DNA of 64,000 nt from assembly GCA_014297435.1 (NCBI GenBank), contig JACOQA010000002.1:62001-126000 (forward strand), in the 5' to 3' direction. This DNA comes from Candidatus Nanohaloarchaea archaeon (lineage in GTDB: Archaea > Nanohalarchaeota > Nanosalinia > Nanosalinales > Nanosalinaceae). Every line of letters starts with the position of its first letter. Positions within the stretch are counted from its first letter, which is position 1. Of this stretch, positions 1 to 64,000 are shown piece after piece. The notes under the pieces were generated by a model. The model searched no databases. It was not told the origin of the DNA and saw only the letters and a list, made by a program, of their open reading frames with translations. A program made the position numbers and the translations under genes.

Positions 1-1857
1 AGTCTATTCGGCAGAACCTTCAGTGTTTCAAGCGAAACAAACGAGGACGAACTTGTTTTATTGACCGGTCAAAGAGATCTTGAGCTTAGAACCAACCAGT
101 CCCGTACAGTAACGGTTGATGGAACCGACCACACCTTTTCCGTTGTAAGCGTTAACGATGGACAGGTCGCTATGAGGGTTGACGGAGAGCTGGAACAGTA
201 TGAGGAAGACGAAAGCTTCGGTCTTAATGATGCGTCGATGAGAGTCGAAGAACTGATCGACTTAGAAGGAAGTAACGGCATCATACGTCTATCAGCCGGT
301 TCAACCCAGTTAACATTTAGTAACGGTCAGATAAGCTCAGGCGGTGAAGAAATATCCGGCTTAAGTTATTCAGCGGCAGGCGGCTTCAACGAACTCGAAT
401 CACTAAGTATCTTCATCGGAGCTACTGACGACGACAGCACCTGGATCAGGGAAGGCGAATCCTACACGTCCAACCTTTTCAGCCCTTCACTTAGCTTCGA
501 AGGGTTTTCGAGAACCGGAACAAGCTCTGTAGAAGTAAATTCCGGTGAAACCACACAGGTCAGCTTCAACACCTCGGAAGAAAGCGCCTCAATCGGTTTT
601 TCAACAGCAGTAGGAAACTCGACAGTTCTAGGACCTGAGGAGAACCAGACGATCGCAACTTACCAGAACCAGTCGCTTAACGAGGACGACTACATCCCTA
701 CGGATGCCTCAGGCATCTCAAGGCTTTGGAGGATAGAAGGTGTTGATGCCGACGAAAACGTTTCAGAAGGACAGGCTTCCCTGGAACTTCAGGACGAACT
801 ATCCGGCGCCTCTGCAAACGTCGAACTTGAGCCTTCAGAAGGCATTTACAAAGCTGAGAAAGTGGTTGACGGCAGAAGCTTCAGGTTTTACGTTACACCT
901 GATGAAGAGGTGAGTGCGGTCTGGGATCCCGATACAACACCGCTGTTTCCCGCACTCCAGTCAGGACAGTCCGCCGTAGCCATGATTGATGACGTGATGC
1001 TTGATTTCGAAGGCGAGAGAACTTTCAGGCTTCCCGCCACGTCTGGAGAACCCACAGTAACAATCTCATCCTCAAGCGATTCGGTTGAAGCTGTTTCAAG
1101 CTCTCCAGGTGTAGAAACGAGAACGGAAAACGACACAGTTATTGCAACAGTGGAAGGCGGTCAGGAGTACGGTTTCAGGATACAGGACGGTCAGGTAATG
1201 GCAGGCGCCTACTCCGACAACAACATTATCGACAACCCTTCTCTTTTGATCGTTGAGCCTTCGAACAGCGATAACCAGCAGGAATCATACGTTGTGGAGA
1301 CAGGAGTAGATGACGAGGAAGCAGTTGTCAACGAAGCATACTACTCTGGTTTTATTCAGACAGCTGAGACGGATGACGAGGAGACTGTGGGTTACGACCG
1401 TTTCGGCGCCCGCTCCTTGTACGATGAGGATGATGGAGGTTTCGAGCTTTCGATACCTGAAACACAGGCTTACGCCGAACTAGGCTTCACCACATCCACC
1501 AACCAAACACAGGTCGATGAACAAGATTCGACTCCTGATATCGTTTACAACGCTTCAAACCCTCAGGTTTCAGAGTTGAGCCAGGACTCGAATGTAATCC
1601 TTGTGGGCGGTCCTGCAGTAAACTCTTTGACCCAAGAACTGGCTTCACAGGGCGTAACCCTTCCAGCAAACCAGTACAGTTCAAGCGGATGGCTTCTCCA
1701 GTCAACAGAAGGCTTTGGAGGAAACGCTTTGATTGTTGCGGGAACTACCGCAGAGGACACTGCCTCAGCAGCGGATTTCCTCTCGAACTACAGGGAGAAC
1801 TCTGAAATGCTTCAAAACAGATCTCTGCTCAGAAGTACCGAGGTCGAGACCAACTAA
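1..1857 (+). CDS. S-layer-like surface protein, C-terminal part (5' end outside window)
   Basis: Frame is open from base 1 through the listed TTG at 61. Acidic secreted-type sequence; C-terminal NVILVGGPAVNSLTQELA region resembles archaeal S-layer C-termini. Confidence 0.55.
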   Translation, partial: SLFGRTFSVSSETNEDELVLLTGQRDLELRTNQSRTVTVDGTDHTFSVVSVNDGQVAMRVDGELEQYEEDESFGLNDASMRVEELIDLEGSNGIIRLSAGSTQLTFSNGQISSGGEEISGLSYSAAGGFNELESLSIFIGATDDDSTWIREGESYTSNLFSPSLSFEGFSRTGTSSVEVNSGETTQVSFNTSEESASIGFSTAVGNSTVLGPEENQTIATYQNQSLNEDDYIPTDASGISRLWRIEGVDADENVSEGQASLELQDELSGASANVELEPSEGIYKAEKVVDGRSFRFYVTPDEEVSAVWDPDTTPLFPALQSGQSAVAMIDDVMLDFEGERTFRLPATSGEPTVTISSSSDSVEAVSSSPGVETRTENDTVIATVEGGQEYGFRIQDGQVMAGAYSDNNIIDNPSLLIVEPSNSDNQQESYVVETGVDDEEAVVNEAYYSGFIQTAETDDEETVGYDRFGARSLYDEDDGGFELSIPETQAYAELGFTTSTNQTQVDEQDSTPDIVYNASNPQVSELSQDSNVILVGGPAVNSLTQELASQGVTLPANQYSSSGWLLQSTEGFGGNALIVAGTTAEDTASAADFLSNYRENSEMLQNRSLLRSTEVETN

Positions 1858-1916
1858 ACTTTTTCCTTTTTCTTCTTTTGATTAATTTAACTTTTTGCTG
1901 GCAAATAATTAGTTGA

Positions 1917-2612
1917 ATGAGCCAGGTCGATCTCTCCACAGAGGAACTCACCCGATACAAAACGATAGATTTTGTCCAAAGCGTGGAAGATTACAGGTTT
2001 CTGAAGAGTGAAATGGACGACGAGGCATGGAGGTTTGCCTATGAGTCAGGTCCAAAAATTATAGAGGAACTGATAGATATCGCGCACCATGAAGAACGTC
2101 CTGACAAAGTTAAGCCCAGAACCCTACTTTCAAACGTCGGTAACTGGCAAGAATACGAGAGAGGTAGGTTCGACCAGTTGATCAACGCACTTGAAGAAAA
2201 GAATGCTTTATCAACCGACAGGAAAGGTTACGTAGAACTAGGGAAGACAAACATGAGAGAATTAGCGAGTTATGATCATTCTCTGAAGGCTTACAGACTC
2301 GCAGATCACACCCGAACCAATGTAGATGCCGAAGATACTGTATTCGCACTGAGACATCATGAGGATCCAGAGGCAGTGGAGATTTACGGTCCGACCGTCC
2401 TAGGGATTCTGAGGAATCCTGAACTCGAGGAAAATGAGGTCAAGATGGCTGCAAACCTGGCTTTCGAGAACGCGTTCGAGGAAGTCGATACTAGACAAAC
2501 AGAATGTGCGATCGATTTTTTCGAAGACCTGGGTGTTTTTGATAGAGCTGAAACTTCTGAGATCGATGAAGTTGTCAACGGTTTAGAAGAGTTCTACGAC
2601 ATCAACCTCTAA
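1917..2612 (+). CDS. hypothetical acidic protein
   Basis: 231-aa ORF with ATG, acidic composition, fits between neighbours. Confidence 0.75.
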   Translation: MSQVDLSTEELTRYKTIDFVQSVEDYRFLKSEMDDEAWRFAYESGPKIIEELIDIAHHEERPDKVKPRTLLSNVGNWQEYERGRFDQLINALEEKNALSTDRKGYVELGKTNMRELASYDHSLKAYRLADHTRTNVDAEDTVFALRHHEDPEAVEIYGPTVLGILRNPELEENEVKMAANLAFENAFEEVDTRQTECAIDFFEDLGVFDRAETSEIDEVVNGLEEFYDINL

Positions 2613-2621
2613 ACCAAGTAT

Positions 2622-3830
2622 TTATTCGTACCTTAATGCTTCCGCCGGTTCTAGCTTGGCTGCTCTTCTCGCAGGTAAAACCCCTGAAACAGTTCCAATA
2701 ATGAATGAGAAAACTAGGGAACCTAGCAAAAGTTCAGGACCTAGGTAAGGGTTTATCGGTATGTTAACTGCCTGTGTCGCACCCCAGGAAGCTAGTGAGG
2801 AGAGCGAGGCACCTACCAGAACCCCTACACCTCCCCCGATCAAACCGAGCACTCCTGATTCGAGTATAAAGAGAAGCATAACCTGCCGGTTTGTGGCGCC
2901 TATAGCCTTCATAACGCCAATTTCACGTGTTCTCTGGGTTACCGCCGTATACATCGTATTCATTATACCGACTGCGCCTACAAGAAGAGAGATTGAAGCT
3001 ATTCCTATTACAACACCTCTTACAACGTTCAGTATGCTTGTGAAAGATGAAATCAGGTCTTCCTGGGTTGAAACAGTGAATCTCTCGTTGCCTTCCTCAA
3101 CGTTTCTTCTCTGCCTTAAAGCCTCTTCAACCTCCTCTTTGGCTTCTTCGGCTTCAAATCCATCTTGAATCCTTGCAAAAATCCAGTCGTACGTATCTTC
3201 TTCGGCTTCAAGCAGTTCTCTTGCGTTTTCTATAGGCAGTTGGACTGCGCCATCGATAGAGGGATCGCCTGTTGGCTTCAGTATACCCGCCACCCTGTAA
3301 GTCTTGTTCCTGACCTCTAACTGAGATCTTATACCTATATCAGTATTGAACTTATCAGAGATCGCGCTGCCGATAACTATGCTCGATGTGTCGGTAGGTC
3401 TTAGTTCTCTTCCTTCACCGACCTCCATCGCCCAACTTGTCTCAACTATCTGTTTCGCCTCGCCCATAGGAATACCTAAAACCACAACAAATTCTTTGTT
3501 ATCATCGTAACTGATCTGCGCTGTCTTGAATAATGCGCCTCCAGCCTCATCAACCGATTTTACATTCTTTATAGCCTGGAGATCCTCATCGGTTAAAGTA
3601 GAGCCCGAGGCTGTGTTCCCCTGGGTCTGATCTCCGCCAGGGTTGATGAAAAGTTTGTTGCTACCTATAGACTCGAACTCCTTCTCAACAGAATCCTCTA
3701 ACCCCTGACCCAGAGAGACCAGAGAAACAACAGCAGCTATACCTATGAAGATTCCTATGACGGTGAGCCAGGATCTTCTCTTCCTGTGGAGTAGGTTCCT
3801 AACTGCCAAAGTAAAGAAGTCGTTTATCAT
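2622..3830 (-). CDS. MacB/FtsX-like ABC transporter permease
   Basis: N-terminal TM plus periplasmic-type MacB domain; C-terminal GIMNTMYTAVTQRTREIGVMKAIGAT motif. Confidence 0.92.
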   Translation of the reverse strand: MINDFFTLAVRNLLHRKRRSWLTVIGIFIGIAAVVSLVSLGQGLEDSVEKEFESIGSNKLFINPGGDQTQGNTASGSTLTDEDLQAIKNVKSVDEAGGALFKTAQISYDDNKEFVVVLGIPMGEAKQIVETSWAMEVGEGRELRPTDTSSIVIGSAISDKFNTDIGIRSQLEVRNKTYRVAGILKPTGDPSIDGAVQLPIENARELLEAEEDTYDWIFARIQDGFEAEEAKEEVEEALRQRRNVEEGNERFTVSTQEDLISSFTSILNVVRGVVIGIASISLLVGAVGIMNTMYTAVTQRTREIGVMKAIGATNRQVMLLFILESGVLGLIGGGVGVLVGASLSSLASWGATQAVNIPINPYLGPELLLGSLVFSFIIGTVSGVLPARRAAKLEPAEALRYE

Positions 3831-5023
3831 CCGTGTCGTATCGCCTCCGCCGGTTCAAGCCTAGAAGCTTTCAAAGCAGGCAAAACACCTGAAACCATAC
3901 CCACAATGAAAGAGAAGAAGAGAGACCCTAAGATCAGTTCTAGACCTACGTAGGCTGTAATCCCTATGCCTAGCTGCGAGCTAATGACTGATGTTGCCGC
4001 CCAGCTAAGCCCTATGCCTATCGTGGCGCCCATAGCACCTCCAACCAACCCTATTGCACCAGATTCGATTAGGAAGAGCGTAAGGATCTGTCTTTTGGTA
4101 GCTCCGATCGCCTTCATAACACCTATCTCACGGGTTCTTTCAGTAACCGACGTGTACATAGTGTTCATTATTCCTACAGCACCGACAAGCAAAGAAATAG
4201 AACCTATACCAAGTAGTACGCCTCTGACTATACTTAACTGGTTGTTCAATGATCTTATCAGGTCTTCAGCAGTATTTGTAGTAAAATCTTCTTCACCTTC
4301 TTCAAGATCTCTTTCATTCCTAAGGTTTTTCTCAATATCCTCCTCAACTTCAGAAGGCGTATAACCCTCTTGAACCTTTACATTTATCGAACCGAAACTT
4401 TCAGGTCTATCTAAAAGCTCTCGTGCCTCCTCCATAGCCATAACTATGCCAGAGTCAACATTACGGTTACTAGAAGACTTACTTACACCAACAACTCTGT
4501 AATCATTTCCATTTATTTCTATTCTGGATCTAGGCTCCAGGTCTTGATCTTCCGCAATACTCTGACCTACAACCACGCCAGAACTGCCCGTAGATCTCAG
4601 ATATCTGCCTTCAGACACCCCTATATCCAATGTCTGCTTCATCAAATCTGAATCAGGATCTACACCGAAAATCTGACGGAAAGATGTCTCATCATCAATC
4701 TCAACAATTAAAGAGCCTGAAACCCTCCCCTCAACAATATCAACACCTCGAGTTCTCCTAATAGTTTCTATATCGTCTTCATCAAGTTTGGCGGCTGTAC
4801 CCGAAAATCTTTCTGCCACACTCCCGCCCCCGGGAGAAACATATACTTTATCGGCACCTATGTCCTTAAATTCATCTTCTATAGAGGTCTGGAGACCCTG
4901 ACCTATCGAAATAAGTGATACAACAGCCATTATCCCTATCAGGGTGCCGATTATTGTAAGCCAGGATCTCTTGTCCCTGTGCCTGATGTTCCTGTAAGCC
5001 AGTTTCAGGAAGTCAAGCAGCAT
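3827..5023 (-). CDS. MacB/FtsX-like ABC transporter permease (paralog of neighbour)
   Basis: TERTREIGVMKAIGATKRQILTLFLIESG motif; overlaps the next ORF by 4 nt. Confidence 0.92.
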   Translation of the reverse strand: MLLDFLKLAYRNIRHRDKRSWLTIIGTLIGIMAVVSLISIGQGLQTSIEDEFKDIGADKVYVSPGGGSVAERFSGTAAKLDEDDIETIRRTRGVDIVEGRVSGSLIVEIDDETSFRQIFGVDPDSDLMKQTLDIGVSEGRYLRSTGSSGVVVGQSIAEDQDLEPRSRIEINGNDYRVVGVSKSSSNRNVDSGIVMAMEEARELLDRPESFGSINVKVQEGYTPSEVEEDIEKNLRNERDLEEGEEDFTTNTAEDLIRSLNNQLSIVRGVLLGIGSISLLVGAVGIMNTMYTSVTERTREIGVMKAIGATKRQILTLFLIESGAIGLVGGAMGATIGIGLSWAATSVISSQLGIGITAYVGLELILGSLFFSFIVGMVSGVLPALKASRLEPAEAIRHG

Positions 5024-6207
5024 TATCTCTCTCGTCTCTTCCTCCAGTAGTAGATACCGCCGACAGCCAACAAAACAACCACGATCAACGGCATAATACT
5101 TCCGCTGCTTGTTAATCCGTATCTTTCAAGCTCCTTAGAAGTGTAAAGCTTGGCGTCGACCGTCTGTGTCTCGGATTTCTGGGAATCAGACTTGTAACCA
5201 ATTTCTACAGGTATCTGAAGGTTTTCCGCTTCTCCAGAAGCGTGAAGTCTGAGCTCGACTGTCTGGTAGTCATCAGGATCCATCTCCCCTATGTACTCAG
5301 AACTTGATGAAAGCAGTTCGAAGCTTTCTGACTCTTGGACCTCCAAGTCAACGAAGTCGGCTGATCCTTCCCCGCTGTTAATCAGTCTTAAGGTGACTGT
5401 TCCTGTCGAACCGGGTGTAAGTGTTCCGGCATCGTTGACCCCTAGCTTGAGATCAGGTTCTCCGCCTACAACTAAAGCAGTAGTGGAGTCAACTGAGAAA
5501 GATGTTCCTGCCTCGTTCTCATATTCAAGACCTAGAGGAAGTTTGAAGACACCGTTCTCAGCTGATTCGTCTACGTTAAGCTGGAAGGAGACGTTTCTGG
5601 ATTTTCCTGGCTCGATCTTCCTCAGATTAGCTATGTTTGAGTCGGAGGCAGCTGCTGGAACCTGTTCGGACCCTAGCTTGACCTCTATATTTTTGATCTG
5701 TGAATCAGCCATGTTTTCAAGTTTTACAGTCATAGTTTCTGAGGCGCCCGGCGCCACTTTGTCCGGAAACTCTACGTTCGAGATTGAGAGGATCGAGCTG
5801 TCGGTTCTAATCTCTACAGGCACTTTTTTCTCTAATTCAATGTTTTCTGAGCCTACTGTTGTCTTGAACTCGAGCATGTTTTCGCCGTGCACCGCGTTCT
5901 CATCCACTTTAGCTTCTAAATGTATCTGGCTTGACTCTCCTGGAACCAGTTCGCCTAAGCTCCAGGAAGTTTTGTCATCAGGGTCAACTGAGAAAGGATA
6001 GTTTTCGAGGAACCGGATTTCTACATCATTTGCGGCTGTCGATCCAGTGTTCCTTACTTCGAGCCATATGTCGGCGTATTCGGATGACTGGAGCGGCGTG
6101 GGCTCCAGAGTCTTTTTCGTGATTTCTATTTGGTTTGAAGATTGTGCGGCTGCGATACCTGTAAGCATCAGCAGCGAAACTGTTAGTGCTAGTGTTTTAG
6201 TTTTCAT
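5023..6207 (-). CDS. COG1361-like secreted protein with Ig-like/NEW3 repeats and C-terminal TM
   Basis: Signal peptide MKTKTLALTVSLLMLTGIAAAQ, repeated CARDB/NEW3-like domains, C-terminal TM followed by RKRRER; in operon with ABC genes. Confidence 0.8.
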   Translation of the reverse strand: MKTKTLALTVSLLMLTGIAAAQSSNQIEITKKTLEPTPLQSSEYADIWLEVRNTGSTAANDVEIRFLENYPFSVDPDDKTSWSLGELVPGESSQIHLEAKVDENAVHGENMLEFKTTVGSENIELEKKVPVEIRTDSSILSISNVEFPDKVAPGASETMTVKLENMADSQIKNIEVKLGSEQVPAAASDSNIANLRKIEPGKSRNVSFQLNVDESAENGVFKLPLGLEYENEAGTSFSVDSTTALVVGGEPDLKLGVNDAGTLTPGSTGTVTLRLINSGEGSADFVDLEVQESESFELLSSSSEYIGEMDPDDYQTVELRLHASGEAENLQIPVEIGYKSDSQKSETQTVDAKLYTSKELERYGLTSSGSIMPLIVVVLLAVGGIYYWRKRRER

Positions 6208-6922
6208 CGTCTTTCTCCTTGTTCTTCAGTTTTTCCTGGTTCTCAAGGTCTTCATCAGGATTTGTTTTTCCGTCAACTATTCTTACGATTCTATCAGCGT
6301 ACTCAGCATCGTTTGGATCGTGTGTAACCATTATTATAGTCTTACCTTCATCGTTAAGCTCTGTCAAAAGATCCATGATCTTGGATCCTGTCTCTGTATC
6401 GAGGTTTCCTGTAGGCTCGTCCGCCAGAATTATATCGGGATTGTTCGCGAGGCTTCTGGCTATTGAAACTCTCTGGCGTTGACCTCCTGAAAGCTCTGAA
6501 GGTCTAAAAGTTTTTCTGTCACCCAGACCTACTTCTTCAAGTAGTTCATCGGCTCTCTCAACCCTTTTCTTCTTCGGAGTGTTCCTGAAGATCATGGGCA
6601 GGGCAACGTTTTGGCGTGCGTTCATAGAGTTAATCAAGTTGAATTCCTGGAAGATAAAGCCGATTTTCTTGCTTCTCAGAAGCGCGAGCTGGTTTTCGGA
6701 CATCTGATTGATCTCTTCACCGTCAATATTTACTTCGCCTTCACTGGGAACGTCTAGTGCACCTATCATGTTCATGAGTGTTGATTTTCCCGATCCGGAT
6801 GGACCCATTACTGCAATGAACTCTCCTTCCTCTATCTCTACGTTCGATCCTCTCAGGGCTCTTACTATTGTTTCTCCGAGCTGGTAGTTCTTCTCGACGT
6901 CCTGAAGGCTGATTATGGACAT
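6197..6922 (-). CDS. ABC transporter ATP-binding protein (MacB/LolD type)
   Basis: Walker A GPSGSGKS, signature LSGGQRQRVSIARSL, Walker B IILADEPTGNLD. Confidence 0.96.
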   Translation of the reverse strand: MSIISLQDVEKNYQLGETIVRALRGSNVEIEEGEFIAVMGPSGSGKSTLMNMIGALDVPSEGEVNIDGEEINQMSENQLALLRSKKIGFIFQEFNLINSMNARQNVALPMIFRNTPKKKRVERADELLEEVGLGDRKTFRPSELSGGQRQRVSIARSLANNPDIILADEPTGNLDTETGSKIMDLLTELNDEGKTIIMVTHDPNDAEYADRIVRIVDGKTNPDEDLENQEKLKNKEKDDEN

Positions 6923-7044
6923 AGCTGTGTTCCTATAAGTTTGGTTTGTTTTCTCTGTCTTATAACTTTGAGACAGGCGTTCGATCTTAATCGAACAAAA
7001 AATGGGGTCGAGGTTATAAACGGTTGAAGCCCGAAAAAATCTGT

Positions 7045-7248
7045 ATGTCAGAGGAAGAAGAGATTGTGGATGAGCTTGAGCACGAGGTCGAGACCTTGGA
7101 TCACGAGTTTGAGGAGGTTAAGGAATCTGATGCTGAAGGGGATCTGAAGGATAAACAGGAGCGTGTGGAGGAGATCCTTTCAGAGGTTCATGAGCAACTG
7201 GATTTCTTGAAGCAGGTAAGCGAGGAAGAGCCCGTAGAAGAACAATAA
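7045..7248 (+). CDS. small acidic coiled-coil protein
   Basis: Internal ATG (MSEEEEIVDEL...) is a more likely start than the listed TTG at 7024. Confidence 0.65.
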   Translation: MSEEEEIVDELEHEVETLDHEFEEVKESDAEGDLKDKQERVEEILSEVHEQLDFLKQVSEEEPVEEQ

Positions 7249-7285
7249 TTTTAAAGATATAAACAAAAAAGCTATTGTGATACTT

Positions 7286-7705
7286 ATGAGACGCCTAGAC
7301 CGACAAGACGGCTTCGACGACCTCCGAGATCAGATGCAGAGAATGTTAAACCAGTTCCAAAACTTGGGTAAACAGGCAGGAGTCACAGGAGTACCAGTTG
7401 ACATGAGAGAGGAAGACAACGAAATAGTTCTAACCGCCGATATACCAGGCGTTACAAAGGACGATATCAATATCAAGACCGACGAAAATAGGCTTGAAAT
7501 CACAGCTGAAGCAAAGCAGGAGATTAAAGAGGAGAACGAGAAATACATCAGGAAGGAAAGAAGTTCGAGAAAGTTCTCAAGAAAGATTAGTTGGCCCACC
7601 AAGATAGATCCCGAATCAATAAAGGCTAAGTACGATGAAGGCGTTCTAACTGTTAGGGCTGAGAAAGAGGGGGACAGCGACGACTGGAACGTGGAGATCG
7701 AGTAA
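7286..7705 (+). CDS. hsp20: Hsp20/alpha-crystallin small heat-shock protein
   Basis: VLTADIPGVTKDDINIKTDENRLEITAEA and GVLTVRAEK alpha-crystallin motifs. Confidence 0.93.
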   Translation: MRRLDRQDGFDDLRDQMQRMLNQFQNLGKQAGVTGVPVDMREEDNEIVLTADIPGVTKDDINIKTDENRLEITAEAKQEIKEENEKYIRKERSSRKFSRKISWPTKIDPESIKAKYDEGVLTVRAEKEGDSDDWNVEIE

Positions 7706-8347
7706 CTAGACCTCTTCTAGGAGGTCCTCGCCCCCACCAAACATTCTTCCTTTGAATAGATTTTCATCAATCAATTCAACCATTTCCGACCCCTTAGCTC
7801 TTTCATAGGCTTCCTCCGTACACATGTAGCCTCCGTTCTCCGAGTAGTATGGAAGATCGTCAAGAATTATGGGTTCGTTTACAACATCGTTCCATGCCTC
7901 GACCTGAGGCGAGTAAGGGACCGAAATACCTGTATTAGCTTCTATATTGTCCAGAAGCCTTTTCATGTATTTATTCTGCTTCTCTGCTTTTCTTATAGGA
8001 TTAAAAGTCTCTTCGCTTTGTTCCCTTTCTTCTCGAGAAGGTATACGTCCGGGACTTTTCAGCTCTATCTTTGTTAGCTCTCCGGTAGGCACGTGTAGCT
8101 TTCCTGCATCTAGATCTCCTGCCCATCCTCTGCCTTCGGGTCCTGCCCCTACCTTAGATGCTATCTCGGGATCAACGTTAGAAGGAGTGTGATAGTATTC
8201 TTTGTCAACGAAATAGATTGTGTCATCCCTAAGACCGTCTTTAACCCATTCCTCGACCTTGAAGTCACACAGAACATCGTGCCTCAGTCTTCCTTCTTCG
8301 TAATTGGCGCCAGAATCGACAAATAGCTCAGGCTTCAACTCGACCAC
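7706..8347 (-). CDS. hypothetical protein
   Basis: 213-aa ORF, acidic, no family recognised. Confidence 0.7.
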   Translation of the reverse strand: MVELKPELFVDSGANYEEGRLRHDVLCDFKVEEWVKDGLRDDTIYFVDKEYYHTPSNVDPEIASKVGAGPEGRGWAGDLDAGKLHVPTGELTKIELKSPGRIPSREEREQSEETFNPIRKAEKQNKYMKRLLDNIEANTGISVPYSPQVEAWNDVVNEPIILDDLPYYSENGGYMCTEEAYERAKGSEMVELIDENLFKGRMFGGGEDLLEEV

Positions 8348-8404
8348 TTCTAAGGTCTTCCTGAGCTTTTGAAACCATCCTATATACTACAGCAAATGTG
8401 TTAT

Positions 8405-8830
8405 TTAATACTCTTTCGATTCAACTTGTTCCAGCTCATCAAAAGACGACGCAAGAACAGGTTCTATACCCGAGAAAACCTCATTATCAGGCGTATCAGA
8501 ACTAAAGAAATAATCCTCCGATAACTCATCATAGTCCCCTATTCTGGCGTTATCCGCGTTCGAAATGTACAACCGTGGATTGAAAACCTCCTCACTTAGA
8601 AGCACACCGGTAGACCTCAGGACGTCGACAACCTCGGACCTATCAACTTCGGCAGACTTGTCGTAAAACCAGCCTGCCTCAACCTTGTACGCATCATGAT
8701 CATACTTCAGAATATCTGCTTTTGAACCATTCGCAAGCCAGACGTCGCGTGTAATCAGGTCAAAAGAGCTTTCACCAAGCTCGGAAATTTCTCTCTCAAA
8801 CCTCCAATCCCGAACTTCTTGCCACAACAT
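8405..8830 (-). CDS. hypothetical protein
   Basis: 141-aa ORF, acidic, no family recognised. Confidence 0.65.
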   Translation of the reverse strand: MLWQEVRDWRFEREISELGESSFDLITRDVWLANGSKADILKYDHDAYKVEAGWFYDKSAEVDRSEVVDVLRSTGVLLSEEVFNPRLYISNADNARIGDYDELSEDYFFSSDTPDNEVFSGIEPVLASSFDELEQVESKEY

Positions 8831-8845
8831 ACCTATTTATTAAAC

Positions 8846-9868
8846 CTAAATTCTTTTACCCTCAACGGCAATCAACAGATTCTCGCCTTTTTCAACCTGA
8901 AAACTTCGGTCAAACTCTTCAAGAATATCTATAGAGCTCTTCAGATGGCTTGTCATCGACCTAACTTTTATTTCTCCGCCAAAAAGACCAAGATAAAGCA
9001 TTAGCTGATCAGCCATGTGTTCATCGACCGCTGCATCAGAGGAATGAAACTTCTTAAACCCCCGAACAGCTTCATTCGCAACTTCTTCACTCCTCTTTCC
9101 CTTTTCCCCCAAAACATCAAATCCGGCTACGGAGTTCTCGTAAACAGCTTTAACCACTAAAGTAGAACCTGTGGAACTGGTTTTCCTGTAACTTACGTTT
9201 TTCTCGACAGGTTTCGACATATGCGAATTCTTCAGTATTCTTTCGGCCTCATCTGCCTGCCTGTCCGCAACATTCTGCGATTCCAGGTCCTTAGACGCTT
9301 TCGAGTAAACCTCGAACCTTTCGAGTTCACCTCTCTCCTTTAATTCTATAGGCTCGAATTCACTGCTTTCAACCGTCAAATTGGCTTCTCCGTTGCCTGA
9401 AGGATAGTAACCGGTCTTTTCCAGATCTACTGAGGCTTTTAAACCAAATTTCTCCAGTAAAGGAAGCTTAATTTGTTTCAAGTAATCAATAGGCGGAGAC
9501 CATTTCACGTCCGTACCGCCTTTCCCGGTTAAACGGAAAGACCCGGAAAACCGTGTTCCGATAGGTATTACGGTGTCAAAAAGCAAAGTGATTGATCCTG
9601 CAGTCCCTATATTTGAAGTGAAAGATTCATTTCTTAGCTCCTGAGGCTTGAACACAAGTGAATCGGAGCCTAGTTCTGCACCTTCAACCTCTGCATTAGA
9701 AAGTCTTTGGACGGCCTTAACGCACTCTAGGTGCTGGTTTTTCAGCCCCGGATTCGACCTTGAACCCCTGATATTCTCCATCCGGAAAGCCTTGTTTTCT
9801 ACCGCGGAAAGTGTTAAAGCAGTTCTCAGGACTTGGCCGCCACCGTTTTCACCGTTTATCTCGATCAT
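8846..9868 (-). CDS. rtcA: RNA 3'-terminal phosphate cyclase
   Basis: MIEINGENGGGQVLRTALTLSA start and RGSRSNPGLKNQH motif. The listed ORF start at 10006 is upstream of the likely ATG at 9868. Confidence 0.93.
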   Translation of the reverse strand: MIEINGENGGGQVLRTALTLSAVENKAFRMENIRGSRSNPGLKNQHLECVKAVQRLSNAEVEGAELGSDSLVFKPQELRNESFTSNIGTAGSITLLFDTVIPIGTRFSGSFRLTGKGGTDVKWSPPIDYLKQIKLPLLEKFGLKASVDLEKTGYYPSGNGEANLTVESSEFEPIELKERGELERFEVYSKASKDLESQNVADRQADEAERILKNSHMSKPVEKNVSYRKTSSTGSTLVVKAVYENSVAGFDVLGEKGKRSEEVANEAVRGFKKFHSSDAAVDEHMADQLMLYLGLFGGEIKVRSMTSHLKSSIDILEEFDRSFQVEKGENLLIAVEGKRI

Positions 9869-9911
9869 GATATAGGTTGATGGCTTAAAGCTTTGAACCA
9901 GTTTCGGTTCT

Positions 9912-10433
9912 ATGGGCGACAAGTACTTCGACCTAGACCGAGATGAGCTTCTTGAGATGCTGGATTTTCTTGAAGAGGATGTCGAAAACGTCAGAAGGGT
10001 CGCCAAATTTATCGAGGAAAAAGATATCGACGCAGAGTTCCTTTTCCATGGAAAAAGCGAGTCAGCAAAGGATTCAGCGGAGAAAACAGATCTCGACCTT
10101 GATCAGATCGTGAAGACCCTGGTTTTCAAGACAGGGAACGACTTCGTTGCGGTTCTGTGCCCGGGCGACAGCAGAGTTTCCGAGCAGAGCCTGGAGGATT
10201 TGACAGGTTCGAAGGTCAGGATGGCAAAACCTTCGGAAGTGGAAAACCATACCGGTTATATTGTCGGAGGTGTTTCACCTTTCGATCTTGATATCGATGT
10301 TTTCATGGATATCTCGATACCTGAAAAGGACTTGGTACGCCCTGCCGCGGGCTCCAGGGTTGTTGGAGTTGAGCTTGAACCAGAAGAACTTGTTAGAGCT
10401 TTAAACCCTTCAATCGAGGATATATGCAGATAG
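9912..10433 (+). CDS. YbaK/EbsC-family aminoacyl-tRNA deacylase
   Basis: KTLVFKTGNDFVAVLCPGDSRVS and YIVGGVSPF motifs typical of YbaK/ProX domains. Confidence 0.88.
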   Translation: MGDKYFDLDRDELLEMLDFLEEDVENVRRVAKFIEEKDIDAEFLFHGKSESAKDSAEKTDLDLDQIVKTLVFKTGNDFVAVLCPGDSRVSEQSLEDLTGSKVRMAKPSEVENHTGYIVGGVSPFDLDIDVFMDISIPEKDLVRPAAGSRVVGVELEPEELVRALNPSIEDICR

Positions 10434-10462
10434 AAGAGTTGAGTTGTAAAGGTGGAACATAG

Positions 10463-11302
10463 ATGACCGGACGAAACCAAGTAGAAAGACAGCTGCAGGA
10501 AAGTGTGTTGGATCGCACAGGAGAACTGTGCTTCTATGCTTCAGAGGCGGAGAGAGCGCTGGACAGGTATCTTAAGACCAGAAAGCAGCCGTACGGAAGG
10601 ACAGCGCACGAAATGCTGGGGAAAACCGATGACCTGCTTTTCTACGCCGATAACCTGATGATCGAGGCAGAGGAACGAGACGGTGTGACCCTGATAGAGC
10701 CCTTCACTAGCGAACTGCCTTCGAACAGGGAGTTAAGATACATGCATGAAAGCGATGAGCTCGAAGGCGTCGTAACCCAGCTACTTGAAAGCATCAAGGA
10801 GGAATCGGAGGAACTCTATATGAAGGCTGTAAGCATTCCCTCTTACAGAGACCTAAGGAGACAGATCGATGCAGAGCAGCAGCGCGAAGAGCGGAGGGAG
10901 ATAGAGGAAGAGATGCTGGGGACGGCCCGAGAACTCAGGTTCTACAACAGCATACTTGAACACATATCCAGGACATCAAACAGCTTCAACATCGAGGCCG
11001 CGCTCGAGGAGGCCGAGAGGAACACAGAAAAAGGCTGGCAAGCCTACAAGAAGGGTATAGGACATTTCAGCGATCTTTCGGATTACAGAAGAAGGAACAA
11101 CCTAGAAGCCGGTAACAGATTCGTCAACCCGGATAAAGCAGGAAGCCCAAGCAACGCCGAGAACATAGAGAAAAGATCCGAAAGTTTCGGAGAGCAAGAA
11201 CTTTCAAGACAGATGGAAGAGTTCTTCGATACACTTAAACGGTCTGAAAACCTGATAAGCACCAACCCTCTGGACAAGCTGGATGACTCCGAAATTCTGT
11301 AG
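10463..11302 (+). CDS. hypothetical helical protein
   Basis: 279-aa ORF rich in E/R/K, predicted helical. Confidence 0.7.
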   Translation: MTGRNQVERQLQESVLDRTGELCFYASEAERALDRYLKTRKQPYGRTAHEMLGKTDDLLFYADNLMIEAEERDGVTLIEPFTSELPSNRELRYMHESDELEGVVTQLLESIKEESEELYMKAVSIPSYRDLRRQIDAEQQREERREIEEEMLGTARELRFYNSILEHISRTSNSFNIEAALEEAERNTEKGWQAYKKGIGHFSDLSDYRRRNNLEAGNRFVNPDKAGSPSNAENIEKRSESFGEQELSRQMEEFFDTLKRSENLISTNPLDKLDDSEIL

Positions 11303-11343
11303 AACCGCCAACAGTTTTAACCCTTAGACCCGCACAGCAAGTT

Positions 11344-12366
11344 ATGGACACCGAGGAGCGCAAACAACTGGTCCTGAGAAATACTACCGAAATCGTTACA
11401 GAAGAAGAACTTGACGAAGTTCTGGAAAAAGATAGTCCAACCACTTATGTAGGCTATGAGACCTCGGGTCCTGTACACCTCGGACACTGGGCATCCATAA
11501 GAAAACTGAACGATCTTCAAAAGGCAGGTTTCGACCTCAAAGTTCTCTTCGCAGATCTTCACACATACTTGAACAAGAAAGGCGAGGAGGAGTGGATCCA
11601 GACCATGACTGAGTACTGGGAAGCCACGTTCAAGGCCACAGGGCTTGACGCAGAGTTCGTCCGTGGCAGAGAGTTCCAGGAAGAGACAGAATACTTCCAT
11701 GACGTCCTCGAAATGTCGAAAGAAACCACGATTAACAGAGGGCAGCGTTCGATGGCGGAAGTTGCTTCAGGCGAAGAAGACAGCCAAAGCATTTCACAGA
11801 TCGTTTACCCGTTGATGCAAGCACTGGATATCGAATATCTTGATGTCGATCTATCTATGGGTGCGACCGATCAGAGAAAGATCCACATGCTAGCCAGGGA
11901 AGCACTGCCAAAAGTCGGTTACGACAAGCCGGCATGCCTGCACCACCCGCTGGTCGTGTCTCTACAGGGAACCGAGAAGATGAGTAGCTCTAAGCCAGGC
12001 ACCATGTTCCCTCTACATGCCTCCGAGGAAACAGTGAAGGAAAGGATCAAGGACGCCTACTGTCCTCAAGGCGAAATCGAGGACAACCCGGTAATCCAGA
12101 TCACACAGTTCCATATCTTCGGCGACGACGAAGAACTTGAGATAGAAAGACCGGAAGAGTACGGCGGAAACATCCACTACTCGAACCAGGAAGAGCTTGA
12201 GGAAGACTTCGAATCCGGCGAACTACACCCACAGGACCTGAAAAACTCGGTTGCCGACCACATCGCCGAGAAACTGGAACCGGTAAGGCAGAAGTTCAAA
12301 GATAATCCAGAGCTTCTGGACTGTCTGGAGGAGATCGGGCACGAGAAGCCGGATTACGTCAAATAG
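11344..12366 (+). CDS. tyrS: tyrosyl-tRNA synthetase (archaeal/eukaryotic type)
   Basis: SGPVHLGHW (HIGH) and KMSSSKPG (KMSKS) motifs; archaeal TyrRS length. Confidence 0.94.
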   Translation: MDTEERKQLVLRNTTEIVTEEELDEVLEKDSPTTYVGYETSGPVHLGHWASIRKLNDLQKAGFDLKVLFADLHTYLNKKGEEEWIQTMTEYWEATFKATGLDAEFVRGREFQEETEYFHDVLEMSKETTINRGQRSMAEVASGEEDSQSISQIVYPLMQALDIEYLDVDLSMGATDQRKIHMLAREALPKVGYDKPACLHHPLVVSLQGTEKMSSSKPGTMFPLHASEETVKERIKDAYCPQGEIEDNPVIQITQFHIFGDDEELEIERPEEYGGNIHYSNQEELEEDFESGELHPQDLKNSVADHIAEKLEPVRQKFKDNPELLDCLEEIGHEKPDYVK

Positions 12367-12446
12367 TCCGGTTTTTCTCCTATTTTTGAAAAGGGATGTT
12401 CTCCCGAGGACTCAGTTAGAAAAAATAGGAGAAAATATCGAAAATA

Positions 12447-13016
12447 TTACTGATTTTCCTGATACTCTTCAACTGCTTCTTCTAACATTTGCTTATTTTC
12501 TTCAAACAAATCATCAGCATTTTTCTTTGATTCTGCTCTTTGAGATTCATAGTTAACTAGATTCAATAAGCCCTGTGAATCTTCGTCCCCCATCAGTGCT
12601 TCAGCATAGTTGTCCGATCTTTGTTCTGATGAAAAGATGACATCGTGAATGGCACCATCACTTTGCTCGTAGATAGTGGCTATTGAATCCACAACAGCTC
12701 TACCCACACTTCTCCATTTATCTAGGGAATTATCTTGTGCATTCTCAACAGCGTTTGCGAAATGGACTGCGCCTCCATATACTGCTGAAGCTCCGTCTAC
12801 CAGGCTGTGTTCTCCTTCTCCCTCAGCAACATCGTTCGCCACCTCATATAGTCTTTCAACATCTTCTATCTCGACACCCGGAGTCATGTCCGAGGCGAAT
12901 TTCACAGTATCAAATCCGTACTCGAAGTGACCTTCGGTTTTCTCGGAAACTCCTGCGCCTTGTTCCAAAGCCTCATCAAGATGTTGTTCGACCGTTTGTT
13001 GAAGTTCGTCTTTCAT
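12447..13016 (-). CDS. hypothetical acidic protein
   Basis: 189-aa ORF. Confidence 0.65.
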   Translation of the reverse strand: MKDELQQTVEQHLDEALEQGAGVSEKTEGHFEYGFDTVKFASDMTPGVEIEDVERLYEVANDVAEGEGEHSLVDGASAVYGGAVHFANAVENAQDNSLDKWRSVGRAVVDSIATIYEQSDGAIHDVIFSSEQRSDNYAEALMGDEDSQGLLNLVNYESQRAESKKNADDLFEENKQMLEEAVEEYQENQ

Positions 13017-13138
13017 ATGTAGTTATTTAAATCGAATACTTATAAATGTTACTGTGTAGTAGTTACACTTTTTTGTTGGATTTAGGGACCCATCAACATT
13101 AACTTAACTTCTAAAACTAGAATCTATACGTGATCCAC

Positions 13139-13158
13139 GAATGAAGGGTGGACGTTTT
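13139..13158 (+). promoter_or_regulatory. GAATnAAGGGTGGACGTTTT motif, upstream of serS
   Basis: GAATGAAGGGTGGACGTTTT, 69 nt before the serS ATG. Confidence 0.5.
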
Positions 13159-13226
13159 TCCAACAAAAGGTAGAATCGAAGCTGTAAAACCTGTTCTAGA
13201 AAAAGCTTTCTTCACAAGTGGTCTGT

Positions 13227-14495
13227 ATGCTTGATATCGAACTTTTCCGAAACAATCCCGAGAAGATTAAGGAGTCGGAGAAACGCCGCGACAAAGAACC
13301 TTCAAAGGTAGATAAGGTTGTAAAGACCGATGAGGAATGGCGTGAAAAGCTCCAGGAACTCGATAAGTTAAGACAGGAAAGAAATACTGTAGGCGATGAA
13401 ATAGCTTCGCTTAAACAAGAGGGTGAGGAAGCTTCCGAGAAGATCGAAAGAATGCAGGAAGTGAAAGAGAAGATATCTGAATTGGAGGAAGAAGTTGAAG
13501 ATCTCAAAGAGGAAAGAGATGAACTTCGTTACGAAATCGGTAATATCCTCCATGAATCCGTTCCTAAAGGCATGGATGAAGAAGATAACGTAGAGGAGAG
13601 AACTTGGGAGCCTGAGAATGGGAAGGACGAGGATTCCAGACTGGCAGCCGATATTATCGAAGAAAACGATTTAGTTGAGACAGAGAAGGCTGCAGAACTG
13701 GCAGGAGAAAGAGCTTACTACCTGAAAAAAGACTTGTTCCGCTTGAACCAGGCCTTGATCCAGTTCTCGATGGACCTTTTGAGCGAGAAAGGTTTCACAC
13801 CGATGCAGACACCTTACATGCTAAAGCACGAGCCTATGGCGGCAGCAGCCGAGCTCGAGGACTTTGAAGAACAGCTATACAAGATAGAAGATGAGGACAA
13901 GTACCTTATCGCTACTTCCGAACAGACCTTGGCTACTTTCCATAAGGACGATATCCTGCTTCCTGACGAGTTTCCGAAAAAGTACGCAGGATTTTCAACC
14001 AACTTCAGGCAGGAAGCCGGCAAACACGGACAACAAACCAGAGGCATCTGGAGAGTCCACCAATTCGAGAAAGTGGAGCAGTACATCTTCTGCAAACCCG
14101 AAAATTCGTGGGAGCTCCACGAGGAACTGCTTGATAACGCGGAAGAAGTTATGCAGGAGCTTGGACTTCCTTACCGCGTTGTGAACGTCTGTACTGGCGA
14201 TATGAATGATAATGCCGCGAAGAAGTACGATATCGAGGTCTGGAGACCTCCAATCGGCGAGTACGGAGAGGTCGTCTCGTGCTCTAACTGTACCGACTTC
14301 CAAGCCAGAAAAGTAAACGTCAGGATTCGCGGAAGCGATGAAAATCATGTAGCACATACATTAAACGCTACAGCAGTCGCAACCTCAAGGATCATGACAG
14401 CAATTATAGAGAACAATCAGGAAGAGGAAGGAGTAAGAATTCCTGAACCGCTCCAAAACTACATGGGCGGACAAAAGTACATAGAGACAGTTTAG
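13227..14495 (+). CDS. serS: seryl-tRNA synthetase (class II)
   Basis: MLDIELFRNNPEKIKES N-terminal arm, TRGIWRVHQFEKVEQ motif 2, SSC motif 'EVVSCSNCTDFQARK', LNATAVATSRIMTAIIEN motif 3. Confidence 0.95.
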   Translation: MLDIELFRNNPEKIKESEKRRDKEPSKVDKVVKTDEEWREKLQELDKLRQERNTVGDEIASLKQEGEEASEKIERMQEVKEKISELEEEVEDLKEERDELRYEIGNILHESVPKGMDEEDNVEERTWEPENGKDEDSRLAADIIEENDLVETEKAAELAGERAYYLKKDLFRLNQALIQFSMDLLSEKGFTPMQTPYMLKHEPMAAAAELEDFEEQLYKIEDEDKYLIATSEQTLATFHKDDILLPDEFPKKYAGFSTNFRQEAGKHGQQTRGIWRVHQFEKVEQYIFCKPENSWELHEELLDNAEEVMQELGLPYRVVNVCTGDMNDNAAKKYDIEVWRPPIGEYGEVVSCSNCTDFQARKVNVRIRGSDENHVAHTLNATAVATSRIMTAIIENNQEEEGVRIPEPLQNYMGGQKYIETV

Positions 14496-14779
14496 GCGCT
14501 GTGGGAGATTTCTCCGACCTTGCAATCCTCCTCTATCTTTTCTCCACCACAGCTTTCGTTTTCCGGAGCCGAAAGCAAAGCCATCAACTGAGTGTCCCTC
14601 AAACCTTTACCAGAGGAATTTTCTAGAGCATTCATAACGTCTTCTCTAAGATCCATCTCTTCATAATGTTCTGTATAGAAATCCTTCATCCCTTCTAGTT
14701 CTCTTCCGGTGTATTGACCTGTTTGACTTAGCTTCTGACTGAAAACATCGTAGGTCTCTATCTCGAAGTATTGGGACAT
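14492..14779 (-). CDS. hypothetical protein
   Basis: 95-aa ORF, tail-to-tail with serS. Confidence 0.5.
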   Translation of the reverse strand: MSQYFEIETYDVFSQKLSQTGQYTGRELEGMKDFYTEHYEEMDLREDVMNALENSSGKGLRDTQLMALLSAPENESCGGEKIEEDCKVGEISHSA

Positions 14780-14821
14780 GCTAACGTACCTGCTTCAATC
14801 TGAAGATTTATAAGAGATTGA

Positions 14822-15112
14822 CTAGTTTCCATCGCCGAACTCCCCCAGAGGGATCTCTGATGAGCCAAGATAATCAAAGGAATGTTCGTAATTCAGACCT
14901 CCATCAGCGACAGTTTCCTGATTTTCCTCTTCAAGCATCTCTGACTGGAAACCGTCCATCCCAAGCTGCTCGATATAATCCGGATCTTCGATTCCATAAG
15001 CTTCATCGCCCTCAACCATCAAATCGTCCTCTTTACTGGATTCGATATAGCCTTCAGGGTCTTGAACGATTGGAACTTCCGGATCTCTTCCTATCCTAGG
15101 ACAGTAATCCAT
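14822..15112 (-). CDS. hypothetical highly acidic protein
   Basis: 96-aa acidic ORF preceded by a long intergenic region with an AC-rich tract (see findings). Confidence 0.5.
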   Translation of the reverse strand: MDYCPRIGRDPEVPIVQDPEGYIESSKEDDLMVEGDEAYGIEDPDYIEQLGMDGFQSEMLEEENQETVADGGLNYEHSFDYLGSSEIPLGEFGDGN

Positions 15113-15328
15113 TATAAACCCTCTCCAGATGTTTTTTCAGGTTTTGCGATGCGGCACCGTATTGTTGTGTGGTTGTGTGTTGTCATATCGAGTAGAACCT
15201 CGAAAAGAGAATTATTGGTTTAATGCAGCACTGCCACATTCACTGCGGCAGCGGAGAACATTTTAATTGAATGTTTAATTGAGGAGATCTGAGAAAACTT
15301 AGAGCAGAAGCTTCCGGGACTCAAGCAC

Positions 15329-15348
15329 AAAACGTCCACCCTTGATTC
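15329..15348 (-). promoter_or_regulatory. GAATnAAGGGTGGACGTTTT motif, upstream of 14822-15112
   Basis: Minus strand GAATCAAGGGTGGACGTTTT; differs at one position from 13139-13158 (+). Confidence 0.5.
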
Positions 15349-15400
15349 CGCTCATATCCTAACAAAGTTCAGAAGACAGTTATATAGTTTAGGACGGTTT

Positions 15401-16606
15401 CTACCAGACCATCAGTGAGTGCTCATCCCTTACAAGATCCTCATCCCATTTTTCAGGAACATTTTCAGGAACAAGTTTCCTGAGCTCCTCTTGATTCACT
15501 TCACCCAGAAGTCTTTTTCGCTCCTCTTTCATCTGTCCGGGTCTGTTTCTTATTGCGTCACGATCAGGCTCACCGTCAAAGCTTCCTCTAACGGCGTTAC
15601 CCAGTATGTGCGCCATGTCGTTGACGTCCTCGCCATTGATCCTCATGTCGTTATCGGAGTAAAGGATGAACTCGAGATCCGGATTAAATACGTATCTCCC
15701 GTCCCCGTCTGCCTCAACTAGGTATTCAGGAGCGCTCCTATCAATATGACCGAGCAAGCCAAGTCCATTGAGGGTTGCGGCGTGGCGACCCCACATCTCC
15801 GCGTCGTTCTTAGAGATACCCATACTATCAACAGGCTCTGACCATGAGTGAAGTATTCCAACATCAAGGTTCGATTTTTCATAACCTCTGTTTCTCGTTT
15901 TCGGTTCTTTGCTGTCTACCCATAATTGTTCAGGTCTTGTGAGACGTGTGAGTCCAGGATGTATTTGTCCTAATTCATCGTGTACGCCTTCGTCTCTATC
16001 GAGTGCTGTTCTCAGTCCTACTTCCTGTATCCAGCCTTGTTCTCCGTTTTCTATTTGACCGTTAGTGACGTCGTAGTTTCCTTCACCGAATACCTGTTGA
16101 AGGTTGGAAAGATCGCCGGCGTCTAGAGAGCTTCGGGTTATAAGGTCAGTATCATATGATCGGGCGACGCGTATTCCTATGTACTCATTGTCATCCGAAA
16201 CTGCGTATGCTGCACTTGGAGGCTGCTTTATTCCTTCAGGATCGAAATCTTCTCTAAAGAATATTTCAAACTCTTCATCCGGACCTTCTTCTGGCTCCAC
16301 CGCCAGTTTGACATCTAGCTCGTCTCTTTTTTCGTTGTATTCCTCCCAGAGCTGTTTCTGGTCTGGTTTCATCCGGGTACCTGTATTAGTGTTTCGCCCC
16401 ATGCTTCCTGAAGCCATGTATGAATTGCCCGAACGACCGCCATCGGATAGATCCTCTACAAGTTCATAAACAGGCTCGTGGACTATATCGAACATGTCTA
16501 GGACTGACTGCGGTTCGTCATCCACGTACACTTGGATGTCCTCAATGCGGCTTATATCGTAAGAATTCACTTCCCCCTCCCCGTCATAGCTACTGGCGAG
16601 TGACAC
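15401..16606 (-). CDS. hypothetical protein, weak kinase-fold resemblance
   Basis: 401-aa ORF; C-terminal LLGHIDRSAPEYLVEADGDGRYVFNPDLEF loosely resembles kinase catalytic-loop and metal-binding segments. Confidence 0.6.
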   Translation of the reverse strand: MSLASSYDGEGEVNSYDISRIEDIQVYVDDEPQSVLDMFDIVHEPVYELVEDLSDGGRSGNSYMASGSMGRNTNTGTRMKPDQKQLWEEYNEKRDELDVKLAVEPEEGPDEEFEIFFREDFDPEGIKQPPSAAYAVSDDNEYIGIRVARSYDTDLITRSSLDAGDLSNLQQVFGEGNYDVTNGQIENGEQGWIQEVGLRTALDRDEGVHDELGQIHPGLTRLTRPEQLWVDSKEPKTRNRGYEKSNLDVGILHSWSEPVDSMGISKNDAEMWGRHAATLNGLGLLGHIDRSAPEYLVEADGDGRYVFNPDLEFILYSDNDMRINGEDVNDMAHILGNAVRGSFDGEPDRDAIRNRPGQMKEERKRLLGEVNQEELRKLVPENVPEKWDEDLVRDEHSLMVW

Positions 16607-16808
16607 TTATATCACTTCCGGCATCTTCAGTATGGATTTCCAAAGACCTGATAGAAGACTGCGAGTTAACCTTGCAGAAAGCATCCACCTTTTATTGTGG
16701 TGTAGCGCATACTTTATAGCGTTCAAACTCAGAATTTATAAAAGGACGTGGAGTCAGCGCCTCTAAAACCAGTATGGATTTAAGTGAGTTCATGTCTCAT
16801 GGAAGGGT

Positions 16809-18857
16809 ATGGAAACAACGGTCATGGTCGGGGAGAAGCCCAAAGTCGCCTCCCGGATCGCCAACGCCCTCGGAAACTACGACACCAAGACCAACCGAGG
16901 GGTCAAGAACTACGTAATCAAGACAGATGAGAGAAAGATAATCATAGCACCTGCCGTAGGCCACATATTCAACCTCGACCAGATCGCCGACAACTGGGAC
17001 TACCCTGTATTCGACGTAGAATGGAAGCCAACATTCGAAACTTCCGACTCGGCCGACTACATGAAGAAATACTACAACAACCTGAAAGACCAGCTGGAAA
17101 AGGCTGACACCTACATCAACGCGTGCGACTTCGACCTTGAAGGCTCTGTTATCGGATACAACGTTATCAAACACTTGACTGGTGCCGATGAAGAAAGAAT
17201 CGAACGCATGAAGTTCTCGACACTGACTCCTTCCGACCTACAGGAAGCATTTGATAACCTGGAGGATTTTGACGCCGGAATGACAGAAGCCGGAATAACA
17301 AGACACATTCTCGACTACTACTACGGTATCAACGTTTCCCGTGCACTGATGAAAGCGGTTAGAGATAACGACCGTTACAAGACTCTTTCTACAGGACGTG
17401 TGCAGGGTCCGACACTTAAGATCTTGGCGGACAGAGAAAAAGAAATACAGGAGTTTGAACCGGATCCTTACTGGGAGCTTTACCTAAAACATGCGGAGTT
17501 TGACGCTCAGTGGGAGGAAGACGAGGACAGGATCTGGGACCAAGAAACAGCGAACGACAAGTTCAACAAGGTATACGGAGAAACCGAAGCAGAAGTCACA
17601 AACGTGAAGGTAAACAACTATACGCACAAGCCACCGATACCTTTCAACCTGACAGGACTACAGAGCGAGGCCTCATCACAGTTCCGTATAAGCCCAAAGA
17701 AGACGCAGTCGATCGCGCAAACACTTTACGAAAACGGGCTTATCTCTTATCCTAGAACCGAGTCACAGAAACTGCCGCCGAAGATCGGATACAAGAACAT
17801 ACTGAACAAGCTGAAGGGTCAGGAAAGCTACGATAATCTGGCGAAAAAAGTACTGAAAAAAGATAAAAACGACAACCTTTACACGACGCAGGGAAGTAAA
17901 GAAGACGACGCACACCCTGCAATCTATCCAACAGGAGAAAGCCCGGGCGGAAAACTGTCAAAACAGGAGAAAAAAGTCTATGATTTAATTGTAAAACGTT
18001 TCTTCGCCGTATTCGGCAAACCAGCCAAACGTCAATCCCTTACCTTCACTCTCGACGTTAAGGAAGAAGAGTTCAAGGCCAAGTCAAAGGTTACAAAGAA
18101 GAGGAACTGGTACGAGCTCTACGATCCATACGTTAAAGTGGATTCGGCCGATCTCCCGGACATGGAGGAAGGCCAGACACTCCAGGTAGAAGACTTCGAA
18201 CTTGTTGACAAAGAAACGCAGCCACCTAACCGTTACAGCCAGTCAAAGATTGTCAACGAGCTTGAGAAACGAGAACTAGGTACAAAAGCGACACGTGCCG
18301 ACACCGTAGACCGCCTTTACGACAGGAACTACATCGAAGAGGAGCCTATCGAAGTAACGGACCTGGGACTTGCGATCGTAAACACTCTAGAGGACTACTG
18401 TGGCAACATCGTCTCCGAAGAGCTTACACGCGAATTCGAGGAAAAGATGCAGGAAATAAGAGAGCAGAAAAACACGAAAGAAGAAGTTCTGGAAGAGGCA
18501 AGAAACGAGTTAGGAGATATACTCGAAAAGTTCAAGGAGAAACAGAAACAGATTGGTTCAGAGCTTGTCGACACAATCGACTCCGAAAGAGAACGCAGAA
18601 GAAGACTAGGTCCATGCGATATCGAGGATTGTGACGGCACCCTAAAAATAATCAAGGCAAACGGCTCAAAATTCGTAGGATGCTCAAACTACCCTGACTG
18701 CGAAAACACATACCCATTACCGAACAACGGAGATATAAAGTCGACAAACGAGGTCTGCGAGGAATGCGGAACACCTAAGATCTTCGTAAGCAGGAAGAAA
18801 GGAAAAGACTACACGATGTGCCTATTTCCGGATTGTCCTACAAAAGATTCTTGGTAG
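16809..18857 (+). CDS. topA: DNA topoisomerase I (type IA)
   Basis: Toprim start VMVGEKPKVASRIANAL, DFDLEGSVIG, GLISYPRTES catalytic region, C-terminal Cys4 zinc fingers. Confidence 0.95.
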   Translation: METTVMVGEKPKVASRIANALGNYDTKTNRGVKNYVIKTDERKIIIAPAVGHIFNLDQIADNWDYPVFDVEWKPTFETSDSADYMKKYYNNLKDQLEKADTYINACDFDLEGSVIGYNVIKHLTGADEERIERMKFSTLTPSDLQEAFDNLEDFDAGMTEAGITRHILDYYYGINVSRALMKAVRDNDRYKTLSTGRVQGPTLKILADREKEIQEFEPDPYWELYLKHAEFDAQWEEDEDRIWDQETANDKFNKVYGETEAEVTNVKVNNYTHKPPIPFNLTGLQSEASSQFRISPKKTQSIAQTLYENGLISYPRTESQKLPPKIGYKNILNKLKGQESYDNLAKKVLKKDKNDNLYTTQGSKEDDAHPAIYPTGESPGGKLSKQEKKVYDLIVKRFFAVFGKPAKRQSLTFTLDVKEEEFKAKSKVTKKRNWYELYDPYVKVDSADLPDMEEGQTLQVEDFELVDKETQPPNRYSQSKIVNELEKRELGTKATRADTVDRLYDRNYIEEEPIEVTDLGLAIVNTLEDYCGNIVSEELTREFEEKMQEIREQKNTKEEVLEEARNELGDILEKFKEKQKQIGSELVDTIDSERERRRRLGPCDIEDCDGTLKIIKANGSKFVGCSNYPDCENTYPLPNNGDIKSTNEVCEECGTPKIFVSRKKGKDYTMCLFPDCPTKDSW

Positions 18858-18861
18858 CGGC

Positions 18862-19347
18862 TTAAATAATCTTGTAACGCTCCTCTAGATTCCTAATCTC
18901 CTCTTTGCTATGCTTGGAAAACTTTGGTTCGTATCTGTAGAAAGTTGAGAAAAAACGGACTAAGGTCCAGTTCTTGGAGCAATATCTGTCTTCATTCCGC
19001 CCGATTTCGGTTTTAAAAACATTTTCAATCTCTGAGGCTACGCTCTCATTCTTCTTTCTTATTCTAAGTTCGTTTCCTGTACACAGTATATTTGAGGCGA
19101 TACCATCTAATCTTGAGTTAGGTTTTAATGGCAATCTAATTTCAGAATTTTCGTTACCTCTAACCCCTACTTTGTATCTGAGTTGGTTTTCTCCCATTAG
19201 CCGATGTGTTTCCGCCTTTCCGAAAAGTTCAACAATTTTCGAAACCGGTGCTGCATACTTATCTTCCTCCCAAGTGTAGACCTGATGTCTGGATATCTCT
19301 AAGTTTGAGGCTATCTGACGCTGATAAAGCCCTCTTTCTTCTCTCAA
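18862..19347 (-). CDS. HTH (XRE-like) protein, possibly homing-endonuclease associated
   Basis: TTG start; LYQRQIASNLEISRHQVYTWEEDKYAAP helix-turn-helix; adjacent to a LAGLIDADG pseudogene. Confidence 0.5.
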   Translation of the reverse strand: MREERGLYQRQIASNLEISRHQVYTWEEDKYAAPVSKIVELFGKAETHRLMGENQLRYKVGVRGNENSEIRLPLKPNSRLDGIASNILCTGNELRIRKKNESVASEIENVFKTEIGRNEDRYCSKNWTLVRFFSTFYRYEPKFSKHSKEEIRNLEERYKII

Positions 19348-19386
19348 GCCCTGATATTATCGCCTAAACCTTCACCCTAAGATCCT

Positions 19387-20347
19387 CTACCTGATGAGGT
19401 CAAAGAAGTCTTTGAAGAAGTTTGACTTCTTTCTACCTCGATAAACGTAAGTTCGGGAACCTTTTTCCAGCTTCCTTATCATTTCTTTTTTCTTACGCGG
19501 ATGAGAGAACCCCCACATTATTACAGAAATTTCCGAAGTCCCTAGGACTGAACCTCAGAAGATAGGACCCAGGTTTCCGGATCTCACCTTCGATATTGAT
19601 TCCTTGCATATCGTTCTGACATGTTTCAAGAAAAGACCTAGTAGCTGAAGAGAGCGAAACTCTATAACTCTCCTGAGGCATACACCCATCCGTGTCAAAT
19701 ACTCCTCTCCAGTAGGCGTTAGATAGGTCTCCAGAGTCAAAAATTTCTGGGCGAGATAGTTCTCCTTTCTTGTAGGATTTAGGTAGGTTGAAACAGTGTC
19801 GGATGTATCGGCAGAACCATTTGTTAGCTATTTTAAGTTCGATTTTATTGCCTCTCTCGAGTATGCAGCATGTGCTTTCTGGTAAACCGAAGAGTTTCTG
19901 AACTAGTTCCTAGAGTTTCTCGATAAATTTTCTTGAGTCTTCGAGTTCTTCCGGCTTTCCTCCATCTACTACGCTCCATATGTTAGGTCCGTTGAATCCG
20001 CCATCTCCTGCTGCTACGCCTGCAAAGTATGCAAATTTCTCGGTTTTGAGATCCGAGTTTTTTCTTGGCGGATCGAGTTTTGAGGAGTTTCGTGAGCTGG
20101 TTATGTATTCTATTTCTTGGGACATCGTTTTTTCGTTGATGAGTTCTGAGAGGATGTCCATAGACCATGTCTGTTTTTCTTTACATCTTTGCATGGTCTG
20201 AGAAGTAATATTATGTTCTTCTGGATCTAAAATGTTGTATATTTCCTTGTTTCTTTCTTTGCCTATCTTAGCGTAGGGTATAGACTTTCGGCTTTCTTCT
20301 TTGCCGTTAATAAGGGCTTTAGACAAGTTGATGATTTCCTCTGGCAT
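19387..20347 (-). pseudogene. decayed LAGLIDADG homing endonuclease (one in-frame TAG, one 1-nt frameshift)
   Basis: KFAYFAGVAAGDGGF and YWRGVFDTDGC motifs lie in the same frame, separated by TAG at 19910-19912. A +1 in a 5-base C/G run (19510-19514) breaks the canonical VGFSHPRKKKEM motif; restoring it gives a C-terminus ending DFFDLIR. Confidence 0.8.
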
Positions 20348-20434
20348 GTAGATTTATTACTGGGCTTCTTTTGAAAAGTGGAGCGGACGGAGTTCCGTTA
20401 GTTCCGGTAGAAAAAGAACAAAAACAGTTATTTA

Positions 20435-20731
20435 TCATTTAGATGACTGTTCGCCATCGTGAAGTTTTTCTCTTTCTAGGTCGATTGCGGTATCGATCAA
20501 GAGACGTCCTAGCTGCCTTCCTCTTTCCCGGGACATGCCTTTTTCTTCGAACCTGTCCGCGAACTGCTCCATGACCTGTTCCTCCCGATTCTCATCCTTT
20601 ATCTCTATATCGTTTTTCTCTTTATACTCGATGACTTTGAGGACTTCTTCCATCCTGTCATCAATTTTCTCAACTATCTCATCGTTTATACTGTCGATGT
20701 TGCCGCGGGCATCTTCCAGAGGATTCGCCAT
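20435..20731 (-). CDS. chorismate mutase (AroQ class), copy 1
   Basis: IDSINDEIVEKIDDRMEEVLKVIEYKEKNDIEIKDENREE matches the AroQ pattern. Confidence 0.85.
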   Translation of the reverse strand: MANPLEDARGNIDSINDEIVEKIDDRMEEVLKVIEYKEKNDIEIKDENREEQVMEQFADRFEEKGMSRERGRQLGRLLIDTAIDLEREKLHDGEQSSK

Positions 20732-20757
20732 AATAGGTTATGATTGAACGGTCTTTT

Positions 20758-21615
20758 TTACTTACGGACTTCATCGCTCAAATGCTCTATTACCAGATCT
20801 GTTCTTTCCTGCGCATCTTCAAGATCGAACTCTTCGCCCAACTCCTCAAACTTTTCTGCGAAAGCCTCTTCATCCCCTATTATTTCCTGTATCTCCTCAG
20901 CGGACTCCTTGAATCGTTCACGTACTTTTTCGTTCTCAGGGTTTTCGGCCTGTATAGAGCCGTAAAGTCCGGACTTCTGATTCAGCATTCTTGCTGTAAG
21001 ATCGGTAATTAACTGGTAGACCGGAGAAGAATATTCTGACATCTCCGAACCCGACATATCTGACTTCCTGATGGTTTCGGAAACCACGAGCTCTGAGAAA
21101 TGCATCAATCCCTGTACAAGACTCATCGCCTTATCATGCGACTCAGCATCTGTGACATGTATATGTGCGTCTTTCCGGTTCCAGAACTCTTCCATAGCCG
21201 TCCATTTCTTCCCTTCAATCGGAGTTAAGACAATTTTCTGACCTTCAACCGAGTTCGAAGGGGCATACATCGGATGCATCCCCAGAACTTCATCAGAATA
21301 CTGTTTCATAGCCTCTGTCGGCTTCTTCTTAACGCTTGTAATATCGCAGAACAAGGTATCGTCCGAAATATGTGAACCGATCTCTTCAATAACATCAACA
21401 GTTACAGCGATAGGAACTGCCACGATTACGACATCCGCATCTTTTACTATCTCGGTGTTTTCTCCAAAATCCCATCCATGTTTATTTGCCACTTCTTCGG
21501 CCTCTTCAAGACTTTCACCGGAGATAGTTATCTCGTTGTGTTCTTCGAGAAGTTTTCCTAGGTGTTGGCCGAACTGACCGGTTCCGCCGACAATAACGAT
21601 TTTTTCGTCTATCAT
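20758..21615 (-). CDS. tyrA: prephenate dehydrogenase
   Basis: IVIVGGTGQFGQHLGKLL NAD-binding fold; DITSVKKKPTEAM and LGMHPMYAPS motifs. Confidence 0.88.
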   Translation of the reverse strand: MIDEKIVIVGGTGQFGQHLGKLLEEHNEITISGESLEEAEEVANKHGWDFGENTEIVKDADVVIVAVPIAVTVDVIEEIGSHISDDTLFCDITSVKKKPTEAMKQYSDEVLGMHPMYAPSNSVEGQKIVLTPIEGKKWTAMEEFWNRKDAHIHVTDAESHDKAMSLVQGLMHFSELVVSETIRKSDMSGSEMSEYSSPVYQLITDLTARMLNQKSGLYGSIQAENPENEKVRERFKESAEEIQEIIGDEEAFAEKFEELGEEFDLEDAQERTDLVIEHLSDEVRK

Positions 21616-22724
21616 AGTTCCTCCTCCAGGATGTCGAACGCTTTGTTGATTTCTTCTTTAGTTGTTGAGCCGAAACATATTCTGACATTTTGATCGCTTT
21701 CCGGACCCATAGGTTCGCCAGGAACCATCGCAACACCTTCCTCGATCATATCAAGACAGAAATCCCAGGAATCCTCTTTAACCTCGGGAAATGCATAGAT
21801 CGCTCCTTCAGGCATCTGAAAATCCCATCCTAGCTCGTTCATTCTTTCGACAAGCAGGTCTCTTCTTTCCTCGTAAACCTGCCTCATCTCTTCAACGTGT
21901 GAATCATTTTCCAGTGCTTCAAGCGCTGCAATCTGCGAGGGTTTTGGCGGACAGGCAGTTGCTCCTCTCGCGACTTTCGCAAAGTTCTCTATATCATCTT
22001 CTCTTCCTACCACCCAGCCTATTCTCCAGCCAGTCATCGCATGATTCTTCGAAACTGAACCGATCACTACAGAGTTTTCACAGTATGCTGCAGGCGAATA
22101 ATGAGTCTTTCCATAATTCAGGCGATGGTATACCTCATCGGAAAGAAGCATGACGTCATTTTCTTCACAGAACTTTCCGATGTTCTTCGCTTGTTTTTCT
22201 GTTAGCATTCTTCCTGTCGGGTTTGAAGGCGTGTTAACCACGACAAGCTCTGCATCTTTCATTTCCTGCTTTGCTTCGTCTCTAAGTTCTTCGCCATCAA
22301 AGTACTCTACTTGTGTCCACTGATTGCCGTTAACCTCACTCATCAATTTGTACGGACCCCAGCAAGGATCGTTAAATACAGCTTCTTTGTTCGAGTCAAG
22401 CATTGCCGCAAAAACAGAGTAAATCGCTCCCATTCCGCCTGTAGCAACCATAACGTTTTCTTTAGAAAGCTCGGCGTTTTTCGGACCAGTTTTTTGCTTT
22501 AATCCTTCTTCCTCAACAATGGCTTTTCTCAATTTTTCAATACCTGTTACTGATGTATATCCCTGTTTCTGTTCGACTATTCCGTCTGCTGCAGCCTTTT
22601 TAACATGTTCAGGCGTGTCAAAGCTTGGCTGACCGATATCAAATCGGACACATTTATCTTGTTCTCTTGCTTTTTCCGAAATCTTTCTGATCGAAAGCTC
22701 TATGTTTTCAATTCTTTCACGCAT
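21612..22724 (-). CDS. PLP-dependent aminotransferase (class I/II, aspartate/aromatic type)
   Basis: NTPSNPTGRMLTEKQ and SVSKNHAMTGWRIGW lysine motif. Likely start is internal ATG 22724 (MRERIENIEL). Confidence 0.93.
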   Translation of the reverse strand: MRERIENIELSIRKISEKAREQDKCVRFDIGQPSFDTPEHVKKAAADGIVEQKQGYTSVTGIEKLRKAIVEEEGLKQKTGPKNAELSKENVMVATGGMGAIYSVFAAMLDSNKEAVFNDPCWGPYKLMSEVNGNQWTQVEYFDGEELRDEAKQEMKDAELVVVNTPSNPTGRMLTEKQAKNIGKFCEENDVMLLSDEVYHRLNYGKTHYSPAAYCENSVVIGSVSKNHAMTGWRIGWVVGREDDIENFAKVARGATACPPKPSQIAALEALENDSHVEEMRQVYEERRDLLVERMNELGWDFQMPEGAIYAFPEVKEDSWDFCLDMIEEGVAMVPGEPMGPESDQNVRICFGSTTKEEINKAFDILEEEL

Positions 22725-23493
22725 CTTTACCACCGAATGATCCAAGGACTTTAACCTCGGCGTAAGTTTCCAGACATTTTTTCGTGTTCTCGAATTTCTC
22801 AGAGTTCTGGTCGGCCTCCGCCTCTATGTAGAAAAAGTAGTTTCCAAGACCATCTTTAGTCGGCCGAGACTGGATGTACGCCAAGTTAATTCCGTGTCCA
22901 GAAAAACATGAAAGCATCGACCCTAGAAGACCCGGACGATCCTCACCCGGCTCCACTATCATCGATGTCTTACTGCCTTCACTTTGTTTACCGTTTAAGA
23001 TGAAGAACCTGGTAGTGTTTGACTCACGATCCTGTACGCTTTCCTCCAGAATGTTTAGATCGTTTAGTTGTGCTGCAAGCTTGGAGCAGATCGCGGCTTC
23101 ACCTTCTTCTATTTCCTCAGCGGCTTTGGCAGTGCTTGAAGACTCTTTTTTCTCCCAGCCATTTTCTCCAATTATCTTTTTTGACTGTGTCAGTGCTTGT
23201 GGATGAGACCGAACTTTCTCGACATCGTTAATGTTTCCTTCTTTTGAGGCTAGTACGTGATCGATCTCGACCTTTACCTGTCCTGTAACCTCAACATCTC
23301 TTTCTCTCAACAAGTCGATCGATTCTGTTACTCCACCTCCAAGAGAGTTTTCGAACGGTATTACTGCTGCCTTGGCATCTGATTCAACCGCCTCTGTTAT
23401 AGTGGAGACCGGAACCGGTTCATAGTTGGAGAAGTATTTTTCTGCAGCTTGATGGGTGTATGTGCCTTCAGGTCCTAGGAACGCTACTTTCAT
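22717..23493 (-). CDS. pheA: prephenate dehydratase with ACT domain
   Basis: VAFLGPEGTYTHQAAEKYF, IPFENSLGGGVTESIDLL, NTTRFFIL, C-terminal ACT domain with SRPTKDGLGNYFFYIE. Confidence 0.95.
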   Translation of the reverse strand: MKVAFLGPEGTYTHQAAEKYFSNYEPVPVSTITEAVESDAKAAVIPFENSLGGGVTESIDLLRERDVEVTGQVKVEIDHVLASKEGNINDVEKVRSHPQALTQSKKIIGENGWEKKESSSTAKAAEEIEEGEAAICSKLAAQLNDLNILEESVQDRESNTTRFFILNGKQSEGSKTSMIVEPGEDRPGLLGSMLSCFSGHGINLAYIQSRPTKDGLGNYFFYIEAEADQNSEKFENTKKCLETYAEVKVLGSFGGKDA

Positions 23494-23759
23494 TACATAT
23501 CCTCTTCCTGTAAATCAACAGCAGTATCTATCAGTAGTTCAGCGAGTTCCCGACCTTTTTCTCGAGGTAGGTCTTCTTTTTCGAAAAGCTTCTCGAACTG
23601 ATCCTTAACAACTTCCTCTCTGCCTTCATCCTTGATTTCCATGCCGTTCTGTTTCTTGTATTCGCCGATCTCCTCGACAACGTTCATCCTGCGGGAAACT
23701 GCGTCAACGATCTCGGTATTAACCCTGTCAATCTCCTTCCGGTAATCCTCAAGATCCAT
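23493..23759 (-). CDS. chorismate mutase (AroQ class), copy 2
   Basis: YRKEIDRVNTEIVDAVSRRMNVVEEIGEYKKQNGMEIKDEGREE. Confidence 0.88.
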   Translation of the reverse strand: MDLEDYRKEIDRVNTEIVDAVSRRMNVVEEIGEYKKQNGMEIKDEGREEVVKDQFEKLFEKEDLPREKGRELAELLIDTAVDLQEEDM

Positions 23760-23800
23760 GTCTTTGATTCACCTTCGAAGCGTTTTATAAATGGCGGAGG

Positions 23801-24382
23801 TTATGGGGTGTTGAAATGCCCCATGTAGGGAGTATCCTCCGTATCAACATCTTCCATCTCTCTGTGACGAGTTCCATCATAAGTCGGAAAACCGCCATCA
23901 GTAACGACTGCTTTCTCCGATTCTTCAGTAACTTGGATCTCCCACGACGATTTCTCGCCATATTCTTTCCCCAGTTCCTGTCGGGTTTCGAACACCGTGT
24001 CTCGAACCTCAGAACGTTCACCGGCAATAACTACCTCATCGTCGAACTCGAAAACTTCAACATTCTCAGGTGCAGCTTTTTCGGCTTCATCCTTGCCGCT
24101 TTCAAATGTTCGTTGATACTCGAAACCGTTCTGGAAAACTTTTGGAAATGCTTCACGGAAACCTTCGATTCCTGCACCCTGGTCATAAACTTCTATGGAG
24201 TCGTCATAGTCGACTACTTTTATCCTGCCGTGATCGCTGTTGACATGTATATCTCTTCCGTTGGCGTCCCCTGGATAGTTCCAGGACCGGGCGGTTTCTA
24301 CAATCTCTTCCTCGTAACTTTCAGGCACCTCAACTTCTGTCCCGACATGGGTTGGCGAAAAGTCGAATCTTTTTGCAGCCAT
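23801..24382 (-). CDS. hypothetical protein
   Basis: 193-aa acidic ORF. Confidence 0.65.
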   Translation of the reverse strand: MAAKRFDFSPTHVGTEVEVPESYEEEIVETARSWNYPGDANGRDIHVNSDHGRIKVVDYDDSIEVYDQGAGIEGFREAFPKVFQNGFEYQRTFESGKDEAEKAAPENVEVFEFDDEVVIAGERSEVRDTVFETRQELGKEYGEKSSWEIQVTEESEKAVVTDGGFPTYDGTRHREMEDVDTEDTPYMGHFNTP

Positions 24383-24879
24383 TATTCCATCACCGGGAAG
24401 CCGTCGTAGCTGTCAAAGGTGTTCGGTCTGTAGGTTTCTCCGTGGAACCAGCGTTCGATCTGTTTTGCCTGCTGAGGGTTCATATTACTGCCGATAACAT
24501 CATCAAGAAACTCATTTGTCTGATCGTAAACTTCATCAACAGCTGATTCGATCTCCATCATCTCATCCCTGTTAAAGGCGTACTCCTGAGAGATAGCCTC
24601 ACTACTTCCTTCAACGAATCTTTCTCCCGGGACTTCTAATGTGTCGAAGAACTCGCCATATTTTTGAGAGGGTTCTACATCTTCCTCCGGTTCGGCCAAT
24701 TTTTCCCACCAGATCTGACCTGAAGGATCTACATCATACACAGGATCTTCTCCTCCGTCCGTAACGGTTCTGTCGACTCTGCCGTTTACGGTTTCGAGCT
24801 CTCCTTCAGCTGTTTCCTTGAAGGTCATATGTGGAGCCTCTACTCTTTCCTTGATGCTGGAATCGCCTCCAGTATACAT
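24382..24879 (-). CDS. hypothetical protein
   Basis: 165-aa acidic ORF, overlaps neighbour start. Confidence 0.65.
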   Translation of the reverse strand: MYTGGDSSIKERVEAPHMTFKETAEGELETVNGRVDRTVTDGGEDPVYDVDPSGQIWWEKLAEPEEDVEPSQKYGEFFDTLEVPGERFVEGSSEAISQEYAFNRDEMMEIESAVDEVYDQTNEFLDDVIGSNMNPQQAKQIERWFHGETYRPNTFDSYDGFPVME

Positions 24880-25157
24880 GCTCTCAATACCTCTCTGGTT
24901 TTTCTGAATTAGTTTTGGGTTTTTCTCTCATGCCGTGTGTTGTGTGGTGTGTGTTGTGTGTCATGATTGTATCACGAATACGAAATGGCGTTTTCTACGG
25001 TTTTACCGTGAGAAAAGCCTTTTTTGGAATTTACAGCAGAATCAGTAGCAGCAGAAGTAGCAGTAAAATTGAAGATAATACGAAGTCAGTAGAAACCGAA
25101 ATTTTAGTTGAGAAGATCCGTGAGAAAGCTGGGGCTCGACCCGTCTTAAAGTTGCAG

Positions 25158-25177
25158 AACCCGTCCACCCTGAGTTG
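25158..25177 (-). promoter_or_regulatory. AGGGTGGACG motif variant, upstream of 24382-24879
   Basis: Minus strand CAACTCAGGGTGGACGGGTT, downstream of a TATA-like tttataaa. Confidence 0.4.
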
Positions 25178-25281
25178 CGGACATCATCGTAACTATGAAT
25201 AGACAACAGAATTTATAAACAATTTGCCGCACACACCCAGGCTAAGCCAGCTATTTATTATTTGAACTGGACATACAGTTC

Positions 25282-25674
25282 ATGAAAGATTCAACCGGAT
25301 TTGACGACCATCTAGACGAAGTTGAAATTGATCCAGACCATTTCGAATATCTTGAAGGTCCAGATGTTGCAGAAGAAGGAGATTCATATGCGGTTAATAC
25401 ACCCCTCCATGCAATTTACGAATCAAAGAAGTCCCGAGTTTTCGCATCACTACTAAGCGAGTTAGACAACTCTGTTGGAGAAGAGGCTCTGGAAAGACTT
25501 TCAGGCGTCTCTGACCCATACAGCGTGGCCGAACAGCTTACAGAGGAGCCATCTGAAGAAAACAGCATAGTTGAGGAAACTGACGAAGGATACATAGCAA
25601 ACTTTGAACATCCTCACACTACCGGGCTTGCACTACTAGAGAGGGAGCTCGTGGAGGCATACCACTTAGAGTAA
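25282..25674 (+). CDS. hypothetical acidic protein
   Basis: 130-aa ORF with ATG, TATA-like AT-rich upstream. Confidence 0.65.
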   Translation: MKDSTGFDDHLDEVEIDPDHFEYLEGPDVAEEGDSYAVNTPLHAIYESKKSRVFASLLSELDNSVGEEALERLSGVSDPYSVAEQLTEEPSEENSIVEETDEGYIANFEHPHTTGLALLERELVEAYHLE

Positions 25675-26382
25675 CTAGAAGATTCCTTCTCCATCCGACT
25701 CCATCAACCCATCATCTGTTATCTTAAATCTTCTTGACTTCCCTTCAGGCATCGAGCGATGTTTCTCTATCTCGGCTTTCCTTATACCTTGTTCAACGGT
25801 GGATAGTTTGAGAAGACATTTTGACCAGTAGCGCGGCACGTCTCGTCCTACTAGTTCAAGATCGTCCTCATCGAATGAAGTGTAAACCTGGTTTGTCACT
25901 AGAACCGGGATCTCTTCTTTTCGTGCGATCTTCGAGAGGTGCGAGAGAAGCTGTGAAAGAGTCTGGTTAACTTTCTGTACTTTGTCTCCTGTTGCCTGTA
26001 GTCTGTATAGCGAGACTAGAGAGTCGACTATGATTATCTCTGGATCGTGTTTCTCGACTACTGATTCAAGCGACATTATCGCGTCTACTTGTTCTTCGAA
26101 GGTTACTGGTTCGTTTACGACTATGTTTTCAAGTGCTTCGTCGGATGCGATCTGTGTAAATCTTTCTGGACTGAATCCTTTCTCGGTGTCGATATAAACG
26201 GCTTTATCTCCGTTCTCGCAGACATTCGCCGCTACCTGTATGCAGAAGTTGGTTTTTCCTGAGCCGGATTCGCCGAAGACGTTGGTGACGATTCCGCGCT
26301 CGATCCCCCCTTTTAGGAACGAGTCAATAGGCTCGCTCCCCGTTTCGAGCCTTTCAACTTTCACAGTACAGAGTTCTATCAA
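25675..26382 (-). CDS. radB: RadB-like RecA-superfamily ATPase
   Basis: Walker A GESGSGKTNFC, IIIVDSLVSLYR Walker B, VTNQVYTSFDED. Confidence 0.9.
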   Translation of the reverse strand: MIELCTVKVERLETGSEPIDSFLKGGIERGIVTNVFGESGSGKTNFCIQVAANVCENGDKAVYIDTEKGFSPERFTQIASDEALENIVVNEPVTFEEQVDAIMSLESVVEKHDPEIIIVDSLVSLYRLQATGDKVQKVNQTLSQLLSHLSKIARKEEIPVLVTNQVYTSFDEDDLELVGRDVPRYWSKCLLKLSTVEQGIRKAEIEKHRSMPEGKSRRFKITDDGLMESDGEGIF

Positions 26383-26468
26383 AAGCTTTTATCGTTGTCC
26401 GATGGCAAACATGTTTTTTACTGACGTCAACAAAAAACCGTTTAAATGTTGACCCTAATTGTAGGCTT

Positions 26469-26816
26469 ATGTCCGAAAAGGAAGCCGACCTACTGACATA
26501 CAATACTCTGAAGGACCGTTTCGAATCAGTCTACGAACGGAACAAGTTCTACAGGGGTTTATTCGGCTACAAACAGACCGTGAAGAAGAACGGCAAAAAG
26601 TACGAATACGAGAAGGAAGGCTTGATGGATGAAATACCTAATGCAAGGATCGATGACTCAGTGTTTATAATCGCGAAGAAGAACACTGAACGTGTGGTCG
26701 ACTACTTTCAGGACTGGGGCAACAAGGTGTCCCACCACGTCTTCACAGTACTAGTAGAAGACGAGGAAATCATTCAGAAGATCAAAGGTGATACTCATGA
26801 CAGACAACGAAGATGA
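26469..26816 (+). CDS. conserved-looking hypothetical protein upstream of CDC48
   Basis: 115-aa ORF, overlaps the CDC48 start by about 20 nt. Confidence 0.65.
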
Positions 26817-29085
26817 TAACGTAAAACTACGTGTAGGAGAAGTGCCGCCAAACGCCCAACAAGACATAGGAAGAGGGATCGTCAGAATCGACTCCAAAGT
26901 GATGGACGAACTCGGCGTAACCGAAGGCGACGCAGTAAGCATAAAAGATGATAGAGAAACAGTAGGAAGAGTTGCAAGAAGTTATCCTGCCGACAAAGGT
27001 CTTGGAATAGCAAGAATGGACGGCTACATGCGTAAAAACGCAGGCACCTCACTAGGACAGAAAGTAGATGTATCAAAGGCCGAACTAGAAGAAGCCGACA
27101 AAATAACACTGGCTCCAGCAGAAGAAGGAGTAATGATCCAGGTTAACAACCCAGATATTTTCAAGAAAGCCCTGTTAGGACGCGCCGTCATGAAGGGCGA
27201 CATAGTAGTTCCTGGAGAACCAAGCGATAGAAGAAAATCGCTTTTCGACGAGTTCTCTCACGCATTCGACATGGATACCGACCATTTCAAGTTCTCGTTT
27301 GGTCAAGATACAAAGCTTGCAGTCGTCTCTACTAAACCTAAAGGCGCTGTCAAGATAACAGAAAAAACGGAGATCGAAGTGAAACAGCAAGCAGTAGAAT
27401 CAACCGAACAACAGGAAGTAAGAGTTCCCGAAGTCACTTACGAAGACATCGGAGGACTCGAAGAAGAAATACAGCAAGTAAGAGAAATGATAGAGCTACC
27501 TCTGAAACATCCTGAAGTCTTCCAGCAATTAGGGATAGATGCGCCTTCAGGCGTGCTGCTTCACGGACCTCCAGGAACAGGAAAAACGTTACTGGCTAAG
27601 GCTGTAGCCAACGAAGCCGACGCAACTTTCATGTCGATCAACGGTCCAGAAATCATGTCAAAATACTACGGAGAATCAGAAAAACAGCTAAGGGAGAAGT
27701 TCGAGGAAGCCCAGGACAACGCACCTGCAATTATCTTCATCGACGAAATCGATGCCATCGCATCCAAAAGAAGCGAAGTCGGTGGCGAAGTCGAAAGAAG
27801 AGTTGTTGCACAGCTACTCTCCTTGATGGACGGACTTGAAGAACGTGAGAACGTTATCGTGATCGCTGCAACAAACCGTGTAGATGCTGTAGACGAAGCT
27901 CTTAGAAGAGGCGGAAGATTCGACAGAGAGATCGAAATAGGAGTTCCTAACAGAGAGGGCAGGAAGGAGATCATGCAGATCCATACCCGAAACATGCCTT
28001 TAACCGACAATGTTGACTTGGGCGAGCTCGCAGAAAACACGCATGGCTACGTGGGAGCAGACCTAGAGGCAGTAGCAAAAGAGGCAGCTATGTCAGTTCT
28101 CAGAGACGTGTTGCCGGAAATAGACCTGGATGAAGAGATTCCTAGCGAGGTGATGGAACAACTCGTTGTAGATCGAGATTCCATGCTTGAAGGTATCAGA
28201 AAGGTTCAGCCTTCCGCGATGAGAGAAGTAATGGTTGAAATACCTTCTGTCACTTGGGAAGATGTAGGGGGTCTGGAGAGTACGAAAGAGAATTTGCGAG
28301 AGATGGTCGAATGGCCTCAGAAATACCCTGAACGCTTTGAGAAGATGGGTATTGAGGTTCCGAAAGGCATCCTACTATACGGACTCCCAGGAACAGGAAA
28401 AACACTGTTAGCGAAAGCCGTAGCGAACGAAGCCAACGCCAACTTCATCTCAATCAAAGGACCTGAAATTTTCTCAAAGTATGTTGGTGAATCTGAGGAA
28501 GCCGTAAGAGAAGTCTTCCAGAAAGCTCGCCAAGTCGCACCATGTATCCTGTTCATCGATGAGATCGACTCCATTGCAACCAAGAGAGGATCGAGAAGTG
28601 ATTCAGGTGTAGGCGACCGTGTTGTCAACCAGTTACTAACAGAATTGGACGGTATTGAAAACCTTGAAGGCGTGACAGTGATCGCTGCAACGAACAGACC
28701 TGACCTGATCGATCCCGCAATCCTGAGACCCGGGAGAATTGATAGAGACATAGAGGTAGAGGTACCGGATCTAGAGGCTAGAAAGAGGATTCTCGAAGTC
28801 CACACGAGCAAAATGCCTCTAAACTCGGATGTAGATCTTGATGACCTTGCAGATAGGCTTGAAGGTTATGTAGGAAGCGATATCGAGTCACTGACTAGAG
28901 AGGCCGGTATGAAAGCTCTCAGAGAAGACACCGAATCTGAAGAAGTCAAGATGGAGCACTTCGAGCAGGCGATGGAAGAGACAAGTCCGACAGCGACCGA
29001 GGAAAACATGGAGCATTACAAGGCGATGATGCAAAAGATGGATCAAGTCGAGGAACCTGATGAAGGACCTGACTACTACGCCTAA
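26797..29085 (+). CDS. CDC48/VAT-family AAA+ ATPase
   Basis: CDC48 N domain plus two AAA modules ([16 protein letters not shown]) and [22 protein letters not shown]. Internal ATG 26797 more likely than 26788. Confidence 0.97.
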
Positions 29086-29164
29086 AACCACTCTCCTAAT
29101 TTTTCCTCTTAATCCTCCAATTAACCAAGTGGTATAATAAACGGTTCAGCAAAAATGTTTGAAT

Positions 29165-30145
29165 ATGACCGACGATTTTGAGTGCGATAAATGCGGAGAT
29201 TCTTTCGACTCGGAAAGAGGGTTGAAAGTCCACACCGCACAGATGCATAATGGAGAAGACTCAAAAGAACAACCCAAAACCAATACTGAAGAACCTGAGG
29301 CATCTACAAACTCGAAAATTTCTGTTTCGAAGAAGAACTTTGTCTCAGGAGTTTTCATCCTAGGTCTGGCGCTAGGATTTATTGGAGGTATCTATGCACC
29401 TGTCCCGGGAGACACCTCCGAGGCGTTGGAAACAACCGGAAGCACAGCACCCGAGATAGATTCTGAAGGATCGCAGAACGCTGACACCAACACAGGTTCT
29501 GAAGTTGTAACCCTTCAGGAAACGAAGTATCCTTACGGCAACTTGAATCACGGGGTAGGTTCAGGCACAATAACCAAGGGCAACAAGACTTTTGATGTTG
29601 AGGGAGAGCCTTACATCGGCAGTGAAGACTCTGAAGTTACGATGGTTGCGTTTGAAGACTTTGAATGTCCGTTCTGCAACCGCTTCAACAACAACGCGTT
29701 TCCTTCGATTGTTGAGAACCATGTGAGGGCTGGCGAAGCACGTTACTACTGGAAGAACTTCCCTCTGCAGCGCCTACACCCTTGGGCTGAAGCATCAGGA
29801 GTTGCAGCCGAATGTGCTCTAAATCAGGACAGTGAGGCGTTCTGGATCTTCAAGAACGGATTCTTCAACAACCAAGACGCTTTGAACAACGTCTATAAAT
29901 CCGATCAAGCAAAGTTCGATCAGTCAATGAAGAAATGGGCTTCACAGATTGGTTTAGACACAGAGAAGTTCAACTCGTGCTACGACAATCAGGAAGAGCT
30001 TGAAGAGGTTCAAGAAGACCAGCAGCAAGGTTCAGAGCTTGGAGTTAGCGGCACACCTACGGTGTTTGTCAACGACCAGAAGTTGGTAGGCGCTCAGCCT
30101 TATTCCAAGTTTGAGTCCGCAATCAACTCAAAATTGGGACAGTGA
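29165..30145 (+). CDS. C2H2 zinc finger - TM - DsbA-like thioredoxin-fold protein
   Basis: CDKCGDSFDSERGLKVHTAQMH (C-x2-C-x12-H-x4-H), TM FVSGVFILGLALGFIGGIYA, DsbA domain with ECPFC and GVSGTPTVFVN. Start chosen as ATG at MTDDFEC; ORF track starts at 29159. Confidence 0.88.
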   Translation: MTDDFECDKCGDSFDSERGLKVHTAQMHNGEDSKEQPKTNTEEPEASTNSKISVSKKNFVSGVFILGLALGFIGGIYAPVPGDTSEALETTGSTAPEIDSEGSQNADTNTGSEVVTLQETKYPYGNLNHGVGSGTITKGNKTFDVEGEPYIGSEDSEVTMVAFEDFECPFCNRFNNNAFPSIVENHVRAGEARYYWKNFPLQRLHPWAEASGVAAECALNQDSEAFWIFKNGFFNNQDALNNVYKSDQAKFDQSMKKWASQIGLDTEKFNSCYDNQEELEEVQEDQQQGSELGVSGTPTVFVNDQKLVGAQPYSKFESAINSKLGQ

Positions 30146-30651
30146 ACACGAAGGAAAAAACCAGAAGACTTAGAGAAGCTTTCAGGGCAAGCGTGAAGAC
30201 GAAAAAGAGATTGCTTGCCACCTCAGTATCTATTTTTTCTGTTTTCTCTCTTATGGTCTTAAGTGCAAGACCTATCTATACCTACCAGATGCTAGATTCT
30301 AGCCTTCTAAGCCTTCCTGTAGCGATAAAGGACCTCTACCTTTACAACAACCCTGGAAAAATCAGTATGGCTCTTACTGCAATCTACTCATTTTTAGGAG
30401 GAATAGCGCTAGTAATATCTTACGTACAGTTGAGAACTCAGGGATTGAACTTGAAAGGTGTCACCAGCATAGCTCCTGGTTTCTTGGTAAGTGGCTGTGC
30501 CGGGTGCGGAGTAGGAATAATAGGTTTACTGGGTTTTACAGGTGCTTTAGCTGCCTTGCCTTTCGGAGGAAACCTAGTTATGTTGGGAGGAATTCTGCTG
30601 CTTATCTTCTATCTAAACAGAACTGGTAACCCGGAGACGTGCAAGATATAG
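30142..30651 (+). CDS. polytopic membrane protein with GCAGCG motif, coupled to DsbA-like gene
   Basis: GTG start overlapping the upstream TGA; about 4 TM; SGCAGCGVGIIGLLGFTGALAALPFGG. Confidence 0.75.
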   Translation: MNTKEKTRRLREAFRASVKTKKRLLATSVSIFSVFSLMVLSARPIYTYQMLDSSLLSLPVAIKDLYLYNNPGKISMALTAIYSFLGGIALVISYVQLRTQGLNLKGVTSIAPGFLVSGCAGCGVGIIGLLGFTGALAALPFGGNLVMLGGILLLIFYLNRTGNPETCKI

Positions 30652-31542
30652 TTAACGACGGGTTGTAACGATGTTTTCACCGCCATCCATTCCTACTAAA
30701 ACAGTATGTTCTGCCTGGGCAACCAGTGAACCTTCTCGATCCTTCAATACATCGTAAGACTTCACAACCCCTTTCTGGACAAGCTTGTTCAAAGCCATTT
30801 TGTAACGACCGCCATAATTGTTCAGCCAGCGAGAAGTAAACGGAAGACCGTTAAAATTCTTTATTTCTCCCATAAGCTTTCTTTCAGCTCTGCCTCTAAC
30901 ACTTCTGTTCGATTCAAGCATGTAGATATTGCCAGGTTTGCCGTTCATCATCTTACCAGAACCTGTCGAAATAAAGGGCTCTATAGCCACAGCGTCTCCT
31001 TTCTTGAATTCGTGTGTTGAAGCGTTATCGCAGTTAGGTACTGAAACTCCGGCGTGTTGTGTGTAACGGTCAAGATAATGTCCGGTCAAGTTTGTAACTA
31101 TATTATATTCGCCAGGGACCTGTCTCTCTACATGTCTGCCGAACTCACCAATAGTCTTACCTGGTTCAACGAAATCCAGCGCTTCCTCAAGAACTTTCTC
31201 GACTGTTTCTATCATATCCTGATGTTTGCCTGATGGGTTTACTGTTAGAGCAGTATCGGCTATAAAGCCATCAGAATGAGCGCCTATATCCACCTTTAAA
31301 ACATCATCAGCTTTTAGCTCTCTATCTCCGCCCGGCGGAGGAGTATAATGCGCCGCTTGTTCGTTAATCGAAAGATTAACAGGGAACGCAGGTTCTAAAC
31401 CGTCATTTCTAATAGATTTTTCGACTTTCTCGGCAATATCCACAAGTTTGGTTCCTGGCTTTGCCTCCTCTCTAGCCAGTTTTCTGGCTTTCTGAACTGT
31501 TTCCCCTGCCTTAATGTAGTTGTCTTTTTCTGACTGCTCCAT
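30652..31542 (-). CDS. map: methionine aminopeptidase (type II)
   Basis: FPVNLSINEQAAHYTPPPGGD, VDIGAHSDGFIADTALTV, GHYLDRYTQHAG. Likely start MEQSEKDNY. Confidence 0.94.
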   Translation of the reverse strand: MEQSEKDNYIKAGETVQKARKLAREEAKPGTKLVDIAEKVEKSIRNDGLEPAFPVNLSINEQAAHYTPPPGGDRELKADDVLKVDIGAHSDGFIADTALTVNPSGKHQDMIETVEKVLEEALDFVEPGKTIGEFGRHVERQVPGEYNIVTNLTGHYLDRYTQHAGVSVPNCDNASTHEFKKGDAVAIEPFISTGSGKMMNGKPGNIYMLESNRSVRGRAERKLMGEIKNFNGLPFTSRWLNNYGGRYKMALNKLVQKGVVKSYDVLKDREGSLVAQAEHTVLVGMDGGENIVTTRR

Positions 31543-31714
31543 GTACCTACGGATCATGAAGAAAGTTAAAACTCCTTCGGAGAACAATCTTACCCCCGCT
31601 TTCTCTATATTCGATCACGTTTCCTGACAGAATAAATTCGAAGAGAACCTGTAAGAACAATCCGAATATATTTTCTACTTTAGAATAGAAGAATTGAAAG
31701 AACAAATGACGCGA

Positions 31715-32848
31715 CTAAGCTGCTTCTCTAACTTTTTCAGCTATTTCTTCCGCCAGCTCCGAATCAAGTGTCTCAGGGACAATCCTGTCCTTTCTAGGTT
31801 CGACAAAGTTTCTGATAGCCTCTGAAGCCGCCAGCTTCATTTCTTCATCTATATCCGAAGCTTCTGCATCTAGAGCTCCTCTGAAAACACCCGGGAAAGC
31901 AAGAGAGTTATTCACCTGGTTATCGAAGTCAGATCTTCCTGTCGCCACGATCTCTGCTCCCGCCTCTTTAGCTTCACTTGGCATAATTTCAGGATCAGGG
32001 TTTGCACAGGCAAAAACTATAGAGTCTTTATTCATACTAGAGACCATTCCTTTCGACACCACTCCGCCAGTTGAAAGCCCTATAAGGACATCAGCGCCCT
32101 CTATCGCATCCTCTAATGTTCCGGATTCCTGTGATGCCTGGGTTCTCTCCGCAAGATCCTGTTTGTATTCGTTTCCCTCATCTGTTCTCAGGATCCCGGA
32201 GGAATCGACAGGAACAATATTTTCCGCTCCAGCATCGAGAAGAATATTTGATACAGCTATTCCTGATGCTCCAGCACCCAGCACAACTATTCTGGAATCG
32301 CTCAAATCCTTTTCGACAATTTCAAGTGCATTTCTCAAGGCGGCAAGCATCACTATGGCGGTACCATGCTGATCATCGTGGAAGACCGGGACATCCATCC
32401 TTCTCTTCAGCTCTTCCTCTATACGGAAACATTCCGGCGAGCTAATATCCTCAAGGTTTACACCTCCCAGCGTAGGTTCAGTTCTTTCAACCGTTTCAAT
32501 AATTTCTTCAGAAGTCTCCGTATCAAGAACTAAAGGAAATGCATCTACGTTTCCAAACTTTTTGAACAGGTTGCATTTTCCTTCCATTACAGGCATCGAT
32601 GCCTCTGGTCCGATATCTCCTAGACCTAGAACAGCTGAACCGTCCGAGACAACGGCCACGAGATTGCCTTTTGTAGTATATTCACGGGCTTTGTCCTTAT
32701 CTTTCGCAATCTCCTTGCATGGTTCAGCAACGCCAGGAGTATAGACAAGGTTAAGATCTTCCTTTGATTCTACATCTACAGCAGATTCGATTGAAATTTT
32801 TCCAGGTTTTCTAGAATGAAGCTCCAGGGCATCCTCTCTGTTGGTCAT
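31715..32848 (-). CDS. malic enzyme (NAD(P)-dependent)
   Basis: LVYTPGVAEPCKEIA, VPVFHDDQHGTAIV, VVLGAGASGIAVSNILL. Confidence 0.94.
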   Translation of the reverse strand: MTNREDALELHSRKPGKISIESAVDVESKEDLNLVYTPGVAEPCKEIAKDKDKAREYTTKGNLVAVVSDGSAVLGLGDIGPEASMPVMEGKCNLFKKFGNVDAFPLVLDTETSEEIIETVERTEPTLGGVNLEDISSPECFRIEEELKRRMDVPVFHDDQHGTAIVMLAALRNALEIVEKDLSDSRIVVLGAGASGIAVSNILLDAGAENIVPVDSSGILRTDEGNEYKQDLAERTQASQESGTLEDAIEGADVLIGLSTGGVVSKGMVSSMNKDSIVFACANPDPEIMPSEAKEAGAEIVATGRSDFDNQVNNSLAFPGVFRGALDAEASDIDEEMKLAASEAIRNFVEPRKDRIVPETLDSELAEEIAEKVREAA

Positions 32849-32894
32849 AAACTTAGAGTGCGAGAATGGTTGTTAAATTAGTTCAAGTAACCTT

Positions 32895-34931
32895 TCACTC
32901 AATATCCAAAACTATGTCACTTATGTACAGTTTTCCTTTTCGCAAAATCGCAGGGTTAAGATCGATTTCCTTGATCTCTTCATGCTCCAAAGAAAGATCT
33001 CCAAGACGAACAATAGCTTCCTTCACAGGTTCAAGATCGTGTTTTTCTCCCCTAACACCTTCAAACAGTTCAGAACTTTCTAATTCTTCTATCATTCTTT
33101 CTGCTTCCTCCTCGGCAAAAGGCGGTATTCCGAAGGAGACATCGTTTAAAGCTTCTATGTAGATCCCACCCAGACCTACCATTATCATCGGTCCAAACTG
33201 CGGATCCCGTTTCATACCTAGAGCAACTTCCAAACCATCAAGCTCTTCCTGTACCTGTATGCCCCTAATCTCAGATCCTGAAGAATTAACGTGTACGTTG
33301 TTCATGATCTCTCTAAATCCATCTTTCACGTCTTGTTTTGATTCGACGCCTGTTACGACCCCCCCAACATCTGTCTTATGGTCTATGTCAGGAGAATCAA
33401 CTTTGAGCACAACTGGAAAACCAACGCCTTGAGCAGCTTCAACGCCTTCAAAGGGAGTTTCAGCTACTTCAGTCAAAGCAATATCAAAGCCATGTGCTTC
33501 GAATAATTTTTCAGCGTCTTCGTAACTCGAATAATCCTTTAAAGCAGTTTCAGCCTTATCTAAGTCGTATTCTAAATCTAGACTAGTCTCTTCTTTCTCA
33601 AGAAATTCTTTGTATTTTTTCATGGCTTTCAGCGCCTTTACTGCGTCTTTAGGATCCTCGAATTCTGGAACCTGGTTTTCTTCAAGCATTCTTTTTCCTT
33701 TCATGACGTCCTGTTCGCCCATGAAACATGCGAAAACTGGTTTATCCGATTCCTGATCGGCTTTGATAACTGTTTTAGCAGTCTTCTTAATCTCAGTGTT
33801 GGCTTGAGGAGTAAGCAGAACCAATGCGGCATCGACTTCTTCATCTTTTAGAGCCGATTCAAGTGCTTTTCTGTAAAGCGTATGTCCTGCATCGCCTATT
33901 ACATCTAGAGGGTTGTGAGCCTTCGCCTCTTCGGGCAGAAAATCTCTCATTTCCCTTTTAGTATCACCTGTAAACTCAGCTAATTCTAAACCATTTTCAG
34001 ATATTTCATCTGTGGCTATTACCCCTGGTCCGCCCGCATTAGTTATAATAGCGACTTTCCCGCCTTCAGGTAGAGGCTGGTAGTTGAAGCTTCTCCCCAA
34101 GTCGAGTAATTCCCGGTTTGATTCCGCCTCAATAATACCTGCTTTCCGGAAAGCTGCTTTGTAGGCTTCATAGCTTCCGGCTATACTTCCTGTGTGTGAG
34201 GATGCGGCACCGCCACCTTGCTCCGTTCTACCGGATTTAACCACCACTATAGGTTTCTCTTCAGACGTTTTCTTTGCTTCTTCGATAAATTCCCTGCCGT
34301 TATCTATTCCTTCAGTGTAGGAAAGAATCGTTTCTGTATCGTCTTCCCGCCATTTTTGAAGCAGGTCGACCTCATTTATCATGGCTTTATTTCCTAGAGA
34401 TACGAAGTGTCGGAAACCTATATGCTCGGCTTTAGCGTAATCAAGTATTGCCGTGCAGAAAGCTCCGCTCTGAGACATGAAGCTTATCGAACCACTTTCA
34501 GGCATCTTTGACGCAAAACTGGCGTTCATCGAGTTCTCTGTATTGATTAAACCCAGGACATTAGGTCCAAGAAGTGCTATACCGTTTTCCTCGGCTTTTT
34601 CCACTATCTGTTTTTCAAGATCTTCTTTCCCGGTTTCTGAGAACCCTGCGGAAATAACTATTACTGCTTCGACATCTTTCTCTGCGCAGTCGTCTATAAC
34701 ATTAGGAACAATCTTTCCAGGAACCACTACAACTGCTAGATCCATGCCTTGCGGTATTTCGTCTAAAGCCTCTTCTCCATCAACTTCTTCCGCGTTCGGG
34801 TTAACAGGTACTACCTTTCCTTCGAATCCGTGTAGAAGGTTTTCGAACACTTCGTGGCCCGTTTTTCCGTCGTCTCTTGACGCGCCGACTACCGCCACTT
34901 TTTCTGGTTTGAACAGTTTTTCCAGATTCAC
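32895..34931 (-). CDS. acetyl-CoA synthetase (ADP-forming), alpha-beta fusion
   Basis: CoA-binding domain EKVAVVGASRDDGKTGHEVFENLL, SHTGSIAGSYEAYKAAF, ATP-grasp C-terminus. GTG at 34931 is a plausible start; listed ORF begins at 35027. Confidence 0.9.
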   Translation of the reverse strand: MNLEKLFKPEKVAVVGASRDDGKTGHEVFENLLHGFEGKVVPVNPNAEEVDGEEALDEIPQGMDLAVVVVPGKIVPNVIDDCAEKDVEAVIVISAGFSETGKEDLEKQIVEKAEENGIALLGPNVLGLINTENSMNASFASKMPESGSISFMSQSGAFCTAILDYAKAEHIGFRHFVSLGNKAMINEVDLLQKWREDDTETILSYTEGIDNGREFIEEAKKTSEEKPIVVVKSGRTEQGGGAASSHTGSIAGSYEAYKAAFRKAGIIEAESNRELLDLGRSFNYQPLPEGGKVAIITNAGGPGVIATDEISENGLELAEFTGDTKREMRDFLPEEAKAHNPLDVIGDAGHTLYRKALESALKDEEVDAALVLLTPQANTEIKKTAKTVIKADQESDKPVFACFMGEQDVMKGKRMLEENQVPEFEDPKDAVKALKAMKKYKEFLEKEETSLDLEYDLDKAETALKDYSSYEDAEKLFEAHGFDIALTEVAETPFEGVEAAQGVGFPVVLKVDSPDIDHKTDVGGVVTGVESKQDVKDGFREIMNNVHVNSSGSEIRGIQVQEELDGLEVALGMKRDPQFGPMIMVGLGGIYIEALNDVSFGIPPFAEEEAERMIEELESSELFEGVRGEKHDLEPVKEAIVRLGDLSLEHEEIKEIDLNPAILRKGKLYISDIVLDIE

Positions 34932-35028
34932 AAGTTTTAGTTGTCGAAAGCCGTTATTTAGGTTGTTGACTTCACCGAAAGGTCGCAAACAATTCTTTAT
35001 ATTCAGGGCGTGGCGAAACTCAAACATA

Positions 35029-36078
35029 ATGTCCAGAAAACAGGTTTATTCAGGCGAAGTCGAGCGTATCGAGGTAATGAACGCGGATGAAACCTCCGAT
35101 CTCGATGAAGAAGACCTAAAACAGCTCTACAAACAGATGGTTCTTGCCAGAAAGTTCGACGAGAAAGCGTTCTCACTCCAGAGAAGAGGAGAAATATCTA
35201 CCTACGCACCACATAAAGGGCAGGAAGCTGCACAGATCGGCGCCATGTTTGCTTTAAACGAGGATGACTGGATGGTTCCTTCTTTCAGGGAAACAGCAGC
35301 TTTTATCGCAAGAGGCGCACCCCTGGACAAGATTTTTCAGCGCTGGATGGGAGATGCAAATGGACAGAAAGATCTCAGCGATATGAATACTTTGCCTGTC
35401 GCCATACCTGTCGGAACACAGAATCTTCATACTGCAGGAATCGGTATGGCAATGAAAAACAAAGGAGACGAAAACGCAGTACTGGGATTTACAGGCGACG
35501 GAAGCACCTCTCAAGGAGACTTCCATGAATCATTAAACTTCTCAGGAGTCTACTCAGGACACGCAGTATTCTTCGTACAAAATAACCAGTACGCAATTTC
35601 TCTTCCAAGAGAAAAACAGACAAGATCAGAAACAATAGCACAGAAAGCACTCGCCTATGGAATAGACGGAATACAAGTCGATGGAAACGATATTTTAGCT
35701 GTAATCGAAGCCACAAAAGAAGCATTGGAGAAAGCAAGAAACGGCGAACCTGTATTAGTTGAGGCAGAGACCTATAGACTTGAAGATCATACAACCAGCG
35801 ATGACTCCACCCGTTACAGAGACGACGAAGAGGTAGAGGAATGGAAAGAGAAGGATCCTTTGAAGAGATTCCGTGAATATCTGAAAGAAAACGATATCTG
35901 GACTGAAGAACTCGAGAAATACGGAGAAGAAGCCGAAGAGAAAGTCAACGAAGCAGCGAACAAGGCGATTGAAGCCGAAGAACCCGAGTTCGACGAGCTG
36001 TTCGACTACGTCTACGACGAGATGCCTGAGACCTTAAAGAAAGAAAAACAGGCACTAAAGGAGGAGATTAATCAATGA
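35029..36078 (+). CDS. pdhA: pyruvate dehydrogenase E1 component, alpha subunit
   Basis: TPP motif GFTGDGSTSQGDFHESLNFSGVYSGHAVFFVQNNQYAIS. Start at ATG 35029, not listed 34477. Confidence 0.93.
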   Translation: MSRKQVYSGEVERIEVMNADETSDLDEEDLKQLYKQMVLARKFDEKAFSLQRRGEISTYAPHKGQEAAQIGAMFALNEDDWMVPSFRETAAFIARGAPLDKIFQRWMGDANGQKDLSDMNTLPVAIPVGTQNLHTAGIGMAMKNKGDENAVLGFTGDGSTSQGDFHESLNFSGVYSGHAVFFVQNNQYAISLPREKQTRSETIAQKALAYGIDGIQVDGNDILAVIEATKEALEKARNGEPVLVEAETYRLEDHTTSDDSTRYRDDEEVEEWKEKDPLKRFREYLKENDIWTEELEKYGEEAEEKVNEAANKAIEAEEPEFDELFDYVYDEMPETLKKEKQALKEEINQ

Positions 36079-36374
36079 ACTTAGAAAAAATTAGAACCAA
36101 AGAGTTCCTAAAACCAAGCAAAATCGATTTTCTTATATCGGCAGTCGTGCTTATAATTCTAACAGCAAGCTACACGACCTTTGACCCCACTTATGAGATA
36201 GGTTCTAAAATTAATTTTCTTGGTCATGAGCTATTCGTAGGGATATGTCCTGTCGGAAATTCATGCTCCGGAGGTTACAGCCTACAATCTGTGCTAATAC
36301 TTTCTACCAGCATAATTCTATCCTATCTAATCACCAAAACAGCATTAGCCGGATACAACAGAGGTAGAAAATAA
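36075..36374 (+). CDS. small two-TM membrane protein within the PDH operon
   Basis: ATGA overlap with the upstream ORF; two hydrophobic helices; ICPVGNSCSGG between them. Confidence 0.75.
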   Translation: MNLEKIRTKEFLKPSKIDFLISAVVLIILTASYTTFDPTYEIGSKINFLGHELFVGICPVGNSCSGGYSLQSVLILSTSIILSYLITKTALAGYNRGRK

Positions 36375-37342
36375 TGGGCGAAAAGATGAATATTGTCGAA
36401 GCTGTAAACGCAGCACTCGAAGACGAAATGGAAGAAGATGAAGACGTGATCGCTTATGGCGAAGACGTCGGGAAAGACGGCGGAGTCTTCAGAGCCACAA
36501 AAGGTTTACAGGAAGAGTTTGGAGAGGACAGATGTTTCTCTTCGCCTCTCGCAGAGTCAGGCATAGCCGGAACCGCGATAGGCATGAGTCTATACGGCTT
36601 CAGACCTGTCGTTGAGATGCAGTTCTCCGGTTTCTCCTACCTAGCATTCTACCAGATCAAAGAACACGCAGCAAGATTCAGGATAAGAAGTAGAGGCGAT
36701 TATAACGTACCTCTTACGGTTAGGGCGCCTTACGGAGGTGGTATTAACGCATTAGAGCACCACCAGGAAAGCCCGGAAGCCTTCTTCGCACATTCACAAG
36801 GACTACATGTCGTAATTCCAAGCACGCCTCAGGACACATACTCCCTGCTAAGAAAATCCATTCAAATGGATGACCCGGTTGTTTTCTTAGAGCCTAAGAA
36901 GACTTACAGAGCGTTTAAAGAAGAAGTTGACAGGGAGAAAGAAGTTGAACTGGAAGAATCAAGAATTGTCCAAGAAGGAGACGATGTTACTTTGATCGCT
37001 TGGGGAGCCATGGTTCCTGTAGCAGAAGATGCAGCAGATGAAATTGATGCTTCTGTCGAGATCGTGGATCCGAGAACTATCTATCCTACGGACTTCGATA
37101 CCATTATTGAGTCTGTTAAGAAGACAGGTCGGGCGATGGTTCTACATGAAGCGCCTAAATCAGCAGGTTTCGGCGCCGAGATAAGCTCACGAATACAGGA
37201 AAACGCTATATTGAATATGGAAGCTCCTGTAAAGCGTGTTACCGCGCCCGACGTACCTTACCCTCTCTACACCTTAGAAGATTTCTACATGCCTAACAAA
37301 AAGCGAGCAGTAACCGGTTTAAAAGAAGTTCTGGAGTTCTAA
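36374..37342 (+). CDS. pdhB: pyruvate dehydrogenase E1 component, beta subunit
   Basis: GEDVGKDGGVFRATKGL, SSPLAESGIAGTAIGMSLYGFRPVVEMQF. Confidence 0.96.
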   Translation: MGEKMNIVEAVNAALEDEMEEDEDVIAYGEDVGKDGGVFRATKGLQEEFGEDRCFSSPLAESGIAGTAIGMSLYGFRPVVEMQFSGFSYLAFYQIKEHAARFRIRSRGDYNVPLTVRAPYGGGINALEHHQESPEAFFAHSQGLHVVIPSTPQDTYSLLRKSIQMDDPVVFLEPKKTYRAFKEEVDREKEVELEESRIVQEGDDVTLIAWGAMVPVAEDAADEIDASVEIVDPRTIYPTDFDTIIESVKKTGRAMVLHEAPKSAGFGAEISSRIQENAILNMEAPVKRVTAPDVPYPLYTLEDFYMPNKKRAVTGLKEVLEF

Positions 37343-38704
37343 ATGAGCCTCGAGTTTGAATTTCCGGATACAGGAGAAGGCGTGACAGAAGGAAAGTTCC
37401 TGGAATGGTTGGTCGATGAAGAAGAAACTGTAGAGGAAGATCAAACTGTTGCAGAGGTTGAAACTGATAAAGCTGTTGTAGACGTTCCTGCGCCCGTAGA
37501 TGGAGAAGTAGAAGAGTTAAAGGTGAGTCCTGGCGATAAAGTGGGAGTCGGCGAAGTCATAATGATAATCGAACCCGCAGATTACGAAGAAACCGAAGAG
37601 AAAGAAGATGGCGAGGAAGAAGAAAGCACTGAAGAAGTTCAGGAAGTCAGCCATACCAGCTCAGATTCTGGCATAATGGCGCTTCCGAAGGTCAGAAAGC
37701 TGGCTGAAGAGAAAGGAGTCGATCTAGATTCTATTAAAAAAGGGGAGAGAATTACAGAGGAAGATGTTCTGGAAGCCGCTCAAGATTCGACAAGTAAGGA
37801 AACGCAAAGCGACAAATCCGAGACCGGATCAGATTCGTCTCCTGCTGGTGTGCAGGCAACTCCTTCCGTGAGAAAACTGGCAAGAGAAAAAGAAATCGAT
37901 ATAGACAAAGTTGAAGGATCTGGTAGAGGTGGAAAGGTTACAAGAGAAGACCTACTCAATCATGAAGAAAGCTCAGATAGTAAAAAGAAGAAAAGAAAGG
38001 TCGAAGAAGGAGAGGGCGACGTTAGGGAAGAGCTTTCAGGAACCCGAAAGATGATTGCTGAAAGGATGGAGGAGTCGAAGTTCTCCGCACCTCACGTGAC
38101 GCACGTCGATACTGCCGATGTTACAGACTTAGTTAATTTGAGGGAGCGGGTTCGGGAAGATGTAGATGTTCACCTGACCTACATGCCCTTTATTCTGAAA
38201 GCCGCACAGAAAGCTCTCGAAGAGTACCCTGAGTTAAATGCGGAGCTTGATGAGGAGGAAGATGAGCTAGTTTTAAAGAAGAACTTCGATTTCAACATGG
38301 CAGTCGATACGGAACGAGGATTAATGATTCCGTTACTGGAAGATGTTGACGAGAAAAGCGTACTCGAGCTTGCAGAGTCCGTAGGAGATATGGCGGCAGA
38401 GGCAAAGAAAGGAGATCTTTCGCCTGAAGAAATGGAGAACGGGACTTTCTCCGTAACCAATTTAGGGGTTATCGGCGGGGAAGAGTTCACTCCTATAATT
38501 AATTATCCGCAGACCGCTATACTCGGCGTTGGGAAGATACAGGAAACTGCCGAGGTAGTTGATGGAGAAGTAGTTCCAAGAAGCACTGTAAAGCTCTCAG
38601 TTAGTTACGATCACCGGGTTGTCGATGGCGCGACAGCTGCACGTTTCACAAACAAGGTAATCGAAAAACTAGAGAATCCGGAAAAAATGCTACTGGAGGA
38701 GTAA
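37343..38704 (+). CDS. pdhC: dihydrolipoamide acyltransferase E2
   Basis: Lipoyl motif EVETDKAVVDVPAPVDG, two PSBD-like segments, catalytic SYDHRVVDGATAARF. Confidence 0.96.
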   Translation: MSLEFEFPDTGEGVTEGKFLEWLVDEEETVEEDQTVAEVETDKAVVDVPAPVDGEVEELKVSPGDKVGVGEVIMIIEPADYEETEEKEDGEEEESTEEVQEVSHTSSDSGIMALPKVRKLAEEKGVDLDSIKKGERITEEDVLEAAQDSTSKETQSDKSETGSDSSPAGVQATPSVRKLAREKEIDIDKVEGSGRGGKVTREDLLNHEESSDSKKKKRKVEEGEGDVREELSGTRKMIAERMEESKFSAPHVTHVDTADVTDLVNLRERVREDVDVHLTYMPFILKAAQKALEEYPELNAELDEEEDELVLKKNFDFNMAVDTERGLMIPLLEDVDEKSVLELAESVGDMAAEAKKGDLSPEEMENGTFSVTNLGVIGGEEFTPIINYPQTAILGVGKIQETAEVVDGEVVPRSTVKLSVSYDHRVVDGATAARFTNKVIEKLENPEKMLLEE

Positions 38705-38707
38705 AAA

Positions 38708-40117
38708 ATGGTTGTAGGAGACATAGAACAAGGCTGCGATCTTCTCGTAATAGGCGCGGGACCTGGAGGATATACAGCAGCTATAAGAGCAGCTCAAGAA
38801 GGGCAAGAAGTCGTTGTAGTCGATAAAGAAGAGTTAGGCGGCATCTGTCTTAACCACGGATGTATTCCGGCAAAAGCACTTATCCATTCCGCAGGATTCC
38901 AGTCAAGCATCAAGCACTGGAACAGCATTGGAATTCATACGAACGATCTTGAAGTCGACTTCGAAGAGATACAGGAGTGGAAAAACACCGTTGTTGAAAG
39001 ACTTGATTCCGGTATTGAACAGCTCTTCAATAAACACGGAATCGAGTTCAAGAAAGGCGAAGCATTCTTCCAAGACTCAAACACTGTAAGAATTGAAATG
39101 GAACATAATGCAGAGACCATAAAGTTCGATAAAGCTGTAATCGCAACAGGCTCTCAACCTATCGAACTTCCTGGCTTCGAGTTCGAAAAAGACCGAGTTA
39201 TCTCCTCAAGAGAGCTACTGGAGCTCGAAGAAGTGCCTGATGAGATAGTTGTTATAGGTGGCGGTTATATCGGTATGGAGGCAGTCACAAAATTCTGCAA
39301 GTTCGGCGCAACAGTAAAAGTAGTCGAGGCAAGAGAAAAAGTTCTGCCGGTCTTCGACAGAGAGCTCGTAGACGAAATACAGGAAGTCTCCGGGTGTTAC
39401 AACGATGAAATCTATACTAACGCAAAGGCAAAAGAGCTGAAGTATGAGGACGGCAAACCTGTTGTAGTAGCCGATCAAGACGGAGAAGATTTGGAAGTTT
39501 CAGGCAATTATGTTCTTGTTGCTGTCGGCAGAACTCCCGAACCGGGACTAAACTCCCTGAACCTAGAGAACACAGAAATCGAAATTAATGATAACGGCTT
39601 TGTTGAAGTCGACAAACAGATGAGAACCTCAGACCAAGATATATTCGCTGTCGGCGATATTGCCGGTCAACCGCTTTTAGCGCATAAAGCGTACAGAGAG
39701 GGCAAAGTTGCAGGAGATGCGGCATCTGGAAAGCCAGCGGCATTTGACAATAACTACATACCGAAAGTGGTCTACACCGATCCAGAACTGGCATCAGCCG
39801 GTCTAAATCCTGAAGAAGCAAGGGAAAAACATGGAAAAATTAAGGTCGGTCGATTTGACTTCTCCAACTCAGGAAGATCTCTAACCACACACCAGGAAGA
39901 CGGTTTTTGCCGGGTTGTGGCATCCGAGGAAGGAAAGATTCTAGGCGCCCAGATAGTAGGTCCTCGTGCCTCAGATATGATTGCAGAGGCAACCTTAGCG
40001 CTTGAAATGGGTGCATACGTCGATGACGTTGCGAACACGATCCATGCACACCCAACTTTCCCAGAAGTTTTCCAAGAGGCGTGTGAAGACGTAGATAATA
40101 GAAGTGTACACACCTAA
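38708..40117 (+). CDS. lpdA: dihydrolipoamide dehydrogenase E3
   Basis: FAD motif LVIGAGPGGYTAAIRAAQ, GGICLNHGCIPAKALIH redox site, HAHPTFPEVFQEA C-terminus. Confidence 0.96.
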   Translation: MVVGDIEQGCDLLVIGAGPGGYTAAIRAAQEGQEVVVVDKEELGGICLNHGCIPAKALIHSAGFQSSIKHWNSIGIHTNDLEVDFEEIQEWKNTVVERLDSGIEQLFNKHGIEFKKGEAFFQDSNTVRIEMEHNAETIKFDKAVIATGSQPIELPGFEFEKDRVISSRELLELEEVPDEIVVIGGGYIGMEAVTKFCKFGATVKVVEAREKVLPVFDRELVDEIQEVSGCYNDEIYTNAKAKELKYEDGKPVVVADQDGEDLEVSGNYVLVAVGRTPEPGLNSLNLENTEIEINDNGFVEVDKQMRTSDQDIFAVGDIAGQPLLAHKAYREGKVAGDAASGKPAAFDNNYIPKVVYTDPELASAGLNPEEAREKHGKIKVGRFDFSNSGRSLTTHQEDGFCRVVASEEGKILGAQIVGPRASDMIAEATLALEMGAYVDDVANTIHAHPTFPEVFQEACEDVDNRSVHT

Positions 40118-40154
40118 CCATTTTTAATCAATCTTACACACCAAAGATTAAGGT

Positions 40155-40455
40155 ATGGACTGGCACACGAAACCTGTCAAAGACGTATTCTCGAAGCTGG
40201 AGACCTCAGAAGACGTTCTGGATCAGAGGAAGCAGATTGAAGACATGAGGAAAACGGAGAGAATGTAATCAGAAGCGAACAGGATATTCTCCACTGAAAA
40301 TACTTTTAAGCCAGTTTCAAGATGCCCTAATCTATATACTTATACTTGCAGCCCTCCTGTCTCTGGCAGTTGGCTTTCTTCCCGGTCACGAACCAGAATA
40401 TGTTGACGCTGCGTTAATACTACTTATACTTGCTGCAAACGGAACATTCGGATAA
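40155..40455 (+). pseudogene. remnant of cation-transporting P-type ATPase N-terminal region
   Basis: MDWHTKPVKDVFSKLETSED (Cation_ATPase_N-like), then in other frames ENGENVIRSEQ and SPLKILLSQFQDALIYILILAALLSLAVGFLPGHEPEYVDAALILLILAANGTFG*, all N-terminal P-type ATPase signatures. Confidence 0.75.
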
Positions 40456-40465
40456 AGGTGAAAAA

Positions 40466-40738
40466 ATGAAGATAATTAACAAGGATGGCGAAAAAGAAGA
40501 GTTCTAGGACGACAAACTGTTCAACTCCGTCTATTATCCAGGACTTGAAGCAGAGCTAAGCGACGAAGAAGTAACTGATATAGCTGAAAAAGTTGTCTGG
40601 GAGGTCAAAGCTTGGATGTCTGAGCACGAGGACAAGATATTTTCGTCAAGCGAGATTGAAGAACGAACAAGAAAAATCCTGGACAGGGAAAACGAGGATG
40701 TCGAACTTCTCTACCGGACTCACCTAGACGTTAACTAA
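40466..40738 (+). pseudogene. ATP-cone domain ORF with in-frame TAG
   Basis: MKIINKDGEKEEF*DDKLFNSVYYPGLEAELSDEEVTDIAEKVVWEVKAWMSEHEDKIFSSSEIEERTRKILDRENEDVELLYRTHLDVN; TAG at 40505-40507. Confidence 0.65.
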
Positions 40739-40771
40739 CCTATTTAAGCCCCGAGCACTCGACGTAAACAT

Positions 40772-41566
40772 ATGACCGAGTGCGAATTCTGCGGAGAAGA
40801 CTTCGATTCAGAACTCAAGCTTCAAGCCCACTGGCGTGAGCACGAAGATGAGCTAAACTCCCACCAAGAAGAGAAAGTAAAGAAAGCGGAAAGAAAACTT
40901 GAGGAGAAAAAACAGCAAAAGAATGCCGAGAGAAAAAGAATGCTTGGATACTTCACCGCAGGAGGAGCCGCACTTGCACTTGTAATCGCTGTAGGACTTC
41001 AGTTGATGAGCAGTCCTGCAGGTAAACAGGCTGACGGTTTGAACCTTGAAGGAGAGCCTATGATGGGCAGCCCTGATGCTAACGTTACTGTCGTGGAGTT
41101 CGGCGACTTTCAGTGCCCTGCATGCAGAAGCTTCGAGGCACAGAGCTTCTCAAGAATAAAACAGGAATATATTGATACCGGCAAGGTCAAGTTCTACTGG
41201 AAGGACTACCCTCTTACACAGATCCATCCCTGGGCTCAATCCGGAGCAGAAGCCATGGAATGCGTCAACAGACAGAACCAAACAGCCTTCTGGGACGTAA
41301 AAGACACATTATTCAGAAACCAGGGCACACTTAGCCAGAGTAACGCACATTCACAGATAACCGACTGGGCCGTAGAGGAAGGGGTAAATCGTTCGGATAT
41401 GAACGCTTGTTTGAATAACGGAGAAGCCTTGAGCGAGGTAAACCAGGACATCAGCGATGGACAGAGCAATAGCGTTACTTCGACACCTACAGTGTTCGTG
41501 AACGGCAAATCCGTCAGAAACAGCTACTCAAGCATTAAAGCAGCAATCGAACAACAGCTAAGATGA
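40772..41566 (+). CDS. C2H2 zinc finger - coiled coil - TM - DsbA-like protein (paralog)
   Basis: CEFCGEDFDSELKLQAHWREH (C-x2-C-x12-H-x3-H), charged coil, TM, QCPACRSF, TSTPTVFVNG. Confidence 0.9.
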   Translation: MTECEFCGEDFDSELKLQAHWREHEDELNSHQEEKVKKAERKLEEKKQQKNAERKRMLGYFTAGGAALALVIAVGLQLMSSPAGKQADGLNLEGEPMMGSPDANVTVVEFGDFQCPACRSFEAQSFSRIKQEYIDTGKVKFYWKDYPLTQIHPWAQSGAEAMECVNRQNQTAFWDVKDTLFRNQGTLSQSNAHSQITDWAVEEGVNRSDMNACLNNGEALSEVNQDISDGQSNSVTSTPTVFVNGKSVRNSYSSIKAAIEQQLR

Positions 41567-42222
41567 AAAACGAAGACATCCTAGAACAGTACGAAGAGAA
41601 GAAGCAAGAGATAGATTCACGCCTAAATGAGTTTGAGTCACTCCGGAAAGCTGAGGACAGAAGGGTGTTCAAGGAATTAGTCTTCGTAATCCTCACTTCT
41701 CAAACCTCTGCAGAAAAAGCCTGGAAATCTACGGAGAAACTTGATGATCTCCAGCTTCTTGAAAGAGGCGATAAATCCGAGATTGCTGAAGTTCTATCCC
41801 GTTACGAGGTACAGTACGAGAAGAACAAAGCCTCGTATGTCGTGGAAAATCGTGAGATGCTTTCACAGCCCACGCTTCAGGATCCTACTAAGAGCCTCAA
41901 ACTGAGAAACAAGATTGATGAAGACGATTTAGATAAAACGAGGAAGTGGTTTGCAGAAAATATTAAGGGTATGAGTTGGAAAGGCGCCTCACATTTTCTC
42001 AGAAACATCGGTTACGGAGATGACTTTGCAATAATATCAGCTTACATTTCGAAAAGTCTATACTCTCTGGGTAGAAAAGAAGATGCTGAACCTCCAAAAG
42101 ACCGTGAAGAGTACATGGAGGACGAGGAACTGATGCATGATATTGCGGAGGAGACTGGTATAGATATTCAGGCGCTTGATCTTGTTCTATGGTCGATGGA
42201 AAACGGCGAGGTCTTCAAGTAG
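41563..42222 (+). CDS. Ogg2-type 8-oxoguanine DNA glycosylase/AP lyase-like protein
   Basis: ELVFVILTSQTSAEKAW, KGMSWKGASHFLRNIGYGDDFAII, LDLVLWSMENGEVFK. Confidence 0.85.
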   Translation: MKNEDILEQYEEKKQEIDSRLNEFESLRKAEDRRVFKELVFVILTSQTSAEKAWKSTEKLDDLQLLERGDKSEIAEVLSRYEVQYEKNKASYVVENREMLSQPTLQDPTKSLKLRNKIDEDDLDKTRKWFAENIKGMSWKGASHFLRNIGYGDDFAIISAYISKSLYSLGRKEDAEPPKDREEYMEDEELMHDIAEETGIDIQALDLVLWSMENGEVFK

Positions 42223-42535
42223 AGCAAAGTTTGTATCCATCATCGCCATAATAACAAACAGCTCCAGTAAACGATGCTGCTTCTGCCGCATCCTTCAAAA
42301 TATCCGGATCTGTTTCCAGACAGGAATTAATCTCTCCAAAAGTGAGTGATTTCTTATTCTCCACAAGCTCTAAAACCGAGACAAGCGCCTCCCTGTGCTC
42401 TTCAGGCACATTTTCGTAAATACCTTCATGAAAATAGGACTTATCCGGAATCTCTTCCATATCTCTCAAGTCCCTCCATACGAAGTTGTAAGCATCTGGC
42501 ACATGGGGATTTTCACCGTCAAGCGGAAGACTCAC
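42215..42535 (-). CDS. hypothetical protein
   Basis: 106-aa ORF, helical, possibly winged-helix. Confidence 0.6.
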   Translation of the reverse strand: MSLPLDGENPHVPDAYNFVWRDLRDMEEIPDKSYFHEGIYENVPEEHREALVSVLELVENKKSLTFGEINSCLETDPDILKDAAEAASFTGAVCYYGDDGYKLCST

Positions 42536-42587
42536 ATAAAAGCGTTATACGCCGACGAATAAAAAGAAAATGAATACAATACTGCGA

Positions 42588-42884
42588 TTAAACGATTCTG
42601 TAGAGCTCCTCTCCACTCTCGTAATCCACAGTTATAGCAAGATCTATATTACCTACTTCACTTCTTTCCTCAATACTTTCAATTGCATTATCGACATAGC
42701 TCTGAACTTCATCGGCTCCAAAATCCGCCGGTCTTACAAGACCGTTCTCACCGTATTCAAGCTCTATCCGTATATCTTCAGATTTTAAAGGGATCTCTCT
42801 TCTTTTCAAAAGATTTTCAATCTCAGAGACATAATCAAAGTCTCTATCAAGCGTTTCAACGTGCTCCATCTCCGCTGCTGACAT
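42588..42884 (-). CDS. hypothetical protein
   Basis: 98-aa ORF. Confidence 0.6.
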   Translation of the reverse strand: MSAAEMEHVETLDRDFDYVSEIENLLKRREIPLKSEDIRIELEYGENGLVRPADFGADEVQSYVDNAIESIEERSEVGNIDLAITVDYESGEELYRIV

Positions 42885-42911
42885 ACCAAGTTTAGCTAAG
42901 TTGAAAAAGAA

Positions 42912-44057
42912 TTAAAAGTCGGCAGGGAATACTGTCCAGCGAACCACAACGTAGACAACAAACATCAGTATGAGCAATGCTGAACCCCATAAAGTAAGCG
43001 TTCTGTCCTCCATGGCTTCAAACCTTTCAGCCAAGCCTGTCATGCCCGCTGCCTTGGCGGGTCTAGATAGCACATTACCAATCCTGTTCTTGTTCAGTAA
43101 GTATACAAGCAGGACTGCAGCAGTAATAGTTTCCATAGGGAGATCCCACAATACCAGAGGTCTAGGAACCGCATACGTCGAAATATAGGCTCCGGCTCCA
43201 ATAGCCAATAATGGGTTGAGTATATTCGAGCCGATAAGTGTTCCGAGCGAAATACCTTCAGCTCCCTGTCTAAGCCCCTGTATGGCAGTAGTCATCTCAG
43301 GTAAGGCCGATACCACTCCTCCGATTATAACTCCTATCATAGATCCGCTTAGCCCTGTTGCAGCTATACCTATCTCTACCACTCGGAGGAAGATATCTGC
43401 TGAACCAATAACAACCCCCATCAAAAGGAAGCCTATGATCAAGTCGAGGTATGGCTTCTGGCTAGGTTCTCCATCGCCCTGTCTCTCAAGTTTCTCCGTT
43501 CTTTTGGTGTATTGATAGTACATATAGCCTGCGAAAAAGCTCAGGAGTATTCCTCCATCTATACGCGAAAGTGTGCCATCCCACGCCAGTATAAGTGTTA
43601 GAAGTGTGGTTCCCATCATCGGGGCGTAATCTCTTAGCAGGAACTTTTTCGAGAATCTGAATTCCTTGTTGCCTTTCATCCATGCCGCTGTCAGTATAAC
43701 TAGACCTAAAACAAGCGTCTGCTGTATAACATCCGAACCAATATTGTTTCCAAGTACATAAGATGATATGTCGCAGTAAGTGTTGGCTGCAGAAGTACAG
43801 TTAATCGAGGTGATTCCTGATTCAAGCCAACCAAACTCTGTTACAATCCTGAGAGAGCCTACCACATGCTGTACAAGCTCAGGTAGACTGGTTCCAAGAG
43901 AAACGATTGAAACTGCAATCACTGACTCCGAAACCCCAAAAGCTTTCGCAACACCCTGCATTTTTTCAACTACTTTATCGGCGCCGAATACTAGAAATAT
44001 GATCGATAGGAATCCGATCACGGCGTTTGCTGCGAATCCGGTAAAACCTAAAACCAT
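42912..44057 (-). CDS. CaCA-family sodium/calcium exchanger-like protein
   Basis: Two alpha-repeats: SIVSLGTSLPELVQ and GGVVSALPEMTTAI; polytopic. Confidence 0.92.
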   Translation of the reverse strand: MVLGFTGFAANAVIGFLSIIFLVFGADKVVEKMQGVAKAFGVSESVIAVSIVSLGTSLPELVQHVVGSLRIVTEFGWLESGITSINCTSAANTYCDISSYVLGNNIGSDVIQQTLVLGLVILTAAWMKGNKEFRFSKKFLLRDYAPMMGTTLLTLILAWDGTLSRIDGGILLSFFAGYMYYQYTKRTEKLERQGDGEPSQKPYLDLIIGFLLMGVVIGSADIFLRVVEIGIAATGLSGSMIGVIIGGVVSALPEMTTAIQGLRQGAEGISLGTLIGSNILNPLLAIGAGAYISTYAVPRPLVLWDLPMETITAAVLLVYLLNKNRIGNVLSRPAKAAGMTGLAERFEAMEDRTLTLWGSALLILMFVVYVVVRWTVFPADF

Positions 44058-44089
44058 GTAGTAGAGTGTAACCTGATGGTTTAAATCCT

Positions 44090-46534
44090 TCAGCCGAACC
44101 TGCCGAGACCGCTCTGCTTCCCATCACCCTTCAACTGATCTTCCGTATAGCCAAATACCTTCAGAACCCTCATAGCCACAGGTATGAGCTGGTTATCAAC
44201 ATAGTATCCTGAATCATAGCTATCCGCATACTTTGGTAGTTCGGCTCTAGAGGAGATGTTTCCTCCTCCACGCGTTATAACATAACTTATTGTCTCTCCC
44301 GGAGATATCTCCTCGCCGCGCTTCATGGCTTTTTTCGCAGCTTCAACATGAGGAGCTGTTGAATCGTAGTTCTCAGGCTTTTTAGTTAAATTTGTGTAGA
44401 TCCTGAGCTCTTCAACATCTATCTCGCCGCCCTGAAGCTTCTTAACCGTCTTTTTCACAATTTCAGCGGCTTCATCAACTTTGTTTTCAAGCACCATCCG
44501 CAGTACTTCTTTCTGCGTTTTCTTAGCTATAGGGCTCCAATCCCTCCTGACCTGTTCAAAACCAGTAATCTTCATCTGACCTTTTTCTGACAAGAGAGCG
44601 TACTTCTTCTTTGCTCCTTCACCCGAATCAGTAGATGTGAAAAATCCTCTTTCGAAGAAACCCTCAAACTCGAGCTGCATAAACTTCGGAAGGCTTTTAT
44701 TTACGTCATCAAGAAAACTATCCATCCTCTGTTTAATTTCCCTCCCTCTAAGGAATACAGAATCAGTATCGCCATATACAACTTCGAAGCCTTCCTCCTC
44801 CGCTAATTCAATAGTTTCCTGAATATGTTTTCTGCCTAAATACGTTGTTGCTTCCGCAGCCTCCCTGGAATACCATCTTGCTCCGTTATATCCAAGATAG
44901 CCGTAGAAGGAGTTTGCAAGTATTTTTTCTGCTTGTTGGCGGTTATCTAATTCCTGGAGCTTTCTTTCATCCTCTGTTTCCTTTATTTGTTCTTTAATTT
45001 TTGATCTGTCCTTGACAAGCCCCTCTACCAGCTCGGGGAAGAAACCTTGTTCATCCTGACAGAATTCATATTCGAACTCATCAAGCTCGAGCACATCTTC
45101 ACACTCTTCAACGTTTAAAGTGTCCGGAGAAATATTGTGCGCTACCATCACTGTAGGGTACAGCGATTTAAAGTCAAAGAGTGCTATATCCTCGTAAAGA
45201 CCTGCGTCAGGAGTGTAGACGAATCCGCCGGAGTAAGCACCTTGCCTTCTTCTTTTCGACCGGGCTTCCTGTGAAGGACGGTTCTTCGCAAGCATATCTC
45301 TTTCATGGGCTTCTCTCAGAAGATAATTCTCGGTGAGCTGCCCATAAGTCAGTCTGCATGCATCGAACGGGATCAAACCTACAATTCTTGAAAGCTCGAG
45401 TATCTGAGGTACAAGCTCCTCTGCCAGCCTGAGAGCTAATTCAGAATCTTTTAGGGCGTAATCCGCGAACTCCTCCAGATCCTTTTTTTCTTTCCAAGAC
45501 AGTTTCATCTCATCCCATGTCAGATCTTCTTTGTTCTCCCCGAGCAGTTCCTCAGCTACAGAGTCCAGATCCAAGGTTTCCGATTCAAGACCTTGGGACA
45601 TTATATGTTCGACAAACGGGTAGAGATCGAGGTGCATTCGTCCTTTTAACCTTGCGCCTTTAAAGCGACCTCTCCTGTTGAACTTCATGCGTTCACCGTC
45701 TCTTCCAAGTGAAAGCTCGACATTATGCTTGTTTGAACGTTCACGCATGACGTCAAAGTCGAATTCGTCAGTATTGTAGCCTGTTAGAACATCAATATCT
45801 TTTTGCCTTATAATTTCTACAAAACGTTCGATCAATTCTTTTTCATCTTCGACAACCTCTACAAATTCCCGGTCAATTTCCTCAGTTGTCAGAAGTTTGC
45901 TGAAGCCCTCTCCGTAGATTGAAGCCATTATTATCTCGTCTTCGTAGACTTCGAGATCGAAGGCTACTGTTTTCCAGTTGAAACCGTCGGGTTCCCCGGT
46001 TTCGGATGGAGAATCTTTCTCAATTTGTTTTTCCGGCGTTTCAACGATTTTATCGAGTTCAAGAACTTTTTCAAATTCTTCACTCTCTATCCCATCTCCT
46101 TCAACTTTTACGACTTTGCCCGGTCTGATACCTTTGTCAATAAGGTAGCGCCTGTAGAAAGGTATATCGAACTCTCGGCATTCCTTTACCTGCTCCATAT
46201 CCCACAGCTTGTTCTTCAGCTTCGGTATGTTCGCAGGAATAGTTGAGTAAACTTTCAGAACCTGCTTTTCCTCGTTAAGATCAAGCATCTTCTTTCTTTC
46301 AACATTCTCCGTTTTTAGTGGGTCTCCCTCTTCCTCAAAATCTTTCTCGACTATCTCTTCTTTTAGTTCTTCGAGATCTACATCTGCTTCCGGCACAGCA
46401 TAAAGATAAGGAAGAAAATCACGATCGTGGATCAAAACGTTTTCTCCTTCTGGCGTTTTACCGAAGCACCTTATAGTGACCTCTCGGTCCTCGACTATGT
46501 AGTCGACATCTGCTATCCGGATTTCGATTTCCAT
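44090..46534 (-). CDS. polB: family B DNA polymerase
   Basis: DFKSLYPTVMVAHNISPDTL, ANSFYGYLGY, VVYGDTDSVF; exonuclease motifs FDLEV, GYNTDEFDF. Confidence 0.97.
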   Translation of the reverse strand: MEIEIRIADVDYIVEDREVTIRCFGKTPEGENVLIHDRDFLPYLYAVPEADVDLEELKEEIVEKDFEEEGDPLKTENVERKKMLDLNEEKQVLKVYSTIPANIPKLKNKLWDMEQVKECREFDIPFYRRYLIDKGIRPGKVVKVEGDGIESEEFEKVLELDKIVETPEKQIEKDSPSETGEPDGFNWKTVAFDLEVYEDEIIMASIYGEGFSKLLTTEEIDREFVEVVEDEKELIERFVEIIRQKDIDVLTGYNTDEFDFDVMRERSNKHNVELSLGRDGERMKFNRRGRFKGARLKGRMHLDLYPFVEHIMSQGLESETLDLDSVAEELLGENKEDLTWDEMKLSWKEKKDLEEFADYALKDSELALRLAEELVPQILELSRIVGLIPFDACRLTYGQLTENYLLREAHERDMLAKNRPSQEARSKRRRQGAYSGGFVYTPDAGLYEDIALFDFKSLYPTVMVAHNISPDTLNVEECEDVLELDEFEYEFCQDEQGFFPELVEGLVKDRSKIKEQIKETEDERKLQELDNRQQAEKILANSFYGYLGYNGARWYSREAAEATTYLGRKHIQETIELAEEEGFEVVYGDTDSVFLRGREIKQRMDSFLDDVNKSLPKFMQLEFEGFFERGFFTSTDSGEGAKKKYALLSEKGQMKITGFEQVRRDWSPIAKKTQKEVLRMVLENKVDEAAEIVKKTVKKLQGGEIDVEELRIYTNLTKKPENYDSTAPHVEAAKKAMKRGEEISPGETISYVITRGGGNISSRAELPKYADSYDSGYYVDNQLIPVAMRVLKVFGYTEDQLKGDGKQSGLGRFG

Positions 46535-46717
46535 GCCTTACTAAGGAAGACGGAAAGTTAAGAAACAGGTTGGAAAGAATTTTTCCATTTTTATTCAGGC
46601 TGAAAAGCTCTAGAATCTGTCAAGAATCTGCCCTGAAACATCAGCACAATTAGCGAGTAATGTGGAAAATTCAGGTTTCAAAGATAATAAGTCTCTCTTT
46701 ACCAAGGACTAGAATAT

Positions 46718-47545
46718 ATGAGTTCAGAACGTGTTGAGGAATTCTATGAACAAAATCCCTTTCCGTACTTCGATCCTGAAGATATCGACTCTAGGGATGA
46801 TTTGTACAGAATGATAGGAGAGTTTGAGAAAGCTCTGGACAGAGCGATACCGCAAGATAGTAAAATTCTTGTTGCGGGCTGTGGAACCGGCATTCTGGCA
46901 AACTTTCTGGCTATCAGCGGCAGGGACGTGTTTGCTATAGACCTCAGCCAAGAATCAATTGACACTGCTCGATCAGTGAAGAAAAATCTGGAGATTGAAG
47001 AAGTAGAGTTTAAACAGAAAAACATAACTGATCTTGATACTTCCCAGAGTTATGATTTAGTAATATCTCTTGGCGTATTGCATCACCTTTCAAAGCCACA
47101 AGAAGGCTTCAGAGTTATATCAGAATGTCTAAAAGACGGATACATTGTCCTAGGTCTATACAACAAATATGGAAGGATCAGAACCAAGGCAAGAAAAGTA
47201 TTATTCAGACTCACAGGAAACCGTTTCAAAAGGATGGACCCCTATCTCAGAAAACAGAGTCTGGATGCTAAGCGGTCTGAAATTTTCTTTAACGACCAGT
47301 ATAGACACCCCAATGAATTTTCTTTCTCGATAGGAGATATCATATCCTGGTTTGAAGAACAACAAATAGACTTCAGGAGATGCATACCCTCTCAGAAACG
47401 CTTTAAAGGTCAGAAACAGGATTTAAACCTGTTTAAAACAACTAGAAAACCATCTTTACTCGCAAAGATAAAATTACAGACAAGATGGTTTTTAAATGAA
47501 GCTGAAGGCAACGGATACTTCATCATGATCGGGCAAAAAGAGTAG
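46718..47545 (+). CDS. class I SAM-dependent methyltransferase
   Basis: ILVAGCGTGILANFLA motif I, LVISLGVLHHLSKP. Confidence 0.88.
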   Translation: MSSERVEEFYEQNPFPYFDPEDIDSRDDLYRMIGEFEKALDRAIPQDSKILVAGCGTGILANFLAISGRDVFAIDLSQESIDTARSVKKNLEIEEVEFKQKNITDLDTSQSYDLVISLGVLHHLSKPQEGFRVISECLKDGYIVLGLYNKYGRIRTKARKVLFRLTGNRFKRMDPYLRKQSLDAKRSEIFFNDQYRHPNEFSFSIGDIISWFEEQQIDFRRCIPSQKRFKGQKQDLNLFKTTRKPSLLAKIKLQTRWFLNEAEGNGYFIMIGQKE

Positions 47546-47617
47546 AAATTGTTGAAGAGGTGAAAGGAAAAATCATACCCCCAGCAAATTAAATCCTCTC
47601 AATCTAATCAATTAGTC

Positions 47618-48307
47618 ATGAAACTTCTGTTAGTTACTGATATACACGGCGAAGTCAACAAGCTTGAGAGAATAGTTGAAAAAGAACAGTTCGACGCTAT
47701 TCTATGCGGCGGGGACCTTGCTGAAGCCCCTATGGGCGAAGAAGGAGAAAAAGTTAGAGACTCTAACTTAGAGAAATACTCTTCGAAGCTAAATCAGGTA
47801 CTAGATGTATTCGAGAAGAAAGGAGTGATGGCGAAATCAGTTCCAGGAAACATGGACCCCGAGGAGGAATGTGTGAGGCAACTGATCGAAAGAAGGATGA
47901 ATATCCACAAGAAGATTGCTGCTTTCGAGGAGTTCGAGGTTGTAGGTTTCGGAGGCGGTCAAACACCTTTCGACACACCTTTCGAACCTTCAGGCGAGGA
48001 GATAAAGACAGCTATCGAGACCTTGCATGGTCGCATGAAGTCGGATAGGAAAGCAGCAGTTATACACATGCCTCCTGCCCGGACAAATCTTGATCAGGTT
48101 GACGGCGACCATGTAGGAAGCGAAGAGGTCAGAGAGCTGATCGAGGAGAAGGACTTCGAACTAGTTTTAACCGGTCATATACACGAGTCTTGGGGCGAAC
48201 ACGAGCTTTCAGGGACTCACGTCGTAAACCCCGGTCCTGTTATGGAAGGTCGGTATGGTATCGCGGAGTTCGGAGAAGAACTTGAAGTCGAGCTTAAACA
48301 GCTCTAA
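47618..48307 (+). CDS. metallophosphoesterase
   Basis: LLVTDIHGEVNKLE, ILCGGDLAE, VLTGHIHESWG. Confidence 0.92.
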   Translation: MKLLLVTDIHGEVNKLERIVEKEQFDAILCGGDLAEAPMGEEGEKVRDSNLEKYSSKLNQVLDVFEKKGVMAKSVPGNMDPEEECVRQLIERRMNIHKKIAAFEEFEVVGFGGGQTPFDTPFEPSGEEIKTAIETLHGRMKSDRKAAVIHMPPARTNLDQVDGDHVGSEEVRELIEEKDFELVLTGHIHESWGEHELSGTHVVNPGPVMEGRYGIAEFGEELEVELKQL

Positions 48308-48547
48308 ACTTATTTTTCTTGCTTACTCCGGTTCTGGTGTCAGACCCGGATTCTCGAATACCATAAAGTACTGTGGAGAAGCCCACAGGTTTTTGATGTT
48401 TCGAGACCGGGCTGAATTTAGAAAGCCCCGTGTAGAAATCGGAGATTAGGGCTAGCAACTTCCTAAACCACGATTATATTTATAAGGCGTCGTAGAGTAT
48501 TTTTCTAATACAAAGGTTTACGTACTAGATACGGAGGTGAAAAACAC

Positions 48548-48745
48548 ATGGCAGAACTACCACTTGCACCTGTTAAGAGAATCATCAAACAGGCAGGAGC
48601 TCACAGAGTCTCAGAAGACGCAGTAGAAGAACTAAGAGATGAACTAGAAGACTACGCAGAAGACAGAGCTCGTGATGCGAAGGAATTCGCAGGACACGCT
48701 GGCCGAAAGACGGTGCAGGCTGACGACATCAAAGCGTCGCAGTAA
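48548..48745 (+). CDS. archaeal histone
   Basis: [29 protein letters not shown]...[15 protein letters not shown]. Confidence 0.97.
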
Positions 48746-48781
48746 ATCAACTTTTAACTCTACTTTTTCTTTCTTTATTCT

Positions 48782-49546
48782 ATGAGGCTGGAGAACAGCT
48801 TTATCCAGATACCGAGGATAGGCGAGAAAACAGAACAGAAACTTTGGAAGAAAGGAATAACCCACTGGGATCACGTAGAAGATACTTCAAACATTTCTGA
48901 TGCGAAAAAAGACCGTATAACCTCTTTCGTACAGAAAGCAAGGCAGAACCTAGAGGTAAACAACAGCTACTTTTTCGGAGAAAAGATGCCCAGTAAAGAA
49001 TCTTGGAGGATTTACAGGAACTTTCAGGAAAACGCCTGTTTCTTTGACATAGAAACCACGGGACTAGATAAGCAGAAGAACAAAGTTACCACCGTAGGAA
49101 CTCACAGAGCTGGAGAGTCAAAAGTTCTTGTTAGGGGTCAGGACCTGACTCGTGAAAGACTGAAAGAGGAGATCCAGAAATCCTCAGTTCTGGTTTCTTT
49201 CAACGGGAAGATGTTCGATGTTCCGTTTCTGGAGCAAAGTTTTGACATGAATATAGATAAGCCTCATATAGATCTGCGCTACCCCTGCAAACGCCTGGGA
49301 ATGTCAGGCGGATTGAAAAGCATAGAGAAACAGCTAGGCATAGACAGGGAGCTTGAAGATGTCGATGGTAGAGAGGCTGTAAGGCTGTGGAAGCGTTATG
49401 AGAAAGGTGATGAAGAGGCTTTGCAGAAGCTCGTGAAATATAACCGTTATGACGCAGTCAATCTCGAGCAATTGCTTGAAATGGTTCATGAGCGCCTAAC
49501 GAAGGAGTTCTTCAGGCCGTACGTAAATTCGGCAGAAGACTTATAA
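48782..49546 (+). CDS. RNase H-like (YprB-type) 3'-5' exonuclease family protein
   Basis: ACFFDIETTGLD, LVSFNGKMFDVPFLE, YNRYDAVNLEQL; N-terminal HhH-like segment. Confidence 0.85.
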   Translation: MRLENSFIQIPRIGEKTEQKLWKKGITHWDHVEDTSNISDAKKDRITSFVQKARQNLEVNNSYFFGEKMPSKESWRIYRNFQENACFFDIETTGLDKQKNKVTTVGTHRAGESKVLVRGQDLTRERLKEEIQKSSVLVSFNGKMFDVPFLEQSFDMNIDKPHIDLRYPCKRLGMSGGLKSIEKQLGIDRELEDVDGREAVRLWKRYEKGDEEALQKLVKYNRYDAVNLEQLLEMVHERLTKEFFRPYVNSAEDL

Positions 49547-49574
49547 AACTCGTATCACAACACTTTGATAGAAA

Positions 49575-50100
49575 AACTATGAATACGGCCCTGAATACCA
49601 ACTGGACCATGCATGTGGGACCGGTTAGCTATAACTCTATCAGGGCCAAGGCCTTCTCTACTATTAAATATTTCCTGGCAGAGTAGAGCGGGATGACGCC
49701 TTGGCCTCGATGATGAGGTCAGTCACGCCGACCGCGAACACCAAAAAACTCTGAGGAAATGTCCTGTCACTTCCTACACCTGTGGACTTTCCTTGAAGGA
49801 CGTGTTCTGCCTAGCAAGGGTGGAGCACGTCCCCGGAACATTTACAGCCCATCCGACAACACATGATCAACACACAAGGTGCCTACAATCGACGCAAACG
49901 CAAAGCACTTCGAAACCGAGCTTCAGGCAACACATGAGCACAACAGCCGCGCAGAAACAGAGCTCTCGCAGGAAGCAACGGTTTTGACAGCAACAGCACT
50001 TTAAGCAGGGAGCGCTCCCTAAGCCGGAGCCCATTGTTACCTATAATCGTATTTTTGCCTCTAAACTCCGGCTTACAGGGAAAAAGTTCCCTGTAAAACC
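49575..50100 (+). ncRNA. candidate structured noncoding RNA region, family unassigned
   Basis: TATA-like cttataaaa at about 49545; multiple strong complementary arms: 49587-49594/49640-49647, 49644-49652/49698-49706, 49656-49662/49682-49688, 49798-49811/49819-49832, 50020-50029/50066-50075. No plausible CDS. Confidence 0.45.
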
Positions 50101-50116
50101 TTCCTCTCTTCTCTTT

Positions 50117-50587
50117 TTACTCCATAGAAGCCGATTCAAACGCTGCCCAACCATTAGCCATCGAATCCAGTATCGAGGTAAAACTTCTAGCCGGCTTTAC
50201 AACCTTTCTCCGACCTTTCTTACCTTCTCTCGGACCTCTATATTCAAGATATTCGTATTTGATAACGCCCAACCTCCTCAGCTTCGGCAGTATGTTGTTT
50301 TTCAGGTTGGACTTGCCTTTCTCGTGACCCCATTCATCGAACGCGTTAAGCTTCTCAGAGTTGATTTCGCCCTCATCCTTCAACTCTCTCAAAAATATCT
50401 TAGCATACTTGTTCCGTTTTGGGCTTTGCTCTTTAGGGAAGAACAGGTCTACAATCTTTTCCCAGTTCCATGCCCTTTCACTCTTCTTGAACTTCTGCTC
50501 GTCCTCCGGAATCGCCATACTATGCTTTGTGACAATTGTGGTAGAGGTCCTAGCCTCTTCATCGACAAACGGATGTTCATCGCCCAT
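50117..50587 (-). CDS. winged-helix-like hypothetical protein
   Basis: 156-aa ORF; KSNLKNNILPKLRRLGVIKYEYLEYRG resembles wHTH wing. Confidence 0.6.
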   Translation of the reverse strand: MGDEHPFVDEEARTSTTIVTKHSMAIPEDEQKFKKSERAWNWEKIVDLFFPKEQSPKRNKYAKIFLRELKDEGEINSEKLNAFDEWGHEKGKSNLKNNILPKLRRLGVIKYEYLEYRGPREGKKGRRKVVKPARSFTSILDSMANGWAAFESASME

Positions 50588-50664
50588 ACAGAAGTTCTTA
50601 ACAAAGATTGTATATCAAGTTTTCATAGAATATTTTTTCAATAACTGAGAAACAAAATGAGATT

Positions 50665-50799
50665 ATGAAATTCAATCTCTCGAACCTAGGTTTTCTCGGA
50701 GTTCTGGGAGTCCTCGGAACCGTGACAAATCAACCTAGCCTATACTCACTGTTCGCACTCTTCGCATTATACGGTCTGGATAAGGAAATAGAGTTTTAG
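50665..50799 (+). CDS. 44-aa small membrane protein
   Basis: MKFNLSNLGFLGVLGVLGTVTNQPSLYSLFALFALYGLDKEIEF*; not in ORF track (below cutoff). Confidence 0.5.
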   Translation: MKFNLSNLGFLGVLGVLGTVTNQPSLYSLFALFALYGLDKEIEF

Positions 50800-51500
50800 A
50801 ACTCTAGCCTTCGATAACCTAGAATAAAACCTGCGGCTGAAAGTATTGACAGCAGCAATAATGCAGTCCAAACTGCTTCAATACCGGCTCCGTCCACCAT
50901 CACCGCTCTCATCGCTTCTACACCGTGAGTCAACGGAATGAACTGTTGAACTAAAACCAGGATTTCAGGCAAGCTATTGGAGGTGTAGAAAACCGGCGCC
51001 AGAAAAGTCATTCCTAGGAGGAAAATAGTCAAGAATTTCTGAACATCGGCATGTTCCGTCACGAAGGATCCGATCAAAAGACCTATTCCGGCATGCGCTA
51101 GAACCGAGAGAACAAGTATAGGAAGAATCTCAATACCAAGATTCAGAGAAGTCGCTAAAGTCCCCACACCTATAACCATGAAGGAAAATACCACGGGAAG
51201 GCTCGCAATCAACACCTTTGCGGATACATATTCGGTCTTCGAAAGCCTCGAGCCTCTGTACATTCTGTAAAGACCTTTTTCCTTGTCCCCCGCAATAGAG
51301 TATGCAATTGCGCTAATCGCGGCATATGAAACTATAAACACGGAGTAGGACGCAACTATCTCAGCAGTCGTACCTTGATTCAATACGAACGCAGTCAAAC
51401 CAAGAACGCCGAAAACCATCAAAACCCCGTATAACATGTTGACAGGGTTTCTGATAGTATCAAGTAGGTATGCTTTCAGCAGTTGTTTAACCTTTCTCAT
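50796..51500 (-). CDS. ABC-2 type transporter permease
   Basis: Six TM pattern, PLTHGVEAMRAVMVDG. Confidence 0.88.
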   Translation of the reverse strand: MRKVKQLLKAYLLDTIRNPVNMLYGVLMVFGVLGLTAFVLNQGTTAEIVASYSVFIVSYAAISAIAYSIAGDKEKGLYRMYRGSRLSKTEYVSAKVLIASLPVVFSFMVIGVGTLATSLNLGIEILPILVLSVLAHAGIGLLIGSFVTEHADVQKFLTIFLLGMTFLAPVFYTSNSLPEILVLVQQFIPLTHGVEAMRAVMVDGAGIEAVWTALLLLSILSAAGFILGYRRLEF

Positions 51501-52338
51501 ATCTTCTTCCTGTCACCTCGAAAAAGACATCTTCGAGACCTGGCTTCTCAACTGAAAGATTTCGAAGATCATCTAAAACACCGCGATCAACCAGCTCCTT
51601 CAAAACTTCGTGGGGTTTATCGGTTCTAAGCTCGAAAAAACCATCACTTGAAACCGCTCTTTCTTTAAAGCCTTCAGGAACATCTCCTTCCGCCTTCAGA
51701 ATATAATCAGCATTGATATCAGAAATAAGATCTTTGGGTGAACCCGAGACGACTTCCTTGCCGCCTTCAATTATAATTACTCTGTCGCAGAGTTTCTCTG
51801 CCTCCTCCATCGAATGAGTCGAGACCATAACACCTGTCTGGGAAGTGAAGCTCTCTATCATCTCACAGATATCTTTACGAGCTCGAGGATCTAGTCCGGA
51901 GTTAGGTTCGTCAAGCAAGAGGTAATCCGGATCTTTGAGGACCCCTGAAGCAATATTAAGCTTCTTCTTATTACCTCCTGAAAGATCAGTCACGTATTTA
52001 TCCATCTCTGACTCGAGGCCTACCTTCCGATATATCTCAGTGTCTTGGGACTCGTTTAGAACACCCATCATCTCAAGAAACTCCTTTACTTTTAGTTTCG
52101 AGCTGTATTCGGTCTCTTGAAAGACCACCGACACTTTGTCCCTTACAGGATTGCCTCCGGCGCCTACTTTCCCTGATTCTGGCTCGATCAAGCCGGCAAG
52201 CACCTGCATCGTCGTTGTTTTTCCTGCTCCGTTCGGACCAAGAAGACCGACAATTTCGCCTTTTTCAAGACTCAGACTTAAGTTTTCCACAGCCTTTGTT
52301 TCGCCGAAGGTTTTCGACAGGTTTTCCACTTTTAGCAT
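51487..52338 (-). CDS. ABC transporter ATP-binding protein (ABC-2 partner)
   Basis: GPNGAGKTTTMQVL, LSGGNKKKLNIASGVL, LLLDEPNSGLDP. Confidence 0.95.
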   Translation of the reverse strand: MLKVENLSKTFGETKAVENLSLSLEKGEIVGLLGPNGAGKTTTMQVLAGLIEPESGKVGAGGNPVRDKVSVVFQETEYSSKLKVKEFLEMMGVLNESQDTEIYRKVGLESEMDKYVTDLSGGNKKKLNIASGVLKDPDYLLLDEPNSGLDPRARKDICEMIESFTSQTGVMVSTHSMEEAEKLCDRVIIIEGGKEVVSGSPKDLISDINADYILKAEGDVPEGFKERAVSSDGFFELRTDKPHEVLKELVDRGVLDDLRNLSVEKPGLEDVFFEVTGRRYEKG

Positions 52339-52363
52339 AGATAGAAATAAGTCATAAAGGTGT

Positions 52364-52681
52364 TTAAAGACTGTTCCAGCTTTCCATTCCGCCCTCTATA
52401 TTTCTGGCGTCGAATCCTTTCTTCCTTAGAAGCTCTGCTATCTTCTTGCTGGAATCTCCTTCCCAGCAGACAACGTAAACAGGTTCTTCTTTCGAGAATT
52501 CGTCCATGAGCTTTTCTACAGGCTGGAAGGCAAACTTCTTGTAGTAAACATTCAGAACTGTGGCGTTTTCGTGTCTTATGTGAGCCTGTGAGAAGTCCTC
52601 TTCGTCCCTGACGTCCAGGACCTGTGTATCGCCGCTTTGGAGGCTTTTCTCTAGCTGTTCTGTATCTGCTTTGTTCGCCAC
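52364..52681 (-). CDS. rhodanese-like domain protein
   Basis: VLDVRDEEDFSQAHI; active-site loop VVCWEGDSSKKIA. Confidence 0.85.
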   Translation of the reverse strand: MANKADTEQLEKSLQSGDTQVLDVRDEEDFSQAHIRHENATVLNVYYKKFAFQPVEKLMDEFSKEEPVYVVCWEGDSSKKIAELLRKKGFDARNIEGGMESWNSL

Positions 52682-52764
52682 GGAGAAGTATAGCTTACCG
52701 TACCTTCATAAAAGGTTGATCTTGGGAGGGAGTTAAAAGCTTGAGAGCCCGCCAATTTTACGTG

Positions 52765-53271
52765 ATGGAGTACGAAAACCTTTCACGCGAAGAACTTGGG
52801 GAAGCCCTAGAAACCTTCGAAAAAGAAGTAGATGAACTAGAACAGGAAAAGAATAAATGGGAAGAGAAAGCCAAAAAAGTGAAGGCGGACTTCGAGAACT
52901 ACAAGAAGAAACAGGATGAAAGGAAGGAGAAATGGCAGCATAGAGCTAGAGAGGATCTTGCCGAGGACCTAATCCAGATAATGGACAATCTTGAGCGCGC
53001 GATTGCGTCTGCAGACGAGGACTCAACTGTTCTACAGGGCGTAAAGATGGTTGCCGACCAACTGCTTAGCGAATTGGAGAAGAGAGGGTTGGAAAGAATC
53101 GACGCTGAGGGCGAAGAGTTCGATCCAAGGCTGCACAAAGCCGTCGATACCGAAGAGCATGAGGAGGAGAACAAAGTGCTTAAACAGAAAAGGAAAGGGT
53201 ACATGTTTGGCGATAAGGTCTTAAGAGAGGCGGAAGTAGTGGTTTCGAAGCGTGCTGAAGAGCAGAACTGA
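52765..53271 (+). CDS. grpE: GrpE nucleotide exchange factor
   Basis: KKVKADFENYKKKQDERKE, GVKMVADQLLSELEKRGLERIDAEGEEFDPRLHKAV. Start ATG 52765. Confidence 0.95.
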   Translation: MEYENLSREELGEALETFEKEVDELEQEKNKWEEKAKKVKADFENYKKKQDERKEKWQHRAREDLAEDLIQIMDNLERAIASADEDSTVLQGVKMVADQLLSELEKRGLERIDAEGEEFDPRLHKAVDTEEHEEENKVLKQKRKGYMFGDKVLREAEVVVSKRAEEQN

Positions 53272-53315
53272 GAATCGACGAAAATTATTTATTAGAAAGT
53301 AGCAAATGACCAGTC

Positions 53316-54107
53316 GTGCAGTCCGTCGAACTAAAAGAATCCGATCTGAGAGATTTTTTAGACGCCGAGAGGAAGCGTCTAGATGAGATTTATCCGAAAG
53401 ATGATGTTCCTGACGACCCACTCCTATTTTTGAATAAAGATCTCATTCCCGAAGGCAGTCACGGATCAATAGTCTACGAAGATGACTTCTCCGGAGTTGC
53501 CCTCCCAGAAAGCTCCGTTGGAGACCACTCCGTTCCGGACAATCATGATGAAGATAGCTGGAAAATAATACTGGAGGATCAGAGGAGAAAAACCCTCAGA
53601 CATGAATTAACCCATATATGCTATAGGAACCACCATTTAGGCGACCAAACCGCTCCTGTGAAAAGTGGCTCCGACCCTTCTGCAGCCTACTTGGAAGCTG
53701 TTGCGATGTGGGAGGAAACCCATATATCTGAACCTCTGAAACCTTTTAATCTTGAAGAATATGGCGCACAAGGATTGGAGGATATACCCGAATTCTGGGA
53801 TAGATTCATAGCAGACAAACAGAATCCTAGGTCTATAGATGACCCTCACAGATTCGGCACCCTCTCTGCTTACCTAATCGAACGCGGCTATCTTGAGAAC
53901 CATGACCTCAAAGAGGCCAAAAAAAGAACGCGGAGAGATCTTCTGAATGTGAGTAGCAACAAAGAGCTTGAACAAGCGAATAGGCAGGCAGCAGAAACGC
54001 TATCAATTCCTTACTTTCCTGACCTTATTAGAGGACGAACTGTGAACCACTTAGACTCAGAAATTGCCGAAGTATATCTATCCAAAGGGGAAAATATTCT
54101 TAGATAA
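53316..54107 (+). CDS. hypothetical protein with HExxH zincin motif
   Basis: GTG start; TLRHELTHICYRNHHLGD. Confidence 0.7.
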   Translation: MQSVELKESDLRDFLDAERKRLDEIYPKDDVPDDPLLFLNKDLIPEGSHGSIVYEDDFSGVALPESSVGDHSVPDNHDEDSWKIILEDQRRKTLRHELTHICYRNHHLGDQTAPVKSGSDPSAAYLEAVAMWEETHISEPLKPFNLEEYGAQGLEDIPEFWDRFIADKQNPRSIDDPHRFGTLSAYLIERGYLENHDLKEAKKRTRRDLLNVSSNKELEQANRQAAETLSIPYFPDLIRGRTVNHLDSEIAEVYLSKGENILR

Positions 54108-54190
54108 TTCTTCAAGTTAGTTTGAGCAACATGATAGTGAGAAGGCTGGAAAGAAGCCGGAGTCGTAGTAGGAGAAGGTAGGAATAAGAA

Positions 54191-54604
54191 TTAAGAAGTT
54201 TCTACTTGCTCCATTCTTTCTATAGCCTGTTCTGCGTCACCACACAAATTTTCTACCTCCTCTAACGTAGATACAAGTTCCCTTAACTCCGATATTTCAT
54301 TATCAATATCTTGTCTTATCTGCTCAATTTGCTCTTCAAACGCATTTTCATCCTTAAGAACTTGTTTCAATTCCTGTTCGCCAGCTTTACCTTCGTTGTA
54401 TTTCTCAAGGAACGGAACTAATTCATTCTGAATGAACTTTGCCATCCGTGTGCCTTCCATAGACTCATCTAACTGGTTCAGATGGCCTTCAGCCGACTCT
54501 ATTAAATTACTGGATTTCGTAACTTTTCCAGAAAATAATTTAATGACCTTAACATGCCTCTCTAACTCTCCGTTCGACATACGTCTTTCATAGACTAGCA
54601 GCAT
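54191..54604 (-). CDS. coiled-coil hypothetical protein
   Basis: Helical E/Q-rich ORF; start probably internal (MLLVYERRMSNGELERH), listed start 54631. Confidence 0.6.
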   Translation of the reverse strand: MLLVYERRMSNGELERHVKVIKLFSGKVTKSSNLIESAEGHLNQLDESMEGTRMAKFIQNELVPFLEKYNEGKAGEQELKQVLKDENAFEEQIEQIRQDIDNEISELRELVSTLEEVENLCGDAEQAIERMEQVETS

Positions 54605-54701
54605 TTTAAATCTAGGTCCAAAAGTGAGCAAAACAATCCACTTTAAAAATTTTTAATCACGTAAACAAAAATAGAGTTTATTCTAAAGGTGAATCAATAA
54701 A

Positions 54702-56624
54702 ATGGCGAAGATAGTCGGAATCGACCTCGGAACAACAAGAAGCGCAGTAGCTTCAGTAGAAGACGGAGAACCCAAAATCCTCGAAAACAGCGAAGGAGAA
54801 AGAGTAACACCTTCCATAGTCGCATTTGACGACGGCGAAAGACTTGTAGGAAAGCCGGCTAAGAACCAGATGCTGACAAACGAGGAAAATACTGTAAAGT
54901 CGATCAAACGCCACATGGGCGAGGACTACGAAGTCAATCTAGAGGGAGAAGCCTACACGCCACAGCAAATCTCCTCGATGATCCTCCAGAAACTCAAGAA
55001 CGATGCAGAAGACAAACTGGGAGACGATGTCGAGAAAGCAGTTATCACAGTCCCAGCACACTTCAACGACGCACAGAGACAAGCAACAAAAGATGCGGGA
55101 GAGATCGCAGGTCTCGAAGTAGAGAGAATCCTCAACGAGCCAACCGCAGCAGCACTCGCATACGGCCTAGACGATGAATCAGAGAAAACAGTACTTGTAT
55201 ACGACTTCGGAGGAGGAACATTCGACGTAACAGTCCTAGAAATGGGAGACGGAATCTACGAAGTCCAATCCACAGAAGGAGACAACAACCTTGGTGGAGA
55301 CGACTTCGACCAGGAAATAATCGACTGGGTACTCGAAAAGTTCGAGGAAGAAAAAGGAATCGATCTTTCCGAGAACGATGAAGCTCTCCAGAGAGTTAGA
55401 GAGAACGCGGAGGAAGCCAAGAAAGAGCTTTCCTCGAGGAAACAGACCAAAATCAACATTCCGTTCATCCATCAGGACGACGAAGGAAACACATACAACA
55501 TCGACTACGAACTCACACGTTCAAAGTTCGAAGATCTTGTAGAAGATCTGATCCAGAGAACAACAGATCCGACAGAGACCGCAATCGAAGATGCAGGCAT
55601 CTCAAAGTCAGAAATAGACGACGTAATCCTCGTAGGAGGAACAACTAGAGTTCCGGCTGTAAAGGAACATGTCCAAGCAATTACAGGGATGGAACCGGAC
55701 CAAGAAGTCAACCCTGCAGAAGCAGTTGCACAAGGAGCAGCGATTCAGGCAGGAAGCATTACAGGAGAGATGGACGACCTACTGCTTCTTGATGTTGCAC
55801 CTCTCAGCCTTGGAGTCGAAGTCAAGGGAGGTTTAACGGAAACACTGATCGAGAAGAACACAACAATCCCTGCAGAAGAGTCCAAAGTGTTCACGACCGC
55901 CCAGAACAACCAGACAGCGGTAACCGTGCACGTTGTGCAGGGAGAGAGAGAAATGGCCAAAGACAACAAATCTCTTGGCCAGTTCAACCTTCAGGGAATC
56001 CCTCCAGCACAGGCAGGACAGCCTCAGATCGAAGTAACTTTCGAAATCGACTCAGACGGAATCCTCAACGTCTCCGCAGAAGAGCAGCAGAGCGGAGAAG
56101 AAGCCTCAATCAGTATAGACGACACATCAAGACTTGACGAGGACGAGATCGAGGAGATGAAAGAACAGGCAGAAAAACACGAGGAAGAAGACAAGCTGAA
56201 ACGTGAGTTCATCGAGACCAAGAACAAGGCAGATCAAATAGCCTCTCAGGCAGAAACACAGATTGACAACTTCAAAGACGAAGTAGACGAAGAGCTGATT
56301 GAGGGAATCGAAGATGCGATCGAAGACGTTGAAGAAGCCAAGGAAGAAGCAGAAGAGATCGACGATCTTGAAGAGGCATCGGAGCATATCGACTCCGCAA
56401 TCGAGGACTTGGAAAACGAGCTACAGGAGATCGGCCAGGAAATGTATGACGGCCAGCAGGGAGGAATGGGCGGTTTCGACCCAAGTAACATGTCAGAAGA
56501 AGATCTGAAGGAAGCAGCCCAGAACATGGGCGGAATGGGCGGAGCTCCCGGAAACTCTGGTGACGATGAAGTAGTCGACGCAGACTACGAAGAAGTCGAC
56601 ACAGACGAGGAGAAGAAAGAATAA
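54702..56624 (+). CDS. dnaK: DnaK (Hsp70) chaperone
   Basis: [33 protein letters not shown], bacterial-type length and GGMGG tail. Confidence 0.98.
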
Positions 56625-56642
56625 AGGAGTTTTTTAGCTCCC

Positions 56643-56825
56643 TTAATTCTCCTTTAATTTTGTGTAACCGAGAACCGCATTACTTATTGCTAATGCAAAA
56701 ATCGCGATCGACATCAAGTATTCGCCGAGGTAGCCGACAATCAGCGCTGAAACGGTTGTAAAAACAACCACGCTAATCCAGAACCCCTTATCATGCTCAA
56801 GATCATCTAAATCGACAAGACTCAT
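56643..56825 (-). CDS. small two-TM membrane protein
   Basis: 60-aa hydrophobic ORF between dnaK and dnaJ. Confidence 0.55.
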
Positions 56826-56858
56826 GAAAACACATCATTCGAACGAGAAATAAAAATT

Positions 56859-57932
56859 ATGGCAAAGGAATACTACGAACTTCTAGGAGTATCAGAAGAC
56901 GCAAGTCAGGACGAAATCAAAAAAGCTTACAGGAAGAAGGCGAAGAAATACCACCCTGATTCTAACAAGGATACTGCGGATGAGGAGAAGTTCAAGAAGA
57001 TAAACAAGGCCTACGACGTTCTTTCAGATGAAGACAAAAGAAAGAAGTACGACCAGTTCGGAAAACAAGGAGTCGAAGGCCATGCCGGAAGAGGTCAAAG
57101 ACGAGCTGCATCAAACTTCCAGGATCTGTTCGAACAAATCTTCGGAGGCGGAGGTTTTGGCAGCCAAAGAAAGAGAGGTGGAAAGAACCTCAAAATACAT
57201 ACTACAATAAGCCTAGGCGAAGCCTACTCAGGCGTTGAAAAAACTTTTGAGGTTGAGAGAAAGGCAAAATGTTCCGAATGCAGCGGAACCGGAGCTGAAA
57301 ATGGCAATACATCAACATGTTCCGAGTGTAACGGTAGAGGTCAGGTAAGAAAAGTTCAAAGAACTCCGCTAGGAAGGATGGAGACCGCGGCCGAATGCCC
57401 TAAATGCAACGGCTCAGGGAAAGTGCCTGAAGAAAAGTGCTCAAATTGTGACGGATCCGGTACCGAGAAGAAAGAAGAGACCGTTACCGTGAAAGTTCCG
57501 GAAGGAGTTCGGGATGGGCAACGTCTCAGAGTCAGAAATAAAGGAAACCGCAGCTCGACCGGTGAGACCGGCGACCTCTACGTCTATATCTCAGTTGAAG
57601 AACATGAAAGCCTTGAGAGAAAGGACCACGACCTGTTTACAACAGTAACCTTAGGTGTGGGGGACGTTGCATTAGGCACTTCAGTTGAGATCGACCATCC
57701 TGACTCAAATATCCAGGTCGATGTTCCGAAAGGCACACAGCCCGGACAAGTACTAAGACTTAACGGAAAGGGAATGCCCTCAAGAAGAGGAAGAAACGGA
57801 GATCTCTACGTAAAAGTGGATGTCGAGATCCCCAAGGATGTTTCAGAAGATCAGAGAGAAGTGCTTGAAGGAATGAGAAAGAAGCCTAAAGAAGACCGTT
57901 CGTTCTTCGAGACAGTGAAAGATTTCATATAA
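56859..57932 (+). CDS. dnaJ: DnaJ (Hsp40) chaperone
   Basis: J domain with HPD, GGGGFG linker, four CxxCxG repeats. Confidence 0.97.
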
Positions 57933-58656
57933 GCGCCTTGATATACGGTATAGAGTACATTATGGCGACCCCTATAGAGAAAACTAGAACGTGTGGCGCC
58001 CAGTTATCCTCGATATCCTTTATTTCGGGCATCAGGTCGCTTCCCGCGATATAGACAAAGTTGCCGACAACCAGAGGCAGAAGGATGCTTTGGATAGAAC
58101 CAGAAACATTTGAAAGCATTATAACAGCTAAAGCGCCTAGAAACATGAAAACACTGATACCTAGGTTAAAACCGAAGGCTTTGACTCGTGTAAAGCCCGA
58201 GTGGACAAGTATTCCAAAGTCTCCTATTTCTTTAGGCACTTTATGGAGTGCGACAGCGATTGTTGCGGCGACACCTGCGGAAGTCGATGCAAGAAAGCTT
58301 GAGGCGATCAATATACCGTCCAGTATGTTGTGTATGGCGTCACCTACAACCAATACTATAGAGAATGGTTCGTAGTGGTGGTCTGCGTGATGGCAGTGCC
58401 AGTGTACAAGTTTTTCGAGCAGGAAGGATCCAAGTATTCCTGCCATTATAGCGAGACCTGTGAACCGTGTGTATGATCCGGCGAGTTTGAATACGAGGTG
58501 GATGAATACGCCGCCGAAGATTGTTCCTGCGGAAAGCGAGATCATGTAAGGTATGTAGCGTTCCATTCGCTCTTTCTCCACGAAGAGGAAAAGTGCGCCA
58601 AGCGCAGATAAGACCGCAGTAATACCTATACTTAGAAGTATATTCTTGTAGACCAT
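57925..58656 (-). CDS. ZIP-family metal transporter
   Basis: [17 protein letters not shown] and [15 protein letters not shown] motifs; 8-TM pattern. Confidence 0.92.
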
Positions 58657-58968
58657 TCAGCCTCTGTGATATTTTCTCGAACCACAGTATTAAATTAAGG
58701 TACAAAAAAAGAAGGTTTTTAGTAAAAACAGTATCCTTTTAGTTTGCGTCTTCACCTCTTAAGCCCGGTACAGTAAGTCTTTCAAGTTCAACCTCGAACT
58801 GGTTCATCACGTTAGGATCCATTACTCCGATCACCCTTGGAAAAGTTTTTGATCTTAGATATTCAAAAAGAAAGTTTCAGTAAGTTATAGGAGTCCTGAG
58901 ACAACAAAAACCCTTATTAGAAAACAAAAACTATACACTACAACTTAAAGGTTTTATCGATCCTAAAA

Positions 58969-60240
58969 CTAAGATCCTATAGAAGAAATAAACTCTGTGA
59001 CACCGACTCCCTCACGGTAAAGGACGCCAGCTACAACAGCGAGACCGGCAAGGATCGAACCTATTAGACGCGTTTCAGAGCCTGAGAAAGCTCCAAGAGC
59101 TGGCGACCCACCACCCCCAGCGAAACTTGTGGTTTGATCAGAAGTCTCAAAACCGCCACCGGACCCGACACGTCTTAAGGTAGAGGTCTCAGCCTCCATA
59201 CCGCCCTTTCTAGCGACGAACCTAATCCGGTTTAGACCTTCCTCCATGCTTAAAAGCGTGCAGAAACGGTTTTCCGCATCTTCCTCACGCTGCCTTTCAC
59301 CATTCCTGTATATTGTAACTTTTTCGGCGTCACCCGAAATATCAGCGCATGCCCTCACCGTTCCGGGTTCAGATATAGGAGGCATATCTATATCACTTAT
59401 TTCAAGACCAGAGACTACATCGAGCTCTAAGGTTCGTGATTCAGAACCTGCCGAAACCTGGAAATCGATTTTACCTGGTTCAGAGGGAGTAAAACCTGTC
59501 CTGAAATCTGTGTTAGGTTCAACCGTTTGTTCAAAGATTCTCTGGTCCCCAGCAAAAACATTTACAGTCTGAGAAGATGGGAATTCATGGTTTCCGCTGA
59601 CATAGACCGTTTCACCTAAAGAAACTTGTTCCTGGGAAAGCTTTACATCCAAGTTCTGCCCTTGCACAACTACTTCAGGCCAGTCTATCGATGAAACTCC
59701 GTCACCTGAACCCCCACCGTTCGTATTATCTGAAGAGTCTTGATCATCTTGATCCGAAGAGTCAGAGTCTTCATCATTATCCGAGTTTTCATTAGAGTCG
59801 TCCTGAGAATCTCCGTCATCAAACCTGGATCCATCCTCATTAGAATCATCGGTTGAATCACCGCTATCAAACCTGGAACCATCTTCACCTGCATCATCTG
59901 TAGAGTCTCCACTATCGAATCTGGAGCCGTCCTCGTTTGAGTCATCAGTTGAATCTCCGCTATCAAATCGAGAGTCGTCACTACTCTCGTCAGAGGTGTC
60001 GGTCGAATCTTGTCGATCTCCCGTATTGTAATCGTCTTGAGAGTCACCGCTATCAAACCTAGAACCAGGACTTTCCGTGTCATCGTTCGAATCTCCGCTG
60101 TCGAATCTATCACTGGATCCTTCCGAGTAATCGTTGAAGTCGTCCTGAGAGTCACCGCTCGCGAACCGCTGACCAGCCACAAGAGATGCTGAAGAGGCAA
60201 GAAGAATTAGGATACCGAGGGCTAGAGCTGTCTTCTTCAT
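58969..60240 (-). CDS. secreted repeat-stalk protein with Cys-containing Ig-like domain and C-terminal TM (R2)
   Basis: Signal peptide MKKTALALGILILLASSASLVAG; seven RFxxGDSxDD repeats; VRACADISGD...RFCTLLSMEEGLN domain; C-terminal TM. Confidence 0.85.
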   Translation of the reverse strand: MKKTALALGILILLASSASLVAGQRFASGDSQDDFNDYSEGSSDRFDSGDSNDDTESPGSRFDSGDSQDDYNTGDRQDSTDTSDESSDDSRFDSGDSTDDSNEDGSRFDSGDSTDDAGEDGSRFDSGDSTDDSNEDGSRFDDGDSQDDSNENSDNDEDSDSSDQDDQDSSDNTNGGGSGDGVSSIDWPEVVVQGQNLDVKLSQEQVSLGETVYVSGNHEFPSSQTVNVFAGDQRIFEQTVEPNTDFRTGFTPSEPGKIDFQVSAGSESRTLELDVVSGLEISDIDMPPISEPGTVRACADISGDAEKVTIYRNGERQREEDAENRFCTLLSMEEGLNRIRFVARKGGMEAETSTLRRVGSGGGFETSDQTTSFAGGGGSPALGAFSGSETRLIGSILAGLAVVAGVLYREGVGVTEFISSIGS

Positions 60241-60247
60241 AACGGTT

Positions 60248-61090
60248 TCAGTCGCAGTAGTTGTTAGGGTTGGCGTTTTCGAAGAGTTGGTCTGCCTGCG
60301 ATACAGTCAGGTCTTCCTGAGAATCGGCGTCGTTAAGTTGAATTACGTATGAATCCGGTCGACCGTCATTGTCCGAGTCCCTAAAGTCAATATCGTAACC
60401 TATATCGCCTTCGACAGCAGTAAGATCTTCCAAGGGTTCGTCTCCAATCGCATCTCTGACGTCCTCTTCGACAAAGTAACCGGACACACCTCCTTCATTA
60501 CGGTAACAGGCAGCTTCCGGAAGCTCATTCATAGTGTCGTAGAACTTGGTTTCACCTGTCTGATCGATCTCGCCCGGACTTTCACCTGAATCTGTCGGCT
60601 GCTGCGTCTGCTCAGAAGCCTGATTGTCTTCCTCAGTCTCTTGGTTAGGAGTGTTGGAATCGTTTGAGTTTTGATTATTATTTGCGCCTTGGTTTGTTTG
60701 ATCTTCGGTCGAGGTTTGATTCGATGTCTGTCCTGTGGCTGTACCAGATGTTTTTTGAACTCCCGAGCCAGATCCAAGATCTCCATCTATCTTTCCGTCA
60801 GCTCCATAATCGGCGCCTATATATCCTGCTGCGCCTATACCGGCTGAAGCGAATGTTGCTTGTAATACAGAGCGTCTTCTTTCATTCACCCCTTCTTCGG
60901 TGTAGACTCCGGCTGCGTTGTATAATGTGTCTCTTGGAACTGTGTAGAGTTTTTTTATTCCGCCACCGAGCATGTGGGCGACCTCCCCTAGCCCTCCGCC
61001 TTTTCCTTCAAGGTTTTCCGAGGCATTTCCGCCCACGGAGGAGCTTTCTGATTCTCTTCTGTTTCCAGCGTCTCCTGGTTCTTCAGACAT
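60248..61090 (-). CDS. RRxVLQ-anchored acidic surface protein (T2)
   Basis: NERRRSVLQATFASAGIGAAGYIGA, N/Q/T-rich linker, C-terminal domain with two Cys ending NNYCD. Confidence 0.8.
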   Translation of the reverse strand: MSEEPGDAGNRRESESSSVGGNASENLEGKGGGLGEVAHMLGGGIKKLYTVPRDTLYNAAGVYTEEGVNERRRSVLQATFASAGIGAAGYIGADYGADGKIDGDLGSGSGVQKTSGTATGQTSNQTSTEDQTNQGANNNQNSNDSNTPNQETEEDNQASEQTQQPTDSGESPGEIDQTGETKFYDTMNELPEAACYRNEGGVSGYFVEEDVRDAIGDEPLEDLTAVEGDIGYDIDFRDSDNDGRPDSYVIQLNDADSQEDLTVSQADQLFENANPNNYCD

Positions 61091-61200
61091 CGTGAGTCAC
61101 GGTAACCCTTTAGAAGTCTTTTATTAAGTCCATTTGTTTTCTTGACCGAAATAAACAGTTCTTTGTAATATAAACGTTATATCTATGGTTCAGAAAGAAA

Positions 61201-62058
61201 TTAGGAAAATATGAGAGATGTGACGACAAATCCGCCCGTAATAACGGACAGAAGCGCCTTCGAAATAAAGCCCAAACTTGTTGGAGCGCCCGCTGTCGAT
61301 GCACCCGCTTGCTCCTCAACTTGAGACTCCGCACCACCCGAGGTTAAGACCCTGATCTCAGCCGTCCTCGAGTCAGAGGAGCCTTGATTCTCGACCACAA
61401 GCTCGAAGCTGTTCACGCCTTCAGCACCCGGAGAGATGCTAAAGCATAGATCACCAGAGGCTTCAGCCGAATCAACAAGGTTGTCGTTCCTGTAGAGTCT
61501 GACGTCCGCCTCCCGAGTTGAATCTATACTAGAGCATGCCTCTATTATCTCACCTTCCGAAACCACGTCCGGAATCTGGAAGCTTCGGATCGAAACACCT
61601 TGGTTCTCAGACCGTCCTAAGTCTATATTCGGCAGCTCTATTCCTTCACCTGTTCCCGAAGATTGGTTTTCGTCCCTTCCTTCTACTGTGTCATCTAGAT
61701 CCCCCGGGCTTTCCATTTCAGGGCTGTTCTGCTCTAACTCATCATTCCTGTCACCTGGACTTTCCATGCCAGTTGATTCGTTTTCAAGTTCATCGTTCCT
61801 ATCTCCAGGGCTTTCAAGTTCAGTCGATGAGGTGCTTTTAGAGGTCTGGTTGTTCCTGTCACCTGGGCTCCGGTTACTGCTTGGACGCGATTCCATATCT
61901 CCCGGGCTTTCACCCGAATCCATTTCTCCCGGAGATACCCTGCTTGACTCATACCTATCGGCAGGGCTTTTCGGGCTGGAAGCCGTTTGGGCAACTGTGA
62001 AAGTAGCCATTAAAATGAACGTGGTAAGAAGTAGGGCTGTTCGGCTTTTTGGAGGCAT
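61201..62058 (-). CDS. secreted SPGD-repeat stalk protein with Cys-containing Ig-like domain and C-terminal TM (R1)
   Basis: Signal peptide; ESPGDRNDELE repeats; IIEACSSIDSTREADVRLYRNDN...LCFSISPGAEGVN domain homologous to R2; C-terminal TM. Confidence 0.85.
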   Translation of the reverse strand: MPPKSRTALLLTTFILMATFTVAQTASSPKSPADRYESSRVSPGEMDSGESPGDMESRPSSNRSPGDRNNQTSKSTSSTELESPGDRNDELENESTGMESPGDRNDELEQNSPEMESPGDLDDTVEGRDENQSSGTGEGIELPNIDLGRSENQGVSIRSFQIPDVVSEGEIIEACSSIDSTREADVRLYRNDNLVDSAEASGDLCFSISPGAEGVNSFELVVENQGSSDSRTAEIRVLTSGGAESQVEEQAGASTAGAPTSLGFISKALLSVITGGFVVTSLIFS

Positions 62059-62747
62059 CAGCCATCACACTCGTATAGCGCTCCTACTACCTCCGGATTC
62101 TGAAGTGCGTCCTGGTAGATTTCCTGCTCCACCGGTTCGTAGTTTCCACGACCATCACTGAGCAGTACCTCTTCCTCGCCTAGAACATCCGTGTTGTGAG
62201 GATCTCTGTCAACTAGAAATACGTATTCCTCGTCTGAGTCAACCATCAGGCCGTCGCCAGGTAGCGTGTCCGAAGGCCATGTTTCGTACTGGTCAAGATT
62301 TAAATCGCCAAGTCTTTCGTATTGACCTCTAAGCCCTTGAACCCAATCAAGTTCGACCGCTAGGTCACATCCTCTGTTCGCGAGGGGTTCTGGCGGAACT
62401 CTTGCACCTGCTCCTGTGTCTTGGGGTGTGCTCTGGTTACTTCCTGTCCCGTTACCTGTTTGGTTGCCGTCACCTCCTGCACCCCCTCCAAGCTGTTCAG
62501 ACTTCCAGTTTATAGCGGCTCCATCACCGTCTGTAGCTTCTAGTATTCCGAAGCCTACAACGCCGACACCTGTGGCTGCACCTAAAGCTCCTAGACCTGT
62601 CTGGAGTACTTCTCTCCTGTTCGGCAAATATTCTTCGTTCGTATCCTCCGTAGTGCGGTCTTTTTCTATTGTGGTTTCTTCAGTAACTTTTGTTTCTTCA
62701 TGTGTGTTTTCGTCTTCGTCCCAATTTTCGTCTTCCGGGTCTGACAT
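62058..62747 (-). CDS. RRxVLQ-anchored acidic surface protein (T1)
   Basis: PNRREVLQTGLGALGAATGVGVVGFGILEA, G/N/Q linker, C-terminal domain with two Cys ending YECDG. Confidence 0.8.
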   Translation of the reverse strand: MSDPEDENWDEDENTHEETKVTEETTIEKDRTTEDTNEEYLPNRREVLQTGLGALGAATGVGVVGFGILEATDGDGAAINWKSEQLGGGAGGDGNQTGNGTGSNQSTPQDTGAGARVPPEPLANRGCDLAVELDWVQGLRGQYERLGDLNLDQYETWPSDTLPGDGLMVDSDEEYVFLVDRDPHNTDVLGEEEVLLSDGRGNYEPVEQEIYQDALQNPEVVGALYECDG

Positions 62748-62959
62748 AGTTTGTTCTCACCAATAATCCTAAACTTCTAACCCGACTAAGAAAAGGAAAG
62801 TTGTGAATAATTCCAATAATCGGCTCTGAAAGCCTCAAAACATGTAGAACGCAATAAGAACTATTTTAAGCAGTCCTTGGCTTGGGAGTGGTCGAAAAGA
62901 CGGTTACACCAACGTAAGTCAAACGGTTAAGTCAAACCCTTACACTCATAATTTGTATT

Positions 62960-63337
62960 ATGAAGTTCGCACACACGATGCTCAGAGTCTCGAACCCAGA
63001 AAAAGTCATCGAATTCTACACAGAAGCATTTGACTGGGAGATGAAACGAAAGAAGGAGATGGAAACCTTCACCCTATACTTCCTTGGACCGGAAGATCAG
63101 ACCGCCGAGCTTGAACTCACATACAACCATGGGGAAGACGATCGATACGAGAAAGGCGAGGGCTATGGACACATCGCAATCCACACAGAAGAAGGTCAGT
63201 CACTGGAAGATGCGTATCGAAAGGCTGTTGATGCCGGTGGCGAGGACTACCGAGCTCCCGACGAATGTCCTGGAAACTACGCTTTTGTGAAAGACCCTGA
63301 AGGTTACGAGGTAGAGATCTTAGCGAGATCACCTTAA
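62960..63337 (+). CDS. gloA: glyoxalase I-like (VOC superfamily)
   Basis: MLRVSNPEKVIEFYTEAFDWE, GYGHIAIH, AFVKDPEGYEVEIL. Confidence 0.92.
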   Translation: MKFAHTMLRVSNPEKVIEFYTEAFDWEMKRKKEMETFTLYFLGPEDQTAELELTYNHGEDDRYEKGEGYGHIAIHTEEGQSLEDAYRKAVDAGGEDYRAPDECPGNYAFVKDPEGYEVEILARSP

Positions 63338-63504
63338 TTCTCGCACCCTTTTTCTTTCCTATATCTTATCCCGTTAGTACACCCCGAGCAACCATCAAAG
63401 GAGTGAGTCTCTAACAGTCACTTGGATCCGTCAGAGTAAACCCACCTATTCTTTCGAAGAAATGGCATGTTTAGTCCTGCTGCAACTCACAATCACCTAA
63501 AGAT

Positions 63505-63625
63505 TGTTCAAATATATTGAACAGTAATATGTTCTTCAAAAACGAACATTCAAATGTTTTTAATACCTTTTGTTATTTCCATTTGGTGAAGACGAAAATA
63601 GAAGAGTGTTCGTCCTTCAAGAACA
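63505..63625. promoter_or_regulatory. three 19-bp dyads TGTTC-N9-GAACA (candidate operator array)
   Basis: TGTTCAAATATATTGAACA (63505-63523), TGTTCTTCAAAAACGAACA (63530-63548), TGTTCGTCCTTCAAGAACA (63607-63625). Confidence 0.7.
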
Positions 63626-63679
63626 ACCAATATTTACTTTTTGGTAACAAATAAAAAGCTAGGGCTTCAATCCTTTACT

Positions 63680-64000
63680 ATGAGCTCAGATCAAGGCTTG
63701 GAAGGCGCCAGAAATGAAGCTAGAACAGTTTATCACGAGAAGGATAGGTATGAAGCCATACCGGAGCTAACGGGAATGATGGGCGCCAAGGAAACGCTCG
63801 AACATCAAGAGAAGGATGCCGTAGATACTGCTTATGAACTAATTAACGAATACGGACACAACCTTGAGGAGGACGATAATAGAGCCAATAAAGATCTGGG
63901 ATGGTCGCTCGCACAGGCAAGGGACCTAATGGAGAGAGAGCCATCTACAGATTTTGAAAAACGTGCACACAACCTTCTCGAAAGCCTTGACAGAAAGATC
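63680..64000 (+). CDS. hypothetical acidic protein, truncated by window end
   Basis: ATG at 63680 then open to 64000: MSSDQGLEGARNEARTVYHEKDRYEAIPELTG... Confidence 0.6.
   Translation, partial: MSSDQGLEGARNEARTVYHEKDRYEAIPELTGMMGAKETLEHQEKDAVDTAYELINEYGHNLEEDDNRANKDLGWSLAQARDLMEREPSTDFEKRAHNLLESLDRKI

Follow-up and report, generated by a model that had tools for sequence, protein, structure and literature searches.

Two divergent T-R gene pairs encoding predicted surface proteins in a nanohaloarchaeal genome

Organization of the locus

The DNA considered here comes from a salt-loving dwarf archaeon, probably parasitic, and the window (the whole stretch analysed, 64,000 nucleotides) contains four adjacent minus-strand genes arranged as two modules, T1-R1 and T2-R2 (Table 1). 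All four (n=4) are real open reading frames, with exactly the strands, coordinates and motifs given in a preliminary description of this DNA. Within both modules the R gene lies directly 3' of the T gene; the start of R1 overlaps the stop of T1 by 1 base (tgatg), and the spacing between T2 and R2 is 7 nt.

Table 1. Features of the two T-R modules, in window coordinates
Feature	Position	Strand	Description or evidence
T1	62058..62747	-	Acidic N-region, RR signal anchor, linker, C-terminal ectodomain with 2 bracketing Cys; ORF
T1 twin-arginine weakly hydrophobic signal anchor, putative (NRREVLQTGLGALGAATGVGVVGFGI)	62547..62618	-	RR invariant in 10/10 T; PF10518 12 bits; KD maximum 1.75
R1	61201..62058	-	Sec signal, SPGDRNDELE repeats, 1 Ig-like domain (Cys pair), C-terminal TM; profile E=1e-41
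R1 Ig-like domain with Cys pair	61336..61599	-	BLASTP vs R2 E=2e-6, vs large surface protein E=9e-10
R1 C-terminal hydrophobic membrane anchor	61204..61278	-	KD 1.77
T2	60248..61090	-	N-terminal motif GGGIKKLYTVPRDTLYNAAGV, RR signal anchor, low-complexity linker, C-terminal ectodomain with 2 bracketing Cys; ORF
T2 conserved N-terminal (predicted cytosolic) motif K-K-x-Y-T-x-P-R-D-x-[IL]-Y	60905..60964	-	Retained in both SG9 T proteins (Ta, Tb)
T2 twin-arginine weakly hydrophobic signal anchor, putative	60806..60877	-	RR invariant column; KD 1.19
R2	58969..60240	-	Sec signal, RFDSGDSTDD repeats, 2 Ig-like domains, C-terminal TM; profile E=9e-75
R2 distal N-terminal acidic repeat region	59701..60171	-	TRF; repeat registers
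R2 Ig-like domain 1 (Big_7-like in relatives)	59413..59652	-	AF2 strands 15-94 of modelled segment; PF17957 over cut-off in 2 relatives
R2 Ig-like domain 2, invariant Cys pair	59119..59403	-	AF2 strands 98-192; Cys invariant in R alignment
R2 C-terminal membrane anchor	59017..59067	-	KD 1.77

The T-R pair also occurs in five other Nanosalinaceae genomes (six in all), among them SG9 and the cultivated symbiont Ca. Nanohalococcus occultus SVXNc. In SVXNc the T-R genes are situated at roughly 27-37 kb of the chromosome. R loci in genome contigs were located by anchoring on the neighbouring VOC gene, and the search for synteny that had been suggested as a check gave a uniform answer: all eight R genes from the six genomes have a T gene immediately upstream on the same strand, with gaps of -1 to 36 nt. 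Among the 28 genomes examined, R is present in only these six; most family members, the near-complete G004, G009 and G010 among them, lack the pair. The T-R cassette is accessory within the Nanosalinaceae, and its absence from most of the family, near-complete genomes included, means that symbiosis as such does not require it.

The R proteins

The R proteins are homologous to one another and range from 285 to 603 aa (R1, 285 aa; R2, 423 aa); all eight have a Sec-like signal, a C-terminal hydrophobic anchor and an invariant pair of cysteines in the Ig domain. An Ig-like beta-sandwich is supported for R2 by AF2 modelling, which yields two all-beta domains at a pLDDT of about 90, and by Foldseek, whose matches are generic Ig tandems with adhesion molecules and RbmA among them; for R1, which lacks the first of the two domains, it is supported by homology. 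The similarity of R1 to R2 spans the Cys-containing Ig-like domain and the C-terminal TM (BLASTP E=2e-6; shuffle z=11), just as had been claimed, and Big_7 (PF17957) scores above its cut-off in two relatives. R would accordingly belong to a family of Ig-like surface proteins, its exposure at the surface being predicted from signal, anchor and fold.

The N-terminal region of R varies freely in length and carries low-complexity repeats rich in Asp, Ser and Gly; in R2 these include a 48-nt tandem repeat at 59789-59967 (3.7 copies, 73% matches by TRF). Low-complexity stretches of this acidic kind are widespread among salt-in organisms. The repeats had been described as stalks, a term that does not fit their position: they precede the Ig domains, whereas the anchor sits at the C-terminus, which would place the array distally, at the outer end. 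The further statement that these regions have diverged completely is too strong, since a [W/F]-acidic/Gly 9-mer recurs in three genera, with P<0.0005 for each in held-out tests. The same held-out test is marginal for R2 (P=0.02) and fails for NHA25, and R1 has no such motif, so that a universal R repeat motif is ruled out. The occurrence of the aromatic 9-mer in three genera suggests that it may be a binding motif.

The Ig domains of R are related to a large surface protein present in 20 of the 28 Nanosalinales genomes and in almost every member of the Nanosalinaceae; in SVXNc its gene adjoins that of diphthine synthase at the end of an archaellum-like operon. The Ig domain of R1 is nearer to the large surface protein of its own genome (E=9e-10) than to R2 (E=2e-6), and R1 is also nearer to the R of NHA25 than to R2.

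The T proteins

A twin arginine followed by a weakly hydrophobic segment is found in all ten T proteins. The RRxVLQ motif previously noted is exact, though a Tat-type signal anchor is the better reading of what had been called simply a hydrophobic segment: the hydrophobicity of the T segments (KD 1.1-1.75) mostly falls below that of the R signals and TMs (KD 1.5-2.75), which fits the usual Tat pattern. Hydrophobicity is barely there in T2 and the SG9 T proteins. The anchor region of T1 resembles that of SVXNc Tb (shuffle z 6.3), and the N-half of T2 resembles both SG9 T proteins (E=2e-7 and 1e-6).

Two cysteines bracket the C-terminal domain in both T1 and T2, confirming the earlier observation of a pair; the last of them is 1-3 residues away from the end of the protein. 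The same arrangement is seen in NHA25 T and SVXNc Tc, and the six other T proteins have no Cys. Structure prediction, which had been proposed for both proteins, served R better than T: the Ig domains of R2 could be modelled, but the T ectodomain could not be with confidence (pLDDT 41), residues 50-80 being the sole confident part of the T2 model. Comparison of the SG9 and U2g21 T ectodomains with PDB sequences gave nothing convincing. Possible calcium-binding loops (DSDNDGRPD) were spotted by eye in T.

Two divergent modules rather than a simple duplication

The locus was originally taken for an alternating tandem duplication, and as a simple event this does not hold. T1 and T2 have only the RR anchor in common (E=0.16) and their C-terminal domains show no similarity (shuffle z=-1.8), so that they cannot be shown to be a duplicated pair over their whole length. 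Neither T1 and T2 nor R1 and R2 are mutual closest relatives along their length. With the T ectodomains unrelated and R1 nearer to another surface protein than to its neighbour, a recent tandem duplication is not supported, and the R tree gives no clear branching order. On these comparisons the locus consists of two diverged modules lying next to each other.

In SG9, Ta and Tb have a DNA identity of 0.75-0.93 across most of the ectodomain and only 0.37-0.58 in the N-half. Taken with the unrelated ectodomains of T1 and T2, this pattern argues that T anchors and outer domains shuffle. The outer parts (the C-terminal domains of T and the N-terminal repeats of R) vary much more strongly than do the anchors or the Ig domains, in agreement with the diversification originally proposed.

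Export of T

Curated Tat-signal models match T sparingly. T1 scores 12 bits against PF10518 (TAT_signal), under the cut-off of 22.7, and T2 has no match to this model; NHA25 T reaches 19.9 bits against TIGR01409 (cut-off 16.7) in a genome search and 15.8 by hmmscan. The genome of the window encodes TatC (4.8e-57; C1:90396-91256) with TatA beside it, and Tat export of T is plausible there. TatC was found in two of the six T-R genomes and not in the other four (SG9, NHA25, U2g21 and U2g27), so T cannot be a Tat substrate throughout, and its topology in those four is uncertain. RR is strictly kept in all five T proteins of the TatC-negative genomes. A census with TIGR01409 does not discriminate, since a few matches persist in Tat-negative genomes. 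Across the 28 genomes, T-R presence is not associated with Tat. The Tat system of SVXNc is reportedly inactive in all probability, because only TatC was found; in our searches a TatA match over cut-off lies beside TatC, which bears on whether Tat works in these cells.

A candidate module for cell contact

So far, the giant SPEARE proteins and individual Ig/PKD/LamG proteins have been proposed as the players by which nanohaloarchaea recognize their haloarchaeal hosts (PMC6642349; PMC10266531). The T-R pair is a compact candidate for host contact, a conserved and variable two-gene module that the SVXNc symbiont carries in its cultivated co-culture with Haloferax. The original reading of a surface module is backed by the signals for export, the membrane anchors, the Ig folds and the conservation of the pair in six genomes.

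In the working model, T and R would be translated together and both would reach the cell surface. T would be held in the membrane by its uncleaved N-terminal twin-arginine signal anchor, N-terminus inside, and would expose, at the end of a flexible linker, a small C-terminal domain that changes fast. R would be exported by Sec and held by its C-terminal helix, with the Ig domains near the membrane and the acidic repeat array pointing outward. The pair would most likely form a recognition or adhesion unit for cell contact, plausibly with a haloarchaeal host, whose specificity would change by swaps of the T ectodomain and by expansion or rewriting of the R repeats. From sequence and structural models, we give such a co-translated two-protein surface complex about an even chance of being correct. 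An unlikely elaboration is that ectosymbiotic archaea have in T-R a modular system dedicated to recognition. Tat-delivered T and Sec-delivered R, translated together, would form a hetero-complex; specificity for a host or partner would be set by the T domain, which can be exchanged, together with the multivalent array of R motifs; and cassettes would be swapped at a fixed locus beside dnaK-dnaJ.

The pair could instead be a structural envelope module, with R Ig domains integrating into or under an S-layer or filament-associated envelope, T helping to anchor them, and the acidic repeats acting as a salt-adapted brush that has no specific partner. The homology of the Ig tandem to a near-universal large surface protein fits this well, as do the free length of the R N-terminal region and repeats of a composition expected of salt-in surfaces. 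All relatives should carry a part that is structural, yet R is confined to 6/28 genomes; a purely structural anchor needs neither unrelated nor reshuffled ectodomains, and the aromatic motif points to binding. We consider this account rather doubtful. Improbable, too, is a membrane-tethered cytosolic T, an assembly or export helper or a regulator for R, whose RR segment would be vestigial or a monotopic contact and whose C-terminal domain would lie inside, at least in Tat-less genomes. Four genomes do keep T though TatC was not found, several T segments are low in hydrophobicity, and no part of T2 is better conserved or better modelled than its cytosolic-side N-motif; set against this are the strict RR in those same genomes, the NHA25 score over the TIGR01409 cut-off in the genome search, a bracketing Cys pair typical of exported domains in four T proteins, and a variable C-terminal part that fits exposure.

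Variable outer domains and an accessory distribution fit arms-race proteins generally, and the pair might serve in surface exclusion, as a phage receptor or in competition between nanohaloarchaea rather than in host contact. This seems very unlikely: matches to defence or phage families are limited to low complexity (the PHROG and PADLOC matches to T linkers, phrog_15511 and PD-T4-6, are artefacts of this kind), no relatives turned up in viral contigs (single-protein queries) or plasmids, and no toxin or immunity-like domain was found.

Comparison with known systems

The preliminary description knew of no named system with this layout, and within the libraries searched that statement stands. 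SPEARE proteins are multi-kilo-residue proteins, up to about 9,400 aa, with LamG/adhesion domains and a cytosolic VirB4/TraG-like ATPase (PMC6642349; PMC10266531). Like R, they are symbiont surface proteins with a C-terminal TM, Ig-like repeats and a variable outside; unlike them, R is 285-603 aa long, has no LamG, protease or VirB4/TraG-like ATPase domain and lies in another gene context. R1 and R2, at their lengths and with no LamG or ATPase Pfam matches, were rejected as SPEARE giants.

T shares with haloarchaeal Tat signal-anchor proteins an RR-x-[FVL]-[LV] motif and the weakly hydrophobic Gly/Ala-rich segment that follows, but it has an acidic N-region of up to about 170 aa and no lipobox or AxA site, and it persists in genomes where no TatC is detected. 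Bacterial Ig-like adhesins and biofilm scaffolds (Big_7; RbmA by Foldseek) have a tandem Ig-like fold as R does, a likeness at the fold level only, with 11-19% identity and low TM-scores.

Also comparable are the Ig/PKD/LamG surface proteins of nanohaloarchaea, such as SVXNc_0035, which has been put forward as a host-interaction protein (PMC10266531) and, matched by position, is probably a PKD-bearing R of SVXNc. These proteins, like R, are Sec-exported with Ig-like (and PKD) domains. The Ig-rich large surface protein of the archaellum-like operon shares with R a detectably homologous Ig tandem but lacks a T partner and any obvious C-terminal TM. What sets R apart from both is its short length, distal acidic repeat array and C-terminal TM, and its constant pairing with T.

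Distribution and layout of the T-R pair

A profile of the Ig-TM region of R was searched against 28 Nanosalinales genomes (a phylum-level search took in the same 28) and recovered eight R genes in six of them: two each in the window genome and in Ca. Nanohalococcus occultus SVXNc, and one each in SG9 (CP012986), NHA25, B1-Br10_U2g21 and PL-Br10_U2g27, the five relatives all being Nanosalinaceae. Each R gene directly follows a T gene on its own strand, at distances of -1, 7, 11, 36, 9, 6, 12 and 17 nt, and SVXNc and SG9 carry additional T genes that adjoin no R. Within the window genome (archaeal, 1.0 Mb, 99% complete), the preliminary description had placed the four ORFs exactly, in the minus-strand order T1, R1, T2, R2; T1 shares a single base with R1 (tgatg), 7 nt separate T2 from R2, and 110 nt lie between R1 and T2.

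Five of the six genomes have the locus next to dnaK-dnaJ and a gene of the VOC family. No T-R pair was seen at the equivalent spot in J07AB43, M3_22 or B1-Br10_U2g19, and the module is therefore accessory. The spot itself is syntenic across Nanosalinaceae, with variable insert content. RR-containing, lipoprotein-like genes adjoin the pairs of SVXNc and NHA25 and are a possible third component.

Locations of the T-R genes and associated features
Feature	Location	Remark
T1	window 62058-62747	minus strand
R1	window 61201-62058	minus strand
T2	window 60248-61090	minus strand
R2	window 58969-60240	minus strand
dnaK-dnaJ, VOC (glyoxalase-like) flanks	window 54702-57932 and 62960-63337	
SG9 T genes	L067:13243-14025 and 18126-18950	
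Lipoprotein-like gene, SVXNc	L014:6601-7371	RRKLLAGAG..LAGC
Lipoprotein-like gene, NHA25	L018:8891-9562	RRDYLNDY..LAGC
TatC, window genome	G000:C1:90396-91256	TatA adjoining
TatC, SVXNc	G006 C1:685901-686739	TatA adjoining
Diphthine synthase clusters	L081 6947-12073; L082 7677-12339	

T proteins and Tat export

In all ten T proteins the N-region ends in RR and is followed by a short, weakly hydrophobic Gly/Ala-rich segment (KD hydrophobicity 1.14-1.75, versus 1.5-2.75 for R signals and TMs), by motif a putative Tat-type signal anchor, though T1 and T2 did not reach the cut-offs of curated Tat models. The window genome encodes TatC with TatA adjoining, an arrangement repeated in SVXNc and five further Nanosalinales. 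For SVXNc, TatC alone had been reported and Tat judged likely inactive (PMC10266531); the TatA match beside it (47 bits, over cut-off) argues against inactivity. An early gain of tatC, with later loss in some lineages, has been inferred (PMC9765267). TatC was not detected in SG9, NHA25, U2g21 or U2g27 (a weak absence in U2g27, whose genome is only 78% complete), and all five T proteins of these genomes keep the RR. In these genomes T either uses Sec or insertion while keeping a Tat-like anchor, or stays unexported.

T1 and T2 had been described as homologous; their ectodomains show no similarity (shuffle score z=-1.8). The anchor region of T1 is nearest to SVXNc Tb (z=6.3), and T2 shares an N-terminal GxxKKxYTxPRDxxY motif with both SG9 T proteins (E=2e-7, 1e-6), the only part of T2 that AF2 modelled with confidence. 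A Cys pair brackets the ectodomain in T1, T2, NHA25 T and SVXNc Tc, the last Cys 1-3 residues from the end; the remaining T proteins have no such Cys. Acidic DxDxDG-like loops, resembling calcium-binding loops (DSDNDGRPD; DYDSDGWANIID), occur in the ectodomains of T2 and the first-listed SG9 T.

The two SG9 T genes are 75-93% identical in ectodomain DNA over most of its length (one stretch 60%) and only 37-58% in the N-half, probably through gene conversion or a cassette swap. The window genome is the opposite, with RR anchors in both T1 and T2 and unrelated ectodomains, and SVXNc Tb and Tc have a common ectodomain (51%). T variation follows a pattern of modular shuffling.

R proteins and the large surface protein

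Each of the eight R proteins begins with a Sec-like N-terminal signal, continues with an Asp/Ser/Gly-rich region and Ig-like domain(s) in which two Cys are invariant, and has a hydrophobic anchor at the C-terminus. The position of the anchor puts the repeats, earlier taken for a stalk, at the outer end. This acidic region spans 71-344 aa and its repeat sequence also varies; a [W/F]-acidic/Gly 9-mer is common to the repeats of SVXNc, SG9 and U2g (P<0.0005 for each in held-out tests), marginal in R2 (P=0.02), unsupported in NHA25 (P=0.8) and not seen in R1. AF2 modelled R2 from five sequences as two beta-sandwiches (block pLDDT mostly 84-95); R1 has the second Ig domain only. Foldseek returned generic Ig tandems (PECAM-1, ICAM-1, FcgR, RbmA) at low TM-scores, and Pfam Big_7 passed its cut-off in U2g21 R and SVXNc Rb.

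In 20 of the 28 genomes the Ig tandem has a further match, one large protein of about 900-1660 aa (E from about 1e-20 to 1e-40), to which R1 is nearer (E=9e-10) than to R2 (E=2e-6). The window genome's copy (C8, about 213 kb) has carboxypeptidase-regulatory, PEGA, Big_1 and PKD domains. In SVXNc the gene lies just upstream of diphthine synthase (SVXNc_1032), which adjoins the operon SVXNc_1003-31, termed archaellum-like (PMC10266531); by position, therefore, the large protein belongs to that operon. A conserved cluster ending at diphthine synthase corresponds to the published operon; besides the large Ig/PKD/carboxypeptidase-regulatory surface protein it encodes another membrane protein rich in Ig domains, together with coiled-coil and small membrane proteins.

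A proposed two-protein surface unit

Most economically, T and R would form a stoichiometric two-protein surface unit, in which an inside T N-terminus and an inside R C-terminus would turn both ectodomains outward. The main rival makes the pair a structural part of the envelope. Variable outer parts on conserved anchors are consistent with recognition or adhesion; the T-R complex, a contact function and a host target are inferred.

One SVXNc R has a PKD domain and a map position that fits SVXNc_0035, for which a role in host interaction has already been proposed (PMC10266531). T and R go unnamed in the libraries searched, nor is the pair described in the literature found. Ig-type surface proteins are already known in nanohaloarchaeal symbionts.
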